Shown here piece by piece: positions 1 to 64,000 of a DNA stretch of 64,000 nt (position 1 is its first letter; each line of letters starts with the position of its first letter). The notes beneath the pieces were generated by a model. The model was not told where the DNA came from and did no database searches. It saw only the letters and a list, made by a program, of their open reading frames with translations. The stretch covers positions 2,677,174 through 2,741,173 of the forward strand of contig CP151667.1 of NCBI GenBank assembly GCA_038400315.1, written 5' to 3'. The position numbers and the translations under genes were made by a program. Source of the stretch: Isosphaeraceae bacterium EP7 (GTDB lineage: Bacteria > Planctomycetota > Planctomycetia > Isosphaerales > Isosphaeraceae).

Positions 1-610
1 CCGCACCTGAAACCCTTACTGAATCAGGCCGTGGCCCGGCTGAAACCCGCCGAGCAGTCAGCTACCCTCACTCGCGAGGGGCGGTACCGCGAAGACCTGT
101 GCTATCGACTGGGGGTCTTTCTCGTCCACCTGCCGCTCCTGCGCGATCGGCTCGCCGACCTGCCGTTACTGGCGGAGCACTTCTGTGCCGGTTCCGCGTC
201 GAACTGAGGAAGGAAGTGAGCAGCAGTGCTCCGGAGCTCCTCGATCGGCTGGGATGGTATTCCGGGCTCGGCAACGTGCAGGGATAGCAGAACGTCCTGA
301 AGTCGGCGCCGCTACGCTCCCACGGGCCGATCCTCCTGCTCGATTCCTTCACCCGCTGGAGGATCCCACTGTCGGGATAGCCCCGGCCCCCGGAGTCCGA
401 CACTGCGGCGGGCGTGCCCGACTGGGTAACTTCGTGGATCGGAGATTACGCGACGGCACGACGGACCTCCTTGCCAAGGCCCAGGCCGCCATGGTGTGAG
501 ATATCCTCGTGCGCATCCCGCTACCTTCCGGGGGGAACCAGATTCGGGCTGCGCGTCGTTTGGGGATTTCACGCGATCCCCTTCGCGCCAAGCGACGAAC
601 TCTTGACATT
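1..610 (+). pseudogene. Decayed sigma-54-dependent (NtrC/Fis-type) activator, 5' end outside window
   Basis: Frame 1 is open from base 1 to a TGA at 205-207 and reads a degraded sigma-54 AAA+ segment with the [13 protein letters not shown] and [18 protein letters not shown] signatures, which correspond to the usual REGxFREDLYYRL...LPPLRER..DIPLLAEHF. After that stop, a second frame (about 215-350) continues with LLDRLGWYSGLGNVQG, the remnant of the WPGNVREL block, broken by a TAG. A third segment near 530-605 reads GGNQIRAARRLGISRDPLR, which matches a Fis-type helix-turn-helix. The order AAA+, WPGNV, HTH is that of the family, but stops and frame changes mean no functional product. The functional parent would have activated sigma-54 promoters. 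Confidence 0.8.
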
Positions 611-1310
611 GTCACTGCTTCAACGCTGGCCAAACTTCAGAGACTTCTGGGTGATTCATGTCTCAAAAACTTCTGGGTGATTCCTAAGCCGCCTGTGGAC
701 GAAAATGGGCCACGACGCCGCCTTGGCCGTTGCCCGGTCGCAACCATTTGGACGCTGATGCAAATAATATACTTCACACAATAAAGCGCCAATATTTGCA
801 GGTCAGCCCTCAGGCTCGCTTACTTTTAAGGCCTTGCGATATAAAGGCACGTCAGCTGGGCTCTAGCCTCTCGGGATTTCACCTTTAAAGCCGATTTGTC
901 CCGAGCGCACGTAATACTTAGTAGCAAACGTGTTTCGCCGCTATCTTGACCGCCATTAACCATGCTGGCATTTTGCTTTTATCATTCTTTAAATATCGGA
1001 TCTCCTAGGCAAGTTTGCCCGAGATCCCACTCGACGTCGCTAGTGGCATTCCCCCCAGGCCACCCAGGATTTTCATCCCTGTAGACTCCAGGACCGACCC
1101 GATTCCGGCGACGGAATCTTGGGCGCTGCTGCCCTGTTTTCTCACTTCAGATTCCATCGAAGCCTAGGTCATAGCCGGGGCCCTGTCCACCCGCCACATC
1201 CGGGCCTCGACGACCCGGGAGTGGGCATCTCCCGCTACTTGCGCGACTGCCACACGAACGGACGATTTCGCACCCTCCGCCTCGCTTTACTAACGCAGGA
1301 GTCGACGCCG
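611..1310. other. Long AT-richer intergenic stretch before the surface-protein gene
   Basis: I see no convincing gene here. The 14-base string CTTCTGGGTGATTC occurs twice (about 646 and 670). The stretch from about 760 to 1010 is AT-richer than its surroundings and probably holds the promoter of the gene starting at 1311, but no clear -35/-10 pair stands out. An upstream in-frame ATG at 1119 would add 64 residues with no signal-like character to the next protein and was not used as its start. Confidence 0.4.
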
Positions 1311-4300
1311 ATGTCGCTGTTCAAGGCATTCCGCGATCACCACACCAACCGCAAGCTAAACCGCTCTCGCGAGGCCCGCCGAAGCGGTTCCATCGCCTGG
1401 GCGAGCTTAGGCCGATCGGGCGGTAACCCGGTAGACTCCGTTGTCCAGTTGCTGGAATCGCGGACGCTCATGACGGCCCGAGTGGTGACCGACCTCCCCG
1501 ATTACGCGCCCGGCTCGACTGCCCAGATCACGGCATGGAACGATGAGGCCGAGGGCTCGAACTTCAATATCGGCGAGACGCTGAAGTTTCAGGTCACTCG
1601 GACCGATGGGATCGAGGATTTCCCCAGTGGCAACCTCCCATGGTTCGTCACCGACGGCGGCACAGGCGACGCCGACGGCGTGGCCAACGGATCGATCGGG
1701 ACGTCCTGGTTCGTTGAAAATCAATATGCTTATGCTTCGTTGAAGTTGACGGCGACCGGGGTCGATTCGGGGGCCGAGGCGACGACGCATTTTACTGACG
1801 CGCCGACTAATGTAGACAACGTGGAAGGGTGGGAGACCCTAGTCGGTGTAGGTGCTTGGGGTGGCAATCTCCAGGGGAGCAATTCGCGGTTCAATGAAGG
1901 CGACGTCATTCCCTTCCGCATCGTGATCAAAAATGCGACGGCGGGCGCGAAGAGCGTCGAGCTGAAGTATGACTTCACGAACTCTAGCGGCGTTCACTTC
2001 ATCGACTCGCTTGCAAGTTACAACGCAACGTTCGCCGGGGTGGACCCGACCGTCGGCACGATACCGGCCGGCGTCTCGAGCAACTGGGCGATCCCAACCG
2101 ACGGTTCGCTCCCCAGCGGTACCCAGGTCTCCGGTTCGATCACCACCTACGGGCTTACAGGACTGACATTCTCCGCATACAGTCTCGCGTCCAATCAGAA
2201 GTCAATGACGCTGTCGTTCAACGTGCCTACGGCCGCCGCGGGATCCGACGTGATCCTGCTCTACGGCGGTCACCTGGCCAGCGAGGTGGTCTGGGGTCCT
2301 AACAAGGGATCATCCGATTTCCCCGGCGGTTCCGGGAAGACCTACGAGAGGTTGGTCGGCTCGAGCAGCTTCAATAATGCATCCGTCAACCCTAGCAGTT
2401 CCATCAACCCGCCGCCCGTCGCCGAGGCAAACGGCCCCTACAGCGTCTCGGAGGGGGGGAACGTCATCCTCTCGAGCGCCGGATCGAGCGATAGTGTCGG
2501 CGGCTCGGTCGCACTCTACGAATGGGACTTCGACTACGTTTCGTCCACGTTCACCGTTGATGCGACCGGGGCGTCGCCCACCTTCTCTGCGGCTACGCTC
2601 GACGGCCTCTCCAGCCGTACGATCGCCCTGCGCGTCAAGGACAACGAAGGGAGCTACAGCCTCGTCGATACCTCGACGCTTACCATCACAAACGTCGCCC
2701 CGACCATTCCCCTGAGCGGTGACGACAGCGTTAACGAGGGGAGTCTTTACACCCTCACACTCGGCACGGTCGTCGATCCGGGCCTCGACACGGTGGCATC
2801 GTACACCATCAACTGGGGCGACGGCACCACCGAGCCCTTCATTGGCTCGGCTAACGGCGCTGTCAAGACCCACGCCTACGCCGACGGCTCGCTCGCCGGG
2901 ACCTCGCGGACGATCACCGTCTCCCTGACCGACGAGGACGGCACGTTCACGGGCGGGACCAAGGCGATTACCGTCGGCAACGTTGCGCCGACAGCCGCAC
3001 TGGCCAATAACGGCCCGATTGGCGCCGGGGGCACGGCGACGGTCAGCTTTAGCGGCCAATCCGACCCCTCGAACACAGACACGGCCGCCGGCTTCCACTA
3101 CGCCTATTCGACGGTCGGCTTCGGCTCGCTGCCAACTACCTACGCTGGCGCGACCGACGGGGCATCGAAATCGATTGCCTTCCCCAGTGTCGGTACCTTT
3201 ACCGTTTACGGTCGCATCTTCGACAAAGACGGCGGTTCTAGCGACTACACGACGACCGTCATCGTGGGCAAGCTCAGTCAGTCGATCAACTTCACCGCCA
3301 TCCCCGACAAGACCTACGGCGACCAGTCGTTCGCCATCACCGCGTCGGCGACCTCGGGCCTGCCGGTGAACTACAGCATCCTCTCAGGCTCCGAGTTTGC
3401 CACGCTCTCTGGCAACATCGTGACGATCGTCGGTGCCGGCTCGGTCATCATTCAAGCATCACAGCCCGGTGACGCGACCTACAACGCGGCGACCAGCGTT
3501 AGTCGATCCTTCGCCATCGGCAAGGCCGTCTCCTCGGTGGTCGCCACCGGCGGCAGCTTCACCTACGACGGCACGACGCACGCCGGCGGCTCGGCCGTGG
3601 TCAGCGGGGCGGGCGTCATCGACGCCAACGCGGCCGTCCTGAGCTACACCGGCGACCGGGTCAACGCCGGGTCGTACACCGTCGTCGCCACCTACGACGG
3701 CGACGCCAACCACTTCGGCAGCAGCGACAGCGCCTCGATCGCCATCGGCAAGGCCGTCTCCTCGGTGGTCGCCACCGGCGGCAGCTTCACCTACGACGGC
3801 ACGACGCACGCCGGCGGCTCGGCCGTGGTCAGCGGGGCGGGCGTCATCGACGCCAACGCGGCCGTCCTGAGCTACACCGGCGACCGGGTCAACGCCGGGT
3901 CGTACACCGTCGTCGCCACCTACGACGGCGACGCCAACCACTTCGGCAGCAGCGACAGCGCCTCGATCGCCATCGGCAAGGCCGTCTCCTCGGTGGTCGC
4001 CACCGGCGGCAGCTTCACCTACGACGGCACGACGCACGCCGGCGGCTCGGCCGTGGTCAGCGGGGCGGGCGTCATCGACGCCAACGCGGCCGTCCTGAGC
4101 TACACCGGCGACCGGGTCAACGCCGGGTCGTACACCGTCGTCGCCACCTACGACGGCGACGCCAACCACTTCGGCAGCAGCGACAGCGCCTCGATCGCCA
4201 TCGGCAAGGCCGTCTCCTCGGTGGTCGCCACCGGCGGCAGCTTCACCTACGACGGCACGACGCACGCCGGCGGCTCGGCCGTGGTCAGCGGGGCGGGCGT

Positions 4301-6341
4301 CATCGACGCCAACGCGGCCGTCCTGAGCTACACCGGCGACCGGGTCAACGCCGGGTCGTACACCGTCGTCGCCACCTACGACGGCGACGCCAACCACTTC
4401 GGCAGCAGCGACAGCGCCTCGATCGCCATCGGCAAGGCCGTCTCCTCGGTGGTCGCCACCGGCGGCAGCTTCACCTACGACGGCACGACGCACGCCGGCG
4501 GCTCGGCCGTGGTCAGCGGGGCGGGCGTCATCGACGCCAACGCGGCCGTCCTGAGCTACACCGGCGACCGGGTCAACGCCGGGTCGTACACCGTCGTCGC
4601 CACCTACGACGGCGACGCCAACCACTTCGGCAGCAGCGACAGCGCCTCGATCGCCATCGGCAAGGCCGTCTCGACGACCAGTGTGAGTGGCGGGACGTTC
4701 ACTTACGATGCCAGCCCGCACGGGGCGACCTCTAGCTCGGCGATCGGCGCCGGGGCAATGAGCACCACCGCCACCAGCTTCCTATATCAGGGTTCCGGCA
4801 CCACCACTTATGGCTTTAGCTCCACGGCACCCACCAATGCGGGGACCTACAGCGTGATCGCGTCCTACGCCGGCGACGCCAACCACGAAGGGAGTACCAG
4901 CACCTCGGCCGCAATCACGATCAACAAGGCCAACCAAGTCATCACCTGGTCCAACCCGGTGGCAATCACCTACGGCACGGCGTTGTCTGCCACGCAGCTC
5001 AACGCCAGCGTGGCGGGCGTCGCTGGTGGCTCAGCCCCCGGCTCACTGACCTATCTTCCGGCCGCGGGTACGGTCCTCAATGCGGGGAACGGACAGACGT
5101 TGATGGTGTCGGCGGCTGCAACTCAGAACTACAACGCCGCGTCGAAGTCCGTGTCCATCAACGTCAACCAGGCCAGCCTGATCGTCTCGGCCAACCCGCA
5201 GACCAAGCTCTTCGCCGCCCCGCTACCAACCCTGACCTACACCTACAGCGGACTGGTTAACGGTGACGGCCCCAGCGTATTCACCGGTGCCCTGGCCACC
5301 ACGGCGACGCAGACGAGTCCTGTCGGGGAATACCCGATCACCCGGGGAAACCTCGCGGCGGGCAGCAACTATTTGATCAGCTTCACGGGTAGCAAGCTGA
5401 CGGTCACCGCCCGCGACTCGATCGTCCGCTACATCGGCCAGCAATTGTTCGTGACCTCGGGCACCAGCGCCACGACGGCCCAGGTTACGCTCTCGGCGAG
5501 CATGCAGGATCCGACGGGGTCGTACCCACTGAGTGGAGCGAAGGTGGACTTCCTCAGCATCGACCCCGCCACGGGGTTGGTGCTCAAGGTTCTCGCCACT
5601 GGCGTGCCCGTCAGCTCGGTGCCCGGCCAGCCTGACACTGGCACGGCCAACACGATCGTGACGCTGAGCACCGGCCAGTACGGCAGCTCCTTGTATCTCA
5701 TCAGGGTGGTGGCGACCGGCAACTACACCAACGAAGACCAGCTGGCCGCGGACAAGACGGCGACCGTCGTCATCTCGAAGCCTGCCGCGACCAATGAGAT
5801 CATTGGTGGCGGGACGATCAACAAGTTGACGGCTCCGACAGCGACCTCGGGTATCGCCGCAGGAACCTTCGGCATCACCGCCGAGACGAGCTTGCTGACG
5901 ACTTACAGCATCGGCGTGAAGTACAACAAGAGCGGCGCCAATCTGCAGGGCCAGGTCCTGTTGATGATCCCGCAGACGGACGGCTCGACCCTCTTCATCA
6001 AGAGCAATTCGCTCTCGTCGCTTGCCGTCAACTCGGTGATCGATAAGCTCACCGGCAACACGACGAAGACCGCCACCCTCTATGCCAAGGCGTCGGTCTA
6101 CCTGACCAAGGACGGCGTGACGACTCCCATCGAGGGCAACGTCTCCCTGCGAGTTGATCTGCTCAACGTCATCGACAAGACCGGCAAGGTCGTGAACTCG
6201 GAGGTCGGCTTCACCACCCTCTCGTCGAAGTCGGGCGAGATGTTCTACTCCAACAACTGGTACTTCGACGTGACCACCTCGACCTGGAAGACGAGGACCC
6301 AGAAGGTCAACTCGCCGGAGAGCTTTATCACGATCAGCTGA
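1311..6341 (+). CDS. Giant exported surface protein with PKD/Ig-like domains and perfect MBG-type repeats
   Basis: This is a 1676-residue protein. ATG 1311 was chosen because AGGAG lies 9 bases upstream and the N-terminus then begins with a basic segment followed by VQLLESRTLM, the planctomycete 'LExRxLL' motif of large exported proteins. The central part has PKD-like domains (GPYSVSEGG...LYEWDFD, then NWGDGTTEPF), followed from about residue 735 to 1114 by five 76-residue units containing YDGDANHFGSS and VNAGSYTVVATY (MBG/Ig-like fold). A diverged sixth unit and further Ig-like modules follow. The C-terminal part (about 1400-1676) is a Ser/Thr/Lys-rich domain I do not recognise. It probably acts at the cell surface, in adhesion or as envelope structure. 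A strong terminator follows at 6466. Confidence 0.85.
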   Translation: MSLFKAFRDHHTNRKLNRSREARRSGSIAWASLGRSGGNPVDSVVQLLESRTLMTARVVTDLPDYAPGSTAQITAWNDEAEGSNFNIGETLKFQVTRTDGIEDFPSGNLPWFVTDGGTGDADGVANGSIGTSWFVENQYAYASLKLTATGVDSGAEATTHFTDAPTNVDNVEGWETLVGVGAWGGNLQGSNSRFNEGDVIPFRIVIKNATAGAKSVELKYDFTNSSGVHFIDSLASYNATFAGVDPTVGTIPAGVSSNWAIPTDGSLPSGTQVSGSITTYGLTGLTFSAYSLASNQKSMTLSFNVPTAAAGSDVILLYGGHLASEVVWGPNKGSSDFPGGSGKTYERLVGSSSFNNASVNPSSSINPPPVAEANGPYSVSEGGNVILSSAGSSDSVGGSVALYEWDFDYVSSTFTVDATGASPTFSAATLDGLSSRTIALRVKDNEGSYSLVDTSTLTITNVAPTIPLSGDDSVNEGSLYTLTLGTVVDPGLDTVASYTINWGDGTTEPFIGSANGAVKTHAYADGSLAGTSRTITVSLTDEDGTFTGGTKAITVGNVAPTAALANNGPIGAGGTATVSFSGQSDPSNTDTAAGFHYAYSTVGFGSLPTTYAGATDGASKSIAFPSVGTFTVYGRIFDKDGGSSDYTTTVIVGKLSQSINFTAIPDKTYGDQSFAITASATSGLPVNYSILSGSEFATLSGNIVTIVGAGSVIIQASQPGDATYNAATSVSRSFAIGKAVSSVVATGGSFTYDGTTHAGGSAVVSGAGVIDANAAVLSYTGDRVNAGSYTVVATYDGDANHFGSSDSASIAIGKAVSSVVATGGSFTYDGTTHAGGSAVVSGAGVIDANAAVLSYTGDRVNAGSYTVVATYDGDANHFGSSDSASIAIGKAVSSVVATGGSFTYDGTTHAGGSAVVSGAGVIDANAAVLSYTGDRVNAGSYTVVATYDGDANHFGSSDSASIAIGKAVSSVVATGGSFTYDGTTHAGGSAVVSGAGVIDANAAVLSYTGDRVNAGSYTVVATYDGDANHFGSSDSASIAIGKAVSSVVATGGSFTYDGTTHAGGSAVVSGAGVIDANAAVLSYTGDRVNAGSYTVVATYDGDANHFGSSDSASIAIGKAVSTTSVSGGTFTYDASPHGATSSSAIGAGAMSTTATSFLYQGSGTTTYGFSSTAPTNAGTYSVIASYAGDANHEGSTSTSAAITINKANQVITWSNPVAITYGTALSATQLNASVAGVAGGSAPGSLTYLPAAGTVLNAGNGQTLMVSAAATQNYNAASKSVSINVNQASLIVSANPQTKLFAAPLPTLTYTYSGLVNGDGPSVFTGALATTATQTSPVGEYPITRGNLAAGSNYLISFTGSKLTVTARDSIVRYIGQQLFVTSGTSATTAQVTLSASMQDPTGSYPLSGAKVDFLSIDPATGLVLKVLATGVPVSSVPGQPDTGTANTIVTLSTGQYGSSLYLIRVVATGNYTNEDQLAADKTATVVISKPAATNEIIGGGTINKLTAPTATSGIAAGTFGITAETSLLTTYSIGVKYNKSGANLQGQVLLMIPQTDGSTLFIKSNSLSSLAVNSVIDKLTGNTTKTATLYAKASVYLTKDGVTTPIEGNVSLRVDLLNVIDKTGKVVNSEVGFTTLSSKSGEMFYSNNWYFDVTTSTWKTRTQKVNSPESFITIS
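3513..4652 (+). repeat. Five tandem 228-bp repeats, apparently identical, coding for 76-residue Ig-like units
   Basis: Units begin at 3513, 3741, 3969, 4197 and 4425, exactly 228 bases apart. Reading them side by side I find no base differences, including at third codon positions. The unit after 4653 is related in protein sequence but diverged in DNA. Perfect identity at silent sites points to recent expansion or ongoing unequal recombination or gene conversion rather than old domain duplication. The period is a multiple of three, so copy-number change would alter protein length without breaking the frame. Confidence 0.95.
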
Positions 6342-6465
6342 TCGCGGCGTCCCATTCCGGCGGGCTGTGGACCTCGTGCCTCAGCTCGTCGGCCGATCCT
6401 CCTGATCCGCGTCGATGTCTCGCCTCCGAGTCCAGGTGGGCTGGATGAGACCGAGCCAACTTCAC

Positions 6466-6491
6466 GGCCCTGGAGCGATCCAGGGCCTTTT
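6466..6491 (+). terminator. Rho-independent terminator of the surface-protein gene
   Basis: GGCCCTGG (6466-6473) pairs perfectly with CCAGGGCC (6480-6487) across a six-base loop and is followed by TTTT. It lies 125 bases after the stop codon of the large surface protein. No gene is credible between 6342 and 6769; a reading frame at 6415 runs across this hairpin. Confidence 0.8.
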
Positions 6492-6769
6492 CGCACCTGA
6501 ATCGAGAGATCATCTCATGGCTCGAGAGACAGCCGGAGCCAGCGTGTGCCGAGATAGGACGCTCCCGATCAAATACTGGGTCCAGACCATAAAGGACGCG
6601 ACACTCCGCGTTACCCTGGAGACGATCGAGGCTCCAGATGACCCGAAGCTGAACCCAGTGAATCGCCAGAGGGTATCTCGCTTCCCTCAGCGGCCGATAC
6701 TGTGCTCGACGCCGCAGGGTGCGTCATTTGCATGAATGGGCGCTGGTGCCGTGCCCTGGAGGTCGGGTC

Positions 6770-8389
6770 ATGCAGATGACATCCATCCAAACGCGCTGTC
6801 CCCATTGCCTGAGCATCGCGCGGGTCGGGCCGAAAAACCAGGGTCAGGTCGTCTCGTGCCACAAGTGCAGGGAATCATTTCGGGTCTCAAGCCACATACT
6901 CATCGCCTGCCCGAACTGCGGGCGAGAACTACGAGGTCGGCCTGAATCCATCGGCCAGCAAGTCAGCTGCAAACGCTGCTTTCACATGTTCCGCGCCGAG
7001 CCCGAAGGGGACAGCCTCATTGCGCCTTCCTCCCCTTGGCCCCCTCCGGCATCGCCGGCGCCGAGGGACGGGGTTGCGGAACCCGTTCCCCCGGTGATGA
7101 CGCCCGAAGACGAGGTCCAGCCACCCCCCGCTGAAGCTGCAGTCCGGACGGCCGAGGCGGCCGTGTCGGGCGAACAGCTCCGAGGGGCGCAAGGACAGCT
7201 CGCGGAACGTCCGGGCCCGGTGGAGGATCGGCATGAGAGGTTGGAACAGCCTCGGGAGCAGCATCTGCAGGCCGAGGCGTTGCGCCTCGCATTGGCGGAG
7301 GCCCTGTCCGAACTCCTCCAAGTCCGCGACCAGGCCCGAGACCTCCAGGAGCAGGATAATAAGCTTGTCTCCTTGAGGGATACGTTTGGGGTCACCCGGA
7401 CGGAGGCTGAGTGGCTTCAGGTCGCACTCCAGGAGGCCTAAACGGCTGGCGGTCAGGCCACCGAATCGAGGGCCGGCGAGATGGAGGCCCTACGCGCCCA
7501 CCGGGACCGGTTCAAGGAAGTGGTTCAGGCCCTTCACCACGAACTCGACGCACTTCGGGACGAGCAGGGACGAATTCGCGACCGGACCGGGGGTTTGCAG
7601 GAGCAGACTGACCACCCCCCCCTGCCGAGTGAGGAACTCGACTCCGCTCGGTTCGATACCGATCGGCTCCGGGCGGAACTTCGTGAAGCGCAGGCTCTGG
7701 CGACTGCATGTCAGGCCGACCTCCAAGCCAACGCAGAGCTGAGTCGGGACTTCGAGGCAGCCCGCGCCCACCGGGATCGGCTCCACGAGGAGGTGCAAAG
7801 CCTCCGCGCCGAGATCGAGGCGATCCGGGCCAAGGACGAGTCGCTCCAGGGAGAGGCCGACCAAGTCGGCCCTCTGAGGAAAGAGCTTGTTACCTCCCGG
7901 GCCGAGGCAAATCGGCTTCAGGAGCATCTTCGAGAGGCGCGGGAGCAACACGCCGCACGCCAGGCGGAACTCCAGGCCGCTAGGTCGCGGGCTGAGGAGC
8001 TTGAATCCCTGATTGACCACCGAGACCAGCTCCAAGTGGAGGTACAGACTCTCCACGTCGAACTCGAGGAGCTTCGGGCCGATCAAGACCGCTGGAAACG
8101 GTCCCTGGCCGAGGCCGAGCGTCGGCAAGAATCCATGGCTCGGGAGTTCGAGGAGGCACGGCGTGGATGGGAGACGGAGTGGCTGGCGCGACAAGGTCAG
8201 TGGGAGCAGCAGCAACGCAATCTAATCCAGGTGGCCGAGCATTGCCGCGGTGAGGCCGAGACGCGGTGTCCGTCCGGTGAACCGCGCCGAACGGATACCC
8301 CGGCCCCTGTTGCGGGGCGTCAGGTGAAATTAGGCCCGGAAGGGCTCCGAGGAATGGCCCCGCTGAATGTAGGTGCGATCGCTGCGTGA
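6770..8389 (+). pseudogene. Zinc-ribbon plus long coiled-coil protein interrupted by one in-frame TAA
   Basis: ATG 6770 has GGAGG 7 bases upstream. The first 75 residues carry two zinc-ribbon modules, CPHC...CHKC and CPNC...CKRC, of the MJ0042/zinc-ribbon type common at planctomycete N-termini. A Pro/Glu-rich linker and a long heptad-rich coiled coil follow. The frame is stopped by TAA at 7439-7441, yet the same frame continues open to 8389 with matching coiled-coil sequence. Three internal repeats are visible (HRDRFKEVVQALHHELDALR, HRDRLHEEVQSLRAEIEAIR and a third near residue 425). The continuity of frame and repeats across the stop shows one original gene. It is most simply a nonsense mutation; readthrough cannot be excluded. 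The function is unknown, perhaps scaffold-like. Confidence 0.7.
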
Positions 8390-8559
8390 CTTCTCCGTAT
8401 AGCGGCCGGATCGGCTCCCACATCGCCTTGGTTTCGGGGCCTGCTCAGCGTTCACTCGCGTTGCGGCCTGCCTGCTCGCCGAGCCGCCGAGGCGGCCCGT
8501 TCTCTCGAAGGCTTCGACGGCTTCGTCACCTGCGCCGCCGCTCCGATAGCTACCGGCTG

Positions 8560-8735
8560 GAGCGACCGGTTGCCGGGCGGGAATTGCATCCGCTGAAGAT
8601 CCGAGCCCTTCCACGGCGCTTGCTATCGAAAGGCCTCCTCGCGTACGAGGACAAGGCTCTCCAGCGGGCGGTGGCGATGGTCCTGGAGGCCGTCTACGGG
8701 CAGGACTTCCTGGACTGCTCGTACGGTCGGGGGGT
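8560..8735 (+). pseudogene. Fragment of a group II intron reverse transcriptase/maturase
   Basis: The frame at 8647-8727 reads EDKALQRAVAMVLEAVYGQ followed by DFLDCSYG, which closely follows the conserved LtrA-type reverse transcriptase block (EDKxVQRAVxxVLEAxYExDFxDxSYGFRPGR). The frame is then lost at the point where FRPGR should follow. About 25 residues before it are compatible with the preceding 'P..R.L.IP' block but degraded. No other RT motif (such as YADD) is present, so this is a short relic. It sits just outside the terminator of the cadherin-type gene. Confidence 0.65.
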
Positions 8736-8780
8736 AGCCGGTCGCGGGCATCGTCGCCGGGCCCGGGGGCCGGGTCAAAT

Positions 8781-8811
8781 TAAAAGTCCCCCGGGCGGCA
8801 GGGCCCGGGGG
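8781..8811 (-). terminator. Rho-independent terminator of the cadherin-type surface gene
   Basis: On the minus strand CCCCCGGGC pairs with GCCCGGGGG (plus positions 8788-8796 and 8803-8811) around a six-base loop and is followed by ACTTTTAATT. It lies 18 bases beyond the stop codon at 8829. Confidence 0.85.
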
Positions 8812-8828
8812 ATGCCGGAGGGCTATGG

Positions 8829-11800
8829 TCAGCGCCGCGTCACGCTCTGCAGCAGGATCTTGCCCGGCACCAGCAGGGCATCGGCCTGCGCCTGCGTCAG
8901 GATGCCACCGTCGACGAAGTCCGTCACCTCATTAAGGAATGCCTGCACCTTGCCGACGTCGCCGGAGGTGTCATTCAGGTTCAGCTTCACGATCAGGGAA
9001 TTGGCCTGCCCTTGGTTGAGGACCCCCAGGGCCTGCAGGGCGCGAACCTGGGCCTTCAGGCCCGCCGACTGCTTCGCCGCCGACATGACGTTGATCGCCA
9101 CGCTTCCCGAGGTGCTCAGGCTGCCGTCGCCGGCCGTAACGGTCAGCGTGTCGTGCCCGCCGAAGTTGAGGTTGCCGCGGTAGACCAGGCCGGCCAGGGC
9201 GGAGTTCAGGTCGGTGATGCTGCCGGACAGGGTCACCGTGCCGCTGCCGAGGCCGGAGATGGTCAGGCCGGTGGTCATGCCCAGCGTCAGCGTGCCGTGG
9301 CTCACCGCCAGGGTGACCTTCAGGCTGTCGCCCTCCGGGTCGCCCACCGTGATGCCGCTGATGGCCCTGTTCACATCCTCGAAGGCGGTCTGGGCGGCCG
9401 GCACGGCGAGCGTCGGCGCTTCATTGACGTTGATGACATTGACGACGAAGACCTTCTCGGTCGAGAGGCCGCCGGCGTCGGTGCTGCGGACCCGGACCGA
9501 GTACTCGCTCTTCGCCTCGAAGTCGAAGCCGGCCGCCGTCCTCAGCGTGTCGCCGACGATGGTGAACGATGCGTTGTCCGCGCCGCCGGTGCCGCCGACC
9601 AGGCTGTACGTGAAGCTGTCGCCGGCATCGGGATCGGTCGTGCTGAAGCCGCCGACGGCCGTGCCGGCCGGCCGGTTCTCGGCGATGCTGCTGGCGCTCA
9701 GCGCGATGTCCGTCGGCACTTCGTTGACGTTGGTGACGCTGACGGTGAAAGCCTTGTCGAACGTCAGTCCGCCGGCGTCGTTGACGCGGACGGTGATGGC
9801 GTAGCTCGACTTCGCCTCGAAGTCGAAGCTGGCACTCGCCCACAGGGTGGCCCCGCTGACTGCGAACGCGGCGTTGTCTCCGAGGCCGTCCGGCAGGCTG
9901 AAGGACAGGTTGTCGCCGGAGTCGGGGTCGGTCCCCGAGAGGTTGCCGACGGCCGTGCCCGACGGCCGGTTCTCGGCGATGCTGCTGGCGCTCAGCGCGA
10001 TGTCCGTCGGCGTCTCGTTGACGTCGTTGACGCTGATGATGAACGACTTCTCGGTCCAGAGGCCGCCGGCGTCGGTGCTGCGGACGCCGACAAAGTACGT
10101 GTCCTTCGCCTCGAAGTCGAAGCCGGCCGCCGTCGTCAGGACGCCGCCGACGATGGTGAACGATGCGTTGTCCGCGCCGCCGGAGCCGCCGACCAGGCTG
10201 TAGGTGAAGCTGTCGTCGGCGTCGGGGTCGAGCGTGCTGAAGCCGCCGACGGTCGTGCCGGCCGGTTGGTTCTCGGCGACGCTGAAGTTACTCAGAGAGA
10301 TGAACGCCGGCGTCTCGTTGACGTTGTCGACGCTGATGATGAACGACTTCTCGGTCCAGAGGCCGTCGGCGTCGGTGCTCCTGACGCGGACCGAGTACGT
10401 GTCCTTCGCCTCGAAGTTGAAGCCGGCCACCGTCCTCAGCGTGCCGCCGACGATGGTGAACGATGCGTTGTCCTCGCCGCCGGGACCCCCGATCAGGCTG
10501 TACGTGAAGGTGTTGCCGGCGTCCGGGTCGGTCGTGGTGAAGCTGCCGACGGCCGTGCCGGCCGGCCGGTTCTCGGCGATGCTGCTGGCGCTCAGCGCGA
10601 TGTCCGTCGGCACTTCGTTGACGTTGGTGACGCTGACGGTGAAAGCCTTGTCGAACGTCAGTCCGCCGGCGTCGTTGACGCGGACGGTGATGGCGTAGCT
10701 CGACTTCGCCTCGAAGTCGAAGCTGGCACTCGCCCACAGGGTGGCCCCGCTGACTGCGAACGCGGCGTTGTCTCCGAGGCCGTCCGGCAGGCTGAAGGAC
10801 AGGTTGTCGCCGGAGTCGGGGTCGGTCCCCGAGAGGTTGCCGACGGCCGTGCCCGACGGCCGGTTCTCGGCGATGCTGCTGTTGCTCAGCGCGATGTCGG
10901 TGGGCGTCTCGTTGACGTCGGTGACATTGACGGTGAACGCCTTCTCGGTCCAGAGGCCGCCGGCGTCGGTGCTGCGGACGCGGACCGAGTACGCGCTCTT
11001 CGCCTCGAAGTCGAAGCCGGCCGCCGTCCTCAGCGTGTCGCCGACGATGGTGAACGATGCGTTGTCCGCGTCGCCGGTGCCGCCGACCAGGCTGTACGTG
11101 AAGGTGTTGCCGGCGTCCGGGTCGGTCGTGGTGAAGCTGCCGACGTCCGTGCCGGCCGGCCGGTTCTCGGCGATGCTGCCGGCGCTCAGGGCGATGTTCG
11201 TGGGCGCCCCATTGACGGTAAAGAAGGCATACTTCAGATCGAAGTTGGTGCCATCGTAGTAGCTGATGGCCGGGTTGCCGTTGACCACCGCCAGCGACGA
11301 ATACCCCCCCACAACGCCTACGGAGTCCACGGTGACGGGGGCGGCCCAACTGCTGCCGCTGGCATCGCTGGCACGCACGTACTTCAGATCGAAGCTGCTA
11401 CCGTCGAAGCTGATGGCCGGGCTGCCGTTGACCACCGCCAGCGACAAGTCCCCCACAAAGCCCTCGGTGGCGACTTTGACGGGGGTGCCCCAGGTGCTGC
11501 CGGTGGCATTGCTGGCGCGCACGTATTTCACACCGACGCCGTTATCGTAGTAGCCGATGGCCGGGTTGCCGTTGACCACCTCAAGCGACGCGTGCATCGC
11601 AATAGGTTTCGTTGATGCATTCCCTGCGTCCACGGTGACGGGGGAGCCCCAGGTGCCGCCGCTGGCATCGTTGGCACGCACGTACAACAGGGGGATATAC
11701 GAGGAATTCGCAGTGGGTACGAGGCCGCTGTAACTGATGGCCGGCCGGCCGTCGACCACCGCCAGCGACGAGTACCGCTCCGAAGTCACACCGTCCGGCA

Positions 11801-12407
11801 GGTTTTGCACGGTGACGGGGATGGCCCAAGTGCTGCCGCTGGGATTGCTGGCACGCACGTACTTCAGATCGAAGTTGGTGTTATCGGAATAGCTGACGGC
11901 CGGGTTGCCGTTGACCACCGCCAGCGACGAGCGCTGCCCCACATCGCCCGCGGTGTCCAAACTGACCGGGGTGCCCCAGGTGCTGCCGCTGGCATCGTTG
12001 GCACGCACGTATTTCAGATCTTTATTGGTGAGATCGTAGTAGGTGACGGCCGGGTTGCCGTTGACCACCGCCAGCGACGAGTACCGCCCCACAATGCCCG
12101 CGGTGTCCAAACTGACCGGGGTGCCCCAGGTGCTGCCGCCGGCGTCGTTGGCACGCACGTATTTCAGATCGCCGGCACCCTGATCGTAGTAGGTGACGGC
12201 CGGGTTGCCGTTGACCACCGCCAGCGACGTGTCCAACCCGACAGAGCCCACGGTCGCCGCGGCCATCGGGGTCCACGCCAGCAAGCGGCGGTCTTCGAGA
12301 GCTTCTATCAGCAGCAGCGCCTGCCTCACTCGCCTCGATGAACTCGTCATCATCTCGCTTTTGCTGTTCTTGGGAGTGCCACGCTTCAACCAGCCGTGCA
12401 ATGCCAT
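8829..12407 (-). CDS. Giant exported cadherin-repeat surface protein
   Basis: The protein is about 1192 residues if started at 12407; an alternative ATG pair at 12350 would place the motif ALEDRRLLAW closer to the N-terminus, and neither start has a strong ribosome site. After the planctomycete LExRxLL motif come about eight roughly 50-residue units with 'SLAVVNGNPAVTYYD...LKYVRA', a repeated seven-blade-like module. Six to seven cadherin-like domains follow, each with 'IAENRPAGT.VG.F...DPD' and 'YSVRVRSTDAGG'. The C-terminal 70 residues (LNQGQANSLIVKLN, VQAFLNEVTDFVDGG, LTQAQADALL) resemble the FIMAH C-terminal domain. It is probably a calcium-stabilised surface or adhesion protein. Confidence 0.85.
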   Translation of the reverse strand: MALHGWLKRGTPKNSKSEMMTSSSRRVRQALLLIEALEDRRLLAWTPMAAATVGSVGLDTSLAVVNGNPAVTYYDQGAGDLKYVRANDAGGSTWGTPVSLDTAGIVGRYSSLAVVNGNPAVTYYDLTNKDLKYVRANDASGSTWGTPVSLDTAGDVGQRSSLAVVNGNPAVSYSDNTNFDLKYVRASNPSGSTWAIPVTVQNLPDGVTSERYSSLAVVDGRPAISYSGLVPTANSSYIPLLYVRANDASGGTWGSPVTVDAGNASTKPIAMHASLEVVNGNPAIGYYDNGVGVKYVRASNATGSTWGTPVKVATEGFVGDLSLAVVNGSPAISFDGSSFDLKYVRASDASGSSWAAPVTVDSVGVVGGYSSLAVVNGNPAISYYDGTNFDLKYAFFTVNGAPTNIALSAGSIAENRPAGTDVGSFTTTDPDAGNTFTYSLVGGTGDADNASFTIVGDTLRTAAGFDFEAKSAYSVRVRSTDAGGLWTEKAFTVNVTDVNETPTDIALSNSSIAENRPSGTAVGNLSGTDPDSGDNLSFSLPDGLGDNAAFAVSGATLWASASFDFEAKSSYAITVRVNDAGGLTFDKAFTVSVTNVNEVPTDIALSASSIAENRPAGTAVGSFTTTDPDAGNTFTYSLIGGPGGEDNASFTIVGGTLRTVAGFNFEAKDTYSVRVRSTDADGLWTEKSFIISVDNVNETPAFISLSNFSVAENQPAGTTVGGFSTLDPDADDSFTYSLVGGSGGADNASFTIVGGVLTTAAGFDFEAKDTYFVGVRSTDAGGLWTEKSFIISVNDVNETPTDIALSASSIAENRPSGTAVGNLSGTDPDSGDNLSFSLPDGLGDNAAFAVSGATLWASASFDFEAKSSYAITVRVNDAGGLTFDKAFTVSVTNVNEVPTDIALSASSIAENRPAGTAVGGFSTTDPDAGDSFTYSLVGGTGGADNASFTIVGDTLRTAAGFDFEAKSEYSVRVRSTDAGGLSTEKVFVVNVINVNEAPTLAVPAAQTAFEDVNRAISGITVGDPEGDSLKVTLAVSHGTLTLGMTTGLTISGLGSGTVTLSGSITDLNSALAGLVYRGNLNFGGHDTLTVTAGDGSLSTSGSVAINVMSAAKQSAGLKAQVRALQALGVLNQGQANSLIVKLNLNDTSGDVGKVQAFLNEVTDFVDGGILTQAQADALLVPGKILLQSVTRR
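9651..9987 (-). repeat. 337-bp direct repeat, copy 1 (second copy at 10545-10881)
   Basis: This segment reads the same, base for base as far as I can follow, as 10545-10881, at an offset of 894 bases. Each copy codes for one full cadherin-like domain containing DGLGDNAAFAVSGATLWASA. Neighbouring domains are only similar, so this pair is a recent in-frame duplication of a domain block or has been homogenised by gene conversion. Confidence 0.85.
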
Positions 12408-13182
12408 CGTTTAAAAATCCGGTCGTAATAGAACCGCGCATGAAGCCAGGCGCCCCCGGCGTCAATGCGTCGAGCCGGAGTCCTCGGGAAAACCTCGGAC
12501 CTGGCCCGTGTCGGGAAGGGTACTCGGCTACCTGGTCGTCGTAAGCCACGTCGATGTGGGGAAACCAGGGCGACCGTCGGAGTGTCGGAGTCAAGTCGAT
12601 GGACATTAACGAGAATCACCACGAATAGATAGCGATCGATAGTTACTTGAATGACATGGTGCAAAATATCAACTTCGAGGGGAATGGCTGAGATCCGGCG
12701 ATCCGACCGGCTGAGCCTCCGGCCCCACGAGGTGCAGCCGATCCGATGGCAGCTCGGTCTTCCTCGCGGCCCATTCTTCCGCTCTCCCGAGGTCGTTCGG
12801 GCCTCCGTCGCGAGGGGCACGATGTATCAGTATGGGCCGGAATAGGCATGAATTGCGTCTTCCGCCTGCGAAGACTCAGCGATCACGCGAGATTAATGGC
12901 GCCACTGCTGGCCCGGCCAGCTTATTTCGCGGGTTGTTCGGCCCGCGCCGGGGAGGGCCGACGCATCAGAGAACGCTGAAAGACGCAGGAGATGCGCCTT
13001 CCGGCCCCGAAGGCGCAGGAAACCGACCCCGACCCGGCCGGATTGCCCCCTCACCACGCCCCGTCGACCTGGCGACGGGGGACGCCGCCGTGGTCCGGAA
13101 CCTGCTCGTCGTCACCGGATGTGGCGGCCCGGTGTCATCCGGTCGAGCGCGACGCCACCCCCGCCATCGGTGGCGGCCGCGA
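12408..13182. other. Intergenic region between the cadherin-type gene and IS66
   Basis: I recognise no gene here. A perfect 9-base inverted repeat TGCGCCTTC/GAAGGCGCA lies at 12993-13001 and 13009-13017 with a 7-base spacer; it lacks a T run, so it is not a clear terminator. The last 50 bases (from about 13131) belong to the IS66 end. The promoter of the minus-strand surface gene should lie between 12408 and about 12650, which is AT-richer. Confidence 0.4.
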
Positions 13183-14712
13183 TCATCCCGCCGGGGCTGA
13201 TCCCGAGACGGATCGGTGGGCCTGCCAGCGATCGGGCAGCAATTCCGCGACCCGCCGGGCCGGGTGGGTGCAGACCCGATCCAGGACGTCGCGGAGGTAG
13301 GCTAAGGGGTCGATCTCCAGGGCCTTGCACGTCGACGCGAGGCTGAACAGGATTGCCGCCGTCCTGCCGCCGCCCTCGCTCCCGGCGAACAGCCAGTTCT
13401 TGCGGCCGAGGGCGACCGGCTTGACAGCCCGCTCGCTCGCGTTGTTGTCGATCGCCAGGTATCCGGCCTCGGTGAATCGGTTCAACGCCGCCCAGTTCGA
13501 CCGGGCGTAGCCGATCGCACCGCCGATCGGGCTCTTCGGCAGGACGAGACGGGCCTGCTCGTCCAGCCAGGTCCCGAGCCGCTCCAGGAGCGGAACGGAG
13601 CGCTCGCAGCGCAGGGCGAGCTGCCCGGCGTCGTCCAGGCCCTTGGCGGCGGCCTCCACCGCGTACAGCAGGCGGATTCGCGCCAGGGCCTCGTGGGCCC
13701 GCTCGGGGTCGCTCGTGCGGGCGTCGAAGAACTTGCGCCGCGCGTGGGCGAAGCACCCGACCTCCACCACGCCTCGCCAGAAGATCCGGTCGTATCCGCT
13801 GTACGCGTCGGCCTGGAGGTAGCCCTTGTAGTCGCCCAGGAACCGCTCCGGCCCGTCGCGGGAGCGGTCGGCGGTGTAGTCGTAGACGGCGTAAGGGTGC
13901 TCGCGATCACCGAGGTAGACCCACAGGCGGGCGGTGCGTGCCCGGTCGAGCTGTCGATCGAGCACCGGCACCGTGGTGTCGTCCGTCTGGATCACCCGCG
14001 ACTTGAGGACCTCGGCCCTCATGGCCTTCCAGATCGGCTCCAATAGCCAGGCGGACTGGGCCATCCAGCCGCACATCGTCTTGCGCGACAGCTCGACCCC
14101 GTGGCGGGCGAAGATCCCCTCTTGCCGGTAGAGCGGGAGGTGATCGGCGAATTTGCTCGTGATCACCTGCGCGAGCAGCCCCGGGCCGGGCAGCCCCTTC
14201 TCGATCGGCTGTGCGGGCCTGGCTGCGACCGCGACGTGTCCCTGGCATCGCCGGCACGCGACCTTGACCCGGACGTGCTCGACGACGAACAGCGAGGCCG
14301 GGCGGTAGTCGAGCTGCTCGCTGACCTCCTCCCCGATCGTCTCTCGGTCGTGGCCGCATCCGGGGCAGGCCCGCTGATCGGGCGGGACTTCGTGGACGCG
14401 CCGCTCGCGGGGCAGGTCGGCCGGCAGCGGCTTGCGGCCGTGGCCCTTCACCGAGCGGGCATGCGACAGCGGCGATGCCTCCGCCGGCGTCACGGGGGAC
14501 GGTTCGAGAGGCGGCTCCGCCTGCTCGGCGAAGAGTAGCAGTTGGCCCGGATCGACCCGCTCGGATCGCGGGCCGTACATCCGGCGGAGCAGCAGGTCGA
14601 GGCGATGGCCGAGCTGCTCGACTTGCCGCCGGGCCTCCCGCAGGCTGGCCGCCAGCTCGCGGATCATGCAGTGGCAGGTGGCCAGGTCGTCGGGCAGTGT
14701 AGCGCTCTCCAT
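13183..14712 (-). CDS. tnpC: IS66 transposase TnpC
   Basis: The 509-residue DDE transposase has an N-terminal coiled-coil/leucine-rich helix with the IS66 signature LLRRMYGPRSERVDP, a zinc-binding region CPGCGH...CRRC, and a catalytic core with D in VIQTDDTTVPVL, D in YLQADAYSGYDRIF and E in NNASERAVKPVALGRKNW. Length and motif order are normal for the family. It lies 52 bases downstream of tnpB. Confidence 0.95.
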   Translation of the reverse strand: MESATLPDDLATCHCMIRELAASLREARRQVEQLGHRLDLLLRRMYGPRSERVDPGQLLLFAEQAEPPLEPSPVTPAEASPLSHARSVKGHGRKPLPADLPRERRVHEVPPDQRACPGCGHDRETIGEEVSEQLDYRPASLFVVEHVRVKVACRRCQGHVAVAARPAQPIEKGLPGPGLLAQVITSKFADHLPLYRQEGIFARHGVELSRKTMCGWMAQSAWLLEPIWKAMRAEVLKSRVIQTDDTTVPVLDRQLDRARTARLWVYLGDREHPYAVYDYTADRSRDGPERFLGDYKGYLQADAYSGYDRIFWRGVVEVGCFAHARRKFFDARTSDPERAHEALARIRLLYAVEAAAKGLDDAGQLALRCERSVPLLERLGTWLDEQARLVLPKSPIGGAIGYARSNWAALNRFTEAGYLAIDNNASERAVKPVALGRKNWLFAGSEGGGRTAAILFSLASTCKALEIDPLAYLRDVLDRVCTHPARRVAELLPDRWQAHRSVSGSAPAG

Positions 14713-14764
14713 GGCCCGATTCTGACCGCTGCGGGGACCGGGCGCAAGGGCCTCGGGCCGTCGA

Positions 14765-15127
14765 TTACGGCGCGATCGCGGCCGCGGGCAGGGCGTAGCG
14801 GGGCCGGCGGCGGACCGAGGACAGGTCGACCCCGTCGAGAATCATGGCCAGATCCGCGCCCCGGATCTCGGCGGAGTCGCCGTCGCAGACCGGGAAGAGG
14901 AACGTCCCATGCTCCAGGCGGCGATACCAGAGGGCGTACCCGTCGCCGGCCCAGTACAGGATTTTCAGCCTGTCCCCCCTGCGATTGCGGAAGACGAACA
15001 GGGCGCCGGAGAGCGGGTCCTGCCGGATCACCTCGGTCGTCATGCGAGCCAGGCCGTCGAACCCGCGCCTCATGTCCGCCGGACGAGTCGAGACATAGAT
15101 GCGGACGGTCGGCGGCCAGCTCAGCAT
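14765..15127 (-). CDS. tnpB: IS66 accessory protein TnpB
   Basis: This 120-residue protein has the IS66 Orf2 signature: an N-terminal 'IYVSTRPADMRRGFDGLA' and a central LFVFRNRRGDRLKILYW followed by W..GF-type YALWYRRLE. It is required with TnpA and TnpC for IS66 transposition in studied members. Its start overlaps the end of tnpA by 7 bases, which suggests translational coupling. Confidence 0.95.
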   Translation of the reverse strand: MLSWPPTVRIYVSTRPADMRRGFDGLARMTTEVIRQDPLSGALFVFRNRRGDRLKILYWAGDGYALWYRRLEHGTFLFPVCDGDSAEIRGADLAMILDGVDLSSVRRRPRYALPAAAIAP

Positions 15128-15522
15128 CTCGGCGGCTCCAGGATGGAGATGACCCGGATCAGTGTCTCGACGTCGAAGCCCGGCGGGACGGCGATGCGGT
15201 ACCCGCAGGCGAGGATGATCTCCACGGAGCGGACGGGCGTGCGATGCGAGGCCGATCCGGTCGACGCTCGGTCGTCCTCGACCACTCGGACCGGGAGGAA
15301 TTCTCCCGGAGCCTTGGCCGTGGGCCGTGCGGCTGGTCGGATCGCTGCCGCGGGTCGGTCCAGGTCAGCGACGGGCTCGGCGTCGCGGCGATAGAGCCGG
15401 CGGCGGAAGGTGTGGAGAGGGATACCGCCTTGGCGGCAGAACTCGGGCTGGGTCAGGCCGCTATCCCGCCACTCGCGGAACAGGGCCGCCCAGTTGACAT
15501 CCTGGGAAGCTCGTCTGGCCAT
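15121..15522 (-). CDS. tnpA: IS66 accessory protein TnpA
   Basis: This 133-residue protein is the first gene of the IS66 operon. Its N-terminal helix-turn-helix contains WRDSGLTQPEFCRQGGIPL and FRRRLYRR, as in IS66 TnpA/Orf1 proteins. Its C-terminal half ends with the conserved GYRIAVPPGFDVETLIRVI. It overlaps tnpB by 7 bases. Confidence 0.9.
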   Translation of the reverse strand: MARRASQDVNWAALFREWRDSGLTQPEFCRQGGIPLHTFRRRLYRRDAEPVADLDRPAAAIRPAARPTAKAPGEFLPVRVVEDDRASTGSASHRTPVRSVEIILACGYRIAVPPGFDVETLIRVISILEPPRC

Positions 15523-15607
15523 CGATTGCCCTCCTGATCAGGCTCGATGGCGACATCATTGCAGCAGACCGCCGGGCTTTACAGAAGTACTTGGCCGGAC
15601 GGACACC

Positions 15608-16069
15608 AACTAACCACCCAGAGGCTGCTTGCGCAGTCCCGATCAAAGCTCTCATGTCAAACGCGGCGATTGCCCCTTGATGTCAGTCCAGTACGGCAAC
15701 CTTTCAACTGGTCGTTGCCGACCCATCAACTTGGGTGGTCGTGTCCAATCCGCGGACTGGCAGGACAATGTATGAGGGCAGTCCGCTGTCTGCCCCTCGG
15801 CTGCAAGCGGTAAGTCCGGAACGACACTCACGGCCACTGGCCTTCCCGGGGTGAGCCCCCTACCAGGCCGGCCTAATGAAAGCGGCGATTGCCCTTGCCG
15901 TCCGGGGCGAATGCGGCACGTCGCCTTCACCTCACGGCGCCATCCCGATGATCGGCGCAAGCTCTCTCCCCGAGTAACGAAACCCACAATAGGCCGATCG
16001 TGTCTGCCATGGCGTGCCGACAATTCGCCTTGACCATCAACACAATCCACCCCATCGAGGGATTCTAGG
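15608..16069. other. Intergenic region, no gene recognised
   Basis: No coding feature is convincing here. A 12-base string GCGGCGATTGCC occurs at about 15664 and 15883, and the 9-mer TGGGTGGTC discussed in the findings occurs at 15732. GAGGG eight bases before ATG 16070 serves the next gene. Confidence 0.4.
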
Positions 16070-16561
16070 ATGAATCGGTTCTTCATCCTCGCGCCGGCCC
16101 TCCTCGCGTTGTCGGGCTGCAGCGTGCTGGACCGGGTCGATATGACGATCGAGCGCCTCGACACGGCAAACACCATGCTGGCCGACACGAACGGGCAGAT
16201 GTCCGCGATCGGCCGCCAGATGGCCGAGACCCAGCAACTCCTCGTCGAGTCCAATCGGCTGGTCGTCGAGTCCAACCGCCAGATCGCCATGAGCATCAAG
16301 AACGTCATCAACTCCAACGCCAAGATGGATGAGTCGAACGCGAATATCGCGAAATCCATCGACACCGTCGCGAGATCGAGCGAGGAGGTTGTGACGTCGA
16401 ACGCGAACATGGAGAAGACGAACGCGAACATGACGCTGACGCTGGCCCAGATGGTCGAGATGAATCGGGGGGTGGCGCGGAGCAATGCCCTGATGGCGGA
16501 GATGAACGAGAAGCTCGGCCTCATGACCCAGTTGATCCCGAAGATCCCGGGCACGAAATAG
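16070..16561 (+). CDS. Small coiled-coil lipoprotein
   Basis: The 163-residue protein starts at ATG 16070 with GAGGG upstream. A lipoprotein signal peptide (residues 1-17) ends in the lipobox LSGC. The mature part is almost entirely alpha-helical and repetitive, with an Asn/Met/Ser-rich heptad pattern (SNANIAKS, TSNANMEKTNANM, VESNR repeated). It is predicted to be an Lpp-like or methyl-accepting-like rod anchored by lipid in a membrane facing the periplasm. No enzymatic motif is visible. It stands alone between insertion-sequence remnants. The function is unknown; a spacer or envelope-tethering role is only inference. Confidence 0.8.
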   Translation: MNRFFILAPALLALSGCSVLDRVDMTIERLDTANTMLADTNGQMSAIGRQMAETQQLLVESNRLVVESNRQIAMSIKNVINSNAKMDESNANIAKSIDTVARSSEEVVTSNANMEKTNANMTLTLAQMVEMNRGVARSNALMAEMNEKLGLMTQLIPKIPGTK

Positions 16562-16799
16562 CCGCGAAGCTCTATCGCTTCTCCTGCTCGCGTAACTCGG
16601 TCCCCATGAAGCTCGTTGTAAAAGCATCTTTCTGGGAATTTTTTGCAACCATACGAGTAGCGATTGCGAGCTAACACGCTCATCCGCCAGGGCATTGCCT
16701 CAGCATCGCCTCGCCTCATTACCGTTGCGTTGCCTCAGGTAATAACACACAACTACGCCGCAAGGTTGCCCTAGAGATTGATATGAACTTCAGACGAAG

Positions 16800-16990
16800 T
16801 GCGGGGCTGGGTTGTGGAACAACAGGATGCTGAAGGCCACAGCATGCAGGCCCGCCAGGGTCGTCGCCAGCCGCTCGTACTCCCAAGCCAGACCTCGGAA
16901 CCTCGTCATCCAGCCGAAGGAACGCTCGACCACCCCGCGGAGCGGGCAGAGTCGCTGGGTGTGGAGCGGACGAGCGGCCGCCTTAAGTTG
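16800..16990 (-). pseudogene. C-terminal fragment of an IS5-type transposase
   Basis: On the minus strand the sequence reads GVVERSFGWMTRFRGLAWEY followed by ERLATTLAGLHAVAFSILLF, the C-terminal DDE 'E' block of IS5-family transposases (VVERxFxWLxRxRRLxxDYE). No upstream catalytic part is present; the fragment adjoins the small gene at 16997. It is a relic of an insertion. Confidence 0.7.
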
Positions 16991-16996
16991 CTGCTC

Positions 16997-17338
16997 TCAT
17001 GCCGACCGGCGTAACCCCACGGATTCGGGCATCCCTCGTTGCAGTTCGCTCAGCCAATCCAAGAAGAAGGCGAGATTCTCCAGCCCGTGACCCGCCGCGA
17101 TCTCCTCGTCCGCCAGGAACATCTGGCCATGCTCCGCGAGGACGTGGCAGTACGTATCGCGATCGAGGGAGGCGAGGTGGGAGCAGACGGCATGTCTCAG
17201 CCGCGGCTCTCCCGGGACATGATCAAGACCCCGACGATCGCTGTCCATCAGCGCCTCGATGGCCTGGCTCAGGGTATAACCGGGATAGACGAAGTCGGTC
17301 TCAACCTTCAGCATCGTGCGGAGTTCGAGGTCGATCAT
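16997..17338 (-). CDS. Hypothetical 113-residue protein
   Basis: I do not recognise this family. ATG at 17338 is preceded by AAGGGGAG at good spacing, which supports it as a real gene. The protein is soluble, rather acidic and Leu-rich (ELRTMLKVETDFVYPGYTLS near the N-terminus, ENLAFFLDWLSELQRGM near the end). No membrane segment, signal or cofactor motif is visible. The IS5-type fragment at 16800-16990 begins immediately after its stop, so its 3' end may have been altered by that insertion. Confidence 0.5.
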   Translation of the reverse strand: MIDLELRTMLKVETDFVYPGYTLSQAIEALMDSDRRGLDHVPGEPRLRHAVCSHLASLDRDTYCHVLAEHGQMFLADEEIAAGHGLENLAFFLDWLSELQRGMPESVGLRRSA

Positions 17339-17568
17339 GGGAAGGCTCCCCTTCGGCGTTCGATTAGGTCATATGCGATCCAAGCGAGGAGGTGGGCTAC
17401 CTCCACTTCCGATCCTCAGTCAGGCTTACAAATGTTTGCAAGAGGTGGGCCAGTAGAAGCAAAATGAGACGGATCCGCCCACCACCTGGATGGGAGGTGG
17501 CGATCATCGGCCTGAGGATAGGTGGGCAGGTTATCCGCTCGGCGAGTTGCGGGCGACCGCGTTTAGGC

Positions 17569-17826
17569 TCAAGTCTCCTTCCGATCGCCATCACACCGCC
17601 GGCGCCTTGCCTTTCCCAGCTTTGGGCGGCGCCTGCGGTGGTCCCCGGCGGCCTCGTGCGCGATATCGACTCGCTGACGATCGCGATGTCGCTCGGAGGC
17701 GGCGAGCAGCAACAGGTAGATTCGCTTGTTTTCGGGGGCCATGCTGGTGTCGGCCATGGCCTGCTCGCGGGTCCGTTGCAGGACTATTAGGCCCTGATCG
17801 GTCATGATCTTCAGGGGTTTAGCCAC
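17569..17826 (-). CDS. Hypothetical small basic protein
   Basis: This weakly supported 85-residue frame starts at GTG 17826, which has GGAGG about 9 bases upstream. It has a helical central part (IVLQRTREQAMADTSMAPEN) and a strongly Arg/Lys-rich tail. No family is recognised. The basic tail could be chance in GC-rich DNA, so the gene itself is uncertain. Confidence 0.35.
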   Translation of the reverse strand: MAKPLKIMTDQGLIVLQRTREQAMADTSMAPENKRIYLLLLAASERHRDRQRVDIAHEAAGDHRRRRPKLGKARRRRCDGDRKET

Positions 17827-17829
17827 GGC

Positions 17830-18309
17830 GATCGGCCTCCAGCGAGGTGCCTGGCGGACCGGCACCCCGAGGGATCATTTTACCGAGGCAAGGTTACATG
17901 AGCGAGGCGATAAGGGCAATTATCCCGACCGATGAAGGAGGCGACGGACTTGGTAACTGCCCTTATCGGCTTGACCACCCAAGGGGTAGCCAGACCCTAC
18001 TAATGGGCCGACAAACCCCTGGCCGCACACCGACGCACGAGGCATCCTTGAGGATGCCTACAAGCTCAAAGCGGCGGAGAAACACCTAGAGTTTCTGGGG
18101 AAAAGCCGGAGTGTTTCGTTCCTCGAAGACAATAGGGGAGTCGTGATAGCGATAATCCCTGAAAGTAATTGGTGATCGGGAGGACGCAGAGTTGTTCTTC
18201 GAGCAGTAGATTATCCACTCCGGCTGGAGACGCCTGACGCCGAACGGGGTGGTGCGGTTCGAGTACACTGGGCCGATTAACCGACTCGTCATGTCGCAGG
18301 AGGCCAACC
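17830..18309. other. Intergenic region, no gene recognised
   Basis: Nothing convincing is seen on either strand. A perfect 8-base hairpin AGGCATCC/GGATGCCT with a TTGA loop lies at 18040-18059. GACCACCCA occurs at 17973. The region ends with GGAGG just before ATG 18310. Confidence 0.35.
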
Positions 18310-19347
18310 ATGTCGTCTCGTCCGCGACGGTACGCGCCATTCCTTTTCCTCTGCGTCCTGATGGGAAACGTCGCTCTCGCCGGGCAGCAAGGCGAGACGG
18401 TCACCGAGATGAGCAAGCGGATCTGGGTCGTGTTCCAGGCCAGGAACGGTGACTACTGGTTCGGGAGCGACGGGCAAGGCGTCTACCGCTTCGACGGGGC
18501 GACCATCGTCCCGTTCACGACGAAAGACGGCTTGAGCGGCGACCGAGTGAGGGAATTCAAGGAGGGCAAGTCTGGGAGCGTCTACATCGGCACCCTTACT
18601 GGCATCAGCAAGTTCGACGGAAAGGGTTTCGTCACCCTGGCCCCGGTGGAGAGCAAGGAATGGAGGCGCCACCCGGAGGATTTGTGGTTCAAGGGCGACT
18701 CCATGGTGGACGGCCCCTACCGATATGACGGGAAGACGCTCCACCACCACAAGTTCCCGAAGAGCGAACTAGAGGATGAATACTTCAAGAACAACCCGAA
18801 GCAGCCCTTCAGCCCCTACGGCGTCTACACGATTTACCAGGACAACATCGGGTGTCTCTGGTTCGGCACGGCCGGCTTAGGCCTCTGCCGCTATGACGGG
18901 AAAGGCTTCGGCTGGCTGTACGAGCGGGACCTTTCGGAGACGCCGGGAGGCGGTTCCTTCGGCATCCGCTCAATCACGGAGGACAAGCACGGTAAGTTCT
19001 GGATCAACAACACCGCCCGGCGTTTCGCCATCTCGCACGAACCTGGGAAATTCCGGTACACGAAGGAAGCCGGCGTCGACCAGCCAATGGTGCCGGGCGG
19101 GGAAGATCCGGCCTGGTACAACGGCATTGCCAGGGACAGCAAACAGAACCTCTGGATGTCGACCTTTGGCGGGGGCGTCTGGCAGTACGACGGGGAAGAG
19201 CTGACGAACTACGCGGCGAAGGACGGCGTCAAGGATGCCCTCGGGGTCTCGATTTACATGGACAATCGAGGAGATGTGTGGCTCGGGACGCTGGATTCCG
19301 GGGCTTATAGGCTCAAGGGGAATAGGTTCGAAAAATTCAGGCCGTGA
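18310..19347 (+). CDS. Exported beta-propeller protein with Reg_prop-type repeats
   Basis: The 345-residue protein starts at ATG 18310 with CAGGAGG upstream. A signal peptide occupies about residues 1-24 (hydrophobic FLFLCVLMGNVALAG). The mature part is built of repeats of the two-component-regulator propeller type: WFGSDGQGVYRFDG, VYIGTLTGISKFDGKG, LWFGTAGLGLCRYDGKG, LWMSTFGGGVWQYDGE and VWLGTLDSGAYRLKG. No kinase or other output domain follows, so it would act alone in the periplasm or outside, perhaps as a ligand-binding sensor part. Its stop codon lies inside the terminal repeat of the IS5-type element that begins at 19342, so the C-terminus may have been clipped. Confidence 0.85.
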   Translation: MSSRPRRYAPFLFLCVLMGNVALAGQQGETVTEMSKRIWVVFQARNGDYWFGSDGQGVYRFDGATIVPFTTKDGLSGDRVREFKEGKSGSVYIGTLTGISKFDGKGFVTLAPVESKEWRRHPEDLWFKGDSMVDGPYRYDGKTLHHHKFPKSELEDEYFKNNPKQPFSPYGVYTIYQDNIGCLWFGTAGLGLCRYDGKGFGWLYERDLSETPGGGSFGIRSITEDKHGKFWINNTARRFAISHEPGKFRYTKEAGVDQPMVPGGEDPAWYNGIARDSKQNLWMSTFGGGVWQYDGEELTNYAAKDGVKDALGVSIYMDNRGDVWLGTLDSGAYRLKGNRFEKFRP

Positions 19348-20208
19348 CGAAATCACAACCATCCGACCTCCACCTCGACATAAACGTGTCCAACGACACA
19401 ACATCGTGGTGGGGGATGCGAAAGCAGATAACGCTCGCGGCCAAGGTGGTCCAGGCGTCCTGAATGATACTCAGCCTGTCGTACTGCACCCGCATCCGCC
19501 GCAGCCCCTTCAGCCAGGCGATCGTCCGCTCCACGACCCAACGAATCCTCCAAGCCCGCTGCCGTGTGGCGACCGCAGCTTGGAGATGTGCGGCTCGATC
19601 CCCAGCCAGCGCAACAGCGCCCTCGTCGCCTCGCTGTCTTAGCCCCGATCGAGTCACGCCTCATCCGGAAGCTCCTTCGGGCGGCCCGGCACACCCTTGA
19701 CCCGGGGGAAGCCGAGCACCAGCGGTATGATCTGCCGGTGGTCGCTGGCGTTGGCCCCAGCGGTGCGGATGACCAGCGGGACCCCCGCCTTGTTGATCAT
19801 GACGGTATGCTTCGTGCGGGGCCGGCTGCGGTCCAAGGGGCTCGCCCCGGTCGCCTCGCCGCCGCCGAAGGCCCTCACCGTCACGCCGTCGATGATCACC
19901 GTGTCGAGGTCAAGCTTGCCAGCCACCTTGAGGAGCCGGAGCAGGTCCCAGACCCCGGCATCTTCCCAGGCCCGGAGCCGCCGATGGGCGGTGCGGCCGG
20001 AGCAGCCCTACTCCTCGGGGACGTCCTCCCATCGTGTGCCGGTGGTCAGGACGAAACAGATCACCCGGAGGGCGGTGCGGTGGTCGATCCTTGGCCTGCC
20101 GCCGCCGAGAATCCGTACCATCCCCGCACCACCGCCAGTGTTCGTCCACCTGCGAGAGTATCTCCTGGCGGGGTGATGGTCAGCCTATAGCACCAGATTT
20201 CGTCACGG
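19342..20208 (-). mobile_element. Degenerate IS5-type insertion sequence with 13-bp inverted repeats
   Basis: CCGTGACGAAATC at 19342-19354 and GATTTCGTCACGG at 20196-20208 form a perfect 13-bp terminal inverted repeat. Between them the minus strand carries a broken transposase in at least three frames: an N-terminal part near 19910-20149, a central part near 19654-19926 (DTVIIDGVTVRAFGGGEATG, RTKHTVMINKAGVPL, SDHRQIIPLV), and a C-terminal part near 19380-19560 (RWVVERTIAWLKGLRRMRVQ). These are the IS5/IS427-type motifs with the D, D and E blocks. In-frame stops and frameshifts make it inactive by itself, but its ends are intact, so it could still be moved in trans. Confidence 0.85.
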
Positions 20209-20352
20209 GATATAACGGCCATCGTGGCGTCCAGGCTCGGGGGCCGCTGTCCATCGTCTCGTCCCGTGCGTGTTTTCCTCCTTCACTCGCGAACCACGCG
20301 GTAGAATTTCGCCGCCGCTGACCGATCAGACTGCAACACAAGGGATGCGTGC

Positions 20353-21690
20353 ATGGCGGGAAATCACCACCTGGGGTCGGACCCACTCTTCACCCGGCGT
20401 GAAATGCTGGCAATGTCGGGTAAGGCGGCTCTGGCCGGCATCGCAGCCGGTACCGTTTCGCATGCTGCAGCCGGTACTGTTTCGCAAGCTGCGGAAAGAC
20501 GGCCTCGTATCGCCTGTATCGTGAGCTTTTGGGGGGCTCCGGGGTCCCATGCGGACTGGATCGTCAACAAGCTGATGGATGGCTACTGGTGGCAGGGCGG
20601 CCACACTCCTTCCCGGGTGGAAGTCGCCTCCGTTTACATCCATCAGTTTGAGACGAGTTTACTGGGCCAGAAAGTATGCAAAGCGAAAAACATACCGATC
20701 TATAAGACGGTAGGCGAGGCCGTCAAGCTCGGGGGGGAGGAACTTGCGGTAGATGGTGTGGTCATCGTCGGGGAACACGGGAACTATCCCACAGATCTCA
20801 AGGGACACTGGCTCCTGCCGCGCTGGTGGATGTACCAGCAGGTGATCCGGGTTTTCGACCAGGACAATCGCTCGGTGCCGGTCTTCAACGACAAGCACCT
20901 CTCCTACAACTGGGACGATGCCAAGTGGATGTTCGACAAATCCCGTGAACTGAACTTTCCACTGACCGGCGGTTCCTCCATCCCGACCTACTTCCGTAAG
21001 CCCGAGATCGACCTGGCTATCGATACGCCTATAAAGAACTCGATCGTGGTTGGAGGCGCCGCGGATGAGGGAGCCATTTTCCATTGTGTCGACGTGCTTC
21101 AAGCCTTCGTAGAACGACGCAAGGGCGGAGAGACCGGCGTCAAATCGGTACAGTCCATCCGGGGACCTGAAGCATGGAAGTGGGTCGAAGGCAATCCCTG
21201 GGCAGGCAAGCTGCTTGATTCCGTGGCGCACAATTTCGACCTGAAGCCGGGATCCTTTCAGAAGAGCGCCCAGGCCAACATCTGTTCCGTGGAGTATAAC
21301 GACGGGACAAGGGCGGCTGTCATTTCGGGCCGCGGCGTGGGCTGGACCTACGCCGGCGAAATTGAAGGACAAGAAGCGCCGACAATCGTTTCGATGCTTG
21401 GCTGGCCCGGCCCTTACTCGCAATACCACGCCGCGAACGCTCAACCGCACTGGATTACCGAGATGATGGTGACCAATAGGGAACCATTCAATGCGGAGCG
21501 GTTACTGCTGTCTACCGGGATTGTGAACCACTACATGGACTCAAACTGGGAAAACGGCCGTTACTCTGCCGTTGGGCACCGCATCGAGACGCCGTTCATG
21601 GACATGAAATACCACACAACACGGGGACCGATGTTTGAGAAGGGTGAGCGTCCGCCGAACATCCCATACATCCGGGGTTTTCATGCATAG
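20353..21690 (+). CDS. Tat-exported Gfo/Idh/MocA-like protein
   Basis: The 445-residue protein starts at ATG 20353 with AAGGGA upstream. Its N-terminus carries a twin-arginine type signal (TRREMLAMSGKAALAGIAAG), then RPRIACIVSFWGAPGSHADW. The body includes VDGVVIVGEHGNYPTDLKGH and PVFNDKHLSYNWDDAKWMFD, as in the exported Gfo/Idh/MocA-fold proteins common in planctomycetes and verrucomicrobia. The usual GxGxxG dinucleotide motif at the start is not obvious, so a classic oxidoreductase activity is uncertain. It probably acts on sugars outside the cytoplasm, by inference from the family. It sits between two insertion sequences. Confidence 0.7.
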   Translation: MAGNHHLGSDPLFTRREMLAMSGKAALAGIAAGTVSHAAAGTVSQAAERRPRIACIVSFWGAPGSHADWIVNKLMDGYWWQGGHTPSRVEVASVYIHQFETSLLGQKVCKAKNIPIYKTVGEAVKLGGEELAVDGVVIVGEHGNYPTDLKGHWLLPRWWMYQQVIRVFDQDNRSVPVFNDKHLSYNWDDAKWMFDKSRELNFPLTGGSSIPTYFRKPEIDLAIDTPIKNSIVVGGAADEGAIFHCVDVLQAFVERRKGGETGVKSVQSIRGPEAWKWVEGNPWAGKLLDSVAHNFDLKPGSFQKSAQANICSVEYNDGTRAAVISGRGVGWTYAGEIEGQEAPTIVSMLGWPGPYSQYHAANAQPHWITEMMVTNREPFNAERLLLSTGIVNHYMDSNWENGRYSAVGHRIETPFMDMKYHTTRGPMFEKGERPPNIPYIRGFHA

Positions 21691-21904
21691 GCTCAGTGCA
21701 TCGCGGCCGAATGCTCCGGGACGGCCCCGCATGCCGGTGCGGCTAACCGCAACGGTGCCGCCGCGGGAATGCTGCCGCTGAGTCGATAAGCGAGCGCAGA
21801 GAAGCCAAAGTAGGACAGGAAATCCTGGATCAGGTACTGGACCCTGACGTTGCCGTTATTCTAGAGGATAGATCCGACTTCGATATTTTGCTCCAGATGA
21901 GAGA

Positions 21905-22060
21905 CCCGGGCCGGTGCACGGGCGGATGCCGGTGGTGCTGCTGAAAAACGATTATCAGGCCTGGCTCAATCCGAATGCGACGCCGGACGAGCTGATGTGG
22001 CTGCTGAAACCGCTACTGCCGGAGCTGATGGTGGGCTACCCGGTCGGCAAGGCGCGGTCC
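21905..22060 (+). pseudogene. C-terminal fragment of an SRAP (YedK/HMCES) DNA-crosslink repair peptidase
   Basis: The frame from 21914 reads HGRMPVVLLKNDYQAWLNPN and DELMWLLKPLLPELMVGYPV, closely following the C-terminal SRAP block (HxRMPVIL...W L...LLxP.P...M..YPV). The N-terminal catalytic Cys-Gly-Arg and the rest of the domain are absent, and the frame degrades after about 22060. It is therefore a relic of a gene that in full form crosslinks to abasic sites in single-stranded DNA. Confidence 0.7.
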
Positions 22061-22205
22061 ATTCGCCCTCGGTGGACAGTCCGTTCTGCGTCGATCCCGC
22101 CCGAGCCTCCGGTGAACGCAACCGCACTGGCACGCCCGTACAGAATTTCCGCCACAATCCGCCCCCGGCCTTAATCGCCCGAGTGTTCGGCTTTGGGGGG
22201 CGGCG

Positions 22206-22430
22206 ATGCGGATCAAGCACTACTCAGAAGGCCGGTTCTACGTGATCGACTGCCCTCCCGGCAGCCGAGTTGTCCGCGAAGCCTCGTCGTATGACCTGCT
22301 GATTGTCCCTTTCGGCGAGAAGGACGTGCCGATCTCGTCCGAGCCCGAGGAGCTGCTGCCGCTGCTCGCAGACGCGGGGCGATGTGGGCTCTCGCTCGTC
22401 GGCGAATCCGAGGCGGTCTTGGCCAGCTAG
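22206..22430 (+). CDS. Hypothetical 74-residue protein, possibly clipped by an insertion
   Basis: ATG 22206 follows a GGGGGGCGGCG purine-rich stretch. The product is small, soluble and acidic, with a beta-rich first half (IKHYSEGRFYVIDCPPGSRV) and a helical end (EELLPLLADAGRCGLSLVGE). No family is recognised. The stop TAG at 22428-22430 coincides with the border of the IS630-type element that begins at about 22429, so the natural C-terminus may have been removed. Confidence 0.5.
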   Translation: MRIKHYSEGRFYVIDCPPGSRVVREASSYDLLIVPFGEKDVPISSEPEELLPLLADAGRCGLSLVGESEAVLAS

Positions 22431-23409
22431 CCCGGTTTTCCTTTGAGCGTGTCGGTTGAGGCCTCCCCCCCGCTCCGGTATCCGCAGTGGCCGAACCAGC
22501 CGCGGAGGTCGCCCGGCTCGACGGCCCTCAGGCCGTCGCCCATCGCACCGATCCGCGCCTCGACCGTCCGCGCCTTGGCCGACCTCAGGTGCGGCTTCAG
22601 CTTGGAGAACATCGACTCGATCGGGTTGAGGTCCGGACTGTACGGCGGCAGGTACCGCACCTCGGCCCCGGCCGCCGCGATCAACCGGCCGACCTCGGCC
22701 GTCTTGTGGCACGGCAAGTTGTCGATGATCACGACGTCGCCCGGACGGAGCGTCGGGGCCAGGCACCGGCCGATGTCGGCCTCGAAGCAGGCGGCGTTGG
22801 TCGCCCCGTCGAAGGCCAGGCAGGCCGCCGCCGGCACGCCGTCGAGGCGAACCGCGGCGGTCAGCGTCGTGACCTTCCAGTGGCCGTGCGGCACCGGGCC
22901 GTCGACGCGGACCCCGCTGGGGGCCCGGCCGTGGGTACGGTCCATCGCCGTGCTGGCGCCGCTCTCGTCGAGGAAGACCAGCCGCCCCGGGTCGACCGCG
23001 GCGAACTCCTCGCGCCAGGCCCGCCGGTGCGCCTTCAACTCGGGGCGATCCCGCTCGGCCGCCCGCCGCGACTTTTTTGGCGCGTGATGCCCAGTCGCCT
23101 CCGCGCCCGGTGCACGGCCGACGGGCAGCAGCCCACGCCGGCGGCCTCGGCCAACGGCGCGAGCGTGGCGTCGTCGTCGGCCCGGACCGCCTCGCGGAGT
23201 CGCCCCGCGGCCTCGCCGTCGAAGGCCGGGGCCCGCCCGCCGCCGTGCGGCCGGGGGGCGATCGAGCCGGTGTCGCGCCGCGGCCGCACCAGCTTGCCAA
23301 TCCAGGTGACGCTGACGGAGAACCGCGCGGCGATCTGCTCGCGGGTGCCGTCGCGCCGGTCGCAGGCGGCGAGGACCCGCTCGCGCAGGTCGGTCGAATA
23401 AGCCTTCAT
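22427..23409 (-). CDS. IS630 transposase made by -1 frameshifting (two overlapping frames)
   Basis: The first frame (23409 down to 23035) starts with GGAGG upstream and gives a helix-turn-helix domain (YSTDLRERVLAACDRRDGTR, IAARFSVSVTWIGKLVR). The second frame holds the catalytic domain with VFLDESGAST, VVIIDNLPCHK and PYSPDLNPIESMFSKLK (D, D and E). The frames join at AAAAAAG (plus positions 23072-23078), where a -1 shift takes CAA-AAA-AGT into AAA-AAG-TCG. The same arrangement occurs in the neighbouring IS630 copy, which argues for programmed shifting rather than a mutation. Confidence 0.8.
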
Positions 23410-23456
23410 CCCCGTGCCCTCCATACAGCAAGGGATAGCAAGGGACAACCGGCTCA
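22429..23456 (-). mobile_element. IS630-family insertion sequence A
   Basis: A minus-strand two-frame transposase is flanked by imperfect inverted repeats: AGCCCGGTTTTCC at about 22429 and, on the other strand, GAGCCGGTTGTCC near 23456. IS630 elements target TA; a TA is present at the left border but I do not see a matching one immediately at the right border. It lies only about 20 bases from the next element. Confidence 0.75.
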
Positions 23457-23476
23457 GTCAAAGAGAAATTGCTCTA

Positions 23477-24696
23477 AGTGGTTCATCCGGCAGGTGATTT
23501 GCAGGTGGATGGAGGTATCTCCCAGGAGACCTCGCCATGGCCGCCCGCGTCCTTCTCCGCCCGATGACGTCCGAGGAGCAGCAGGCCATCGCCGAGTTGC
23601 TCCACTCGCGCACCGCCCCGGTCCGCCTGGTCGAGCGAGCCCGCATCGTCCAGGAGGCCGCCTACGGCCGATCGGCCCCCACCATCGCTGCGGCCCTCGG
23701 CTGCTCGCGGCCGACCGTCTATGCTTGGATCCGTCGCTTCAGCGAGCTGGGCATGGCCGGCCTCCAGGAGCGGCCCCGCGCCGGCCGACCGCCGACCTAT
23801 ACCGTCGACCAGCGGGCCGAGGTCCTGGCCGTCGCGCTGACCGCCCCCCAGGACCTGGGCCTGCCCTTCGGCTGCTGGACGCTCGACCGCCTGGAGGCCT
23901 ACCTCAACGAGCAGAAGGACATCGCCATCAAGCGGAGTCGGATCGACGAGATCCTCGCGGAGGAGGGCCTCCGCTGGCGCAAGCAGGAGACGTGGTTCGG
24001 CGAGCGGGTGGACCCCGAATTCGCCGAAAAAAGGGGGCCATCGAGCGACTCTACCGCGAGCCTCCGGCGGATTCGGCGGTCGTCTGCCTCGACGAAATGG
24101 GGCCGGAGAGCGCCAAAAGCTTCCCGGGACAGAACCCCCTGCGAACCAAGCCCGAGACGACGGCCGAGGGCAGCCGCCAGCCCGCCGGCCGCGCTCGGCA
24201 GGAGGCCGACTACGGCCGCCGCGGCAAGGGTTACGTCTTCGGCGCCTTCCGACCCGCCACTGGCGAAGCCTTCACCCGCCCCTACGACAGCCGCTCGACC
24301 CGCAACTGGGTCGAGTTCCTCGGCCAGGTCGAGGCGTGGGTCCCGGCGGACGCCGAACGGGTCTACGCCATCTTCGACAACCTGAGCGCCCACCGCGCCA
24401 CCGACGTGCTGCTGTTCAGCCTGGCCCATCCCCGCTGGGAGTTCGTCTTCCAGCCAGTCTCCGCGGCGTACCTGAACCTGATCGAGCCGTGGTGGAAGGT
24501 GCTGAGAAGCCTGGCGTTGAAGGGCCGCCGGTTCGAGACTTGGGAGGAGATCTGCCAGGCGGTCGAACGAGCGACAGCGTACTGGAACGCGCATCGTCAC
24601 CCCTTCGTCTGGGGCCGTCGTCGTCGCCATCAACCACGCCGAACGCCGGGAATCGCCGCCGTACCGGGTGTCAGGACACTTGCCGGATGAGCCACT
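23477..24696 (+). mobile_element. IS630-family insertion sequence B with clear inverted repeats
   Basis: AGTGGTTCATCCGGCAGGTG (23477-23496) and the reverse complement of 24677-24696 (AGTGGCTCATCCGGCAAGTG) form a 20-bp repeat with two mismatches. TA dinucleotides sit at both borders (23475-23476 and 24696-24697), consistent with TA target duplication. The two-frame transposase inside is otherwise intact. Confidence 0.85.
23537..24690 (+). CDS. IS630 transposase made by -1 frameshifting
   Basis: The first frame starts at ATG 23537 (CAGGAGACC upstream) and encodes a helix-turn-helix region (PTIAAALGCSRPTVYAWIRR, then LQERPRAGRPPTY). The catalytic domain lies in the -1 frame with VCLDEMGPESAKS, AIFDNLSAHRATD and LNLIEPWWKVLRSLALKG. 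The frames meet at AAAAAAG (24027-24033), followed directly by a GGGG run that may help pausing; the shift turns GAA-AAA-AGG into AAA-AAG-GGG. The full product is about 384 residues, a normal length for the family. Confidence 0.85.
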
Positions 24697-24704
24697 AAGG
24701 AGCT

Positions 24705-26085
24705 TATGTCAAATGTTGTGGACGGGGTCTGATTCAGGCGGCGTCCTTGACCTCGATCCCATCGGCGAACTTTGCCCCTGAGATGACAGCCTGAAGGCGA
24801 GCCGATCCGTTCAACGAACGCCAACTCTTCGAGGCACTCTCCATCAGCTTGAAGACCATCGTCAGGCACGCCATTCGGCTGCCGCTCCCCTTGGTTTTCA
24901 CGGTCCGAAGCCGCACCGTGGCGAACGTCGACTCGATCGGGTTGGTCATGCGGATGTGACGCCAATGCTCCGCCGGGAAGTCGTAGAACGGCAGCAGCGG
25001 CCCGCGATCCTTGGCCAGGCAGTCGGTCGCCTTCGGGTACTTCGCCTCGTAGGTCGCCACGAACAGGTCGAACGCCTTCTCGGCGGCGGCCTTCGTCTCC
25101 GCCTCATAGATCCCATGCAGGGCCGCCTTGGCCCTGGGCTGCACCCCCTGGGGCAGCTTGTCCAGGACGTTGGAGGTCTTGTGCACCCAGCACCTTTGGC
25201 CCTTGGTCGAGGGCCAGACCTGGGCGACTGCCTTCCAGAAGCCCAACGCCCCGTCGCCGATGGCCAGGCTCGGCTCGACCGTCAGGCCGCGGGCCCGGCA
25301 ATCCAGCGGCAGCTCCTTCCAGGACTGCTCGCTCTCCCGGTAGCCGTCGGCCACGGCGATCAGCTCCTTCTTCCCCTCGGCGGTGGCGCCCATGAGGACC
25401 AGGATGCACTGGCGGTCCTGCTCCAGGCGGACGTTGAAGTGGACGCCGTCGGCCCAGACGTAGACGTAGTGCCTGCCCGCCAGCGACCGCTTGCCCCATG
25501 CCTGGTACTCGCCCTCCCAGGTCGCCTTGAGCCGGGTGACGGTGGTGGCCGACAGGCCCGGGGCGTCGGGGCCAAGGAGGGCCTGCAAGGCCTCGGAGAA
25601 GTCGCCGGTGCTGACCCCCTTGAGGTAGAGCCATGGGATCAGCTCGTCGAGGCTCCTGGTCCGCTTCAGGTAGGGCGGCAGGATGCCCGAGGTGAACTTC
25701 TCCCGCTCGTCGGCGGGCCTTCGATCGTGGACCCGGGGTTGCTTGACCTGGACCTCGCCGAGCCCGGTCTGGATGGCCCGCTCGGGGAGGTGGCCGTTGC
25801 GGACGACCTGGCGTCGCCCGTCGTGGCCCTTGAGGTGGGCATGGGCGTCGATCCAGGCGAGGACCTCGGCCTCGACGGCCTCGGCCAGGAGACGTCGGGC
25901 GCCGTCCCGCAGGAGGTCGGTCAGGGGGTCCTGGACGCCGGGCATTGGCCCGACGATTGGGAGGGTTGTAGACTCTTCCACGGCGGCGTGCTCCTCGGCC
26001 ATTTCGGCCGGCTGGTGGCCTTGAGATTCACCAAGGGTACGCCGCCCAAATCAGACCGCCATCCACAACTTCCGGTTATAGCTCC
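24705..26085 (-). mobile_element. IS256-family insertion sequence
   Basis: An intact IS256-type transposase is flanked by imperfect inverted repeats sharing GTTGTGGA and GTCTGATT (left near 24714-24735; right, complementary, near 26052-26073). The outer borders are approximate, and no 8-base target repeat was identified. It lies about 10 bases from IS630 copy B, so three elements stand almost end to end. Confidence 0.8.
24734..26002 (-). CDS. IS256 transposase
   Basis: The 422-residue DDE transposase has the IS256 layout: an N-terminal helical region ('LLRDGARRLLAEAVEAEVLA'), the RNGHLPERAIQTGLGEV block, D in YVWADGVHFNVRLEQDRQ, D in LAIGDGALGFWKAV followed by the RCWVHKTSNVLDKLP segment, and E in RMTNPIESTFATVRLRT. 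Length and motifs are complete, so it is probably functional. Confidence 0.95.
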   Translation of the reverse strand: MAEEHAAVEESTTLPIVGPMPGVQDPLTDLLRDGARRLLAEAVEAEVLAWIDAHAHLKGHDGRRQVVRNGHLPERAIQTGLGEVQVKQPRVHDRRPADEREKFTSGILPPYLKRTRSLDELIPWLYLKGVSTGDFSEALQALLGPDAPGLSATTVTRLKATWEGEYQAWGKRSLAGRHYVYVWADGVHFNVRLEQDRQCILVLMGATAEGKKELIAVADGYRESEQSWKELPLDCRARGLTVEPSLAIGDGALGFWKAVAQVWPSTKGQRCWVHKTSNVLDKLPQGVQPRAKAALHGIYEAETKAAAEKAFDLFVATYEAKYPKATDCLAKDRGPLLPFYDFPAEHWRHIRMTNPIESTFATVRLRTVKTKGSGSRMACLTMVFKLMESASKSWRSLNGSARLQAVISGAKFADGIEVKDAA

Positions 26086-26267
26086 CGGGCCATCGCCGTC
26101 GAAATTGGTGTCGTCCTGCCGGCTTTTCAGAGAAAGGTCATGCGAAAAGTCGAAGGATTACTCGAATCGTTGTGCCTTCGTTGCAGGGAAACACGATTTT
26201 GACAGGCCACATTGCGACTTTTTTTCTTGGTCCAGAGGTGTATCTGCGTCTAATAGCAGCAGAGTGC

Positions 26268-26296
26268 TTGACAGCTTGCATGGCAAGTTTTAAGGT
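26268..26296 (+). promoter_or_regulatory. Candidate sigma-70-type promoter upstream of a small lipoprotein gene
   Basis: A perfect -35 TTGACA (26268-26273) is followed after 17 bases by TAAGGT (26291-26296), or more distantly by TAAAAT at 26296. It lies in an AT-rich stretch between the IS256 end and the lipoprotein gene at 26439, in the same direction. The -10 box is weak, so this is a modest call. The rest of 26086-26438 shows no gene. Confidence 0.35.
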
Positions 26297-26384
26297 AAAA
26301 TTAATCGCCGATCTTTCGGGATTGTCGATCACTTCCAAATAGATGGATTCGAAAGAGTGCGATCGACGCTGCTTTAGAGCAAGG

Positions 26385-26406
26385 AGACACCCGTTCGGGT
26401 GTCTTT
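26385..26406 (+). terminator. Hairpin with T run between promoter and lipoprotein gene (terminator or attenuator)
   Basis: AGACACCCG (26385-26393) pairs perfectly with CGGGTGTCT (26396-26404) over a two-base gap, followed by TT. No gene ends just upstream on this strand, and the coding start at 26439 lies 33 bases downstream, so it may be a leader attenuator or the terminator of a small transcript. Confidence 0.5.
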
Positions 26407-26438
26407 ACTGCCGCACGTGATCCGAGAGGTCAATCGAC

Positions 26439-26642
26439 GTGACAATCGCGAGACGACGTGTTCTTGGCTTGGGCTTGTTTTACGGGCTACTCGCAGTGAC
26501 CGGCTGTTCTCGATCGCCCCAGGAGACCGAGATTCAAAAGATCGACGGACTATCTCCCGGTGAATACCGCGACAAAATGGAGATCGAGGCACAAAAGGCG
26601 TCCCGTGGAAGGTCGAAGGCCCGCGGTGGCAGGAGCAAATAG
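26439..26642 (+). CDS. Small lipoprotein
   Basis: GTG 26439 is preceded by GAGAGG. The 67-residue product has a lipoprotein signal (RRRVLGLGLFYGLLAVTGC) with lipobox VTGC at residues 20-23, and a short hydrophilic mature part ending in a basic, repetitive SRGRSKARGGRSK tail. Such small lipoproteins often precede DUF1559 genes in planctomycetes, as here (next gene 26788). The function is unknown; location in the envelope is inferred from the lipobox. Confidence 0.7.
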   Translation: MTIARRRVLGLGLFYGLLAVTGCSRSPQETEIQKIDGLSPGEYRDKMEIEAQKASRGRSKARGGRSK

Positions 26643-26787
26643 CGACAGGAGTCAGGGATTTCGTCAGGGGGAGCTGTTAAACACGGCAGTGAGCGATAGA
26701 CGAATTCGGCCCAGGAATAGCCGATCGAAGTCGGACTGAATGGTGTCGGTTACCGTTCTCAACACGCTCTCAGGAGTCTTCATTTCC

Positions 26788-27891
26788 ATGCCAACTGCAT
26801 CACACCGACCAAGATCCCCACGCGGCTTCACTCTCATCGAATTGCTCGTCGTTATCTCCATCATCGCTGTTCTCATCGCTCTGCTGCTGCCCGCCGTCCA
26901 GTCCGCCCGCGAGGCAGCTCGCCGGATGCAGTGCATCAACAATCTCAAGCAGCTCGGCCTAGCCGCCCACAACTACTCGCAGGTCAACGAGTGCTTCCCG
27001 TCGGGGACGTACTTCATGTTCCCTCAGGCACCTTCCTGCCCTCGCTGGAAACAAGGGCCGAGCTTTCTCATCTCGCTCCTGCCTTTCGTCGAGTCCATCA
27101 ACGGCTTCAACGCGTACAATGCCAATCTTCACCCCTATCAGTCCGAAAACTCGACGGTGCTGGGTACTGGCCTGAGCGCTCTCTGGTGCCCGAGCGATCC
27201 CGAGGTGGCCCAGCCGATCGTGACCTCGACTCCTCGTGACATCCTCGGCAGTTGCAGCGGCGTCTCGGGGGCCCAGCCGTTCCCCTGGAGGCTCCAGCAC
27301 ACGTCTTACGGCGGCAACTCGGGCCCAATCCCGATCGCCCCCACCGGGCCGTCAGGCGTCGACCTGAATTATCAGTCCCAGATGACCCAGGCCCAGGGCG
27401 TCATCAACTTCGGCAGCACCACGTCGATCGGCAGCATCACCGACGGCACGAGCAACACCCTCCTCCTCGGCGAGCGGAATTACTCGAAGATCACGCCGTT
27501 AGCCGACAAGGGGCCATGGCTCCTCTTCTTCTCGGGCGCGAATAGCGACTCGATGTGCACGTCGATGTTCCCGATCAACGGTTGGAAGAAGTTCACGTTT
27601 GTCTCCCCCACGCAAAACGACTGGAATGTCGCCGGTGGTGGTAACGCTTCCACTGCCGGGGCCGGCAGCAATCATCCCGGCGGCGCCAACTTCGCGTTCT
27701 GCGACGGATCGGTGAAGTTCCTCAAGGAGACGATCCAGAGCTGGCCGTACGATCCGGTCTCCACCCTGCCGAACGGGATCACCTATACCAGCGGATTATA
27801 CTCCGTGGTGTCGCCGTCGCCGCAGTACGGGGTCTACCAGGCCCTCTCCACCCGCGCCGGCGGCGAGGTCATCAGCTCTGACTCCTATTGA
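26788..27891 (+). CDS. DUF1559 pseudopilin-like protein
   Basis: The protein begins with a type IV prepilin-like leader and methylation motif, [20 protein letters not shown], cleaved before Phe by a prepilin peptidase. [20 protein letters not shown] and [12 protein letters not shown] follow, the hallmark of DUF1559 proteins, a very expanded planctomycete family. The C-terminal part has the usual [19 protein letters not shown] block. ATG 26788 was chosen because it places the leader 14 residues in and AGGAG lies upstream; an ATG at 26740 would give an unusual long leader. It is probably assembled into pilus- or secretion-like filaments or the envelope, by inference from the leader. Confidence 0.9.
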
Positions 27892-28111
27892 TCCGGAGAG
27901 ATCGGAATCTCGCCCTGCTTCATCGACCGGTCGACCAGGTGGCCCTGGACGACCGGCTACTCTGTTCCCGGGACAATCCGCTCGCGGGGGTGAGGACCGA
28001 GTCGAGCCCGGTGAAACGATGCCGATCGCGGCCCGATCCTTCACTCCGCCTCTGTCCCATGATCGAACCGGCGCGTCCCGCATCGTCCCATCCGTCGCAC
28101 AACGAGGTCCT

Positions 28112-29491
28112 ATGCGTAGCCGTCGCTCGTTCCTTGTCGGGGCCACGGGCCTAGGCCTGGCCGCACCCGCGTTCGCTCCGGCCGCCATGGCCCGATTGAT
28201 GGAGGCCAACAATGCCGCCGGGCAGGCCTCTCCCCTAGAACTGGCCCAGGATGAAGATTACTGGGCCGGCATCCAGCGTGCCTTCGACATCGACCGCACG
28301 CTGATCTATCTTAATAACGGCGGCTGCTGCCCGTCGCCGACGCACGTCCTCGAGCAGATGATCCGCGACCTCAAGTTCACCAACGAAGCACCCACATATC
28401 ACATGTGGCGCATCCTCGACCCTCGGATCGAGACGGTCCGTCGCGAGCTGGCGCGCGAGTTCGGCTGCGACCCCGAAGAGCTGGCCATCAAGCGGAACGC
28501 GTCCGAGGCGATGGAGACCCTGATCTTCGGCATTGACATGAAGCGGGGTGACGAGGTCATCGTCACCGACCAGAATTACCCGCGAATGCTCAGCAGCTGG
28601 GACCAGCGAGCCCGTCGCGAAGGGATCGTCGTCAAACGCATCTCATTCGACGTCCCGCTGCCGTCGCCGGCCCACTTCGTTGAACAGGTTGAGGCGGCGA
28701 TCACGGAGAAGACCCGGGTCATCGAATTCCCCCACGTCACTAACCTCTCGGGACAGATCCTCCCAGTGCGCGAGGTGGCCGACTTGGCGAAGAGGCGAGG
28801 CATCGAGCTTTTCATCGACGGTGCTCACGGATTCGCTCACTTCCCGTTCACACGCGATGACCTGAATTGCGACTACTATGGGACGAGCCTACACAAATGG
28901 CTCCTCGCACCGATCGGCACGGGATTCCTCTATGTTCGCAAGGAAAAGCAGGTCAAAATCTGGCCCTTGATGGGGGCCGATGCGTCGCTCGATGGCGACG
29001 TCCGGAAGTACGAGCAAATTGGCACGCATCCGGCGGCCAACTTCAACGCGATTGAAGTCGCCCTGACCTTTCACCGGGGGATTGGCGTCGCGCGTCGGGC
29101 GGCACGTATCCGCTACCTGCGCGACCGCTGGGCCATGCGGCTCCGAGAGGCTTCCGATCGGGTGAAGCTCTGGACGCCGATCGACGACGAGAAGGCTTCG
29201 TGCGGGATTGCGCTGGTCCAGATCGAGGGAGTGGACACCGGCAGCCTCTACGGTCATCTCCTGAGTAGATACCAGATCATCACAAGTCCCACTGTTCACG
29301 AGCAATACGAAGGAATACGGATTACCCCGAACGTGTATACCACGCTCCGGGAGATCGATGTCTTCTCTGAAGCGATGATCGAAGTAATTAAGAACGGCAT
29401 CCCGGTTGAGAAGAAGTCGGAACCGGCCAAGAAACGCGATGTGAGACAGAAAGACGGCACGCGAAATGGTCGCCAACTTACAAAGGAATAG
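28112..29491 (+). CDS. Tat-exported class V aminotransferase (PLP enzyme)
   Basis: The 459-residue protein begins with a twin-arginine signal (RSRRSFLVGATGLGLAAPAF). It then shows the class V aminotransferase / cysteine-desulfurase-like fold: YLNNGGCCPSPTHVLEQM, KRNASEAMETLIFGI, a PLP-binding Asp-Gly-Ala-His (ELFIDGAHGFAHF) and the Schiff-base Lys in YGTSLHKWLLAPIGTGFLYV. The C-terminal small domain is complete, followed by a Lys-rich tail. The substrate is unknown; exported members of this group (isopenicillin-N-epimerase-like) are frequent in planctomycetes. It has no operon partner. Confidence 0.85.
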   Translation: MRSRRSFLVGATGLGLAAPAFAPAAMARLMEANNAAGQASPLELAQDEDYWAGIQRAFDIDRTLIYLNNGGCCPSPTHVLEQMIRDLKFTNEAPTYHMWRILDPRIETVRRELAREFGCDPEELAIKRNASEAMETLIFGIDMKRGDEVIVTDQNYPRMLSSWDQRARREGIVVKRISFDVPLPSPAHFVEQVEAAITEKTRVIEFPHVTNLSGQILPVREVADLAKRRGIELFIDGAHGFAHFPFTRDDLNCDYYGTSLHKWLLAPIGTGFLYVRKEKQVKIWPLMGADASLDGDVRKYEQIGTHPAANFNAIEVALTFHRGIGVARRAARIRYLRDRWAMRLREASDRVKLWTPIDDEKASCGIALVQIEGVDTGSLYGHLLSRYQIITSPTVHEQYEGIRITPNVYTTLREIDVFSEAMIEVIKNGIPVEKKSEPAKKRDVRQKDGTRNGRQLTKE

Positions 29492-29678
29492 AGAAAAAGG
29501 ATCTGGAAGACGCGAAGCGAGCCGATGAGAAGGGTGTGAAGCGAGGGCGGGATTAAGCCGTGGCCCACGCTCGACCTCGTGGCTGGGGTTTGTTGCATGA
29601 CTCGGTCCGACCGGGAATCAAAGGGTCGGTTACGCAACTTGCGATCTCATCGGTTGATGCCGCTCCCGAGCATCGACG

Positions 29679-29905
29679 ATGGATGACCTCTCACGCTTCT
29701 GCTGCCTGATTTCCGCGTGCCATGAGCATGGCAAGCGGGACGCCGGAAATCTCACCGTGTGCCATCGATACGGGCCCGGCAGGGCCAAGCGGATGCTGCG
29801 TTGCCGGACCTGCAAGGCCCGCTTCTCCGAGCGCAAGGGCACTTCCCACTTCGGTTCGCACCTGCCGCCGGAGAAGGCCCTCTCGGTCCTCCAATACATC
29901 GTGGC
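29679..29905 (+). pseudogene. N-terminal fragment of an IS1-like transposase
   Basis: The frame from 29679 reads a zinc-finger start (FCCLISACHEHGKRDAGNLT, CHRYG) and LRCRTCKARFSERKGT...LPPEKALSVLQ, matching the N-terminal zinc-binding/helix-turn-helix part of IS1-like transposases. After about 29905 the sequence switches to the opposite-strand ISAs1-type start, so the rest, including the catalytic part, is gone. Confidence 0.65.
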
Positions 29906-29965
29906 CGTCTCACGGCGGGGGTCGGGAAGGTCGGCGAAGACGTCGGTGAGCGGCATGGCGGGCAT
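29906..29965 (-). pseudogene. N-terminal scrap of an ISAs1-family transposase
   Basis: On the minus strand from 29965 the sequence reads PLTDVFADLPDPRRETA, the typical N-terminus of ISAs1 transposases (L...F..I.DPR). It is cut after about 20 residues where the IS1-like fragment begins. It is a junction of two broken elements. Confidence 0.55.
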
Positions 29966-30045
29966 GGCGAGGGGCTCCTGATACCCCGGTATAGCCGAAA
30001 ACCCTTATGCCGTCAGCAGTTCATAGTGCGGTGGCCCTGGGGGGG

Positions 30046-30497
30046 TCTCCGGGCCTGAGGGCGGAGTTCTTCGACTTCACCGCGGGCCTGTCGTCCCTGC
30101 CGAGCCTGGCCGGCCGCGTGCCCGACGTGACGCGTGTCGACGCGGCGATCAACTACGCCAGCACCAACTCGGCCTGGTCGGGCCTCGACGCCCGCTTCGC
30201 CGACACCTTCGCCTCGCGGCACACCGGCTCGCTCCGCGTCGACGTCGCGGGCCCCTACACGCTCTTCCTGTCGTCGGACGACGGGTCGCGGCTCTGGGGG
30301 CGACGGCGAGCTGGTGATCGACAACGACGGCCTGCACGGGATGCAGGAGCGGTCGGCGGCGCGGACCCTGGCGGCGGGCCTGCACGCGATCCGGGTGGAG
30401 TTCTTCGAGAACGGCGGCGGCGCCGGGGTGGTGCTGTCGTGGTCCGGGCCGGGCATCGCCAAGCAGGCCATACCCGCCTCGCTCTTCTCGCAGCCCA
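30046..30497 (+). pseudogene. PA14-domain remnant, frameshifted
   Basis: The first frame (30046-30295) reads GLRAEFFDFTAGLSSLPSLA through GPYTLFLSSDDGSRLW and the second frame (30305-30497) continues with GELVIDNDGLH...GLHAIRVEFFENGGGAGVVL and LSWSGPG. Together they make one PA14 domain, a beta-barrel carbohydrate-binding domain normally inside large exported proteins. A frame change lies near 30297. There is no start, signal or flanking domain, so this is a detached fragment of a surface-protein gene. Confidence 0.75.
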
Positions 30498-30500
30498 CAG

Positions 30501-30817
30501 AGGCGATCATCTCTCTGGCCGGATTCGCATCAGTCGGATTACCTCACATGGTCTCGCGCCGGGCCGCCGATCCCGCCGCGGGCAGGGCGTCGAGGAGTGG
30601 GATGCCCGCGATTGGCCAGATCTCCAGTTGGGCGCCGGGGACCTCAGTCGCGATCAAGCCCAGGCCCTTCAACCCTGACAGGATCGTGACGCCCCGATTG
30701 GCGGCCCTCCGACCCTCCCGGTTCACCCTCGGCGCACTGATATCCCACCGGTCGAATTTTGGTGACCTCTCTTGATAGGCAAGGGGCCTGACCTGCCTCC
30801 GCCTCTGCTACCACCTG
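30501..30817. other. Stretch without a recognised gene
   Basis: A minus-strand frame at 30544-30726 (60 residues, with VTILSGLKGLGLIATEVPGA) has no known relatives that I recognise and no good ribosome site. The last 40 bases should contain the end of the IS3 element, whose outer repeat I could not define. Confidence 0.3.
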
Positions 30818-31959
30818 CTATGTTAGTGCCTCCGCCGCCGCCGTCCATGGCACGATCGCCTCCGGCGCCGGCGGCCGATACCCGAGCGAGCTGTGCGGCC
30901 GCACGGTGTTGTACCGCACCCGCCACCGCTCGATGAGCACCTTCGCCTCCAGCAGCGTGTCGAACACCTCCCCGTCCAGCAGCTCGTCCGACAGCTTGCC
31001 GTTGAAGCTCTCGATGTACCCGTTCTCCCACGGGCTCCCCGGCTCGATGTACCGCGTCGTCACGCCGACCCGCCCGAGCCACCCGCGCACGGCCTTCGCC
31101 GTGAACTCCGGCCCGTTGTCGCTGCGGATGTGCTCCGGCACGCCCCGGCGGACGAACAGGTCCGACAGCCGCTCCAGCACGTCGTCGGACTTCAGCCTCC
31201 TGGACACGTCGATGGCCAGGCACTCGCGGGTGTACTCGTCGATGACGTTCAGCATGCGGAACGCCCGCCCGTCGCGGGTCCTCGCCTGCACGAAGTCGTA
31301 GCTCCAGACATGGTCCTTGCGCTCGGGCCGGATCCGCACGCACGACCCTTCGTTCAGCCACAGCCGCCCGCGCTTCGGTTGCCGTTGCGGCACCTTCAGG
31401 CCCTCCCGCCGCCAGAGCCGCTCCACGCGCTTGTGGTTCACCGCGAATCCCTCGGCCCGCAGCAGCACCGCGACCCGGCGATAGCCGTACCGGCCGTACT
31501 CGGCGGCCAGGGCCACCATCCGCTCTACCAGCGCGGCCTCGTCGTCGGGCACGAGGGGCGTGCGCCGCTGGGTCGAGCGGCACTGCCCCAGCACCCTGCA
31601 GGCCCGGCGCTGCGAGACGCGGTCCGGGCCGAGCACGCCGCGCACGTGCTCGACCGCCTCGCGCCGCCTCGCCGGGCTCAGGATTTTCCCGAGGCCGCCT
31701 CCTTCAGGATCGCCTTGTCCAGCTCGGCGTCGGCCAAGAGCCTCTTGAGGCGCGCGTTCTCGCCCTCCAGTTGCTTGAGCCGCTTGGCCTGGTCGAGCTT
31801 CAGGCCGCCATACTCCTTGCGCCACCGATAGTACGTCTGCTCGGTGATGGCCAGGTCCTTGCAGGCCTGTGCGATCGCGGTGCCCTTGGCGAGCTTGACC
31901 TCGGCCTCGCGGAGCTTGCTGATGATCTGCTCGGGCGTGTGTCGCTGACCCTTAGGCAT
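30818..31959 (-). CDS. IS3 transposase OrfAB made by -1 frameshifting
   Basis: OrfA (31959 to 31678) is a helix-turn-helix/leucine-zipper protein (RHTPEQIISKLREAEVKLAK...YYRWRKEYGGL, ARLKRLLADAELDKAILKE). OrfB carries the rve integrase core with D in WSYDFVQARTRDG, D in HIRSDNGPEF and E in ENGYIESFNGKLSDELLDGE. The join is at GGGAAAA (plus 31684-31690), an ideal X-XXY-YYZ slippery site read TCG-GGA-AAA in the first frame and GGG-AAA in the second. The full fusion is about 380 residues, normal for the family. Confidence 0.9.
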
Positions 31960-31983
31960 GGTGCGTCCCCTCCGGTGAGAATC
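30818..31983 (-). mobile_element. IS3-family insertion sequence 1, probably cut at its 5' side by IS3 copy 2
   Basis: An orfA/orfB pair on the minus strand ends at 30818 and starts at 31959. The inverted repeat of the second IS3 element begins only 25 bases upstream of orfA (31984), so the upstream end of this element seems to have been replaced or removed. No clean terminal repeats were found. Confidence 0.65.
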
Positions 31984-33212
31984 TGCGCTTGACCCCGGAA
32001 TCGAGTCCATCGCATTTGAGAACCGTCATGGGATAATCGGCCTCGGATCGGAGGCCCGAGCGATGAAGAAGAGCAAGTTCACCGAGGAGCAGATCGGCTT
32101 CGCCCTGAGGCAGGCCGAGGCCGGCACGCCGGTCGATCAGGTGTGCCGCAAATTGGGCGTGAGCCAGGCCACGTTTTTCCGATGGAAGCAACGCTTCGGC
32201 GGCATGGGCGTCGGCGAGGTGAGGCGGTTGCGGCAGCTCGAGGAGGAGAACCGCAAGCTCAAGCAGCTGGTCGCCGACCTGAGCCTGGACAAGGCCATGC
32301 TCCAGGACGTCCTGTCAAAAAAAGTCTGACCCCGGCCCGGCGCCGCGACGTCGTCGCGGGCCTGCAGGCCGCCTACCGGGTGAGCGAGCGCCGGGCCTGC
32401 TCGGCGATGGACTTCCCGCGGGCGAGCCATCGCTACGTCAGCCGACGCGACCCGCAGGGCCCCCTGCGGGTCCGCCTGCGCGACCTGGCCGGGGCACGCG
32501 TCCGGTACGGCTACCGCCGGCTCCACGTCCTGCTCCGCCGCGAGGGCTGGCAGGTCAACCACAAGCGGACCTACCGACTCTACGCCGAGGAGGGCCTGGC
32601 CGTGCGGCGCAAGGCCCCGCGGCGGCACGCCAGCTCTCAGGTGCGGGCGGCGCGGGCCGCCGCCGAGGCACCCGACCGCATCTGGGCGATGGACTTCGTC
32701 AGCGACGCACTCTCGGATGGCCGTCGGTTCCGCATCCTGACCGTCGTGGATACCTACACCCGCGAGGCCCTGGCCGCCCGGGCCGACGCACGATTCACCG
32801 GCGACCAGGTCGTCCGGGTCCTGGAGGGGCTGGTCGCCGAGCGGGGCGTGCCGGGGAGCATCCGCGTGGACAACGGGCCGGAGTTCGTCGGGCGGTCGCT
32901 CGACCTGTGGGCCTACTTCAACGGCGTAACGCTGGATTTCAGCCGGCCGGGGAAGCCGACGGACAACGCCTTCATCGAATCGTTCAACGGCCGCCTGCGC
33001 CAGGAGTGCCTCTCGCCGAGCTGGTTCTTGTGCCTGGAGGACGCCCGGGTGAAGATCGAGGCGTGGCGAGCGAGCTACAACAAGGACCACCCGCACAGCG
33101 CCCTGGGCTACCTGGCCCCCGGGGAATTCGCCGCATCCAAGGCCAGGGAGCAAGGGCCGAAGATCCCAGCGAAACTCTCGTTATGAGTGGACTCGAAATG
33201 GGGTCAAGCGCA
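31984..33212 (+). mobile_element. IS3-family insertion sequence 2 with paired inverted repeats
   Basis: The left end begins TGCGCTTGACCCCGGAATCG (31984) and continues AGTCCA; the right end, read on the other strand from 33212, begins TGCGCTTGACCCCATTTCG and continues AGTCCAC. These match at about 22 of 26 positions. I do not see the 3-base target duplication. The right end supplies the first bases of the reading frame at 33187. Confidence 0.85.
32063..33186 (+). CDS. IS3 transposase OrfAB (copy 2) made by -1 frameshifting
   Basis: OrfA (32063-32329) has the helix-turn-helix/zipper part KFTEEQIGFALRQAEAGTPV and RKLKQLVADLSLDKAMLQDV. OrfB continues in the -1 frame with VKKSLTPARRRDVVAGLQ, then D in IWAMDFVSDALSDGRRFR, D in SIRVDNGPEFVGR and E in TDNAFIESFNGRLRQECL. 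The frames meet at a run of seven A (32317-32323). It belongs to the IS51/IS407-like group. It appears intact, unlike most neighbours. Confidence 0.9.
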
Positions 33213-33483
33213 CATCGCCTCGATCATCACATCGAGGCTGGACTCGTTTGAAGGGGGCAGGTCAGGCCGCGGCCTCACCCTCGACGCCGTCATCGATCTA
33301 GCGATTGAGAGGCTCCCGGACATGGATGAGCTGAATCCTTGCGATTGGTTCGACTGGCGAATCTCGCGGGAAGGCCGGCTGGTCGCGTGGGTTTCGCTCG
33401 ACCCCGATACCGAGGAGCCAGTTATCGAATTGTTCGAGGAGGGATCGAACGATGTTCGGAAGATGGAGGCAGGACTCAATTGA
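33187..33483 (+). CDS. Hypothetical protein with its 5' end replaced by an IS3 terminus
   Basis: The frame (98 residues from a GTG inside the IS3 terminal repeat) encodes an acidic protein with SGRGLTLDAVIDLAIERLPD and NPCDWFDWRISREGRLVAWV. No family is recognised. The natural start seems lost: the first eight codons are IS3 sequence. Translation could run from the IS-borne GTG. A strong hairpin follows at 33501. Confidence 0.45.
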   Translation: MDSKWGQAHIASIITSRLDSFEGGRSGRGLTLDAVIDLAIERLPDMDELNPCDWFDWRISREGRLVAWVSLDPDTEEPVIELFEEGSNDVRKMEAGLN

Positions 33484-33500
33484 TCGAAGGGCAGTGCTGG

Positions 33501-33528
33501 GAAAGAAGGGCCAATCGGCCCTTCTTTC
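33501..33528 (+). terminator. Strong hairpin, probably a bidirectional terminator
   Basis: GAAAGAAGGGCC (33501-33512) pairs perfectly with GGCCCTTCTTTC (33517-33528) over the four-base loop AATC. The stem has A-rich and T-rich outer ends, so it could terminate on both strands. It lies 18 bases after the stop of the preceding frame. Confidence 0.7.
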
Positions 33529-33588
33529 GTGAGGTCACGTCACTCGAATAGCCATATCTCAGACACAAATCAGGCAGGGGTGATATGG

Positions 33589-33653
33589 AAAGGTTTTCGG
33601 GCCACAGATGGCATATCCAAGGCAGAGGGTGGCATGAAAAGGTTTTCGGGCCA
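33589..33653 (+). repeat. Pair of 16-bp direct repeats 49 bp apart
   Basis: AAAGGTTTTCGGGCCA occurs at 33589-33604 and at 33638-33653, both inside GG/GA-ATG-like contexts (ATGGAAAGG, ATGAAAAGG). A third weaker echo (AAAACGTTTCC) follows near 33666. The region 33530-33770 has no other gene and is AT-richer than its surroundings. Confidence 0.7.
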
Positions 33654-33773
33654 TAGGATGGAATTAAAACGTTTCCATGAATACATTTTCGGATTGATTA
33701 TCGTTTCCCGAGTTCTTTACTATCGATGCCGGCCGACGAGATCCCACCGAATATACTTCCGCGAGGAGTTGGG

Positions 33774-34118
33774 ATGAACCAGCATAACTTCGAAACGCAG
33801 GACCGAGTCATCAACGTTCGCGTCAATCAGATTCTGCAAGAGGGAGCGATCGAGCTTGAGGCTGCGGCGTCACTTCTCCCGCCTAATCGCAATGGATTTC
33901 CATTAAGTAAGCACTCGTTGACACAACTCATTATCCGAGGCCGGCGGGGCGTGAAGCTCCGCGGAATCTCCGTCGGTGGAAGGCTGATGACTAGCCGCGC
34001 CGCGATATTCGAGTATGTGTCGCAGGAGACGGAAGCAGCGCTTGCCGGGATCCGCGGAGCGAGCGGTCCGAAGAGTGGAGCCCGCCTCCGGAGGCTCGAA
34101 GTCGCTGGAGCTAGGTAA
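33774..34118 (+). CDS. DUF1580-type helix-turn-helix protein
   Basis: ATG 33774 has GAGGAG 7 bases upstream. The 114-residue protein contains LEAAASLLPPNRNGFPLSKH, LIIRGRRGVKLRGISVGGRL and MTSRAAIFEYV, the pattern of DUF1580 proteins (a MerR/excisionase-like winged helix in which 'LP' and 'RG..G..L....GG' are conserved), common on planctomycete mobile elements. It probably binds DNA of the element, perhaps as an excision or replication regulator. A hairpin follows. Confidence 0.75.
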   Translation: MNQHNFETQDRVINVRVNQILQEGAIELEAAASLLPPNRNGFPLSKHSLTQLIIRGRRGVKLRGISVGGRLMTSRAAIFEYVSQETEAALAGIRGASGPKSGARLRRLEVAGAR

Positions 34119-34126
34119 ACGAAGAA

Positions 34127-34157
34127 GGCCCGAACCCCCTCATGAAGGGTCCGGGCC
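34127..34157 (+). terminator. Terminator-like hairpin after the DUF1580 gene
   Basis: GGCCCGAACCC (34127-34137) pairs with GGGTCCGGGCC (34147-34157) with one mismatch and a nine-base loop. A T-rich stretch (GTGTTTTGTCG) comes only some 15 bases later, so efficient intrinsic termination is uncertain. The following 170 bases contain no other recognised feature. Confidence 0.5.
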
Positions 34158-34327
34158 CGGTTCGATCGTGTTTTGTCGTCTTGCCGGTCAGCCGAGGTGG
34201 TTCAGTCCTCGTCTGTCCATCGATCTCGCGTCAAAGCGCCTATCAAACTCGCCGGAAGCTGGCAGTTCCCGGCAGCCCACAGCCTCACAACCCTGCCGGG
34301 TCACTCCGGCCACGGAGCTATATTATT

Positions 34328-34447
34328 ATGATCGCTGAAACTGACTTTGTCCATGAGAAAGACCGCCAAAAGCCCGAGAATGGGGCCCAAAGTACCCCTG
34401 AAATCCCCTCGATGGGCCAATCTGTGTCCCAGATCGGGGGGTTCTGA
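34328..34447 (+). CDS. Small 39-residue protein overlapping the primase-helicase start
   Basis: ATG 34328 lies after ACGGAGC in an AT-rich spot. The short acidic, Gln/Ser-rich product includes ETDFVHEKDRQKPENGAQST. Its TGA (34445-34447) shares one base with the ATG of the next gene (TGATG), the classic layout of translational coupling. It may be a leader peptide or small cofactor for the primase-helicase. No family is recognised. Confidence 0.45.
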   Translation: MIAETDFVHEKDRQKPENGAQSTPEIPSMGQSVSQIGGF

Positions 34448-37245
34448 TGAATTACCCCCGCAGCCATGCCCAGCTTGACGCATTCCTCAACCTGATCATT
34501 GACTCTGAAGTCGGCCGGACCGAATCCCGCCTGTTCGGTGGTCGGATGGATGGGGGGCTGATTTGGCCTCTTGCTGCTGGTCTCAAGACTTCCACGGTCG
34601 CTAAGAAGAAGGGCGGGGGAACGTATGGGGGTTGGTTTAACCATCCCGCCGACCTGATCGCCGCTACGTCGAAGCTCAGGGGCGTCTCGACCTATGTTAT
34701 TCCCAATCCGTGTGTTCCCGATGTCGCGTTCTTGAAGGTCGGAGACAACAATTATGGTCCGGTGATTCGGGCGACGATGGACAAGCACATCCCCTATCTG
34801 CGGTGGATGTTCGTTGACTTCGACTTCACCCGACCGTCGGAGACGAGTTCGACTGATGAAGAGGTCGAGCAAGCCCTCGCGCGGCGGGATGACTTCTTAG
34901 GTGAATGGCCGATGTTGTCCGCCTCCGTGATCTCGGGATGCTCTGGAAACGGGGCTTGTGTGCTGGTGAGGCTGCCGGACCTGAAGAACGACGCGGAAGG
35001 CCGCGAGAAGACGAAGCGGATGATGGGAGCGGTTTCGCGGATCTATTCGGATGCCGTCATCAACATCGACGTCAAATGCAAAAACCCCGCCCGCCTGATG
35101 TGCCTTCCTGGCACCTTGAAATGCAAGGGCGAAAACACCCCCGAACGCCCATGGCGGCTGGCCACCATGGAGGGCAGCGAAGGCGATCCCGTACCTGTCC
35201 CCACCGACCCGGTTGAGTTCCTAGCCAAGTTGCTAGAGCGATCTCCCGAACCGCTCGTGGCCCGCAGGAATAAGTTGGCAATGGTCGGCGGCGGTGTGGT
35301 GAGCGGCTCGGCGATGCCCTCGCATTTTCCCGCTTCTCCGTCGGACGATGGGGCCGAGCCGATCTGTCCCCCGGCCAGCAAGAAGACGCTGAGACAGGCG
35401 GGCGCATACCTGAGGAAGAAATCGGGCGGCATCCAGGGAAAAAACGGCAGCGGTCCTACTTTCGATGCGGCCTGCGTGCTTCGAAAAGGCTATGCATTCA
35501 CCTTCGAAGAAGCCATGCCGATCCTCAGGCGATGGTCCGACGAGACCTGCGTTCCGACGTGGTCGGAAGATGAGCTTAAGCACAAGCTCGACAGCGCCTA
35601 CGAAAAGGAGGACGGACCCAGCGACAAGCCACGCGGCCATCTGAGACTTAGCGAGGCGTCAGCCCCTCCGGGGTCCATCGACCACCCAGTCGGGGCGGCA
35701 GACGAGGATGGGCGATTCACCATCATGCTCACGGACGACGAGCGGAAGGTCGTCGACGACTGCGAATGGATGATATCCATTGATGAGAGCATTTATCAGC
35801 AGGGAGGTCAACTCGTCCATACGTTCGTGATCCCGGGGGAGGATGCCGGAGGACGGAGACTTCGCATCACACCGGCCACCTATCCGATCATCAGGGACAA
35901 GTTGAGCGGTCACATCGAGTTCAAACAAGAGTGCGACGACAAGTGGAGAACGGTCCCGCCTCCGACGTACGCCCCGTCGTCGCTCATCGAACGCAAAACA
36001 TGGCCGAAGATCCGATACCTGAACGGAATCGTCCACTCTCCCACAATCAGACTCGATGGCACTTTGCTCTGCCAGCCCGGCTACGATGACGTCTCGAAGC
36101 TGATCTACGATACGCCCGAGAATCTGGGGCCCATCGACTGGAGATCACCCATCGCCACCGGCCCTGAGAACGCCGAGATCCTTCTCGGATTGGTAGGCGA
36201 GTTCCCGTGGCCGGACCGCCGCCACGCCGTCGCATGGCTCTCATCCGTACTAACCTTGGTCGCTCGCTACTGGATCAACGGCACCGCCCCCATGTTCGTG
36301 GCCGACGCGAATTCGAGCGGGGCGGGCAAGTCGCACCTCGCACAGATCGGCAGCCTGATCGCGAGGGGGACGCCTGCCACACTTACTTCCTATTCGGCCA
36401 ATGATGAAGAGATGAGGAAGCGAGTCACTGCACTCGCGATCGGCAGGCATTCGATGTGCCTGATGGACAACATCGATCGTCCTCTCGGTGGTGCTTCGCT
36501 GGATGCCGCACTGACCTCGCGAAACTGGTCGGACCGCATCCTTTGCAGCTCGACGATGGCGATCGACGTCCCGCTCAATATCACCTGGTTCGCAACGGGG
36601 AACAACGTGTCGATCGTGGGCGACGTGGCTAGGCGGGTCGTCTACATGCGACTGGATTCGCCCCACGATCGACCCGCCGAGCATGGGGGCTACCGCATCA
36701 AGGACATCCTCGGCCACGTGGCCGCCGAACGAGCGACGTATCTGAAAGCGGCCATCGACATCATCCGGGGCTACGTCGCCGCCGGTTCTCCCACGTTCGA
36801 TTTCAAGACCTTCGGGAGCTTCGAGCGATGGTCGACCACGGTCCGATCCGCCGTCTACTGGGCGACCGGCGTTGACCCGCTCGATACACGCACAGAACTC
36901 GCCAACCAGGACGATGGACAGATCGAGACCGAGGCATTGATCGCCAGGTGGTCGAAGCTCCCCCATGACGGGACCGGGATCAAGGTCCGCGACGCCGTCG
37001 AATTGATGAAAAGCGACAATTCCCGATTCGGAGACCTCCTGCAACTCTGCCGGGAGCTTGCCGGGTCGCAGTCCGGGGAGATTGATACGAAGCGACTCGG
37101 AATCGAGTTGAAAAAGCGGCTCGGCAAGAACGTCGCCGGGATCACGCTTCGCCGCCAGAATTACGGAGGCACGATGTTGTGGAGTACCGAATTCGCCTCG
37201 CCACAACCCGAAAGTTTAGCTTCCTGTAAAGCTGCGTATCCCTAA
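34447..37245 (+). CDS. Large primase-helicase of the integrated element
   Basis: The 932-residue protein has an N-terminal primase-polymerase-like domain: WMFVDFDFTRP (about residues 120-130) supplies the Asp-x-Asp pair and SVISGCSGNGACVLVRLPDL (about 160-180) resembles the SGxGxH block. A PriCT-like helical part follows (EEAMPILRRWSDE, WSEDELKHKLDSAYEKE, about 355-390). The C-terminal half is a superfamily 3/D5-like ATPase with Walker A in VADANSSGAGKSHLAQIG (about 617-635), Walker B-like LMDNID and a sensor-like TWFATGNN. Such fused primase-helicases drive autonomous replication of phage satellites and plasmids. A 163-bp inverted repeat lies just downstream. The His of the primase SGxGxH motif is not clear. 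Confidence 0.8.
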   Translation: MNYPRSHAQLDAFLNLIIDSEVGRTESRLFGGRMDGGLIWPLAAGLKTSTVAKKKGGGTYGGWFNHPADLIAATSKLRGVSTYVIPNPCVPDVAFLKVGDNNYGPVIRATMDKHIPYLRWMFVDFDFTRPSETSSTDEEVEQALARRDDFLGEWPMLSASVISGCSGNGACVLVRLPDLKNDAEGREKTKRMMGAVSRIYSDAVINIDVKCKNPARLMCLPGTLKCKGENTPERPWRLATMEGSEGDPVPVPTDPVEFLAKLLERSPEPLVARRNKLAMVGGGVVSGSAMPSHFPASPSDDGAEPICPPASKKTLRQAGAYLRKKSGGIQGKNGSGPTFDAACVLRKGYAFTFEEAMPILRRWSDETCVPTWSEDELKHKLDSAYEKEDGPSDKPRGHLRLSEASAPPGSIDHPVGAADEDGRFTIMLTDDERKVVDDCEWMISIDESIYQQGGQLVHTFVIPGEDAGGRRLRITPATYPIIRDKLSGHIEFKQECDDKWRTVPPPTYAPSSLIERKTWPKIRYLNGIVHSPTIRLDGTLLCQPGYDDVSKLIYDTPENLGPIDWRSPIATGPENAEILLGLVGEFPWPDRRHAVAWLSSVLTLVARYWINGTAPMFVADANSSGAGKSHLAQIGSLIARGTPATLTSYSANDEEMRKRVTALAIGRHSMCLMDNIDRPLGGASLDAALTSRNWSDRILCSSTMAIDVPLNITWFATGNNVSIVGDVARRVVYMRLDSPHDRPAEHGGYRIKDILGHVAAERATYLKAAIDIIRGYVAAGSPTFDFKTFGSFERWSTTVRSAVYWATGVDPLDTRTELANQDDGQIETEALIARWSKLPHDGTGIKVRDAVELMKSDNSRFGDLLQLCRELAGSQSGEIDTKRLGIELKKRLGKNVAGITLRRQNYGGTMLWSTEFASPQPESLASCKAAYP

Positions 37246-37271
37246 TAGTCGGGGCAGCCAACATCGGGTCA

Positions 37272-37434
37272 ATTTTAAGGACCTTTATGGACTTAAGGAG
37301 TCTCTAAAACAATACGCGGGGGAGGGGGTAGTTTTCTGATTCATACTCTCTCTCCCCGCAAACCGAAGCCATACGCTCCCCCAGGGGGAGGCATTGTTGC
37401 AGGGACACCTTAAGTCCCTAAAGGTCCTTAAAAT
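37272..37434. repeat. Long inverted repeat (27-bp arms with one mismatch, extending to about 45 bp)
   Basis: The arm at 37272-37298 (ATTTTAAGGACC, then TTTATGGACTTAAGG) is the reverse complement of 37408-37434 with one mismatch. Pairing continues inward with GTCTCT..AACAAT against GTCCCT..AACAAT, giving arms of about 45 bp. The 70-bp centre has G-rich and C-rich tracts (GCGGGGGAGGGGG and CTCTCTCTCCCCGC) and a further short hairpin CTCCCC/GGGGAG. It starts 26 bases after the primase-helicase stop. The best interpretation is the replication origin of the element; a small MITE-type transposon is the alternative. Confidence 0.85.
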
Positions 37435-37512
37435 CGATGCCCCGACTCTCCCGCTACCCCAGCGTCCAGCGTCTCCACCATCAGGTCCTTGCTTCCGAAG
37501 AGGAGCCCGACC

Positions 37513-37857
37513 ATGAACTCCGAAGAAAACCCACCCTACCGCATCATCCGATGCCGCACGTTTCCCTTCGGCTACGAGGCGTATCTCCTCGACCCGACGA
37601 GGTCGCCGCGATGCTCGCTGAAGCGGTGTCGCGCCCCTCAGGAGTTGCGATACAGCGTCGTGGGACTCGGATTCCTAGGCGATGCCGGGATCTGCGAGAA
37701 GCATCGCGAGGCATACCGGGATGGGCGAGGGTTCGATGCAATGATCCGAGACATCGTGGCCGCCGAGAATGAGGAACTCGATCGACTACAGCGGAAGCGA
37801 CTGACGAGTTCCCGCAGATCCAAGTCCGCCGCTCCCCCGACCGCCCCGACGTCCTGA
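37513..37857 (+). CDS. Hypothetical 114-residue protein with Cys/His cluster
   Basis: ATG 37513 has GAGGAG 8 bases upstream. The protein is basic, with four possible metal ligands in CSLKRC and ICEKH (residues about 35-80) and a helical charged end (ENEELDRLQRKRLTSSRRSK). It may be a small zinc-binding nucleic-acid protein. No family is recognised. It lies after the putative origin, in the same direction as the primase. Confidence 0.6.
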   Translation: MNSEENPPYRIIRCRTFPFGYEAYLLDPTRSPRCSLKRCRAPQELRYSVVGLGFLGDAGICEKHREAYRDGRGFDAMIRDIVAAENEELDRLQRKRLTSSRRSKSAAPPTAPTS

Positions 37858-37859
37858 GA

Positions 37860-38204
37860 GTGACGCAGGCAGCCGTCAGCCGAACATCCATCACGAAGCC
37901 CCGCGCACCATCCCACACAACCCTGAGCGGAGTTTCGCAACCATGGCCCGCACCACCAATGCCACCTCAACCGCCACCGCATCCACCAAGCCGATTCCCC
38001 GGCCCGCCCTCCCGGCCAACCCGTACTCGGTGGCTATCGGCGAGCACGCCCACGTCCGAAGCGGAGCAGGCCCTCATCCCGTCATGCCCGGATCGGATCG
38101 TCACGCTCTGCTCCGGGACCACCCATTGCCTGCGTGACGACGTCCAGGCGGAATGGCCGACATGCCTGGAATGCGTGAGGAGGCCGTTGAGCGTCACGCC
38201 CTGA
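37860..38204 (+). CDS. Hypothetical protein with Cys motif, start and frame uncertain
   Basis: The frame from GTG 37860 overlaps closely with the end of the preceding gene and ends with PDRIVTLCSGTTHCLRDDV and EWPTCLECVRRP, which look like a real Cys-containing C-terminus. The Pro/Ser-rich first half may not be genuine. An alternative start at ATG 37943 in another frame has a better ribosome site (GCGGAG) and would need a frame change near 38065. The function is unknown. Confidence 0.35.
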   Translation: MTQAAVSRTSITKPRAPSHTTLSGVSQPWPAPPMPPQPPPHPPSRFPGPPSRPTRTRWLSASTPTSEAEQALIPSCPDRIVTLCSGTTHCLRDDVQAEWPTCLECVRRPLSVTP

Positions 38205-38259
38205 GGTTGACGAAGTCGGCGAGCCCGAGCTTGCAGGCAAGTGGATACGGAGTAGTACC

Positions 38260-38289
38260 CCGAGTGCGTCGCTCGCCGGTCGCACTCGG
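38260..38289 (+). terminator. Hairpin after the Cys-motif gene
   Basis: CCGAGTGCG (38260-38268) pairs perfectly with CGCACTCGG (38281-38289) with a 12-base loop. There is no T run, so Rho-independent function is uncertain. It falls between two small genes read in the same direction; the stretch 38205-38480 holds nothing else I recognise. Confidence 0.45.
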
Positions 38290-38480
38290 TGGTTCGTGAA
38301 TCGAATCGCAAGGAGCCTTCTCCCTGCCTCCAGGCGTCGCCGTGAGGAACGAGAAGCGATCGAACGGCGACTGTCCTGGGCGTATCGCGGGTGCTAGCAT
38401 GTCATCGAAATCAGCCCGGCTCGTTCCCGCCGCGATCCGAGCCGCGGATATGGCCTGGCGAAACAGGGGAGACTCAGGCG

Positions 38481-38732
38481 ATGCGTAAGGTTGTCCTGTT
38501 CGGATCGTCGCTGGTCCTCGCGGTGGTGGCGATGGCATTCTTGACCGCGGGTCGCTCTACCCAGGCCCAGGCCGTTGCTCCGGGCGCTGTCGTACGCTGG
38601 GAATATTCCGTCATCAGAGGCTTCAGAGTCGAAACCTTCAACGAACTCGGCGCACAGGGCTGGGAGCTGTGCGCCGCGGGAAGCAATCTCAGTCAGTACT
38701 CCGACTACGTCTTCAAGAGGCCTAAGCGCTGA
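38481..38732 (+). CDS. Small exported protein resembling DUF4177
   Basis: The 83-residue protein starts at ATG 38481. A signal peptide (VVLFGSSLVLAVVAMAFLTAG, cleaved about residue 28) precedes a compact domain, VRWEYSVIRGFRVETFNELG followed by AQGWELCA and FKRPK, matching the DUF4177 pattern (WEY.V........LN.LGA.GWELV....FKR). It is presumably exported. Its end overlaps the end of the opposite-strand gene by 11 bases. Confidence 0.75.
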   Translation: MRKVVLFGSSLVLAVVAMAFLTAGRSTQAQAVAPGAVVRWEYSVIRGFRVETFNELGAQGWELCAAGSNLSQYSDYVFKRPKR

Positions 38733-39525
38733 CTCCCACGCTCATGGCATGCGCCCCGCCGGAGCCGCCATCAACGGCGTACGAAGGTCCCAGGTGCCAG
38801 GCAAGCTTCGCCAGTAATTTCTCCGCAGACAAGGCTCTGCGTCGCGCCAGGCGAGCCGATCGGGACGCCAGGGCCCCGCGCTTGTCGCATCGCAGGGCCG
38901 CCTCGACGTCGCGACAGGTCAAGGCGACCCTCCCCTTGAAGCCCTCGGATGACGCAGTCGCCTCTCCGGCCAGCGACTCGGCGACGTTGACCGAGGCCAC
39001 GGAGGCGAGGAACTGCTCTAGGGATGGAAGGGCAGTGTCGGCGGGGGGCATCGCGCCGGGCAACGGCGGGGGTGCCCATCGGCAGGCCTGCTCGATGGCG
39101 GCAGCCGAGGCGTCACGATCGGCCCGTGCCTCCAGATCCGACGGCACCTTTCGCGCACGCTTCCACGCGGACCGATTGTAGGAGACGTAGCCGCGGGACC
39201 TCATCACCAGGATGAATGCGGCCCGCGCCAGGCGGAGGCCCTCATCTAGCAACCTCGCGCGGGCATCGGCCTCCGCCTCCATCTCGCGGAACCCGGCCCG
39301 CCAGGCGTCACGCTCCTCGCGGATCCGCCGATCGGCTTCACGTTTCTCGGCTGCGATGCGTGCAAGAGTGTCCCTACGACTGGCCGAATGGAGGAGGTCG
39401 AGTTCGCGGATCGCCAGGCCCAAGGGACCGGAGGCCACATAGGTCCAGGCGATCCGGCCCCCGGCTTTCCGCTCGCGGTAGTAGTGCGGGATCCCGTCAA
39501 TGTTACGAATTGGCATGATTGTCAT
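38722..39525 (-). CDS. Hypothetical charged helical protein of the element
   Basis: The start was taken as ATG 39525; ATG 39516 is an alternative. The N-terminus MPIRNIDGIPHYYRERKAGG and RIAWTYVASGPLGLAIRE recur, as far as I recall, in other planctomycete hypothetical proteins. The middle (residues about 60-130) is Arg/Glu/Ala-rich and predicted helical, and the C-terminus has LARRRALSAEKLLAKLAWHL. It may bind nucleic acid. It lies downstream of the terminase-small-subunit-like gene, in the same direction. No function is assigned. Confidence 0.55.
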   Translation of the reverse strand: MTIMPIRNIDGIPHYYRERKAGGRIAWTYVASGPLGLAIRELDLLHSASRRDTLARIAAEKREADRRIREERDAWRAGFREMEAEADARARLLDEGLRLARAAFILVMRSRGYVSYNRSAWKRARKVPSDLEARADRDASAAAIEQACRWAPPPLPGAMPPADTALPSLEQFLASVASVNVAESLAGEATASSEGFKGRVALTCRDVEAALRCDKRGALASRSARLARRRALSAEKLLAKLAWHLGPSYAVDGGSGGAHAMSVGVSA

Positions 39526-39719
39526 ACCTGGCAGGTGGGGAAGTGGCCTGCGTCCCATCGTGGCGGGCGAAGGCCCTCAAGATTTCGGACGCAGGCGGGA
39601 TGCGACCGTCCCTCTCGGCCTCGGCCATTGGCACGGACCACCCAAGGTGGGAGGTGACACGACGACCGGGGCCGATTCCGCGTCGCCGGCTGATCCGCTC
39701 ACGGCCTTCCGTCGTCGTC

Positions 39720-40340
39720 TCACGAGTCGCCGCCCAGCCCTCCGTGATCCCGCGCCCAGAAGGGTAGGGAGTCGCTCAGGCTCGTCCGTCCTGCCTCGGC
39801 TTGGGCCTCGGCCTTCGCGAGCGACTCGGCAAGGCGACTCAGCACATCGGCCTGACGCTCGGGTCGGATGAATTCGGCGATGGACGCGACGAACTCGCTC
39901 AGGATCGGCCCGATCGAGGATGAGTCGGCTGGGGCATGTGCCACGCCACGCATCTCGTGCTCGTGCCGCTCGACGATGATCTGGAGTTCCAGGTCCCGAT
40001 ACCGCAGGTTGAGGAACTCCCTCGCCGCCGCGTGATTCCGGCCGCTCATCGCGAGCAGATAAAGGCTCTCCCTGACATCTTCGTTGGGGACCATCTCGGC
40101 CGCGAAGACGTCGTCGCGGAATTCGGGATCGGCGTCGAACTCCCGGCAGAAGTCGGCGGTGGGAATCATGGCTTCCTGGCAAGCCCTCACTCGCCCCTTT
40201 CCTCGGGAGAGCGCATCGAGGAGGGCCGCCTTCTGCGAGGTTGTCGGCGGCTCCGTAGCCCCGCGTCGCCGGGCGGACGGCGCGGACGTCCCTCGGATCG
40301 CCTCGTCACCTCCCGACTTCTTACTGAGCCTGCTGGCCAT
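39720..40340 (-). CDS. Terminase-small-subunit-like helix-turn-helix protein
   Basis: The 206-residue protein starts at ATG 40340, with purine-rich GGGA/GGAGGGG upstream. A basic N-terminus leads into QKAALLDALSRGKGRVRACQ and EAMIPTADFCREFDADPEFR followed by AAEMVPNEDVRESLYLLAMS and AAREFLNLRYRDLE. The pattern helix-turn-helix, 'DPEF', then a helical oligomerisation region matches phage small-terminase/phBC6A51-type proteins, which recognise packaging sites. Similarity is by inspection only, so an alternative DNA-binding role is possible. It is transcribed in the same direction as the repressor. Confidence 0.5.
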   Translation of the reverse strand: MASRLSKKSGGDEAIRGTSAPSARRRGATEPPTTSQKAALLDALSRGKGRVRACQEAMIPTADFCREFDADPEFRDDVFAAEMVPNEDVRESLYLLAMSGRNHAAAREFLNLRYRDLELQIIVERHEHEMRGVAHAPADSSSIGPILSEFVASIAEFIRPERQADVLSRLAESLAKAEAQAEAGRTSLSDSLPFWARDHGGLGGDS

Positions 40341-40610
40341 CGGATCCCGCCCCTCCGCCGCACGATCATGCCCGGGGCTGGGCGGTGCAGCTTGAAGTAT
40401 TCGCACGTTCTCCGATAAATCAATTGCTTAATTAACTGTACGATCCTCGCGGCCCCCCTGCAATCTCAAGCGTCGCCGAAGCCGTGGCCATGCGTTGGCG
40501 GGATCGGGCAATTCTGGTCTGGGGCCGTTTCGAGGGGACACACCGATTCATTCGCCGCCGCCGCCCCAATTGGGTGGTCAAGCAGACCCTATCACCTGGG
40601 ATGTCCTCGA

Positions 40611-41225
40611 TCACCCGTGCTTCTTGAACTTCTCGGGCTGACGCGAGACAGCACCGGAGCCTACCTCCAAATCCTCGACTCCGTCGCGGAAGAAACGATT
40701 CCTCGGCGGTTGCGTGGCGCCACCCGCCTGACTCACCTGGCCCGCCTCCCTGGCCCTCTGATCGGCCCGCGCATCCAGGAGGCTCTCGACGGCCTTCTCC
40801 GCCCCGAGCTGGCCCGCGAGCTTGAGGAGCACCCAGACATCGACGCCCATCGCCTCTCGGTACGCAGCGAACTTCGCGGCCTCGTCCGGCGACTGGGCCG
40901 CCACGGTCGTAGGCTCCGCCCTCGCGGCGACCCGGCTCACCGGCGTCACGACCTCGGAATCGCGATCCAGCAGCGACTCCAGGTCGATCCCCAGGACCCT
41001 GGCGGCAAAGTAGCAGGGGATCAGGCTCGGCTCCGTCGTGCCCGCGAACCAGGCGGACATGCTGGCCGTGGTGATCCGGCCGCCCATCGCCCGGATCCGC
41101 TGGACGAACTCGGTCTGTGACCACCCGCGGGCTGCCACCAGCCCCTTGAGCCGGAGCCCGACGTAGGAGTGCTCGACCTCTTTCGACGCGGGCCGTATGC
41201 GTCGCTTCTTGCCTTCGCTGCTCAT
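40611..41225 (-). CDS. XRE-family repressor of the element
   Basis: The 204-residue protein starts at ATG 41225 with GAGGCGAGG just upstream; longer starts would read intergenic sequence. Residues 15-85 form an XRE helix-turn-helix: YVGLRLKGLVAARGWSQTEF...RITTASMSAWFAGTTEPSLI and YFAARVLGIDLESLL. A longer C-terminal part is helical, with no peptidase motif. It is divergent from the protease-like gene at 41573, as expected for a master repressor controlling a switch region. In SaPI-like satellites the corresponding repressor (Stl) is relieved by a phage protein; that this applies here is inference. Confidence 0.75.
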   Translation of the reverse strand: MSSEGKKRRIRPASKEVEHSYVGLRLKGLVAARGWSQTEFVQRIRAMGGRITTASMSAWFAGTTEPSLIPCYFAARVLGIDLESLLDRDSEVVTPVSRVAARAEPTTVAAQSPDEAAKFAAYREAMGVDVWVLLKLAGQLGAEKAVESLLDARADQRAREAGQVSQAGGATQPPRNRFFRDGVEDLEVGSGAVSRQPEKFKKHG

Positions 41226-41572
41226 ACCTCGCCTCGTTGCGGTCAGGATTCGACGTGCGTACCGTCGGCTGAACACCATGGGAACTGATTTGGATAGCTG
41301 AAGCAAGGGGTCCGGCCGCGTTTTAGCCGCCCTATCCCCTCTCGGGCGGCCTAATCGCACCATCGATTGCCACCCGATTCCCGCGGTCGAATGAGCACGA
41401 GTTCGATTTCGAAAATTAGGCTTACCTTCAAGAAAAGTGGCCACGCTCACGTTTACTTCGCATTGGCAAGATGAGACACTATTCACTAATCCGAAAATTT
41501 GACGCAAATTATTCGGCTCTCTTTGGGGCGGCCCCTCACCCGACCACCCCCCACCATCGCCGGAGATGAGCC
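41226..41572. promoter_or_regulatory. Divergent control region between repressor and protease-like gene
   Basis: The 347-bp intergenic region lies between the XRE repressor (minus) and the plus-strand gene at 41573. Its right half, about 41400-41515, is markedly AT-richer than the surroundings and contains TTTGACGCAAATTATTC near 41498. I cannot define operators with confidence, but its position makes it the likely regulatory switch of the element. Confidence 0.45.
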
Positions 41573-42609
41573 GTGGCTTCAGCCCTCGACCAAATCGCCG
41601 CTCAGGCCACCTCGTCCGCCCTCCCGGCTGGGTGGTTGCCGCTGGACGATCTGCCGGAAGCCCGGCTTGGCGGCCCCGACCTCTTCGATGAGTCGGAGTA
41701 CGTCATCCGACGCGGGATCCCGATCCTCGACGTCCACCGTCACGACGACAAAGGGACCGTCGATCGCGGGCTGCTGGAGCTGATCGCGGCGAACTCGAAC
41801 GCGCGGTCGGCCCGCGGCGACTACGCCCTGATCTTCGTCGGCAACATCGACCCGGACCTCCCCGAGATGGCGCAGCCCCCCATCGTCGGCTACATCTCTG
41901 AGTTCACCGTCGGCCTGTATGACGGTCGCCCCTGCCTGCTGGCGGACTTCCACTACATGAAGGCGAAATTCGACCTGGCGATGAGCTTCCGCACCGATCC
42001 ATCGAGCGGGCCTACGGGGAACTCCCCCAGTCGAACTTCATCTCGGCCGTGGCGCTGCTGCGGTTCCGCCCCGAGCGGTCCCTGGGGCTCATGACCTACT
42101 CCCGATCCGACACCCCGACCCCCCGGACTTCCCATCAGGAGAGAACCATGACCGCAACCGCCATCCCAGACGCCGATGTCCGCCTGACCGCCCGGAACGC
42201 CAGCCTCGATTCGCAGGCGGCCAAGCTCGAAGCCCAGGCGGCGAAGCTCGCCGCGCTCAAACTCAGGATGGACCGGGACGAGCGAGGCGCCGAACTCAAG
42301 GCGATGGCCAGGCAGGGCATCAGGCTGGACGTGCCCGCGGAGCTGGCCCGATGCGAGCGGATGACGGACATCCAGTATTCGTCCCACGTGGCGTCGATCC
42401 GCAAGAACTACGCCCGCTCGCCCCAGCCCGTCGCCACCGTTCCCATTGGGTGGTCGGGGTCGCCGGCGACGATGAATGAGATCAGCCGTCAGGCGACCGA
42501 CGAGGCGAAGGGGATCTATCGCTACGCCCGCGACAACAAGATCGGGCCGGGTCGGTTCGCCGACGCCGTGGCAGGATATCGGGCCGAGCAGGCGAAGACG
42601 ATCAGCTGA
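41573..42609 (+). pseudogene. Phage prohead-protease/scaffold-like gene with a one-base deletion
   Basis: GTG 41573 has CGGAGATGAG upstream. The first frame reads YVIRRGIPILDVHRHDDKGT, an internal GDYALIFVGNIDPDLPEMAQ, then LADFHYMKAKFDLAMSF; it loses sense at about 41988. The +1 frame then continues with RSIERAYGELPQSNFISAVA and LRFRPERSLGLMTYS, followed by a scaffold-like Ala/Lys/Leu coiled coil (DSQAAKLEAQAAKLAALKLR) and a helical end, stopping at 42609. Joining the frames gives about 345 residues with the order protease-like domain, coiled-coil scaffold. That is typical of phage head genes. It appears inactivated unless translation reinitiates at ATG 42148. Confidence 0.55.
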
Positions 42610-42784
42610 CGCGGCCGGGCCGGTCGCTGCCCTGCGGATGAACCAAGGGAAGCAACCGGCCCGAACGTCTCACGCCGTCCGCCCATCAGGCGGAGACTCC
42701 GGCCCTCGCGGGCCATCGACAACCCAAAAGGGCGGCTAGCCCTGCTTGGCAAAGCAACTTGGCGATCAACCTGGAGCCGGGAAC

Positions 42785-43063
42785 ATGAGCGACGAAGAGC
42801 TGAAGGATCGACTTGAGAGGATCGAGCGGTCGTTGGCGATGCTGGTTGAGCGCGAGACGATCAAGGATTTCTACGACATCGAGGAATTCGCCCGGCTCGT
42901 CGGCAAGGCCGAGTTCACCGTGCGTGAGTGGGCCCGGCTGGGGCGGATCCACGCCGAGAAGCGGCAGTCGGGCAGGGGGGCGTATGCGGAGTGGGTGGTC
43001 AGCCATCCGGAGCTCCTCCGCTACCGGCAGCACGGCCTGCTTCCCCGGCTCGTGGGGGCGTGA
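42785..43063 (+). CDS. Excisionase-like helix-turn-helix protein
   Basis: The 92-residue protein starts at ATG 42785 (GGAGCCGGGA upstream). An N-terminal coiled coil (LKDRLERIERSLAMLVERET) is followed by a MerR/HTH_17-type winged helix: FYDIEEFARLVGKAEFTVRE, WARLGRIHAEKRQSGRGAYA and EWVVSHPEL. This is the layout of small directionality factors that sit next to integrases in planctomycete elements. Its last 65 bases overlap the opposite-strand end of the integrase gene. Confidence 0.75.
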   Translation: MSDEELKDRLERIERSLAMLVERETIKDFYDIEEFARLVGKAEFTVREWARLGRIHAEKRQSGRGAYAEWVVSHPELLRYRQHGLLPRLVGA

Positions 43064-44396
43064 CCGGTCGATCCAATGACCCCTGCCCGAAGACCGAGGC
43101 GACCGCCTGCGTCTTCAGGGCCGGGGTCAGATGACGATACCGTCTCTGCATCTCCGGGCTGGTGTGACCGACGATGTCGTCGATGATCCGCTGGTCGATC
43201 CCGGCGGCGGCCAGGCACGAGATCATCGAGTGCCGCAACGTGTGCAGCCCCTTCAGGACCTCCCACTTCGACCCCTTGACGGTCGTGCGGAAGTGCGACT
43301 GGCTCTCGTCGGTCGTCAGCGACGAGGGCGCCACCTCGCCACGTCGCTCGACAGTTGCGCCCCGGCCCATCAGGGACGATGGTCTGTCTTCGCCGCTCTT
43401 GTGGCCGGTCGTCCGGCTCCGCTTCTTGCTCCGCTCGACCTCCGCTGCGTGACAGAACAGCGTCGGGCCCCCGGGGTGGACCTTCAGCCATTCGCGCAGG
43501 GCCTCGGACAGCAGGGGGGTCAGCGGGGCGCGGCGGGTCGAGCGTTTCCCCTTGAGTCGCTTCTTCTCGCGGATTGTCACCCCGCCACCCTCGAAATCGA
43601 CGTCCGCCACCCGCATGGCCAGCAGCTCCGACCTCCGGGCCCCCGTGTGGGCGGCCATGCAGAACAGCGGGTAGATCCAGGTGTGCCGGGCATTCTCTCG
43701 AACGTAAGCCAGCAACTCGGCGATCTCATGAGTCCTCAGATAGAGCGCCTCCCAGAGGGCGTCCACTTCATCGGGCGTCTGGCTGCCCGCCGCCACCTGC
43801 CGCTCGATCTCCTCGCGGGTCTGGTAGGGGGGCAGCTCGTCCTCCTTCGGGTAGATCAGCCCCTTGTTGGGGTACTCGCCGGTCAGCTCGCCCACGTCCA
43901 TCGCCCAGTGCCAGGCGGTCCGCAGCGTGGTGACCTCCTTGCGGATCGTGGTGGCCGAGATCCCGAGCTTGGCCCGCCGCGCGATGTGCCGCTGGAGGTC
44001 CGACTGCGTCAGCTCGGCCAGCAGGAGGGACTCGCCGAGCGTGGCCACCAGGTGCTTGAAGTGGATGCGGCCCGTCTTGATGGTGCTCGCCTCCCGCCCC
44101 TCGCCCCGCGCGGCCAGGGACCGGTCGCGGAGCTTCCCCAGGGTGAGGGCCCTGGCAACAGTCTTGGCAACATCGCCCTCGGGCGGCCTGCCGTCGAACT
44201 GGAGGAAGGCGACGATGTCCACGCCGGGCGGCAGGTCGATGAGCCGCTGCTTGAGTCGGAGGAGCAGGTAATCGACGTAGGCGGCCTTGGCCTTCGCCTC
44301 CTCGGGGGAGACCTTGCCGATGAGGACGAAGTGCTGCTTGCCGCGGAAGCGGAAGATGAAGCGGAAGGTGCCGTTACGATCTTGGAGGCTGGCCAC
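42999..44396 (-). CDS. int: Tyrosine-type site-specific integrase
   Basis: GTG 44396 was chosen for the GGGGAC box and because the N-terminal domain ASLQDRNGTFRFIFRFRGKQ then starts immediately; an ATG at 44474 would add 26 residues. Core-binding domain about residues 95-200. The catalytic domain shows Arg in HTGARRSELLAMRVADVDF, His-x-x-Arg in LHTLRHSMISCLA, and His plus the Tyr nucleophile in IVGHTSPEMQRRYRHL. It should recombine the element into the 3' end of the tRNA-Leu gene 110 bases away. All catalytic residues appear present. Confidence 0.9.
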   Translation of the reverse strand: MASLQDRNGTFRFIFRFRGKQHFVLIGKVSPEEAKAKAAYVDYLLLRLKQRLIDLPPGVDIVAFLQFDGRPPEGDVAKTVARALTLGKLRDRSLAARGEGREASTIKTGRIHFKHLVATLGESLLLAELTQSDLQRHIARRAKLGISATTIRKEVTTLRTAWHWAMDVGELTGEYPNKGLIYPKEDELPPYQTREEIERQVAAGSQTPDEVDALWEALYLRTHEIAELLAYVRENARHTWIYPLFCMAAHTGARRSELLAMRVADVDFEGGGVTIREKKRLKGKRSTRRAPLTPLLSEALREWLKVHPGGPTLFCHAAEVERSKKRSRTTGHKSGEDRPSSLMGRGATVERRGEVAPSSLTTDESQSHFRTTVKGSKWEVLKGLHTLRHSMISCLAAAGIDQRIIDDIVGHTSPEMQRRYRHLTPALKTQAVASVFGQGSLDRPVTPPRAGEAGRAAGSGGAPDG

Positions 44397-44505
44397 GGGA
44401 TGTCCCCAATGCCACCGCAATCGTGTTGCCAATTTGTTGCCAGACCGGCATTTGGCGCATGAATAAGGGGTCACGCCTTTCGACGTAACCCCTTTCGCTG
44501 CATAG

Positions 44506-44591
44506 TGCCGGAGACAGGACTTGAACCTGCACGGGAATAAATTCCCTCTAGCCCCTCAAGCTAGCGCGTCTGCCAATTCCGCCACTCCGGC
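44506..44591 (-). tRNA. tRNA-Leu (anticodon GAG)
   Basis: The minus strand folds as a class II tRNA. The acceptor stem is GCCGGAG/CTCCGGC with discriminator A. The D arm starts TGGCGGAATTGGCAGACGC. The anticodon stem CTAGC/GCTAG closes loop TTGAGGG, giving anticodon GAG. A long variable arm (AGGGAATTTATTCCCGT) precedes a T loop GGTTCAAGTCC. CCA is not encoded. The 3' end faces the integrase gene, so it is the probable attachment site. Confidence 0.95.
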
Positions 44592-44726
44592 TTGTCGAAC
44601 AGGGACTGGACTGCGGGGACGCATCTCGTTGAGGAGGCGAGATGCTCATTCGGGACGAGTTAGAGATTAGACGATCAGGGGGTCGCAAGGCAAGATCATC
44701 GGCGAAAAGTTCGGCGGGATTCGGGA

Positions 44727-45068
44727 TCAGGCGGGGGGCTTGGCTTTGCGGTGGGCGTGGAGGATCGCGTCGAGGAGGCCGGGGAAGTGGGCGGAGAGCT
44801 CTTCTCGGCGGAGGTGACTGGTCAGCTCGACCCCCCGGCGCTCGCAGCGGATCAGGCCCGACTCGCGGAGGATCTGGTAGTGCTGCGAGCAAGTGGACTT
44901 GGGCAGCGGCACACCCACACGGCTCACCGTCTCGGAGCAGTTCAGGCCCGACTCGCTGCGGCTCAGCTCGAAGACGATCGCCAGCCGCGTCGGGTCCGCC
45001 AGCGCGTGGAGCAGGTCCGCGACCGTGACCCGGTCCATCTCGGGGTGCCGCAGCGGCTTGGATGCCAT
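44727..45068 (-). CDS. ArsR/SmtB-family transcriptional regulator
   Basis: The 113-residue protein has a winged helix: VADLLHALADPTRLAIVFEL, CSETVSRVGVPLPKSTCSQH and YQILRESGLIRCERRGVELT. ATG 45068 is preceded by a GGGGGG purine run; a much longer open frame upstream is antisense chance. Cys residues (44, 60 and 75) could form a metal or redox sensor but the classic ELCVCDL motif is absent. It is divergent from an Old Yellow Enzyme gene, a common pairing in which the regulator controls the enzyme, and a palindrome lies between them. Confidence 0.85.
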   Translation of the reverse strand: MASKPLRHPEMDRVTVADLLHALADPTRLAIVFELSRSESGLNCSETVSRVGVPLPKSTCSQHYQILRESGLIRCERRGVELTSHLRREELSAHFPGLLDAILHAHRKAKPPA

Positions 45069-45182
45069 CGGGGGGATGCCTCGACTGGACGTACGATCGG
45101 GCCGGACCGGTCGCCGCGCACGCGGCAGGCTCCGTCGAAGGGACCTCTTAGCCCGGCCAGGTGAACGGAGGCGGCGGGCGAC

Positions 45183-45207
45183 GTTCCCTTGTTCTGAACT
45201 AAGGAAC
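45183..45207. promoter_or_regulatory. 25-bp palindrome, probable operator of the ArsR regulator
   Basis: GTTCCCTTGTTC, a central T, then GAACTAAGGAAC form a 12-2-type palindrome matching at 10 of 12 positions. It sits between the ArsR gene (115 bases away) and the reductase operon (99 bases away). TATACC follows at 45210-45215 and may be a -10 box, with TTGTTC at 45189 as a poor -35, so binding would block transcription of the reductase genes. Confidence 0.6.
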
Positions 45208-45305
45208 CTTATACCATGCTCAGGGCCCAGCGGGACACCCCAAGTAGCTTGCCCTCGGGTCGCCGAGCAGCTCTCACGTCCCGATTCCAGCGCGAGGATT
45301 CGCCG

Positions 45306-46379
45306 ATGTCCAGACTTTCGGAGCCGGTTCAGATCGGCGAGTTCCGCCTGCCGAACCGCGTGGTCATGGCCCCCTTGACGCGGGCCAGGGCGGGGGCGGA
45401 GCGGATTCCCAATGCGCTGATGGCCGAGTATTACAGGCAGCGGGCCACGGCCGGCCTGATTCTCAGCGAGGCCACGTCGGTCACGCCGATGGGCGTCGGG
45501 TATGCCGACACGCCGGGGATCTGGTCGGACGAGCAGGTTGAGGGGTGGAAGCTCATCACCGAGGCCGTGCACGAGGCAGGGGGCCTGATCCTGCTCCAGC
45601 TCTGGCACGTCGGCCGCATCTCCGACCCGATGTTCCTGGACGGCCAGCTCCCGGTGGCCCCCAGCGCCATCGCCGCGAAGGGGCACGTCAGCCTGGTCCG
45701 GCCGATCAAGCCGTTCGTCACCCCCAGGGCGCTGGATCGCGACGAGATCCCGGGGGTGCTGGCGGCCTATCGCAAGGGGGCCGAGAACGCCCAGAAGGCG
45801 GGCTTCGACGGCGTCGAGCTGCACGGAGCCAACGGCTACCTGCTCGACCAGTTCCTCCAGGACGGCTCGAACACGCGAACCGACGACTACGGCGGGCCGA
45901 TCGAGAACCGGGCGAGGCTGATGCTCGAGGCCGTCGACGCGGCCGTTGAGGTCTGGGGGCCGGGGCGGGTCGGCTTGCACCTGGCACCCCGGGGCGACAT
46001 GCACGGGACGGGCGATTCCAACCTGGCGGCGACGTTCGGGTTTGTCGCCCGCGAGGCCGGCCGGCGTAAGATCGCGTTCCTCTGCTCCCGCGAGGCGCTG
46101 GGGCCCGACCGGCTGGGTCCGGCCCTGAAGGCGGCGTTCGGCGGGGCTTACATCGCCAACGAAGGCTTCACTCCCGAGGCCGCCGAGCGGGTCATCGAGG
46201 CGGGCGAGGCCGACGCAGTGGCCTTCGGCAAGCTGTTCATCGCCAATCCCGACCTTCCCGAGCGGCTGTTCAAGGGGACTCCGCTCAACGAGCCGATCCC
46301 CACCACGTTCTACGCGCCTGGGCCGGTCGGTTATATAGATTACCCCGCGTTGGGGCAGTCCGTTGGCGTCGCCTCCTGA
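45306..46379 (+). CDS. Old Yellow Enzyme-family alkene reductase (FMN, NAD(P)H)
   Basis: ATG 45306 has GAGG about 9 bases upstream. The 357-residue TIM-barrel flavoprotein shows RLPNRVVMAPLTRARAGAER, SEATSVTPMGVGYADTPGIW, LQLWHVGRISDP, the substrate-binding His pair in ELHGANGYLLDQFLQD (OYE has His/Asn here) and GAYIANEGFTPEAAE with AVAFGKLFIANPDLPERL. This is the NemA/OYE group that reduces activated alkenes, nitroesters and quinones. It lies 45 bases ahead of an aldo/keto reductase and divergent from ArsR. An electrophile or quinone detoxification role is inferred from the family. Confidence 0.9.
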   Translation: MSRLSEPVQIGEFRLPNRVVMAPLTRARAGAERIPNALMAEYYRQRATAGLILSEATSVTPMGVGYADTPGIWSDEQVEGWKLITEAVHEAGGLILLQLWHVGRISDPMFLDGQLPVAPSAIAAKGHVSLVRPIKPFVTPRALDRDEIPGVLAAYRKGAENAQKAGFDGVELHGANGYLLDQFLQDGSNTRTDDYGGPIENRARLMLEAVDAAVEVWGPGRVGLHLAPRGDMHGTGDSNLAATFGFVAREAGRRKIAFLCSREALGPDRLGPALKAAFGGAYIANEGFTPEAAERVIEAGEADAVAFGKLFIANPDLPERLFKGTPLNEPIPTTFYAPGPVGYIDYPALGQSVGVAS

Positions 46380-46424
46380 GGCGTGCTGCGATCCTGGACG
46401 ATTCTCGAGGGGAGATCGCGCGAC

Positions 46425-47456
<1,032 letters not shown>

Positions 47457-47636
47457 ACCGCATGCGAGCCCGGCCGGCCTGCGGAGGGCCGACCCGCCGG
47501 CCGGGCGTCGCCAGTATTGAGCGTTCAGGGCACGCGCCAGGGGACTTGCGGCCTGGTAAAATGGCGGGACGTCGGACGGGCCCACGGGCCGGTCCCTCCA
47601 CGCTCCGCGCCCGCCACACCGACCGAGACTGCAACG

Positions 47637-48779
47637 GTGACCTACTCCCGATCCGCATCGTCGATGGCCCTCGCCCTGACCCTCGGGCTCGCGGCCTTCT
47701 GCTCCACGCCCGCGGCCGCCGCCGAGCCCAAGCCGGCCGCCAACGCGGTGCTCGTCACCGCCGACGGCCTGCGCTGGCAGGAAGTCTTCCGGGGGGCCGA
47801 CGAGGCCCTGATCAACAAGGAAGACGGGGGCGTCGTCGACGTCAAGGAGGTGAGGCGCAAGTTCTGGCGCGACACGCCGGAGGCCAGGCGCGAGGCCCTG
47901 ATGCCGTTCTTCTGGTCGACCATCGCGGGCCAGGGGCAGCTCTTCGGCAACGACGACAAGAAGAGCCCGGCGCATGTCACCAACGGGATGCACTTCTCCT
48001 ACCCGGGCTACAACGAGCTGCTCACCGGGTCGGCCGACCCTCGCATCGACACCAATGACAAGGTCCTCAACCCGAACGTCAGCGTCCTGGAATGGCTCAA
48101 CGGCAAGCCCGAGTTCCGCGGCAAGGTGACCGCGGCGGGCTCGTGGGACCTCTTCCCCTACATCCTCAACGCGGGCCGCAGCGGCCTGCCGGTCAACGCG
48201 GGCTGGGAGCCGATCGCGGGCGACTCGCTGGACGAGACGCAGAAGACCCTGAACCTGATGATGGGCCGGGTCAGGCGCGACTGGCACGACTGCCGAGATG
48301 ACGCCTTCACGTTCCCGGTGGCCCTGGACCAGATCGCCCGCCTTAAGCCGAGGGTGGCCTACATCAGCTACGGCGACACCGACGAGCACGCGCACCAAGG
48401 GCGCTATGACCTCTACCTGGACGCCATCCACGAGTTCGACGCGGACATGAAGCAGCTCTGGGAAGAGCTCCAGGGCAAGCCCCACTATGCGGGCTCGACC
48501 TCGCTGCTGATGACGACCGACCACGGCCGCGGCGACGCCCCCAAGGGCTGGCGCGACCACGGGTCGAAGACGCCCAAGTCGGAGAAGATCTGGGTGGTGG
48601 GGCTCGGGCCGCTGACTCCCCCCCTGGGCGAGCGCCGGGATGTGCCGGCGGTGACCCAGAGCCAGATCGCCTCGACCGTCGCGGCGCTGGTGGGCGAGGA
48701 CTACCGCGCGGCCGCGCCGAAGGCCGCGCCGCCGATCGCCGACCTGGTGCGCGGGGGCGGGGCTAACGCTTCCCGCTGA
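47637..48779 (+). CDS. Exported alkaline-phosphatase-superfamily enzyme
   Basis: GTG 47637 was taken as start (ATG 47664 is an alternative); a signal peptide follows (MALALTLGLAAFCSTPAAAA). The mature protein has ANAVLVTADGLRWQEVFRGA, a possible nucleophile region MHFSYPGYNELLTG, YISYGDTDEHAHQGRYDLY and LLMTTDHGRGDAPKGWRDHG, which supply the metal-binding Asp/His set of the phosphatase/sulfatase superfamily. It is probably a periplasmic phosphodiesterase, phosphatase or sulfatase; the substrate cannot be told. A strong terminator follows. Confidence 0.8.
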   Translation: MTYSRSASSMALALTLGLAAFCSTPAAAAEPKPAANAVLVTADGLRWQEVFRGADEALINKEDGGVVDVKEVRRKFWRDTPEARREALMPFFWSTIAGQGQLFGNDDKKSPAHVTNGMHFSYPGYNELLTGSADPRIDTNDKVLNPNVSVLEWLNGKPEFRGKVTAAGSWDLFPYILNAGRSGLPVNAGWEPIAGDSLDETQKTLNLMMGRVRRDWHDCRDDAFTFPVALDQIARLKPRVAYISYGDTDEHAHQGRYDLYLDAIHEFDADMKQLWEELQGKPHYAGSTSLLMTTDHGRGDAPKGWRDHGSKTPKSEKIWVVGLGPLTPPLGERRDVPAVTQSQIASTVAALVGEDYRAAAPKAAPPIADLVRGGGANASR

Positions 48780-48782
48780 CCG

Positions 48783-48825
48783 GACAAATCCCCCCTCCGC
48801 GGAACCCGGTGGGGGGGGATTGTCG
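48783..48825 (+). terminator. Terminator after the phosphatase-superfamily gene
   Basis: ACAAATCCCCCC (from 48784) pairs with the G-run and ATTGT (to 48823) with small bulges around a GC loop. It ends the 47.6 kb gene. The rest of 48826-49112 is the leader of the Rsb operon; I see no gene there and no clear promoter. Confidence 0.6.
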
Positions 48826-49112
48826 GCCGGGTCCTGATATTCTAAGCTGATAGCCGTCTCGCCCGAGCGATCGAGCGTCATCTCGCATTGCCACTCGCCA
48901 GATCTGGCGAGTCCGGCCCAAAGCCCACTCCTGATCTCCGCCGAGGCCGCCGGCCGACGCTGCCCTGCGTGATTGCGGGCGGGGCCGGGGCATTGTGGTT
49001 GAGAGGCGTCCCAGGGCCGTCGTCCACCTTCGCCGGGGCGGGTCTTCAATTCTGGGCGAGGACGCCGACCATGTCGGGTCGGCTCTCGCCGGTTGTCGTC
49101 GGAGGTAGCGGA

Positions 49113-49973
49113 ATGGTCTCCAGTGCCAAGAGCCGGATCCCCGAGATCGTGCGGAAGCACGCGGATTCGCTGATCGAGGAGTGGATCAAGGGGCAACTGG
49201 CCGGGGGCCGGATCAACGAGGCGGAGCTGCGGCAGCAGTGCCGGACCTTCCTCGGGCAGTTGCTCGAAGGGACCGAGGCGGGGGGCGACTTCGAGGACGT
49301 CTCCGGCCAAGCCTGGGACGGGATGCGCGAGCTGCTCGCGGAGGTCTCCGAGTCCAGGAGCCTGAAGGGGTTCAGCCCGTCGGAGACGGCGACGTTCGTC
49401 TTCTCGTTCAAGCGCCCCTTCTTCACCCGGCTGAGGCGCGAGCTGGCCAAGGACTCCGACGTGCTGGCCGAGGAGACCTGGCGGGCCACAACCCTGCTCG
49501 ACCAGCTCGGCCTGTTCACCACCGAGGCATACCAGACGACGCGCGAGGCGGTGATCAACCGCCAGCAGCAGGAGATGCTCGAGCTGTCGACGCCCGTGGT
49601 GAAGCTCTGGGACGGCATCCTGGCCTTGCCGATCATCGGCACCCTGGACAGCGCCCGGACTCAGGTCGTGATGGAGACGCTGCTCCAGACGATCGTGGCC
49701 CACTCGGCGGAGATCGCCATCATCGACATCACCGGGGTTCCGACGGTGGACACCCTGGTGGCGCAGCACCTGATCAAGACGGTGACGGCGGCCCGCCTGA
49801 TGGGGGCCGACTGCATCATCAGCGGGATCAGGCCGCAGATCGCGCAGACGATCGTCCACCTTGGCGTCGACCTGACCGGCGTGACGACCAAGGCCACGAT
49901 GGCCGACGCGCTGAGCCTGGCACTGAAGCGTCGCGGACTCTCGGTCAGCCGTGCCGCCGCCGCAGCCAAATGA
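49113..49973 (+). CDS. rsbR: RsbR-type stressosome protein
   Basis: ATG 49113 was chosen for GGAGG 8 bases upstream. The 286-residue protein has an N-terminal helical RsbRD-like domain (IVRKHADSLIEEWIKGQLAG...FLGQLLEGTEAG, about residues 5-150). The C-terminal STAS domain begins EMLELSTPVVKLWDGILALP, with IGTLDSARTQ and IIDITGVPTVDT, whose Thr residues correspond to the phosphorylated positions in Bacillus RsbR. It is expected to build the stressosome core with RsbS and be phosphorylated by RsbT. It is first in a six-gene operon (gap of 16 bases to rsbS). Confidence 0.9.
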   Translation: MVSSAKSRIPEIVRKHADSLIEEWIKGQLAGGRINEAELRQQCRTFLGQLLEGTEAGGDFEDVSGQAWDGMRELLAEVSESRSLKGFSPSETATFVFSFKRPFFTRLRRELAKDSDVLAEETWRATTLLDQLGLFTTEAYQTTREAVINRQQQEMLELSTPVVKLWDGILALPIIGTLDSARTQVVMETLLQTIVAHSAEIAIIDITGVPTVDTLVAQHLIKTVTAARLMGADCIISGIRPQIAQTIVHLGVDLTGVTTKATMADALSLALKRRGLSVSRAAAAAK

Positions 49974-49989
49974 CGAATCGGCCGGGATA

Positions 49990-50403
49990 ATGGGGGGAGC
50001 ACTCTCGGTGGAACGGATCCCGATCCTGCGGATGGGCAACCTGCTGCTCGTGACCATCCAGGTTGACATGCACGACCGCCTGGCCCTGACGCTCCAGGAC
50101 GACCTGATGGCCAGCATCAGCGTCAACGGGGCCAGGGGTGTGATCATCGACATCTCGGCGATGGACATGGTCGACTCATTTATCGGTCGGATGATCGCCG
50201 ACATCGCCGGGATGGCCCGGATCCTCGACGCCGAGACGGTGGTGGTGGGGATGCAGCCTGCGGTGGCGATCACGCTGGTCGAGCTGGGGCTCTCGCTCGA
50301 CGGCGTGCGGACCGCGCTCGACCTCGAACGGGGGATGACGTACCTGCGGGAGGCGCTCGCGGTCGACGAGCCGGAGGCCGCCGATGGCGTCGGTGAAGAC
50401 TGA
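49990..50403 (+). CDS. rsbS: RsbS-type stressosome STAS protein
   Basis: This 137-residue single STAS-domain protein has VERIPILRMGNLLLVTIQVD, DRLALTLQDDLMASI and VIIDISAMDMVDSFIGRMIA. The Ser at about position 63 (DMVDSFIGR) matches the RsbT phosphorylation site of Bacillus RsbS. The C-terminus has an acidic tail. It starts 16 bases after rsbR, and its last 20 bases overlap the start of rsbT, indicating translational coupling. Function is as antagonist that holds RsbT until phosphorylated. Confidence 0.93.
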   Translation: MGGALSVERIPILRMGNLLLVTIQVDMHDRLALTLQDDLMASISVNGARGVIIDISAMDMVDSFIGRMIADIAGMARILDAETVVVGMQPAVAITLVELGLSLDGVRTALDLERGMTYLREALAVDEPEAADGVGED

Positions 50404-50788
50404 AACGCTGCCGATCGTCGCCGAGTCGGACGTCGTCCTGGTCCGGCATCTGGTGCGGAAGTGGGCCTCCGAGCTGAGCCTGAGCCTGGTGGAGCTGACC
50501 AAGGTCGTCACCGCGGCCAGCGAGTTGGCGCGGAATGTGCTTGTCCATGGCGGCGGGGGTCGGATGCGGGCCGAGATGCTCCAGGAGGGGCTCCGACGTG
50601 GATTGCGGCTCCATTTCGAGGACGAGGGCAAGGGCATTGCCGACCTCGAACTGGCCCTGCGCGACGGGTACACCACCGGCGGCGGCCTGGGCCTCGGCCT
50701 GGGCGGGTCGAAGCGGCTGGTCAGCGACTTCCAGATCGTTTCCCGGGTCGGCGAGGGGACTCGTGTTACGATCACCAAATGGAAGTGA
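50384..50788 (+). CDS. rsbT: RsbT-type serine/threonine kinase
   Basis: This 134-residue GHKL-fold kinase shows the N box in ASELARNVLVHGGGGRMRAE, the G1 box in HFEDEGKGIADLELALRDG and the G2 region GGGLGLGLGGSKRLVSDFQI. This is the full set of ATP-binding motifs of the RsbT/RsbW family. It should phosphorylate RsbR and RsbS and, once released, activate a downstream phosphatase. It overlaps rsbS by 20 bases and is overlapped by the next gene by 26 bases. Confidence 0.93.
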   Translation: MASVKTETLPIVAESDVVLVRHLVRKWASELSLSLVELTKVVTAASELARNVLVHGGGGRMRAEMLQEGLRRGLRLHFEDEGKGIADLELALRDGYTTGGGLGLGLGGSKRLVSDFQIVSRVGEGTRVTITKWK

Positions 50789-51812
50789 GCTCTGTCCCTC
50801 CTGGGGCATCGAGGTCACAGAGTCGAGCCAGGTGGGCGAGGCCAGGCGCAGGGCCTCGGCCATGGCGGCCAACCTCGGCTTCAGCCCGACGGGGCAGGGG
50901 CAGGTGGCCCTGGCCGCGACCGAGGCGGGCACCAACCTGATCAAGCACGCCGGCGGCGGCCGGCTGCTACTCTGCCCCATCGACGACGGCGAGGGGTACG
51001 TGGCGCTGGACCTGCTGGCGCTGGACAAGGGGCCCGGCATGGCCGACCCCGACCGCTGCCTGCGCGACGGGTTCTCGACGGCCGGGACGCCGGGGACTGG
51101 CCTGGGGGCGATCGCGCGGCTCTCCGACTCGTTCGAGCTGTCGTCGGCCCCCGGCCTGGGCACGGCTCTGCGGGCCCGGTTCCGGCCGGAGCGGTCGAGG
51201 CCCGAATCGCCGACGCAGTCCTCCCCTCGGCTGGAGATCGGCGCGGTACACGTGCCCAAGCCGCCGGAGATCGCCTGCGGCGACGCCTGGGCGGTCGAGC
51301 ACGGCCCGACGTCGAGCCGGATCCTGGTGGTCGACGGCCTGGGCCACGGCCCGCTGGCCGCCGACGCCTCGCATGCGGCCGTTCGGGCCTTCCGCCAGTC
51401 TCCCTGGGTGCCGCTGCCCGACCTGATCTGGGCGCTGCACGCGGCCCTGCGAAGCACGCGCGGGGCGGCCCTGGCCGTCGCCGAGCTGGACCTCGAGGCG
51501 GGGCTGCTGCGATACGCGGGGGTGGGCAACATCGCCGGCACCATCTTCCTGAACAGCACGTCGCACGGGCTGGTCTCGCACAACGGGACGGCCGGGCACG
51601 AGGTTCGCAAGGTCCAGGTGTTCGAGTACCCGTTCGCGCCCGGCTCGCTGCTGGTGATGCACTCCGACGGGCTCTCAATCCCCAGGCGGCTGGACCAGAT
51701 GCCCGGCCTGGCGTCGCGGTCCTGCCCGTTGATTGCCGGTGTGCTGTACCGCGACCTCGGCAGAGGCCGCGACGACGCCACGGTGCTGGCCGTGCGGGGG
51801 GGACCGCCTTGA
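50763..51812 (+). CDS. Fused RsbW-like ATPase and PP2C/SpoIIE phosphatase (RsbX-like)
   Basis: GTG 50763 was selected: it has GAGGGG four bases upstream and keeps the conserved start WGIEVTESSQVGEARRRA. Residues about 15-135 form a GHKL ATPase domain (LAATEAGTNLIKHAGGGRLL, LDKGPGMADPDRCL, GTGLGAI). Residues about 150-349 form a PP2C-type phosphatase: GDAWAVEH, ILVVDGLGHGPLAADAS, the RYAGVGNIAG block and RDDATVLAV with metal-binding Asp residues. In Bacillus RsbX resets the stressosome by dephosphorylating RsbR/RsbS. The N-terminal ATPase fusion is unusual relative to that scheme. It overlaps both neighbours. Confidence 0.85.
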   Translation: MLRSPNGSELCPSWGIEVTESSQVGEARRRASAMAANLGFSPTGQGQVALAATEAGTNLIKHAGGGRLLLCPIDDGEGYVALDLLALDKGPGMADPDRCLRDGFSTAGTPGTGLGAIARLSDSFELSSAPGLGTALRARFRPERSRPESPTQSSPRLEIGAVHVPKPPEIACGDAWAVEHGPTSSRILVVDGLGHGPLAADASHAAVRAFRQSPWVPLPDLIWALHAALRSTRGAALAVAELDLEAGLLRYAGVGNIAGTIFLNSTSHGLVSHNGTAGHEVRKVQVFEYPFAPGSLLVMHSDGLSIPRRLDQMPGLASRSCPLIAGVLYRDLGRGRDDATVLAVRGGPP

Positions 51813-54037
51813 GATACCCGATCATGACGGTGGACGTCCGGCTGGAGCAGGACGTGGTCATGGCCCGTCAGAGAGCCAGGCAACTGGCCGGGATGCTCGG
51901 CTTCGACGCCGGCGACCAGACGAGGATCGCCACGGCCCTCTCGGAGATCGCTCGCAACGCCTTCCGCTATGCCGGCGGCGGCCGGGTGGAGTTCTCCGCC
52001 GAGGCGGGCGACACGCCGACGTTCCACATCAGGGTGGTCGACCGCGGCCCCGGCTTCGACCACGTCGGCCCCGTGCTGGACGGCACTTATCAGTCGACGA
52101 CCGGGCTGGGCCTGGGCATCCCCGGCGCTCGCCGGCTGATGGGCCAGTTCCGGATCAGCTCGCAGGCGGGCTCGGGCACCACCGTCGAGATGTCCAAGCC
52201 CTTCCCACCCAAGGCACCCCTGCCTACCGCGGCGCAAGTCAACCGGGTCGTCGAGGAGATGACCAGGCGCGGCCCGCAAAGCCCGATCGAGGAACTCCAG
52301 CAGCAGAACCATGAGCTGCTGCGCACCCTGGATGAACTGCGGTCGCATCAGGATGAGTTGGCCAAGACCCACGCCGACCTGGTCGAGCATGAGGCCTCGC
52401 TGGGCCGCCTCAATCGCGAGCTGGAGGACACCAACCGGGGCGTGGTGGCCCTCTACGCCGAGCTGGACGAGAAGGCGGAGTTCTTGCGACGAGCGTCGCA
52501 GATGAAGTCGCGATTCCTGTCCAACATGGGCCACGAGTTCCGCACCCCCCTGAACGCGATCACGGGGCTCTCCGGCCTGCTGCTCGACCGGCTCGACGGC
52601 GAGCTCTCCGCCGAGCAGGAGAAGCAGGTCCGGCTGATCCGCGGCGCCTCCGAGGAGCTGACCGAGCTGGTCAATGACCTGCTGGACCTGGCCAAGGTCG
52701 AGGCCGGCAAGGTCGTCGTCCGGGCGCTCGAGTTCGACGCCGGCACGCTCTTCGCCGCGCTGCGGGGAATGCTCAAGCCGCTCCAGGCGAGCAACCCGGC
52801 GGTGGCCCTGGTCTTCGACGAGCCCGACGGGCCGCTGATGATGGAGACCGACGAGAGCAAGCTGGCGCAGATCCTGCGCAACTTCATCTCCAACGCATTG
52901 AAGTTCACCGAGCAGGGCGAGGTGCGGGTCTCGGCCCACGTGCAGCCCTGCGGCGACCTCGTCGAGTTCCGCGTGGCCGACACCGGCATCGGCATCGCCG
53001 CGCACGACTGCGAGCGGGTCTTCGAGGACTTCACCCAGGTCGAAGGGCCGCGGCAGAGGCACGTCAAGGGGACCGGGCTGGGCCTCCCCCTGGTCCGGCA
53101 GCTGGCCGGCCTGCTGGGGGGCCGGGTCGACCTGAAGAGCGAGCTCGGCGTTGGCTCGACCTTCTCGGCAACCCTGCCCAGGGTCTATCGAGGGCCGGCC
53201 GAGGTTTGCAGCGTGGCGGGCCCGGTGCCCGAGATCGACCCGTCGAGGCGGCCGGTGCTGCTCGTCGAGGACAACCCCGAGATGATCTTCATCTACGAGC
53301 GGTACCTGGACGGGACCCCCTATCAGGCCGTGCCCGCGCGGACGATCGCCGCGGCCAGGCACGCGCTGGACCGGTTCCGCGCGGCGGCGATTATCCTCGA
53401 CGTGCTGCTCCAGGAGGAGAGCACCTGGAACTTCATGGACGAGCTGAAGCAGGACGAGTCGACCCGCGACATCCCCATCCTGGTGGTGACGCTGGTGGAG
53501 AACGAGGCCAAGGCCAGGTCGCTTGGAGCCGACGTCTTCCACACCAAGCCGATCGAGCGGACCTGGCTGCTGGAGCAGCTGACGCTCCTCGCCCCGGCCG
53601 TGGATAATCCGCCGGCGGAGGCCCCGACGCGGCCGACCGGCGGAGAATTGGCCCTCATCGTCGACGATAGCGAGGCGTCGCGGTATATGCTGAAGGAGCT
53701 GCTCCGCGGATCGGGCCTCGGCGACGAGCCGGCCGAGGCGGAAACCGGGGCCGAGGGGCTGAGGCTGGCCGGGCTGAGGCCGCCGGCGGTCGTCTTCCTC
53801 GACCTGGAGCTGCCCGACATGGGGGGCCTGGACGTGCTGAAGGCGCTCCGGGCCGCCGCGGCGACCCGGCACCTCCCGGTCATCATCCGCACGTCGAAGG
53901 TGCTGGATGGGGCCGAGCGGAATCGACTGATCGAGGCGGGGGCCGCGGCCGTCCTGTCGAAGCAGACGGCGTCGGTCGATGCGGTCCGGGCCGAGATCAA
54001 TGACGCCCTCCGGGGCGTCGGGCTGGGGGCTCGGTAG
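51809..54037 (+). CDS. Hybrid histidine kinase with RsbT/RsbW-like N-terminal ATPase and two receiver domains
   Basis: The start is TTG 51809, which overlaps the preceding TGA and has GGGGGGA upstream; ATG 51824 is the alternative. Domains: RsbW/T-like ATPase 1-130 (ALSEIARNAFRYAGGGRVEF, VDRGPGFDHVGP, GLGLGIPGARRL), coiled coil about 155-240, HisKA with His242 in NMGHEFRTPLNAI, HATPase with FISNALKFTEQG and GTGLGLPLVRQLAGLLGG. Receiver 1 has Asp531 and Lys580; receiver 2 has Asp665 and Lys718. There is no membrane segment or sensor, so the input may come from the stressosome partners. The last receiver has no output domain. Confidence 0.88.
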   Translation: MRYPIMTVDVRLEQDVVMARQRARQLAGMLGFDAGDQTRIATALSEIARNAFRYAGGGRVEFSAEAGDTPTFHIRVVDRGPGFDHVGPVLDGTYQSTTGLGLGIPGARRLMGQFRISSQAGSGTTVEMSKPFPPKAPLPTAAQVNRVVEEMTRRGPQSPIEELQQQNHELLRTLDELRSHQDELAKTHADLVEHEASLGRLNRELEDTNRGVVALYAELDEKAEFLRRASQMKSRFLSNMGHEFRTPLNAITGLSGLLLDRLDGELSAEQEKQVRLIRGASEELTELVNDLLDLAKVEAGKVVVRALEFDAGTLFAALRGMLKPLQASNPAVALVFDEPDGPLMMETDESKLAQILRNFISNALKFTEQGEVRVSAHVQPCGDLVEFRVADTGIGIAAHDCERVFEDFTQVEGPRQRHVKGTGLGLPLVRQLAGLLGGRVDLKSELGVGSTFSATLPRVYRGPAEVCSVAGPVPEIDPSRRPVLLVEDNPEMIFIYERYLDGTPYQAVPARTIAAARHALDRFRAAAIILDVLLQEESTWNFMDELKQDESTRDIPILVVTLVENEAKARSLGADVFHTKPIERTWLLEQLTLLAPAVDNPPAEAPTRPTGGELALIVDDSEASRYMLKELLRGSGLGDEPAEAETGAEGLRLAGLRPPAVVFLDLELPDMGGLDVLKALRAAAATRHLPVIIRTSKVLDGAERNRLIEAGAAAVLSKQTASVDAVRAEINDALRGVGLGAR

Positions 54038-54055
54038 CTGCCGGGGAACGCCGCG

Positions 54056-56377
54056 ATGCATGAGAAACCGACCGTGATCCTGGTGGTCGACGACAAGGAG
54101 GGGACGCGCTACACCGTCTGCCGCCTGTTGCGCCGTGAGGGGTACGAGATCGTCGAGGCGACCGGCGGCGAGCAGGCCCTGAAGCTCGCCCGGGACAGGC
54201 CCGACCTCATCATCCTGGACATCAAGCTGCCCGACCTGGACGGCTACGAGGTCTGCCGCAGGCTGAAGGCGGCGCCGGAGACGGCGTCCATCCCGGTGCT
54301 CCACCTCTCGGCCTACATGGTCGAGAGCGAGAGCCGGTCGACGGGCCTGGAGAGCGGCGCCGACGGCTACCTGACCCACCCGGTCGAGCCGCGCGAGCTG
54401 GCCGCCCAGGTGCGTGCCCTGCTGCGCATCCGCCGGGCCGAGCGCCAGGCCCGCGACCAGGAGGAGCTCTTCCGGGTCACCCTCTCCAGCATCGGCGACG
54501 CGGTGATCTCCACCGACAACCAGGGCCGGATCCGGTTCCTCAACCCGGTGGCCGCCAGCCTCTGCGGCTGGGACGCGGCCGAGGCCGTCGGCCGCCCCCT
54601 GATCGAGGTCTTCGACATCGTCGACGAGACATCCGGCGAGCCGGCCCTCGACCCGGTCGCCCGGGTCCTGCGCGACGGGCGGGTGACCGGCCTGGTCAAT
54701 CACACCATCCTCATTTCCAGGGACGGGACTCAACGACCGATCGAGGACAGCGCCTCGCCGATCCGCGGCGACGACGGCACCCCCCTGGGCGTCGTGCTCG
54801 TCTTCCGCGACATCACCGAGAGGCGGAAGGCCGACGCCGACGTCAGGTCGGCGCGCGAGCGGCTGCGGCTGACGATGGAGAGCGTCCGCGAGTACGCCAT
54901 CTTCACCATGGACATGGCCGGCGTCGTCGACAGCTGGAACACGGGGGCCGAGCTGGTCTTCGGCTACTCCAAAGACCAGATCATCGGGCAGGACGGCCGG
55001 ATCCTCTGGACGCCCGAGGACCGGGCCGTGGGGGCGCCCGACTGGGAGATGGCCACGGCCGTGGCCGACGGCCAGGCACAGGACGAGCGCTGGCACCTGA
55101 AACGCGACGGCGGCCGGTTCTTCGCCAGCGGCATCCTCACGATCGTCCGCGACCACGCCGGCCGGCCGATGGGATACACCAAGGTGGCCCGCGACGTCAC
55201 CGCCCGCAAGCTGGCCGACGAGGCGCTGAGGGACCAGGACCGCAGGAAGAACGAGTTCCTGGCCATGCTGGCCCACGAGCTGCGCAACCCACTCGCACCC
55301 ATCTCCAACGCCTTGCGCATCATCCGCATCGAGGATCCCGCCGCCTACGCCTCGGCGAGGCAGGCCTGGGAGATGATCGAGCGTCAGGTCGAGCACATGG
55401 TCCGGCTCGTCGACGACCTGCTCGACGTCAGCCGGATCTCGCACGGCCAGATCAAGCTCCAGCCGGCCGACGTCGACCTGGCGGCGGTGCTCTTTCGCGC
55501 CGTGGAGAGCAGCCGCCCGCTGATCGACGCCCGCCGGCACGACCTGGTCGTCCGCCTGGCCGACCGCCCGCTGCCGCTCTATGCCGACCCCGTCCGCACG
55601 GCGCAGGTCTTCTGGAACCTGCTGAACAACGCGGCGAAGTACACGCCCGAGGGGGGCCGCATCACGCTGAGCGCCGAGGTCGTCGAGCCCGGACCGGGGG
55701 GCGTCAGCGCCGGCGTGGTGGTCCGCGTGCGGGACACCGGCATGGGCATCCCCCACGAGATGCTCCCCAGGGTCTTCGACCTGTTCACCCAGGTGGAGCA
55801 CTCCATCGACCGCTCCGAAGGGGGACTGGGCATCGGCCTGACCCTGGTCCGGCGCCTCACCGAGATGCAGGGGGGCACCGTCGACGCCACGAGCCCCGGG
55901 CCCGGCCTGGGCAGCGAGTTCAGCGTCCGCCTGCCGCTGTCCGCCAGGCCGACCTCGGCCTCGACGCCCTCGGCCAACCACGCACCGGAGCCCGACGCGC
56001 CCTCGCCGTCGAGGCGCATCCTGGTCGTCGACGACATCCGCGACTCGGCCGACAGCCTGTCGAAGCTCCTGCGGCTCTTCGGCAACGACGTGCGGACCTC
56101 CTACGAAGGGCAGCAGGCGATCATGACCGCCGAAACCTACATGCCCGACGTGGTCCTGCTCGACCTGGGCCTGCCCGGGATGAACGGCTACGAGGTGGCC
56201 GCCGGCCTGCGCAAGATCCCGTCGCTGGCCGGCGCCACCCTGGTCGCCCTGACCGGGTTCGGCACCGAGGAAGACCGCCGCCAGACTGAGGCCGCCGGCT
56301 TCGACCACCACCTGGTCAAGCCCGTGGACATCGACGCATTGCGCACGCTGCTCGACCGGGTGCCGGGCCGCGACTGA
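54056..56377 (+). CDS. Hybrid histidine kinase: receiver-PAS-PAS-HisKA-HATPase-receiver
   Basis: The 773-residue protein starts 18 bases after the previous gene. Domains: receiver 5-118 with Asp55 (LIILDIKLPDLDGYEVCRRL); PAS about 138-258 (AVISTDNQGRIRFLNPVAAS); PAS about 268-388 with a PAC-type end (MGYTKVARDVTARKLADEAL); HisKA with His407 in MLAHELRNPLAPISNAL; HATPase with NLLNNAAKYTPEGG and SEGGLGIGLTLVRRL; C-terminal receiver with Asp703 (VVLLDLGLPGMNGYEVAAGL). The protein is cytosolic. The N-terminal receiver makes it a candidate phosphorelay target of the kinase in front. It ends the operon. Confidence 0.92.
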   Translation: MHEKPTVILVVDDKEGTRYTVCRLLRREGYEIVEATGGEQALKLARDRPDLIILDIKLPDLDGYEVCRRLKAAPETASIPVLHLSAYMVESESRSTGLESGADGYLTHPVEPRELAAQVRALLRIRRAERQARDQEELFRVTLSSIGDAVISTDNQGRIRFLNPVAASLCGWDAAEAVGRPLIEVFDIVDETSGEPALDPVARVLRDGRVTGLVNHTILISRDGTQRPIEDSASPIRGDDGTPLGVVLVFRDITERRKADADVRSARERLRLTMESVREYAIFTMDMAGVVDSWNTGAELVFGYSKDQIIGQDGRILWTPEDRAVGAPDWEMATAVADGQAQDERWHLKRDGGRFFASGILTIVRDHAGRPMGYTKVARDVTARKLADEALRDQDRRKNEFLAMLAHELRNPLAPISNALRIIRIEDPAAYASARQAWEMIERQVEHMVRLVDDLLDVSRISHGQIKLQPADVDLAAVLFRAVESSRPLIDARRHDLVVRLADRPLPLYADPVRTAQVFWNLLNNAAKYTPEGGRITLSAEVVEPGPGGVSAGVVVRVRDTGMGIPHEMLPRVFDLFTQVEHSIDRSEGGLGIGLTLVRRLTEMQGGTVDATSPGPGLGSEFSVRLPLSARPTSASTPSANHAPEPDAPSPSRRILVVDDIRDSADSLSKLLRLFGNDVRTSYEGQQAIMTAETYMPDVVLLDLGLPGMNGYEVAAGLRKIPSLAGATLVALTGFGTEEDRRQTEAAGFDHHLVKPVDIDALRTLLDRVPGRD

Positions 56378-57568
56378 CCGCCGCCGCAGTCGCCCCGGAT
56401 CCCCGCGTCTCGGCTTCCGCGCCCGCCCGACGACCTCGCTCACGGGCCGCGTCCCGGCCCTCCAGTGCTGGCCCGCTCCCCCGCCGTTGGGTTCGTTTTC
56501 AAGGCGGGACCGGGAGTTGACCGCCACGGCCGGGGCGGCATGCGTTCTCGACGCATCCGCATGAATCCCGCGGACTTCGCGCCGACCCGAGCCCCCTCGA
56601 CCGGTGCGGGCGGCCCGGTCTTCGCGGCGAGTCGCCCGCCGCCCGGCGCGGCACCGCCCGACCTGGCCCCGATGCGTCCTGGCGCGGTTGGCTTCGTTTT
56701 CCGCCCCGGCGCCAACGGGCGTGCATGCCTTCGGTTGGGTTCGTTTTCCGGGCGCGGTCGCGCGGCGGGCCAGGAGCAGTGCGTTGAGGGACCGGCTGAA
56801 GTCGCGGCATGCCTTGAACTGATGTTCATGCATGGCGAGACCCTGAGGTGAGGTGTCGATGAGCACCCGGTCGGGGGCCTCCTCGCGGTCGAGGCGCTCG
56901 ATCTCCAGGGCCTCGGCGTGCCTGGCCTTTAGGCGGGCGAGGGCCTGGTCGACGAGCGGCAGGAGGCGGGCTCGGGCCTCGGGGTTTGCGGAGCTGGCGG
57001 CCAGCGATTGCAGCCGATGGAGACCGGGCGCCACCGGCTCGCGGAAGAGGGCGGCGGCCAGGACCGGGCCCAGGTCGGGGTCGATCGGCCGGCCTTCGGC
57101 GAGCGCGGCGCGGTCCCGGGCGAGGGCCCCGGCGATCCTCAGGCAGCCCGCTGCCGTGGCTTGCAGGTCCAGCGCGCCGAGGAAGTCGGGGCTTGCCCGG
57201 AACGCTTCGAGTGCGGCGGCCGTCTTGCCGGCCAGCCAGAGGTCGTAGTTCTCGCGGGCCTGGCCCACCCGAACGGCGGTGGCGGCGTCGACTTCCAGGC
57301 GGGCCCGCTCGGCGCGGACGGCGGCCAGCACGGCGCGGTCGATGAGCTGGCGCTGATGATCGTCGGCCGGCCTGAATTCCAGGGACCAGGCGGCCTGCAT
57401 CCGCGCCCTCGCCCGCTCATCGTCGGGGTGCATGACCAGCCCCACGCCGGTGAGGCCGAGCTTCAGGGCATTGCGGCGCGAGGCGGCCTTCCCCTCGGCG
57501 GTCCTGGGGCCGGTCGACCGCATCGCATTGCGGCGGTTCGCGTCGATGCGCGCCTGCGAGGTGGCCAT
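56378..57568 (-). CDS. Planctomycete-type protein with 'NRRNAxxSTGPxTxxGK' start and repeat tail; 3' end undefined
   Basis: ATG 57568 begins MATSQARIDANRRNAMRSTG, then PRTAEGKAASRRNALKLGLT, a start I know from numerous planctomycete hypothetical proteins. Helical, Ala/Arg-rich sequence follows, ending in FKACRDFSRSLNALLLARRA (about residue 260). The tail carries ENEPN-type repeats coded by a 14-base motif. No in-frame stop occurs before the end of the histidine kinase gene on the other strand: the frame stays open to 50270, so 56378 is an arbitrary limit. A lost stop or a small frameshift in the tail is likely. The function is unknown; the basic start suggests nucleic-acid binding. Confidence 0.55.
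56487..56748. repeat. Three copies of a 14-bp motif TTGG(G/C)TTCGTTTTC
   Basis: Copies lie at 56487-56500, 56688-56701 and 56735-56748. On the minus strand they read as ENEPN-like codons in the tail of the preceding protein; spacings of 201 and 47 bases mean the third copy is in another frame. The copies stand in the gap between converging genes. Confidence 0.75.
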
Positions 57569-57830
57569 CTCTGGGGCATCCCGGGTGTCGTCTCGAGGGA
57601 GGGCAGCCCGGCAACATCGCCGGAGCGTTCGGCTTCGAACGCGCAAGCCCCCTTTGAAGACCATCGTTCCGAGGCGCGATTCTCTCCCTGGTTTCCCGGA
57701 AATTTCCGGAAATGGTGGGGAGAGCCCGGGCCTCGCGGGGCGGGCTTCGAGGCGGCCATGGCGAGCATCGAGGCGAATTTCCCCGAGAAATCGACCATTC
57801 CAGGGATCCCGACGCGGCGACCTTCGAAAT

Positions 57831-57866
57831 GGCAACACCCCCGACGGTGAGGTCGGGGGTGTTGCC
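57831..57866 (-). terminator. Terminator after the PEP-CTERM gene
   Basis: GGCAACACCCCCGAC (57831-57845) and GTCGGGGGTGTTGCC (57852-57866) make a perfect 15-bp stem with a six-base loop, 59 bases beyond the PEP-CTERM gene stop on the minus strand. The run after it (ATTTCG) is T-containing but short. The remaining 57569-57830 stretch shows no gene. Confidence 0.8.
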
Positions 57867-57924
57867 AGAAATCAACATCAACGGCTCGGAGGGTGCGGCA
57901 TCGCGACGCCCCGAGGTTGGTGGA

Positions 57925-58710
57925 TTAGCGGGAGGCTCGCGTCTTGCGGACGCGGCGGGCGACGAGGGCGGCGGCACCCATGCCGGCCCAGGCCATCAGG
58001 GTCGAGGGCTCGGGCACGGGCACCGGGTTGATCGGGCCGCCGGTGGCCGAGTAGACCGAGGAGTAGGGCCCGCTGGTGGGGTTGGAGCCCTGGAGGTTGA
58101 TGAACTGCTGGGTGAACGGCTGGGTGGACAGCAGGACGAAGGTGGCGCTGGTGGCACCGGCGCCCAGGGGCTGGGTCTGGGTCAGCGGGTCAACATAGGC
58201 GGCGCGGATGACGCCGACCTTGCCGGGCTGCCAGGCCAGGGTGTTGGGGACGCGGATCTGGTCGCCGGCGGAGGCCTGGGGGGCGACCAGGCTGCCGATC
58301 GAGCCGTCCTTGATCGAGTAGGCGTAGACGTCGTGGCCGACGTTGGCGAAGTCCGAGCCGACCGGGGTGGCGTTGAACTGGTAGCTAACGCTGTCCAGGT
58401 GCTCGGGGTCGCCCGCCGCGTTGTTCACGTTGTTGACCGAGAGCTGGTACGCATAGGCGTAGAGCCCCTCGGCGGCGCCGCTCCCCTTGAAGACCTGCGA
58501 GCCGACGTTGCCCGTGGTCGGCGACCCCAGGAACTGGTAGGTCGAGTTCAGGACGGGGGCGGCATCAATCGGCTGGAACAGGGCGTTGAAGGTCGAGGCC
58601 GACAGCTCGGGGGTCTCGAGCGTCTGGATGATCGAGCCGGCGGTGGCCGGGCCGTTCATGCCGAGGGTCAGTCCGGTAGCCAGGGCCAACGCGATGGTGA
58701 GCTTGCTCAT
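57925..58710 (-). CDS. PEP-CTERM sorted exported protein
   Basis: The 261-residue protein has an N-terminal signal peptide (KLTIALALATGLTLGMNGPA) and a C-terminal sorting signal: VPEPSTLMAWAGMGAAAL (PEP motif plus membrane stretch) and the basic end ARRVRKTRASR. The mature domain is beta-rich, unrecognised, and rich in Ser, Thr, Asn and Gly. In the exosortase system the tail is removed when the protein is sent to the envelope or extracellular polymer. No exosortase is in this window. Its own terminator is at 57831. Confidence 0.92.
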   Translation of the reverse strand: MSKLTIALALATGLTLGMNGPATAGSIIQTLETPELSASTFNALFQPIDAAPVLNSTYQFLGSPTTGNVGSQVFKGSGAAEGLYAYAYQLSVNNVNNAAGDPEHLDSVSYQFNATPVGSDFANVGHDVYAYSIKDGSIGSLVAPQASAGDQIRVPNTLAWQPGKVGVIRAAYVDPLTQTQPLGAGATSATFVLLSTQPFTQQFINLQGSNPTSGPYSSVYSATGGPINPVPVPEPSTLMAWAGMGAAALVARRVRKTRASR

Positions 58711-59154
58711 TTCGAACGATCATCCGTGATGGTGCGAGAGTGGCCGTGGGACCACTCCGGCGAGCCGGTCCCTGACTCGCCGACCGCCGGAGAACGCCCC
58801 CGGGCGGGGTGACGACGCGTCTAACCGCTCACGAATGGCACCTTGCAATCGGGCCATCCGTGGCGTCGGCCGGGAAAGTACGCGATCCTTACAAACCGGT
58901 CAACCCGATTTCCTCAAGTGATTCAGGCATGCACCCGGGCCCGATCCATAGACGCTCCCGGTGAACGTGCGTCAACCCGACAGCGGAAGTTGGAACCAGG
59001 CCCGCACATCGGCGGCTTTGTGGCCAGGAACCCCTGCGCCACCTCGACCATCGCCCCGTGATCGCCGGGGCGGGAGAATCCGGCGATGCCGGACGGTTGC
59101 CAGGTCGGGCCCACGCCTCATCGCGTCGGCGAAAGCCGTCTTTCCGACGATCGT
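58711..59154. other. Intergenic region upstream of the PEP-CTERM gene
   Basis: I recognise no gene here. It should contain the promoter of the PEP-CTERM gene (minus strand). A frame at 58889-59614 on the minus strand is a shadow of the next gene's antisense composition. Confidence 0.35.
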
Positions 59155-60012
59155 CTACGTCTTCCCCAGCACTCGATCGACGACCCAGCAGCCTCGACAG
59201 TGCGTCCGACCGGACCGGCAGTGATTCAGGATGTCCTTGCTGTCGCACCCGGCATCTTCTAGGGCGTCGGCCAGGATCGGGGCGGCCGTGAAGTCTCGCG
59301 TCTCGTACATCGTCGAGGCGATCTCGACGGCCTCCCGCGTCCTCCACGCCGCGTCGAACCGCACGGACGAGAGGGGATGCCAGAGGATGTCCTCGATCAG
59401 GCCGATCGCGGCGGGCCGATGGCCGGGATGGATGGGCCGCCAACTGACCCATGTGGAAAACGTCCCGGGGAAGTCGCCCAGATAGGAGTCCAGGATGTTC
59501 CACGACCCCGGGCGGACCTCGCCCAGCCCGAGGAGCCAGGAGGCTGCCCCGTAGCCGATCACGTCCTCGTCCCGCCGATCTTCGGGGTTGAACATCCTGG
59601 CCTCGGCGGACCATTCGGCGTGGCGAACGTACTCCTCGGCGAGGAGCAGCCGATCGGCGTCCGGGTCATCCGCGTGCTGCTCGAGCCATCTGATCGCGTG
59701 GTGAGCGTTCATCGGAAAGACCGGCCACGAACGGTCGCTTCCGAGGGATTCTGGTGCCCCCCCGGTCGCCTTCCGGAGCCGCAGCCACTCGGCCGGCGGC
59801 ATGGCCGTCTCGAACCACGGCTGATCCGCCACCAGATCCCACAGGGGGCGGCCGCAATCGGCGAACGGGGCATGGCGGATGATCCCGCATTCCAACAGGA
59901 GCAGCGTCCTCCGCGTGGCCCTCCGACGATACCACTCGACCAATCGCCGCGTCCTGGGCGGAGTCGTGCCGGGGCGTACGCGGTTCTCGTCCGAGTGGCG
60001 TTGCCGGTTCAT
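59155..60012 (-). CDS. Hypothetical soluble protein of planctomycete type
   Basis: ATG 60012 was used; ATG 60024 is possible. The 285-residue protein has a basic N-terminus (RRRATRRTLLLLECGIIRHA), then CGRPLWDLVADQPWFETAMP, AEWLRLRKATGG and near the end PILADALEDAGCDSKDILNH, RSGRTHCRGCWVVDRVLGK. That last block (LADALxDAGCD..DIL.HCR....HxRGCWVVDLVLG) recurs in many planctomycete proteins, often with leucine-rich or TIGR02996-type partners. No enzyme motif is evident. The Cys/His in it might bind metal. Confidence 0.65.
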   Translation of the reverse strand: MNRQRHSDENRVRPGTTPPRTRRLVEWYRRRATRRTLLLLECGIIRHAPFADCGRPLWDLVADQPWFETAMPPAEWLRLRKATGGAPESLGSDRSWPVFPMNAHHAIRWLEQHADDPDADRLLLAEEYVRHAEWSAEARMFNPEDRRDEDVIGYGAASWLLGLGEVRPGSWNILDSYLGDFPGTFSTWVSWRPIHPGHRPAAIGLIEDILWHPLSSVRFDAAWRTREAVEIASTMYETRDFTAAPILADALEDAGCDSKDILNHCRSGRTHCRGCWVVDRVLGKT

Positions 60013-60302
60013 GCGACTTAGCATCGCGGCCGGCCAGGAACCGGGCAAGCCCTCGCCGCCGAGACGAGACGCACGGGATCAACGATAACCGTGCGATGAA
60101 AGGAACACCCTGAGACTCGCGGCTGACGATGCAACACGCAGTTGACGCAAGTTGGCAACGCCCGAGCAGGGGGGCAAGCGACTAAGTATTCTCGTCTCGA
60201 CACTTAAAGCATCATGAACGGGTTGGTCCTGGCGTTCTTGCGCCGAATCGTTCATGGTTGAATGCCTCCACTCTGAATTCGACGCCGACCAGAGGTTGCC
60301 CC

Positions 60303-63011
60303 ATGAGCGTCTTCGCCCGCTTCGCTGCGTTTCGTCCATCGGCGGTGGTTCAGGGCCGTGTCGCCTCTCGATCTCGGCTCAATGGGGCCCGGCCATGCCT
60401 GGAGTCGCTCGAGGCACGCACGATGCTCTCGACGACCGCGAGGGCGACATCGGTCGCGGTGAAGGCCCCGACGGCGATGGAAAACAAGGCGTTTATCGAT
60501 GGGCTGATCGGCACGCGCCAGATCGGCTCGCCGGGCGAGGCGGCGCTGGCGACGGCGCTCACGACGCAATTGAATCGCGGCATGCCTCGCCATCAGGTCG
60601 TGCTCAACTTGCTTCGCAGCACGCCCGCGCGGCGCGTGCAGGTGAGCGCCGAATTCGTCCGCCTCCTCGGTCGCCTGCCCAAAGCCGCCGAGTTGCAGAC
60701 GTGGACGGCGCGCACGCGAGACGCGGGCGATACACGGCCGCTCAATCTCGCGATTTTCGGCTCGCGCGAGTACGACAAGCGCAGCGGCAACGGCACGAAG
60801 GCCGGCTACGTGACCGCCTTGTATCGGGATATTCTGAAGCGAGACCCCTCCGCGGCCGAGCTGAATTCCGGCGTGTCGTCGCTTCGCGGCGCGAACGCGC
60901 GGACCAGGTTGGCGCAACGCCTGCTCACATCAGTCGAAGGCCTGACGGTACAAATCAACGGTGTTCAGAAGCTGATGTCGTTGAGGCCACCGGGCCCTCA
61001 GGCGAACGACTTCCTCGTCTTGTCGCGCCGCGGCGGACTGACCGTGCTGACGGCGAGGGCACTGGCCTCCGAGTTCACGTTCTCGCAGATCGTGCATCCC
61101 GCGAGCCCTCCGCGGGCCGACTTGGGGACGGCCTTCAACCACCCGCCGGGATTCCCGATCGCCCCCGGCTTCGACCTGGCGAGCCGGACCCAGGAGCTGG
61201 ACGTGCCGGTCTCCTTCACGAACGTGGTCCGCACGCTGGGCGTCGGGAGCGATGACGTGCCGTGGTACGGCACGGACAGCGGCCTCTCCACCTTCGACGT
61301 CAATTCCGCCACGTTGACGCCGAAGTGGACCGGAGGGCCGGTCGATTCGATTGCCGCGATCGGCGCGAATGAAGCCTACGCGGTGGTGGAGCGGGTGCGG
61401 CCGCTCCCGTCGATCCTGCACGTCCTGAACGGGGCCACCTCCTACTTGCCGAACCTGCCGGGTAGCGACATCCCGACTCAGGTGGCGGCGGGCCCGGACG
61501 GGACCGTCTGGGCGTTGGGGCAATCGGGCGGCATCTACGCTTACTCGGCCGTCGGGCAAGCCTGGACTTCGATCTCGACCGACGGCTACGCCATCAAGTC
61601 GATCAGCGTCGGCTCGGCGGACAACATCTGGGCGCTCACGGCCTCGGGTGCGGGCCTGCAATACAGCAGCGCGACCGGCTTCCAGCCCGACAGCTTCCTG
61701 AAGAGCGACGTGCTCGCGATTCAGGCGACGTTCGACGGCGCCGTCTGGGCGGTGGCGGGCGTCGGGACGAGCAATTATGTTTTTATGAAACCTTCGTTCG
61801 GCGTCTGGAAATTGGCCCCGGCCCAGCCGCCGCAATCCGACCTCGCCTACTTCGCCGCGGGCTCGATGAATCGTGCGTTCGAGACCGGCCTCGACGTTTC
61901 CAAGGCCGGGGCGTCGCTGCCGACGTATCTGATCACGATCGGGGTCGCGGATCGGCAGCCGATGCCATTCCCGGCCTATACCGGCTCCTATCAGACCGCT
62001 TATCTGGAGCTTTCCCAGGCCGCGAAAGTCACCCTCGCCGCCGGCGTGCGCGGGCTATACAACCAGCCCGGTCAGGACTGGGCCGGACTCCAGTCCGACA
62101 TCCAGAATGCCGTCGTGCCGGCGAATGTGCCGGCGGACATCTGGACCTCGGTGCAATCCGAGCTGGCCACCGAATTGCTCTATGTCGGCGAGGTCTACGG
62201 TCGGCTCACGTTGATGCAGACGCTCTATACCGAGATCCAGACCGTCAATAACGGCGCCCTCGCCGCCGCGGCCAAGATCGTCCAGCTCACCGACGAGGAC
62301 CAGCAGAACTCGATCATTTCGCTCATTTTCGAGGATTTCTTCGAAGCGATCGCGGCGAGCGTCTCGTCGATCGGGATCCCCGCGGCGGGAGCAACCCTGG
62401 CCGCGTTCCTATCGTCCGGGTTCGACAGCGCGCTCTCGATCCTCGAGGGCAGCAACCCCCCGAATTCCAAGAACGCAATCCCGATCGCCTACGCTCAGCT
62501 CCAGACGACGCTTGATACGCTCTACGTGAACGCGTTGAACACGATCAACACGCAAATCACCAACATCGTCACCGACTCCGGCAAGCTCGCCGCGGTCGGC
62601 CAGGCGATCGTGACCAAGGTCTGGCCTTACTCCAATCAGGAGATGTCGCAGCAACTGACGGCGACCCAGGCCGTTTACAACGAATTCTTCTATCAATCGC
62701 TCACGGCCTCGAAGTGGCAAATCGTGCACACGCCCTACGGCAACTACGTCGTGAATCCGCCGAACCTGCCCGTGCCCAGCTACGCCATATTTGCGATCCC
62801 GGATGGGTACCAGGACGGCATGCCCATCGAGCACCTCTATTTCATGAACAAGATCGGGGCTTCGCACGACCTGAGTTCGACCGATCTCGGACCCTTCCCG
62901 GATTCGCTGCTGTTCACCACGATCGCCGGCCTCGGAAATTCGACGACGACCGATTTCTGGACGGGTGCGAATGGATGGTCGATCATCCCGCGCGTCGAGG
63001 CGACCCTCTGA
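60303..63011 (+). CDS. Exported surface protein with DUF4214-type and tectonin-like repeats
   Basis: ATG 60303 has GAGG upstream. The 902-residue protein has a basic start, then LESLEARTMLST, the planctomycete LExRxLL motif. Residues about 60-200 contain two DUF4214-like units (FVRLLGRLPKAAELQTWTAR and YVTALYRDILKRDPSAAELN). Residues about 300-510 form a tectonin/beta-propeller-type repeat (DVPWYGTDSGLSTFD, TVWALGQSGGIYAYSAVGQA, NIWALTASGAGLQYSS, AVWAVAGVG). The C-terminal 350 residues are unrecognised, partly helical. It is probably a carbohydrate- or matrix-associated envelope protein. Confidence 0.8.
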   Translation: MSVFARFAAFRPSAVVQGRVASRSRLNGARPCLESLEARTMLSTTARATSVAVKAPTAMENKAFIDGLIGTRQIGSPGEAALATALTTQLNRGMPRHQVVLNLLRSTPARRVQVSAEFVRLLGRLPKAAELQTWTARTRDAGDTRPLNLAIFGSREYDKRSGNGTKAGYVTALYRDILKRDPSAAELNSGVSSLRGANARTRLAQRLLTSVEGLTVQINGVQKLMSLRPPGPQANDFLVLSRRGGLTVLTARALASEFTFSQIVHPASPPRADLGTAFNHPPGFPIAPGFDLASRTQELDVPVSFTNVVRTLGVGSDDVPWYGTDSGLSTFDVNSATLTPKWTGGPVDSIAAIGANEAYAVVERVRPLPSILHVLNGATSYLPNLPGSDIPTQVAAGPDGTVWALGQSGGIYAYSAVGQAWTSISTDGYAIKSISVGSADNIWALTASGAGLQYSSATGFQPDSFLKSDVLAIQATFDGAVWAVAGVGTSNYVFMKPSFGVWKLAPAQPPQSDLAYFAAGSMNRAFETGLDVSKAGASLPTYLITIGVADRQPMPFPAYTGSYQTAYLELSQAAKVTLAAGVRGLYNQPGQDWAGLQSDIQNAVVPANVPADIWTSVQSELATELLYVGEVYGRLTLMQTLYTEIQTVNNGALAAAAKIVQLTDEDQQNSIISLIFEDFFEAIAASVSSIGIPAAGATLAAFLSSGFDSALSILEGSNPPNSKNAIPIAYAQLQTTLDTLYVNALNTINTQITNIVTDSGKLAAVGQAIVTKVWPYSNQEMSQQLTATQAVYNEFFYQSLTASKWQIVHTPYGNYVVNPPNLPVPSYAIFAIPDGYQDGMPIEHLYFMNKIGASHDLSSTDLGPFPDSLLFTTIAGLGNSTTTDFWTGANGWSIIPRVEATL

Positions 63012-63160
63012 TCGGGGACGAGTGGGGATTCTCGCCCGGACGAAGCCCCCCGGGCGAGTCGATCCGCCGCATTCTCAAACCCCAGGATCGGGGACGTTCG
63101 ATGGCGACGTTGTCTTCCAACGGCACGGGTTCCCGGGCTTCAATTCGCGGGTATCAAAAA

Positions 63161-63718
63161 ATGTCGAAATACGCATTGATTGCCCTGGCGGTCACTTTGT
63201 GCCTCGGGGCGCCCATGGCCGGGAGGAGCCAGGAGCCGGCTCGCGGTCCCGGGAACGACCCGGGAGCCGTCGAGGGGAAGGAAGTTCGCGCTGTCACGCG
63301 TCCAACGCTGGAGGAAGCCCGCCGTCAATCGGCGGTGCTCCACACGGCCATGCATACGACACTCCAGGCCGTCCATCATCGGTACTACCGGGAGGATGAA
63401 GGCCTGCAGATCCCGGCCGCGACGCTGAAGGAGGTGTTCGCGGACCTGGAAAACGAACATCAAGTCACGCTTCGATGGCTTGTCGTCGAGGGACAGGCGA
63501 TGAACTCCGACCACAAAGCGCGGAGTTCCTTCGAGAAGGACGCCGTCGCGGCGCTGAAGGCGGGGAAGAAGGAGTTCGAACGCGCGGAAAACGGCGTCTA
63601 TCGGCGCGCAGGCGCGATCACCCTGACAAACCTCTGCCTCAAATGCCATGTGCCGGATCGCAAGAGCACCAAGGATCGGACAGCGGGGCTCATCATCTCC
63701 ATCCCCATCGAGGAGTAA
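63161..63718 (+). CDS. Exported DUF3365-type haem protein
   Basis: The 185-residue protein has a signal peptide (SKYALIALAVTLCLGAPMAG), a helical sensor-like domain (LHTAMHTTLQAVHHRYYRED, DLENEHQVTLRWLVVEGQAM), then LCLKCH, a CxxCH haem c-binding motif, and a C-terminal beta segment GLIISIPIEE. This matches DUF3365/Tll0287-like one-haem proteins, thought to sense redox state or ligands. ATG 63161 fits the signal; ATG 63101 has a better ribosome site and would add 20 residues. It is 150 bases downstream of the surface protein gene. Confidence 0.8.
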   Translation: MSKYALIALAVTLCLGAPMAGRSQEPARGPGNDPGAVEGKEVRAVTRPTLEEARRQSAVLHTAMHTTLQAVHHRYYREDEGLQIPAATLKEVFADLENEHQVTLRWLVVEGQAMNSDHKARSSFEKDAVAALKAGKKEFERAENGVYRRAGAITLTNLCLKCHVPDRKSTKDRTAGLIISIPIEE

Positions 63719-63824
63719 TGATCGGTATGCGGCCACCGATGGATGGTGCCAGAGCCGAGGATCGCGGGTGCGCCGGGGCTCGCTCCCATTCCCACCCGGC
63801 CACCATCCCGGCGAGGCGGCCGGG

Positions 63825-64000
63825 TCAGTAGAGATTGTTCGCGTAGGAGTCTTCAATGAGTTGGTTGAGCGACTCCACCGTCTGACCTTCGATCTTCGTC
63901 TGCTCGACCAGGATCTCGGCGAGGCAGGGGAGCGAGGAGGGTTGGTCGCCGTCTCGGGGGTTCCAGAGCCCGGATCGGAGGATGGCCTTGGCGCACTGGA
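63825..64000 (-). CDS. C-terminal part of a pyridoxamine-phosphate-oxidase-like protein (5' end outside window)
   Basis: The minus-strand frame ends at 63825 and reads QCAKAILRSGLWNPRDGDQP, LPCLAEILVEQTKIEG and ESLNQLIEDSYANNLY. This resembles the end of the pyridoxamine 5'-phosphate oxidase-like flavoprotein group (CxKAL.RSxLWDP......LPSxxxIxxDQT.......DxLDxxIExxYxxxLY). It is a likely FMN-binding protein; the full sequence is needed. It lies convergent with the DUF3365 gene. Confidence 0.7.
   Translation of the reverse strand, partial: QCAKAILRSGLWNPRDGDQPSSLPCLAEILVEQTKIEGQTVESLNQLIEDSYANNLY

Follow-up and report, generated by a model that had tools for sequence, protein, structure and literature searches.

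The window analysed here, a 64,000-nucleotide stretch of contig CP151667.1 from the planctomycete Isosphaeraceae bacterium EP7 (GCA_038400315.1, forward-strand positions 2,677,174 to 2,741,173), carries six co-directional, nearly contiguous genes on the + strand between positions 49113 and 56377. Their coordinates and Pfam matches (the domains that define the six proteins have E-values of about 1e-7 to 1e-43) agree with the initial annotation, which had recognised RsbR, RsbS, RsbT, an ATPase-PP2C protein and two hybrid kinases in overlapping or nearly contiguous genes. We term the ATPase-PP2C protein X and the first and second hybrid histidine kinases, in gene order, H1 and H2:

49113..49973, + strand: RsbR, RsbRD_N sensor domain and STAS (Pfam)
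49990..50403, + strand: RsbS, single STAS domain (Pfam)
50384..50788, + strand: RsbT, single GHKL serine/threonine kinase (Pfam HATPase_c_2)
50763..51812, + strand: X, RsbX-like (Pfam HATPase_c_2 and SpoIIE/PP2C)
about 50838-51179, + strand: RsbT-like ATPase domain of X (Pfam HATPase_c_2)
about 51315-51794, + strand: PP2C/SpoIIE phosphatase part of X (Pfam SpoIIE/PP2C)
51824..54037, + strand: H1, ATG start (Pfam HATPase_c_2, HisKA, HATPase_c and two REC)
51851..52198, + strand: RsbT-like input domain of H1 (HATPase_c_2, 5.6e-15)
52283..52495, + strand: linker of H1, residues 154-224, one predicted continuous helix from the input domain to HisKA
54056..56377, + strand: H2, REC-PAS-PAS-HisKA-HATPase_c-REC hybrid kinase (Pfam REC, PAS, HisKA, HATPase_c and REC)

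The rsbT start overlaps the end of RsbS by 20 bases, and the best start of X, GTG 50763, overlaps RsbT by 26 bases; the latter falls within the rsbT end, upstream of the point where the ATPase domain of X becomes obvious. For RsbS, alternative starts are possible (e.g., GTG 50008).

The equivalents of the RsbR phospho-sites are Thr214 and Thr246, occupied by Thr or Ser in 81/82 and 80/82, respectively, of the loci with an RsbR match of at least 100 bits, and stressosome RsbR chains are among the solved relatives of this protein recovered in a search of solved structures. The corresponding site of RsbS is Ser63 (Ser in 57/60 and Thr in 3/60 loci with an RsbS match of at least 80 bits). RsbT, which has SpoIIAB as a solved relative, shows intact N-box and G-box residues, and the GHKL Asp (B. 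subtilis D78) is kept in 90/90 RsbT and 53/53 X proteins. The PP2C part of X, with conserved metal-site Asp residues, matches RsbX and one SpoIIE-family chain in the PDB. Thus, by its sequence, the locus has the composition of an RST(X) module, viz., RsbR, RsbS, RsbT and an adjoining RsbX-type PP2C with the expected residues, though X adds an ATPase domain to the phosphatase typical of such modules. The operon, to which the search for these components was limited, encodes no RsbV, RsbW or sigma factor; it also has no DNA-binding regulator, and RsbU_N gave no match above cut-off in either the operon or the whole genome (best E 0.59). This gene content bears out the earlier view that sigma factor, anti-sigma protein and RsbU are all missing from the operon, and supports its assignment as a putative RST stressosome module of that kind rather than a sigma-B pathway, which would call for an RsbU with RsbU_N and for RsbV, RsbW and a sigma factor in the operon.

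Both H1 and H2 possess a HisKA His, a HATPase_c domain and a REC Asp, and are hence predicted hybrid histidine kinases; the phospho-acceptor His237 of H1 is kept in 38/38 matches of at least 250 bits, and His407 and REC2 Asp703 of H2 in 16/16 at the same threshold. An RsbT/W-like ATPase had further been noticed at the front of two additional proteins, and HATPase_c_2 is indeed found on X and H1. As a sequence search of solved structures with the H1 domain returned weak matches to RetS-type kinases only, a fold comparison was needed. The model of the domain (in ten-residue blocks, pLDDT means are 64-79 for three of the 13 and 84-91 for the others) matches SpoIIAB (Z 17.9; 1l0o), RsbW (15.4; 6m37), SiaB (12.2; 6kko) and LvrC (11.9), with the first histidine-kinase ATPase ranking below these at Z 9.7. 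In the tree, the H1-domain clade unites 31 of the 32 H-class domains (the 32nd being an RsbT-PP2C fusion) with one stray (support 0.987), and the X and H1 copies of the RsbT-like domain form separate clades, the X copy keeping its ATP site. We accordingly set aside, on Z-scores and tree, the possibility of a second histidine-kinase ATPase; fold and sequence place the H1 input domain, as modelled, in the SpoIIAB/RsbW/RsbT class. Arg15 in its helix 1 is the counterpart of B. subtilis RsbT R19 and is common to RsbT and X. In the AlphaFold2 model the linker shows pLDDT means of 88-95 from residue 161, with 64 just before.

The module was found in 13 of the 45 genomes searched in the family of the window, with the RsbT-like domain of H1 in 13/13. 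The whole gene order recurs at 11 of these 13 loci, the other two being interrupted by contig ends, which makes the order more than chance; an H2-type gene likewise follows H1 in this family. The kinases are thus syntenic with the module, and no sign was seen of their being separate units, which the initial annotation had named as evidence that would count against it; H1 and H2, both two-component enzymes, are encoded by conserved genes downstream of the module. Among 398 Pseudomonadota genomes, eight of nine ORFs of at least 400 aa with a near-full H1-type match lie within an RST module, and the ninth adjoins an orphan rsbR, with rsbT elsewhere in that genome. The same core also occurs on plasmids of Deinococcus, Sphingomonas, Caballeronia and Phaeobacter; in Deinococcus radiodurans its proteins are DR_RS15570-15595 of MP1. 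A scan of genome contigs with the whole of H1 yielded 11 loci, all aligned from residue 193 onward; these were rejected as input-domain matches, their alignments covering the kinase core or receivers only.

The outputs of 38 Pseudomonadota modules comprise eight with the full domain, ten with degenerate copies, five with RsbU_N, two borderline cases and 13 with none of these. The degenerate copies, detected with an RsbT-only profile, are in register but have no ATP site; in the phylum of the window they are carried by 6/17 modules read (the start points of several output proteins were set by hand to skip long upstream reading frames). They precede four kinds of enzyme, viz., HK, GGDEF, GGDEF-EAL or PP2C, and keep the helix-1 Arg in 21/21, a count that is partly selected, as the members were found by profile match. 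On the tree, L138 and L102 lie nearest the H1 copies and the other 19 nearest RsbT at a large distance, a placement from 58 columns with long branches that does not settle descent from H1-type domains. None of the outputs examined for both domains carried RsbU_N together with an RsbT-like domain. For the borderline cases L156 and L158, the RsbT-only profile yields an E-value of about 0.7; as a pair they reach 6.3% with RsbT, 58.6% with the degenerate profile and 76.2% with the combined one. The Vibrio D1 kinases were rejected as carriers: their linker is similar, but against RsbT the group of six sequences reached only 18.2%, L117/L154 taken alone gave 0.6% (3.4% against the degenerate profile) and L166 0.1% (0.4%), and none of them was significant with the RsbT-only profile, so that reading their N-terminus as a degenerate domain is suggestive only. 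The input domain is not needed in every module, since none is detectable in 13/38 Pseudomonadota outputs and the module output of L062, in another family of the same class as the window, lacks it as well. Eight of these 13 are short kinases 50-56% identical to the H1 kinase core, and short kinases that start with a similar linker are among the 13.

Across 31 H1 proteins (a set omitting the H1 of L058, cut by its contig and unclassified, and L160, the RsbT-PP2C fusion), the helix-1 Arg is kept in 31/31 and the ATP-site Asp in 18/31. The latter divides into 17/19 outside the family of the window and 1/12 within it, namely the window's own H1, which keeps every ATP-site residue checked; in its closest relatives, the 11 other aligned family members, the Asp is replaced, nine of them having Glu at this site, one Gln and one Ala. 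Four of the 31 (L051, L052, L055, L095) are without several ATP-site residues. Hence the catalytic residues, whose absence on alignment had been put forward as grounds for doubt, are present in the proteins of the window and missing from the RsbT-like domain of some H1 relatives. Binding appears to be the better conserved property, because the Arg is universal while the Asp is lost in 13/31 H1 and other outputs bear copies without an ATP site. This pattern favours docking over catalysis for the H1 domain, without proving it; in the window and outside its family, the domain may still depend on binding ATP or on acting as a kinase. In Vibrio fischeri SypE, helix-1 Arg19/Arg22 are predicted to bond with STAS Asp20/Asp22, and the equivalents of these two Asp residues are known binding residues (PMC10120452). 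Retention of the Arg does not, however, single out STAS binding, because R19 of RsbT is also part of its RsbU interface (PMC12143880).

Given these features, we propose, at a probability of roughly 50%, that the locus specifies an RST stressosome with a directly docking output, in which docking through an RsbT-derived module takes the place of the RsbT-to-RsbU_N step known from sigma-B pathways. RsbR and RsbS would form the STAS core; upon stress, RsbT would phosphorylate RsbS Ser63 and RsbR Thr214/Thr246 and then leave it, and X would be the reset phosphatase, which an RsbT-like domain of its own brings to the core. The H1 domain, as the third RsbT-derived component, would bind the same STAS surface as RsbT via helix 1 (Arg15), so that phosphorylation of the STAS sites might not only free RsbT but also release or re-seat this domain. 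The change would then pass through the long helix to the HisKA dimer, where it would set how H1 autophosphorylates and how phosphoryl groups move on to the REC domains in H1 and H2, with the H1 domain acting mainly as a plug and not as a kinase. STAS binding, the direction of control, the phosphorelay order and the final target are what we infer in this scheme. A wider version, which we hold slightly less probable than even, is that RsbT-derived input domains, from full to pseudo-RsbT, directly hold and switch the outputs of many RsbU_N-free stressosomes, including HisKA and HWE histidine kinases, PP2C phosphatases, diguanylate cyclases and GGDEF-EAL proteins. The stressosome would then be a scaffold and a direct allosteric regulator, without a diffusible RsbT messenger, and RsbT paralogues would have been repurposed from enzyme to docking part.

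The initial annotation had instead suggested that STAS partners switch an RsbT/W-like kinase activity, which in turn controls the histidine kinases. The fold of the H1 domain is that of STAS kinases, and the intact ATP site in the window and the Asp retained in most H1 outside the family leave room for an active kinase there; yet the replacement of this residue in the other family members, the four more eroded H1, the degenerate relatives without an ATP site and the contrast with RsbT and X, which always keep the Asp, make the suggestion doubtful as worded, and we regard control of the histidine kinase by an active STAS kinase in the H1 input domain as unlikely. We consider it similarly improbable that the H1 domain pairs with free RsbT as a GHKL heterodimer and is activated by stress-released RsbT as RsbU is. 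RsbT is the known messenger, RsbW and SpoIIAB form GHKL dimers (PMC10120452), and a further helix-1 residue, R23, is common to H1 (24/31) and RsbT (73/90) and mostly absent in X (8/53); but the lone H1-type kinase outside a module adjoins rsbR and not rsbT, and an interaction of VvRsbT with the output kinase VvD1 went undetected in Vibrio in the experiments described in the cited part of that report (PMC9237108). Less likely still is a functionless relic, with the operon merely co-expressing stressosome and phosphorelay or the coiled linker alone providing the coupling: the Pseudomonadota outputs without a detectable domain, including the short kinases with a similar linker start, are compatible with it, whereas the retention of the domain throughout the family, its invariant Arg and the spread of degenerate copies over four enzyme kinds speak against it.

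The closest described counterpart is the RSTX stressosome of Vibrio vulnificus with VvD1-VvD2 as its two-component output, where, as here, RsbR-S-T-X is followed by a histidine kinase gene, and, as far as the cited sections describe it, there is no sigma factor and the output is without RsbU_N (PMC9237108, PMC10014275). The Vibrio system differs in its globin-type RsbR and c-di-GMP-type second output (PMC9237108, PMC10014275), whereas the window has an RsbRD_N-type RsbR, an ATPase-bearing X and an H1 with a full RsbT-like domain. The lack of a positive interaction between VvRsbT and VvD1 would, by analogy, fit an output partner other than RsbT, with the caveat that VvD1-type N-termini are only candidate RsbT-like domains. 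In the relevant part of the same source, no RsbU_N was detected on most downstream proteins considered, and a transient phosphorylation carried out by RsbT was put forward as no more than a suggestion (PMC9237108). RsbU_N-fronted outputs (Bacillus RsbU, Moorella MtG, RsbU_N histidine kinases) share with H1 an exchangeable N-terminal input module and the occurrence of various output enzymes adjoining an RST module; however, RsbT binds RsbU_N, a dimerisation domain of four helices (PMC12143880), while the H1 module is itself RsbT-derived. SypE (serine kinase-REC-PP2C) resembles H1 in fusing a SpoIIAB/RsbW-type domain to signalling domains, and binds and acts on the STAS protein SypA, but as described in the cited portion it has no histidine kinase part (PMC10120452). 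SpoIIAB, RsbW and SiaB have the same fold as the H1 input domain but are stand-alone kinases, not histidine-kinase inputs.

Stressosome-to-two-component output is already known, and the apparently new part is the RsbT-derived coupling module: within the portions of the literature covered by our search, no RsbT-like or pseudo-RsbT input domain is described on stressosome outputs, and an earlier mention in reviews is possible. A docking domain would be a concrete, testable answer to how many sigma-B-free, RsbU-free stressosomes pass their signal on, and, if true, an example of a kinase domain that became a docking part on output enzymes of several kinds. A kinase bearing a copy of the sensor's release protein suggests that sensors may plug into output enzymes without a go-between. 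Deinococcus radiodurans (plasmid MP1) and Phaeobacter are workable hosts for pursuing this idea.

Six stressosome and kinase genes lie contiguously on the forward strand, as the initial annotation had proposed, with gene coordinates and Pfam domains in agreement:

49113-49973, + strand, RsbR (Pfam RsbRD_N and STAS)
49990-50403, + strand, RsbS (Pfam STAS)
50384-50788, + strand, RsbT (Pfam HATPase_c_2)
50763-51812, + strand, X, an RsbX-like ATPase-PP2C protein (Pfam HATPase_c_2 and SpoIIE)
51824-54037, + strand, H1, a hybrid histidine kinase with an N-terminal RsbT-like domain (Pfam HATPase_c_2, HisKA, HATPase_c, REC and REC)
54056-56377, + strand, H2, a second hybrid kinase (Pfam REC, PAS, HisKA, HATPase_c and REC)

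Counting one match per locus, at bit cut-offs of 100 (RsbR), 80 (RsbS) and 250 (H1 and H2), the two RsbR phospho-sites are Thr/Ser in 81/82 and 80/82 loci and that of RsbS is Ser/Thr in 60/60, while the phospho-acceptor His is present in 38/38 H1 and 16/16 H2 proteins. Among loci with a good match, the STAS-side Asp is found in 81/82 RsbR proteins and the second Asp in 49/60 RsbS proteins. There is no DNA-binding regulator within the operon, and no RsbU_N domain scores above the cut-off in the window's whole genome (top match E 0.59). Receivers usually carry a conserved Lys at the position where the first REC domain of H2 has a His (residue 108, window 54377-54379, motif LTHPVE). Elsewhere in this genome, two stronger HATPase_c_2 matches (C1, about 6974412 and 5150845; L173 and L174) may mark a second partner-switching system.

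The possibility that the kinases are separate units, raised at the outset, is contradicted by synteny: H1 and H2 travel with the RsbR-S-T (RST) genes and X in the loci of the window's family. RsbT matches (E 1e-10 or better) occur in 13 of the 45 genomes searched in that family, the window's own counted; the complete R-S-T-X-H1-H2 order is seen in 11/13 loci, the other two (L058, L067) being interrupted by contig ends with the visible part consistent, and H1 bears a full RsbT-like domain in 13/13. An AlphaFold2 model of H1(1-225), from an alignment of the window's three paralogues only (mean pLDDT 83.4, pTM 0.53), comprises a GHKL domain and a single helix at 154-224. By VIA-align it is closest to SpoIIAB (Z 17.9), RsbW (15.4), usfx (14.7), SiaB (12.2) and LvrC (11.9), versus 9.7 for the top histidine-kinase ATPase. 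When 174 GHKL domains and a single B. subtilis sequence were placed in one tree, X copies (53/58, no contaminants, support 0.876) and H1 copies (31/32 plus one stray, T_L111; support 0.987) formed separate clades, so their divergence from each other predates the cassette's arrival in these phyla; RsbT itself is not monophyletic (best split 54/84). The five X outsiders are RsbT-PP2C fusions, and in their loci rsbT was not found as a gene of its own; the H1-class outsider, L160, is likewise such a fusion. In L163, L164, L166, L167 and L169, as also in L160, a separate rsbT was not found and the RsbT-like domain is fused to an RsbX-type PP2C.

We surveyed the outputs, i.e. the enzymes encoded beside the RST module, by scoring their N-termini with an RsbT-only profile (E-values for a set of 57 sequences), calling as degenerate those RsbT-like domains without an ATP site that matched in register at E 0.01 or better. 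RsbT is present in 38 of 398 Pseudomonadota genomes (the phylum of G461, the Bradyrhizobium genome of L046), with one locus read for each. Their outputs carry a full domain in 8 cases (L135, L136, L140, L144-L147, L150), a degenerate copy in 10 (L138, L155, L159, L161, L163, L167, L169, and, close to the cut-off at E 0.009-0.01, L152, L157, L164), a borderline one in 2 (L156, L158), RsbU_N in 5 (L148, L151, L162 and L165 exceeding the Pfam cut-off, L153 below it at E 0.014), and no detected input domain in 13 (L132-L134, L137, L139, L141-L143, L149, L154, L160, L166, L168). In the window's phylum RsbT matches occur in 21/392 genomes; the 17 modules read (G146, G306, G335 and G362 left out) comprise 4 full, 6 degenerate, 1 RsbU_N and 6 with none found, the output gene assignment not being confident in four of the last (G159, G161, G240, G267). 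Where scanned, the enzymes behind degenerate copies are GGDEF, PAS-GGDEF-EAL, HK-REC and PP2C. Profile-profile comparison with RsbT gave 96.2% for the GGDEF group, 96.4% for Streptomyces, 98.9% for L114/L138, 94.1% for the L163 type and 97.4% for the PP2C group of the window's phylum, with all controls (reversed, RsbU_N, PAS) below 2%. A search of the same 398 genomes with the H1 domain hit 37, 36 of them RsbT-positive, the sole other (G540) matching on a 160-aa ORF. Eight of the nine near-full matches on ORFs of at least 400 aa lie inside RST modules; the ninth (L181:4018-6521), an H1-type kinase gene standing alone, is transcribed divergently from an orphan rsbR paralogue, and the RST module of this genome lies some 3.2 Mb away.

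Beyond the anatomy, linkage, conservation and fold established here, we propose, at roughly even odds (about 0.5), that the RsbT-derived domain of H1 is a docking module on the stressosome. In B. subtilis numbering, with RsbT-PP2C fusions reassigned to the RsbT class, helix-1 Arg19 is present in RsbT 70/90, X 51/53 and H1 31/31, Arg23 in 73/90, 8/53 and 24/31, and the ATP-site residues Asn49 in 89/90, 53/53 and 26/31 and Asp78 in 90/90, 53/53 and 18/31. SpoIIAB Arg20 aligns with Arg21 of the window's RsbT. The SypE study (PMC10120452) offers a precedent for a STAS-kinase fusion and a modelled pair in which helix-1 Arg19/Arg22 of SypE bond SypA Asp20/Asp22. A role in RsbU binding is likewise reported for RsbT R19, R23 and N24 (PMC12143880), so the helix-1 Arg marks a partner face, not one single partner. 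Were the H1 domain instead an active STAS kinase, the Asp78 retained in the window's own H1 and in 17/19 H1 proteins outside its family would be expected; yet Asp78 is replaced in 11/12 within the family (Glu 9, Gln 1, Ala 1), the window's H1 being the one exception, and the degenerate copies, borderline L156 and L158 included, have Asn49 in 0/21 and Arg19 in 21/21, the latter count partly selected by detection. Since Asp78 loss is concentrated in the window's family, the docking reading draws on its closest relatives and the degenerate copies, and an active kinase stays conceivable for the window's H1. This split lowers docking from about 0.55, makes an active kinase somewhat less improbable than before, though still unlikely, and brings the extension of docking to the broader family from even to slightly below. 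Under the docking reading, the H1 input domain would sit on the STAS proteins and be released upon their phosphorylation, the long helix might transmit the change, and a phosphorelay onto the H1/H2 receivers could follow. Stressosomes with two-component outputs (PMC9237108, PMC10014275) and RsbU_N input modules (PMC12143880) are already known; in the literature searched, the Pane-Farre reviews lying outside it, we found no description of stressosome outputs carrying an input domain that derives from RsbT and often lacks the ATP site.

The R-S-T-X-H1 core also occurs on plasmids of Deinococcus radiodurans (MP1), Deinococcus sp., Sphingomonas aliaeris, Caballeronia sp. (a record without a gene table, read from ORFs, whose H1 domain was detected by the profile built here and missed by Pfam) and Phaeobacter porticola, whose output enzyme is of the HisKA_2/HWE kinase type. 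On two Paraburkholderia plasmids the set is S-T-X-H1, with rsbR not intact within the stretch read, and in Streptomyces sp. Mg1 the place of H1 is taken by a PP2C protein that bears a degenerate copy. The kinase following R-S-T-X on a Halobaculum plasmid, and those on the Xanthomonas and Variovorax plasmids read, are devoid of the RsbT-like domain. On haloarchaeal plasmids (L103, L119) RsbR-S-T-X sets precede PAS/kinase genes. An apparent Bacillales-type rsbT-rsbU-rsbW-sigB set lies in L105 (CP065518.1, labelled as a Stenotrophomonas rhizophila plasmid), a record that is possibly contaminated or mislabelled.
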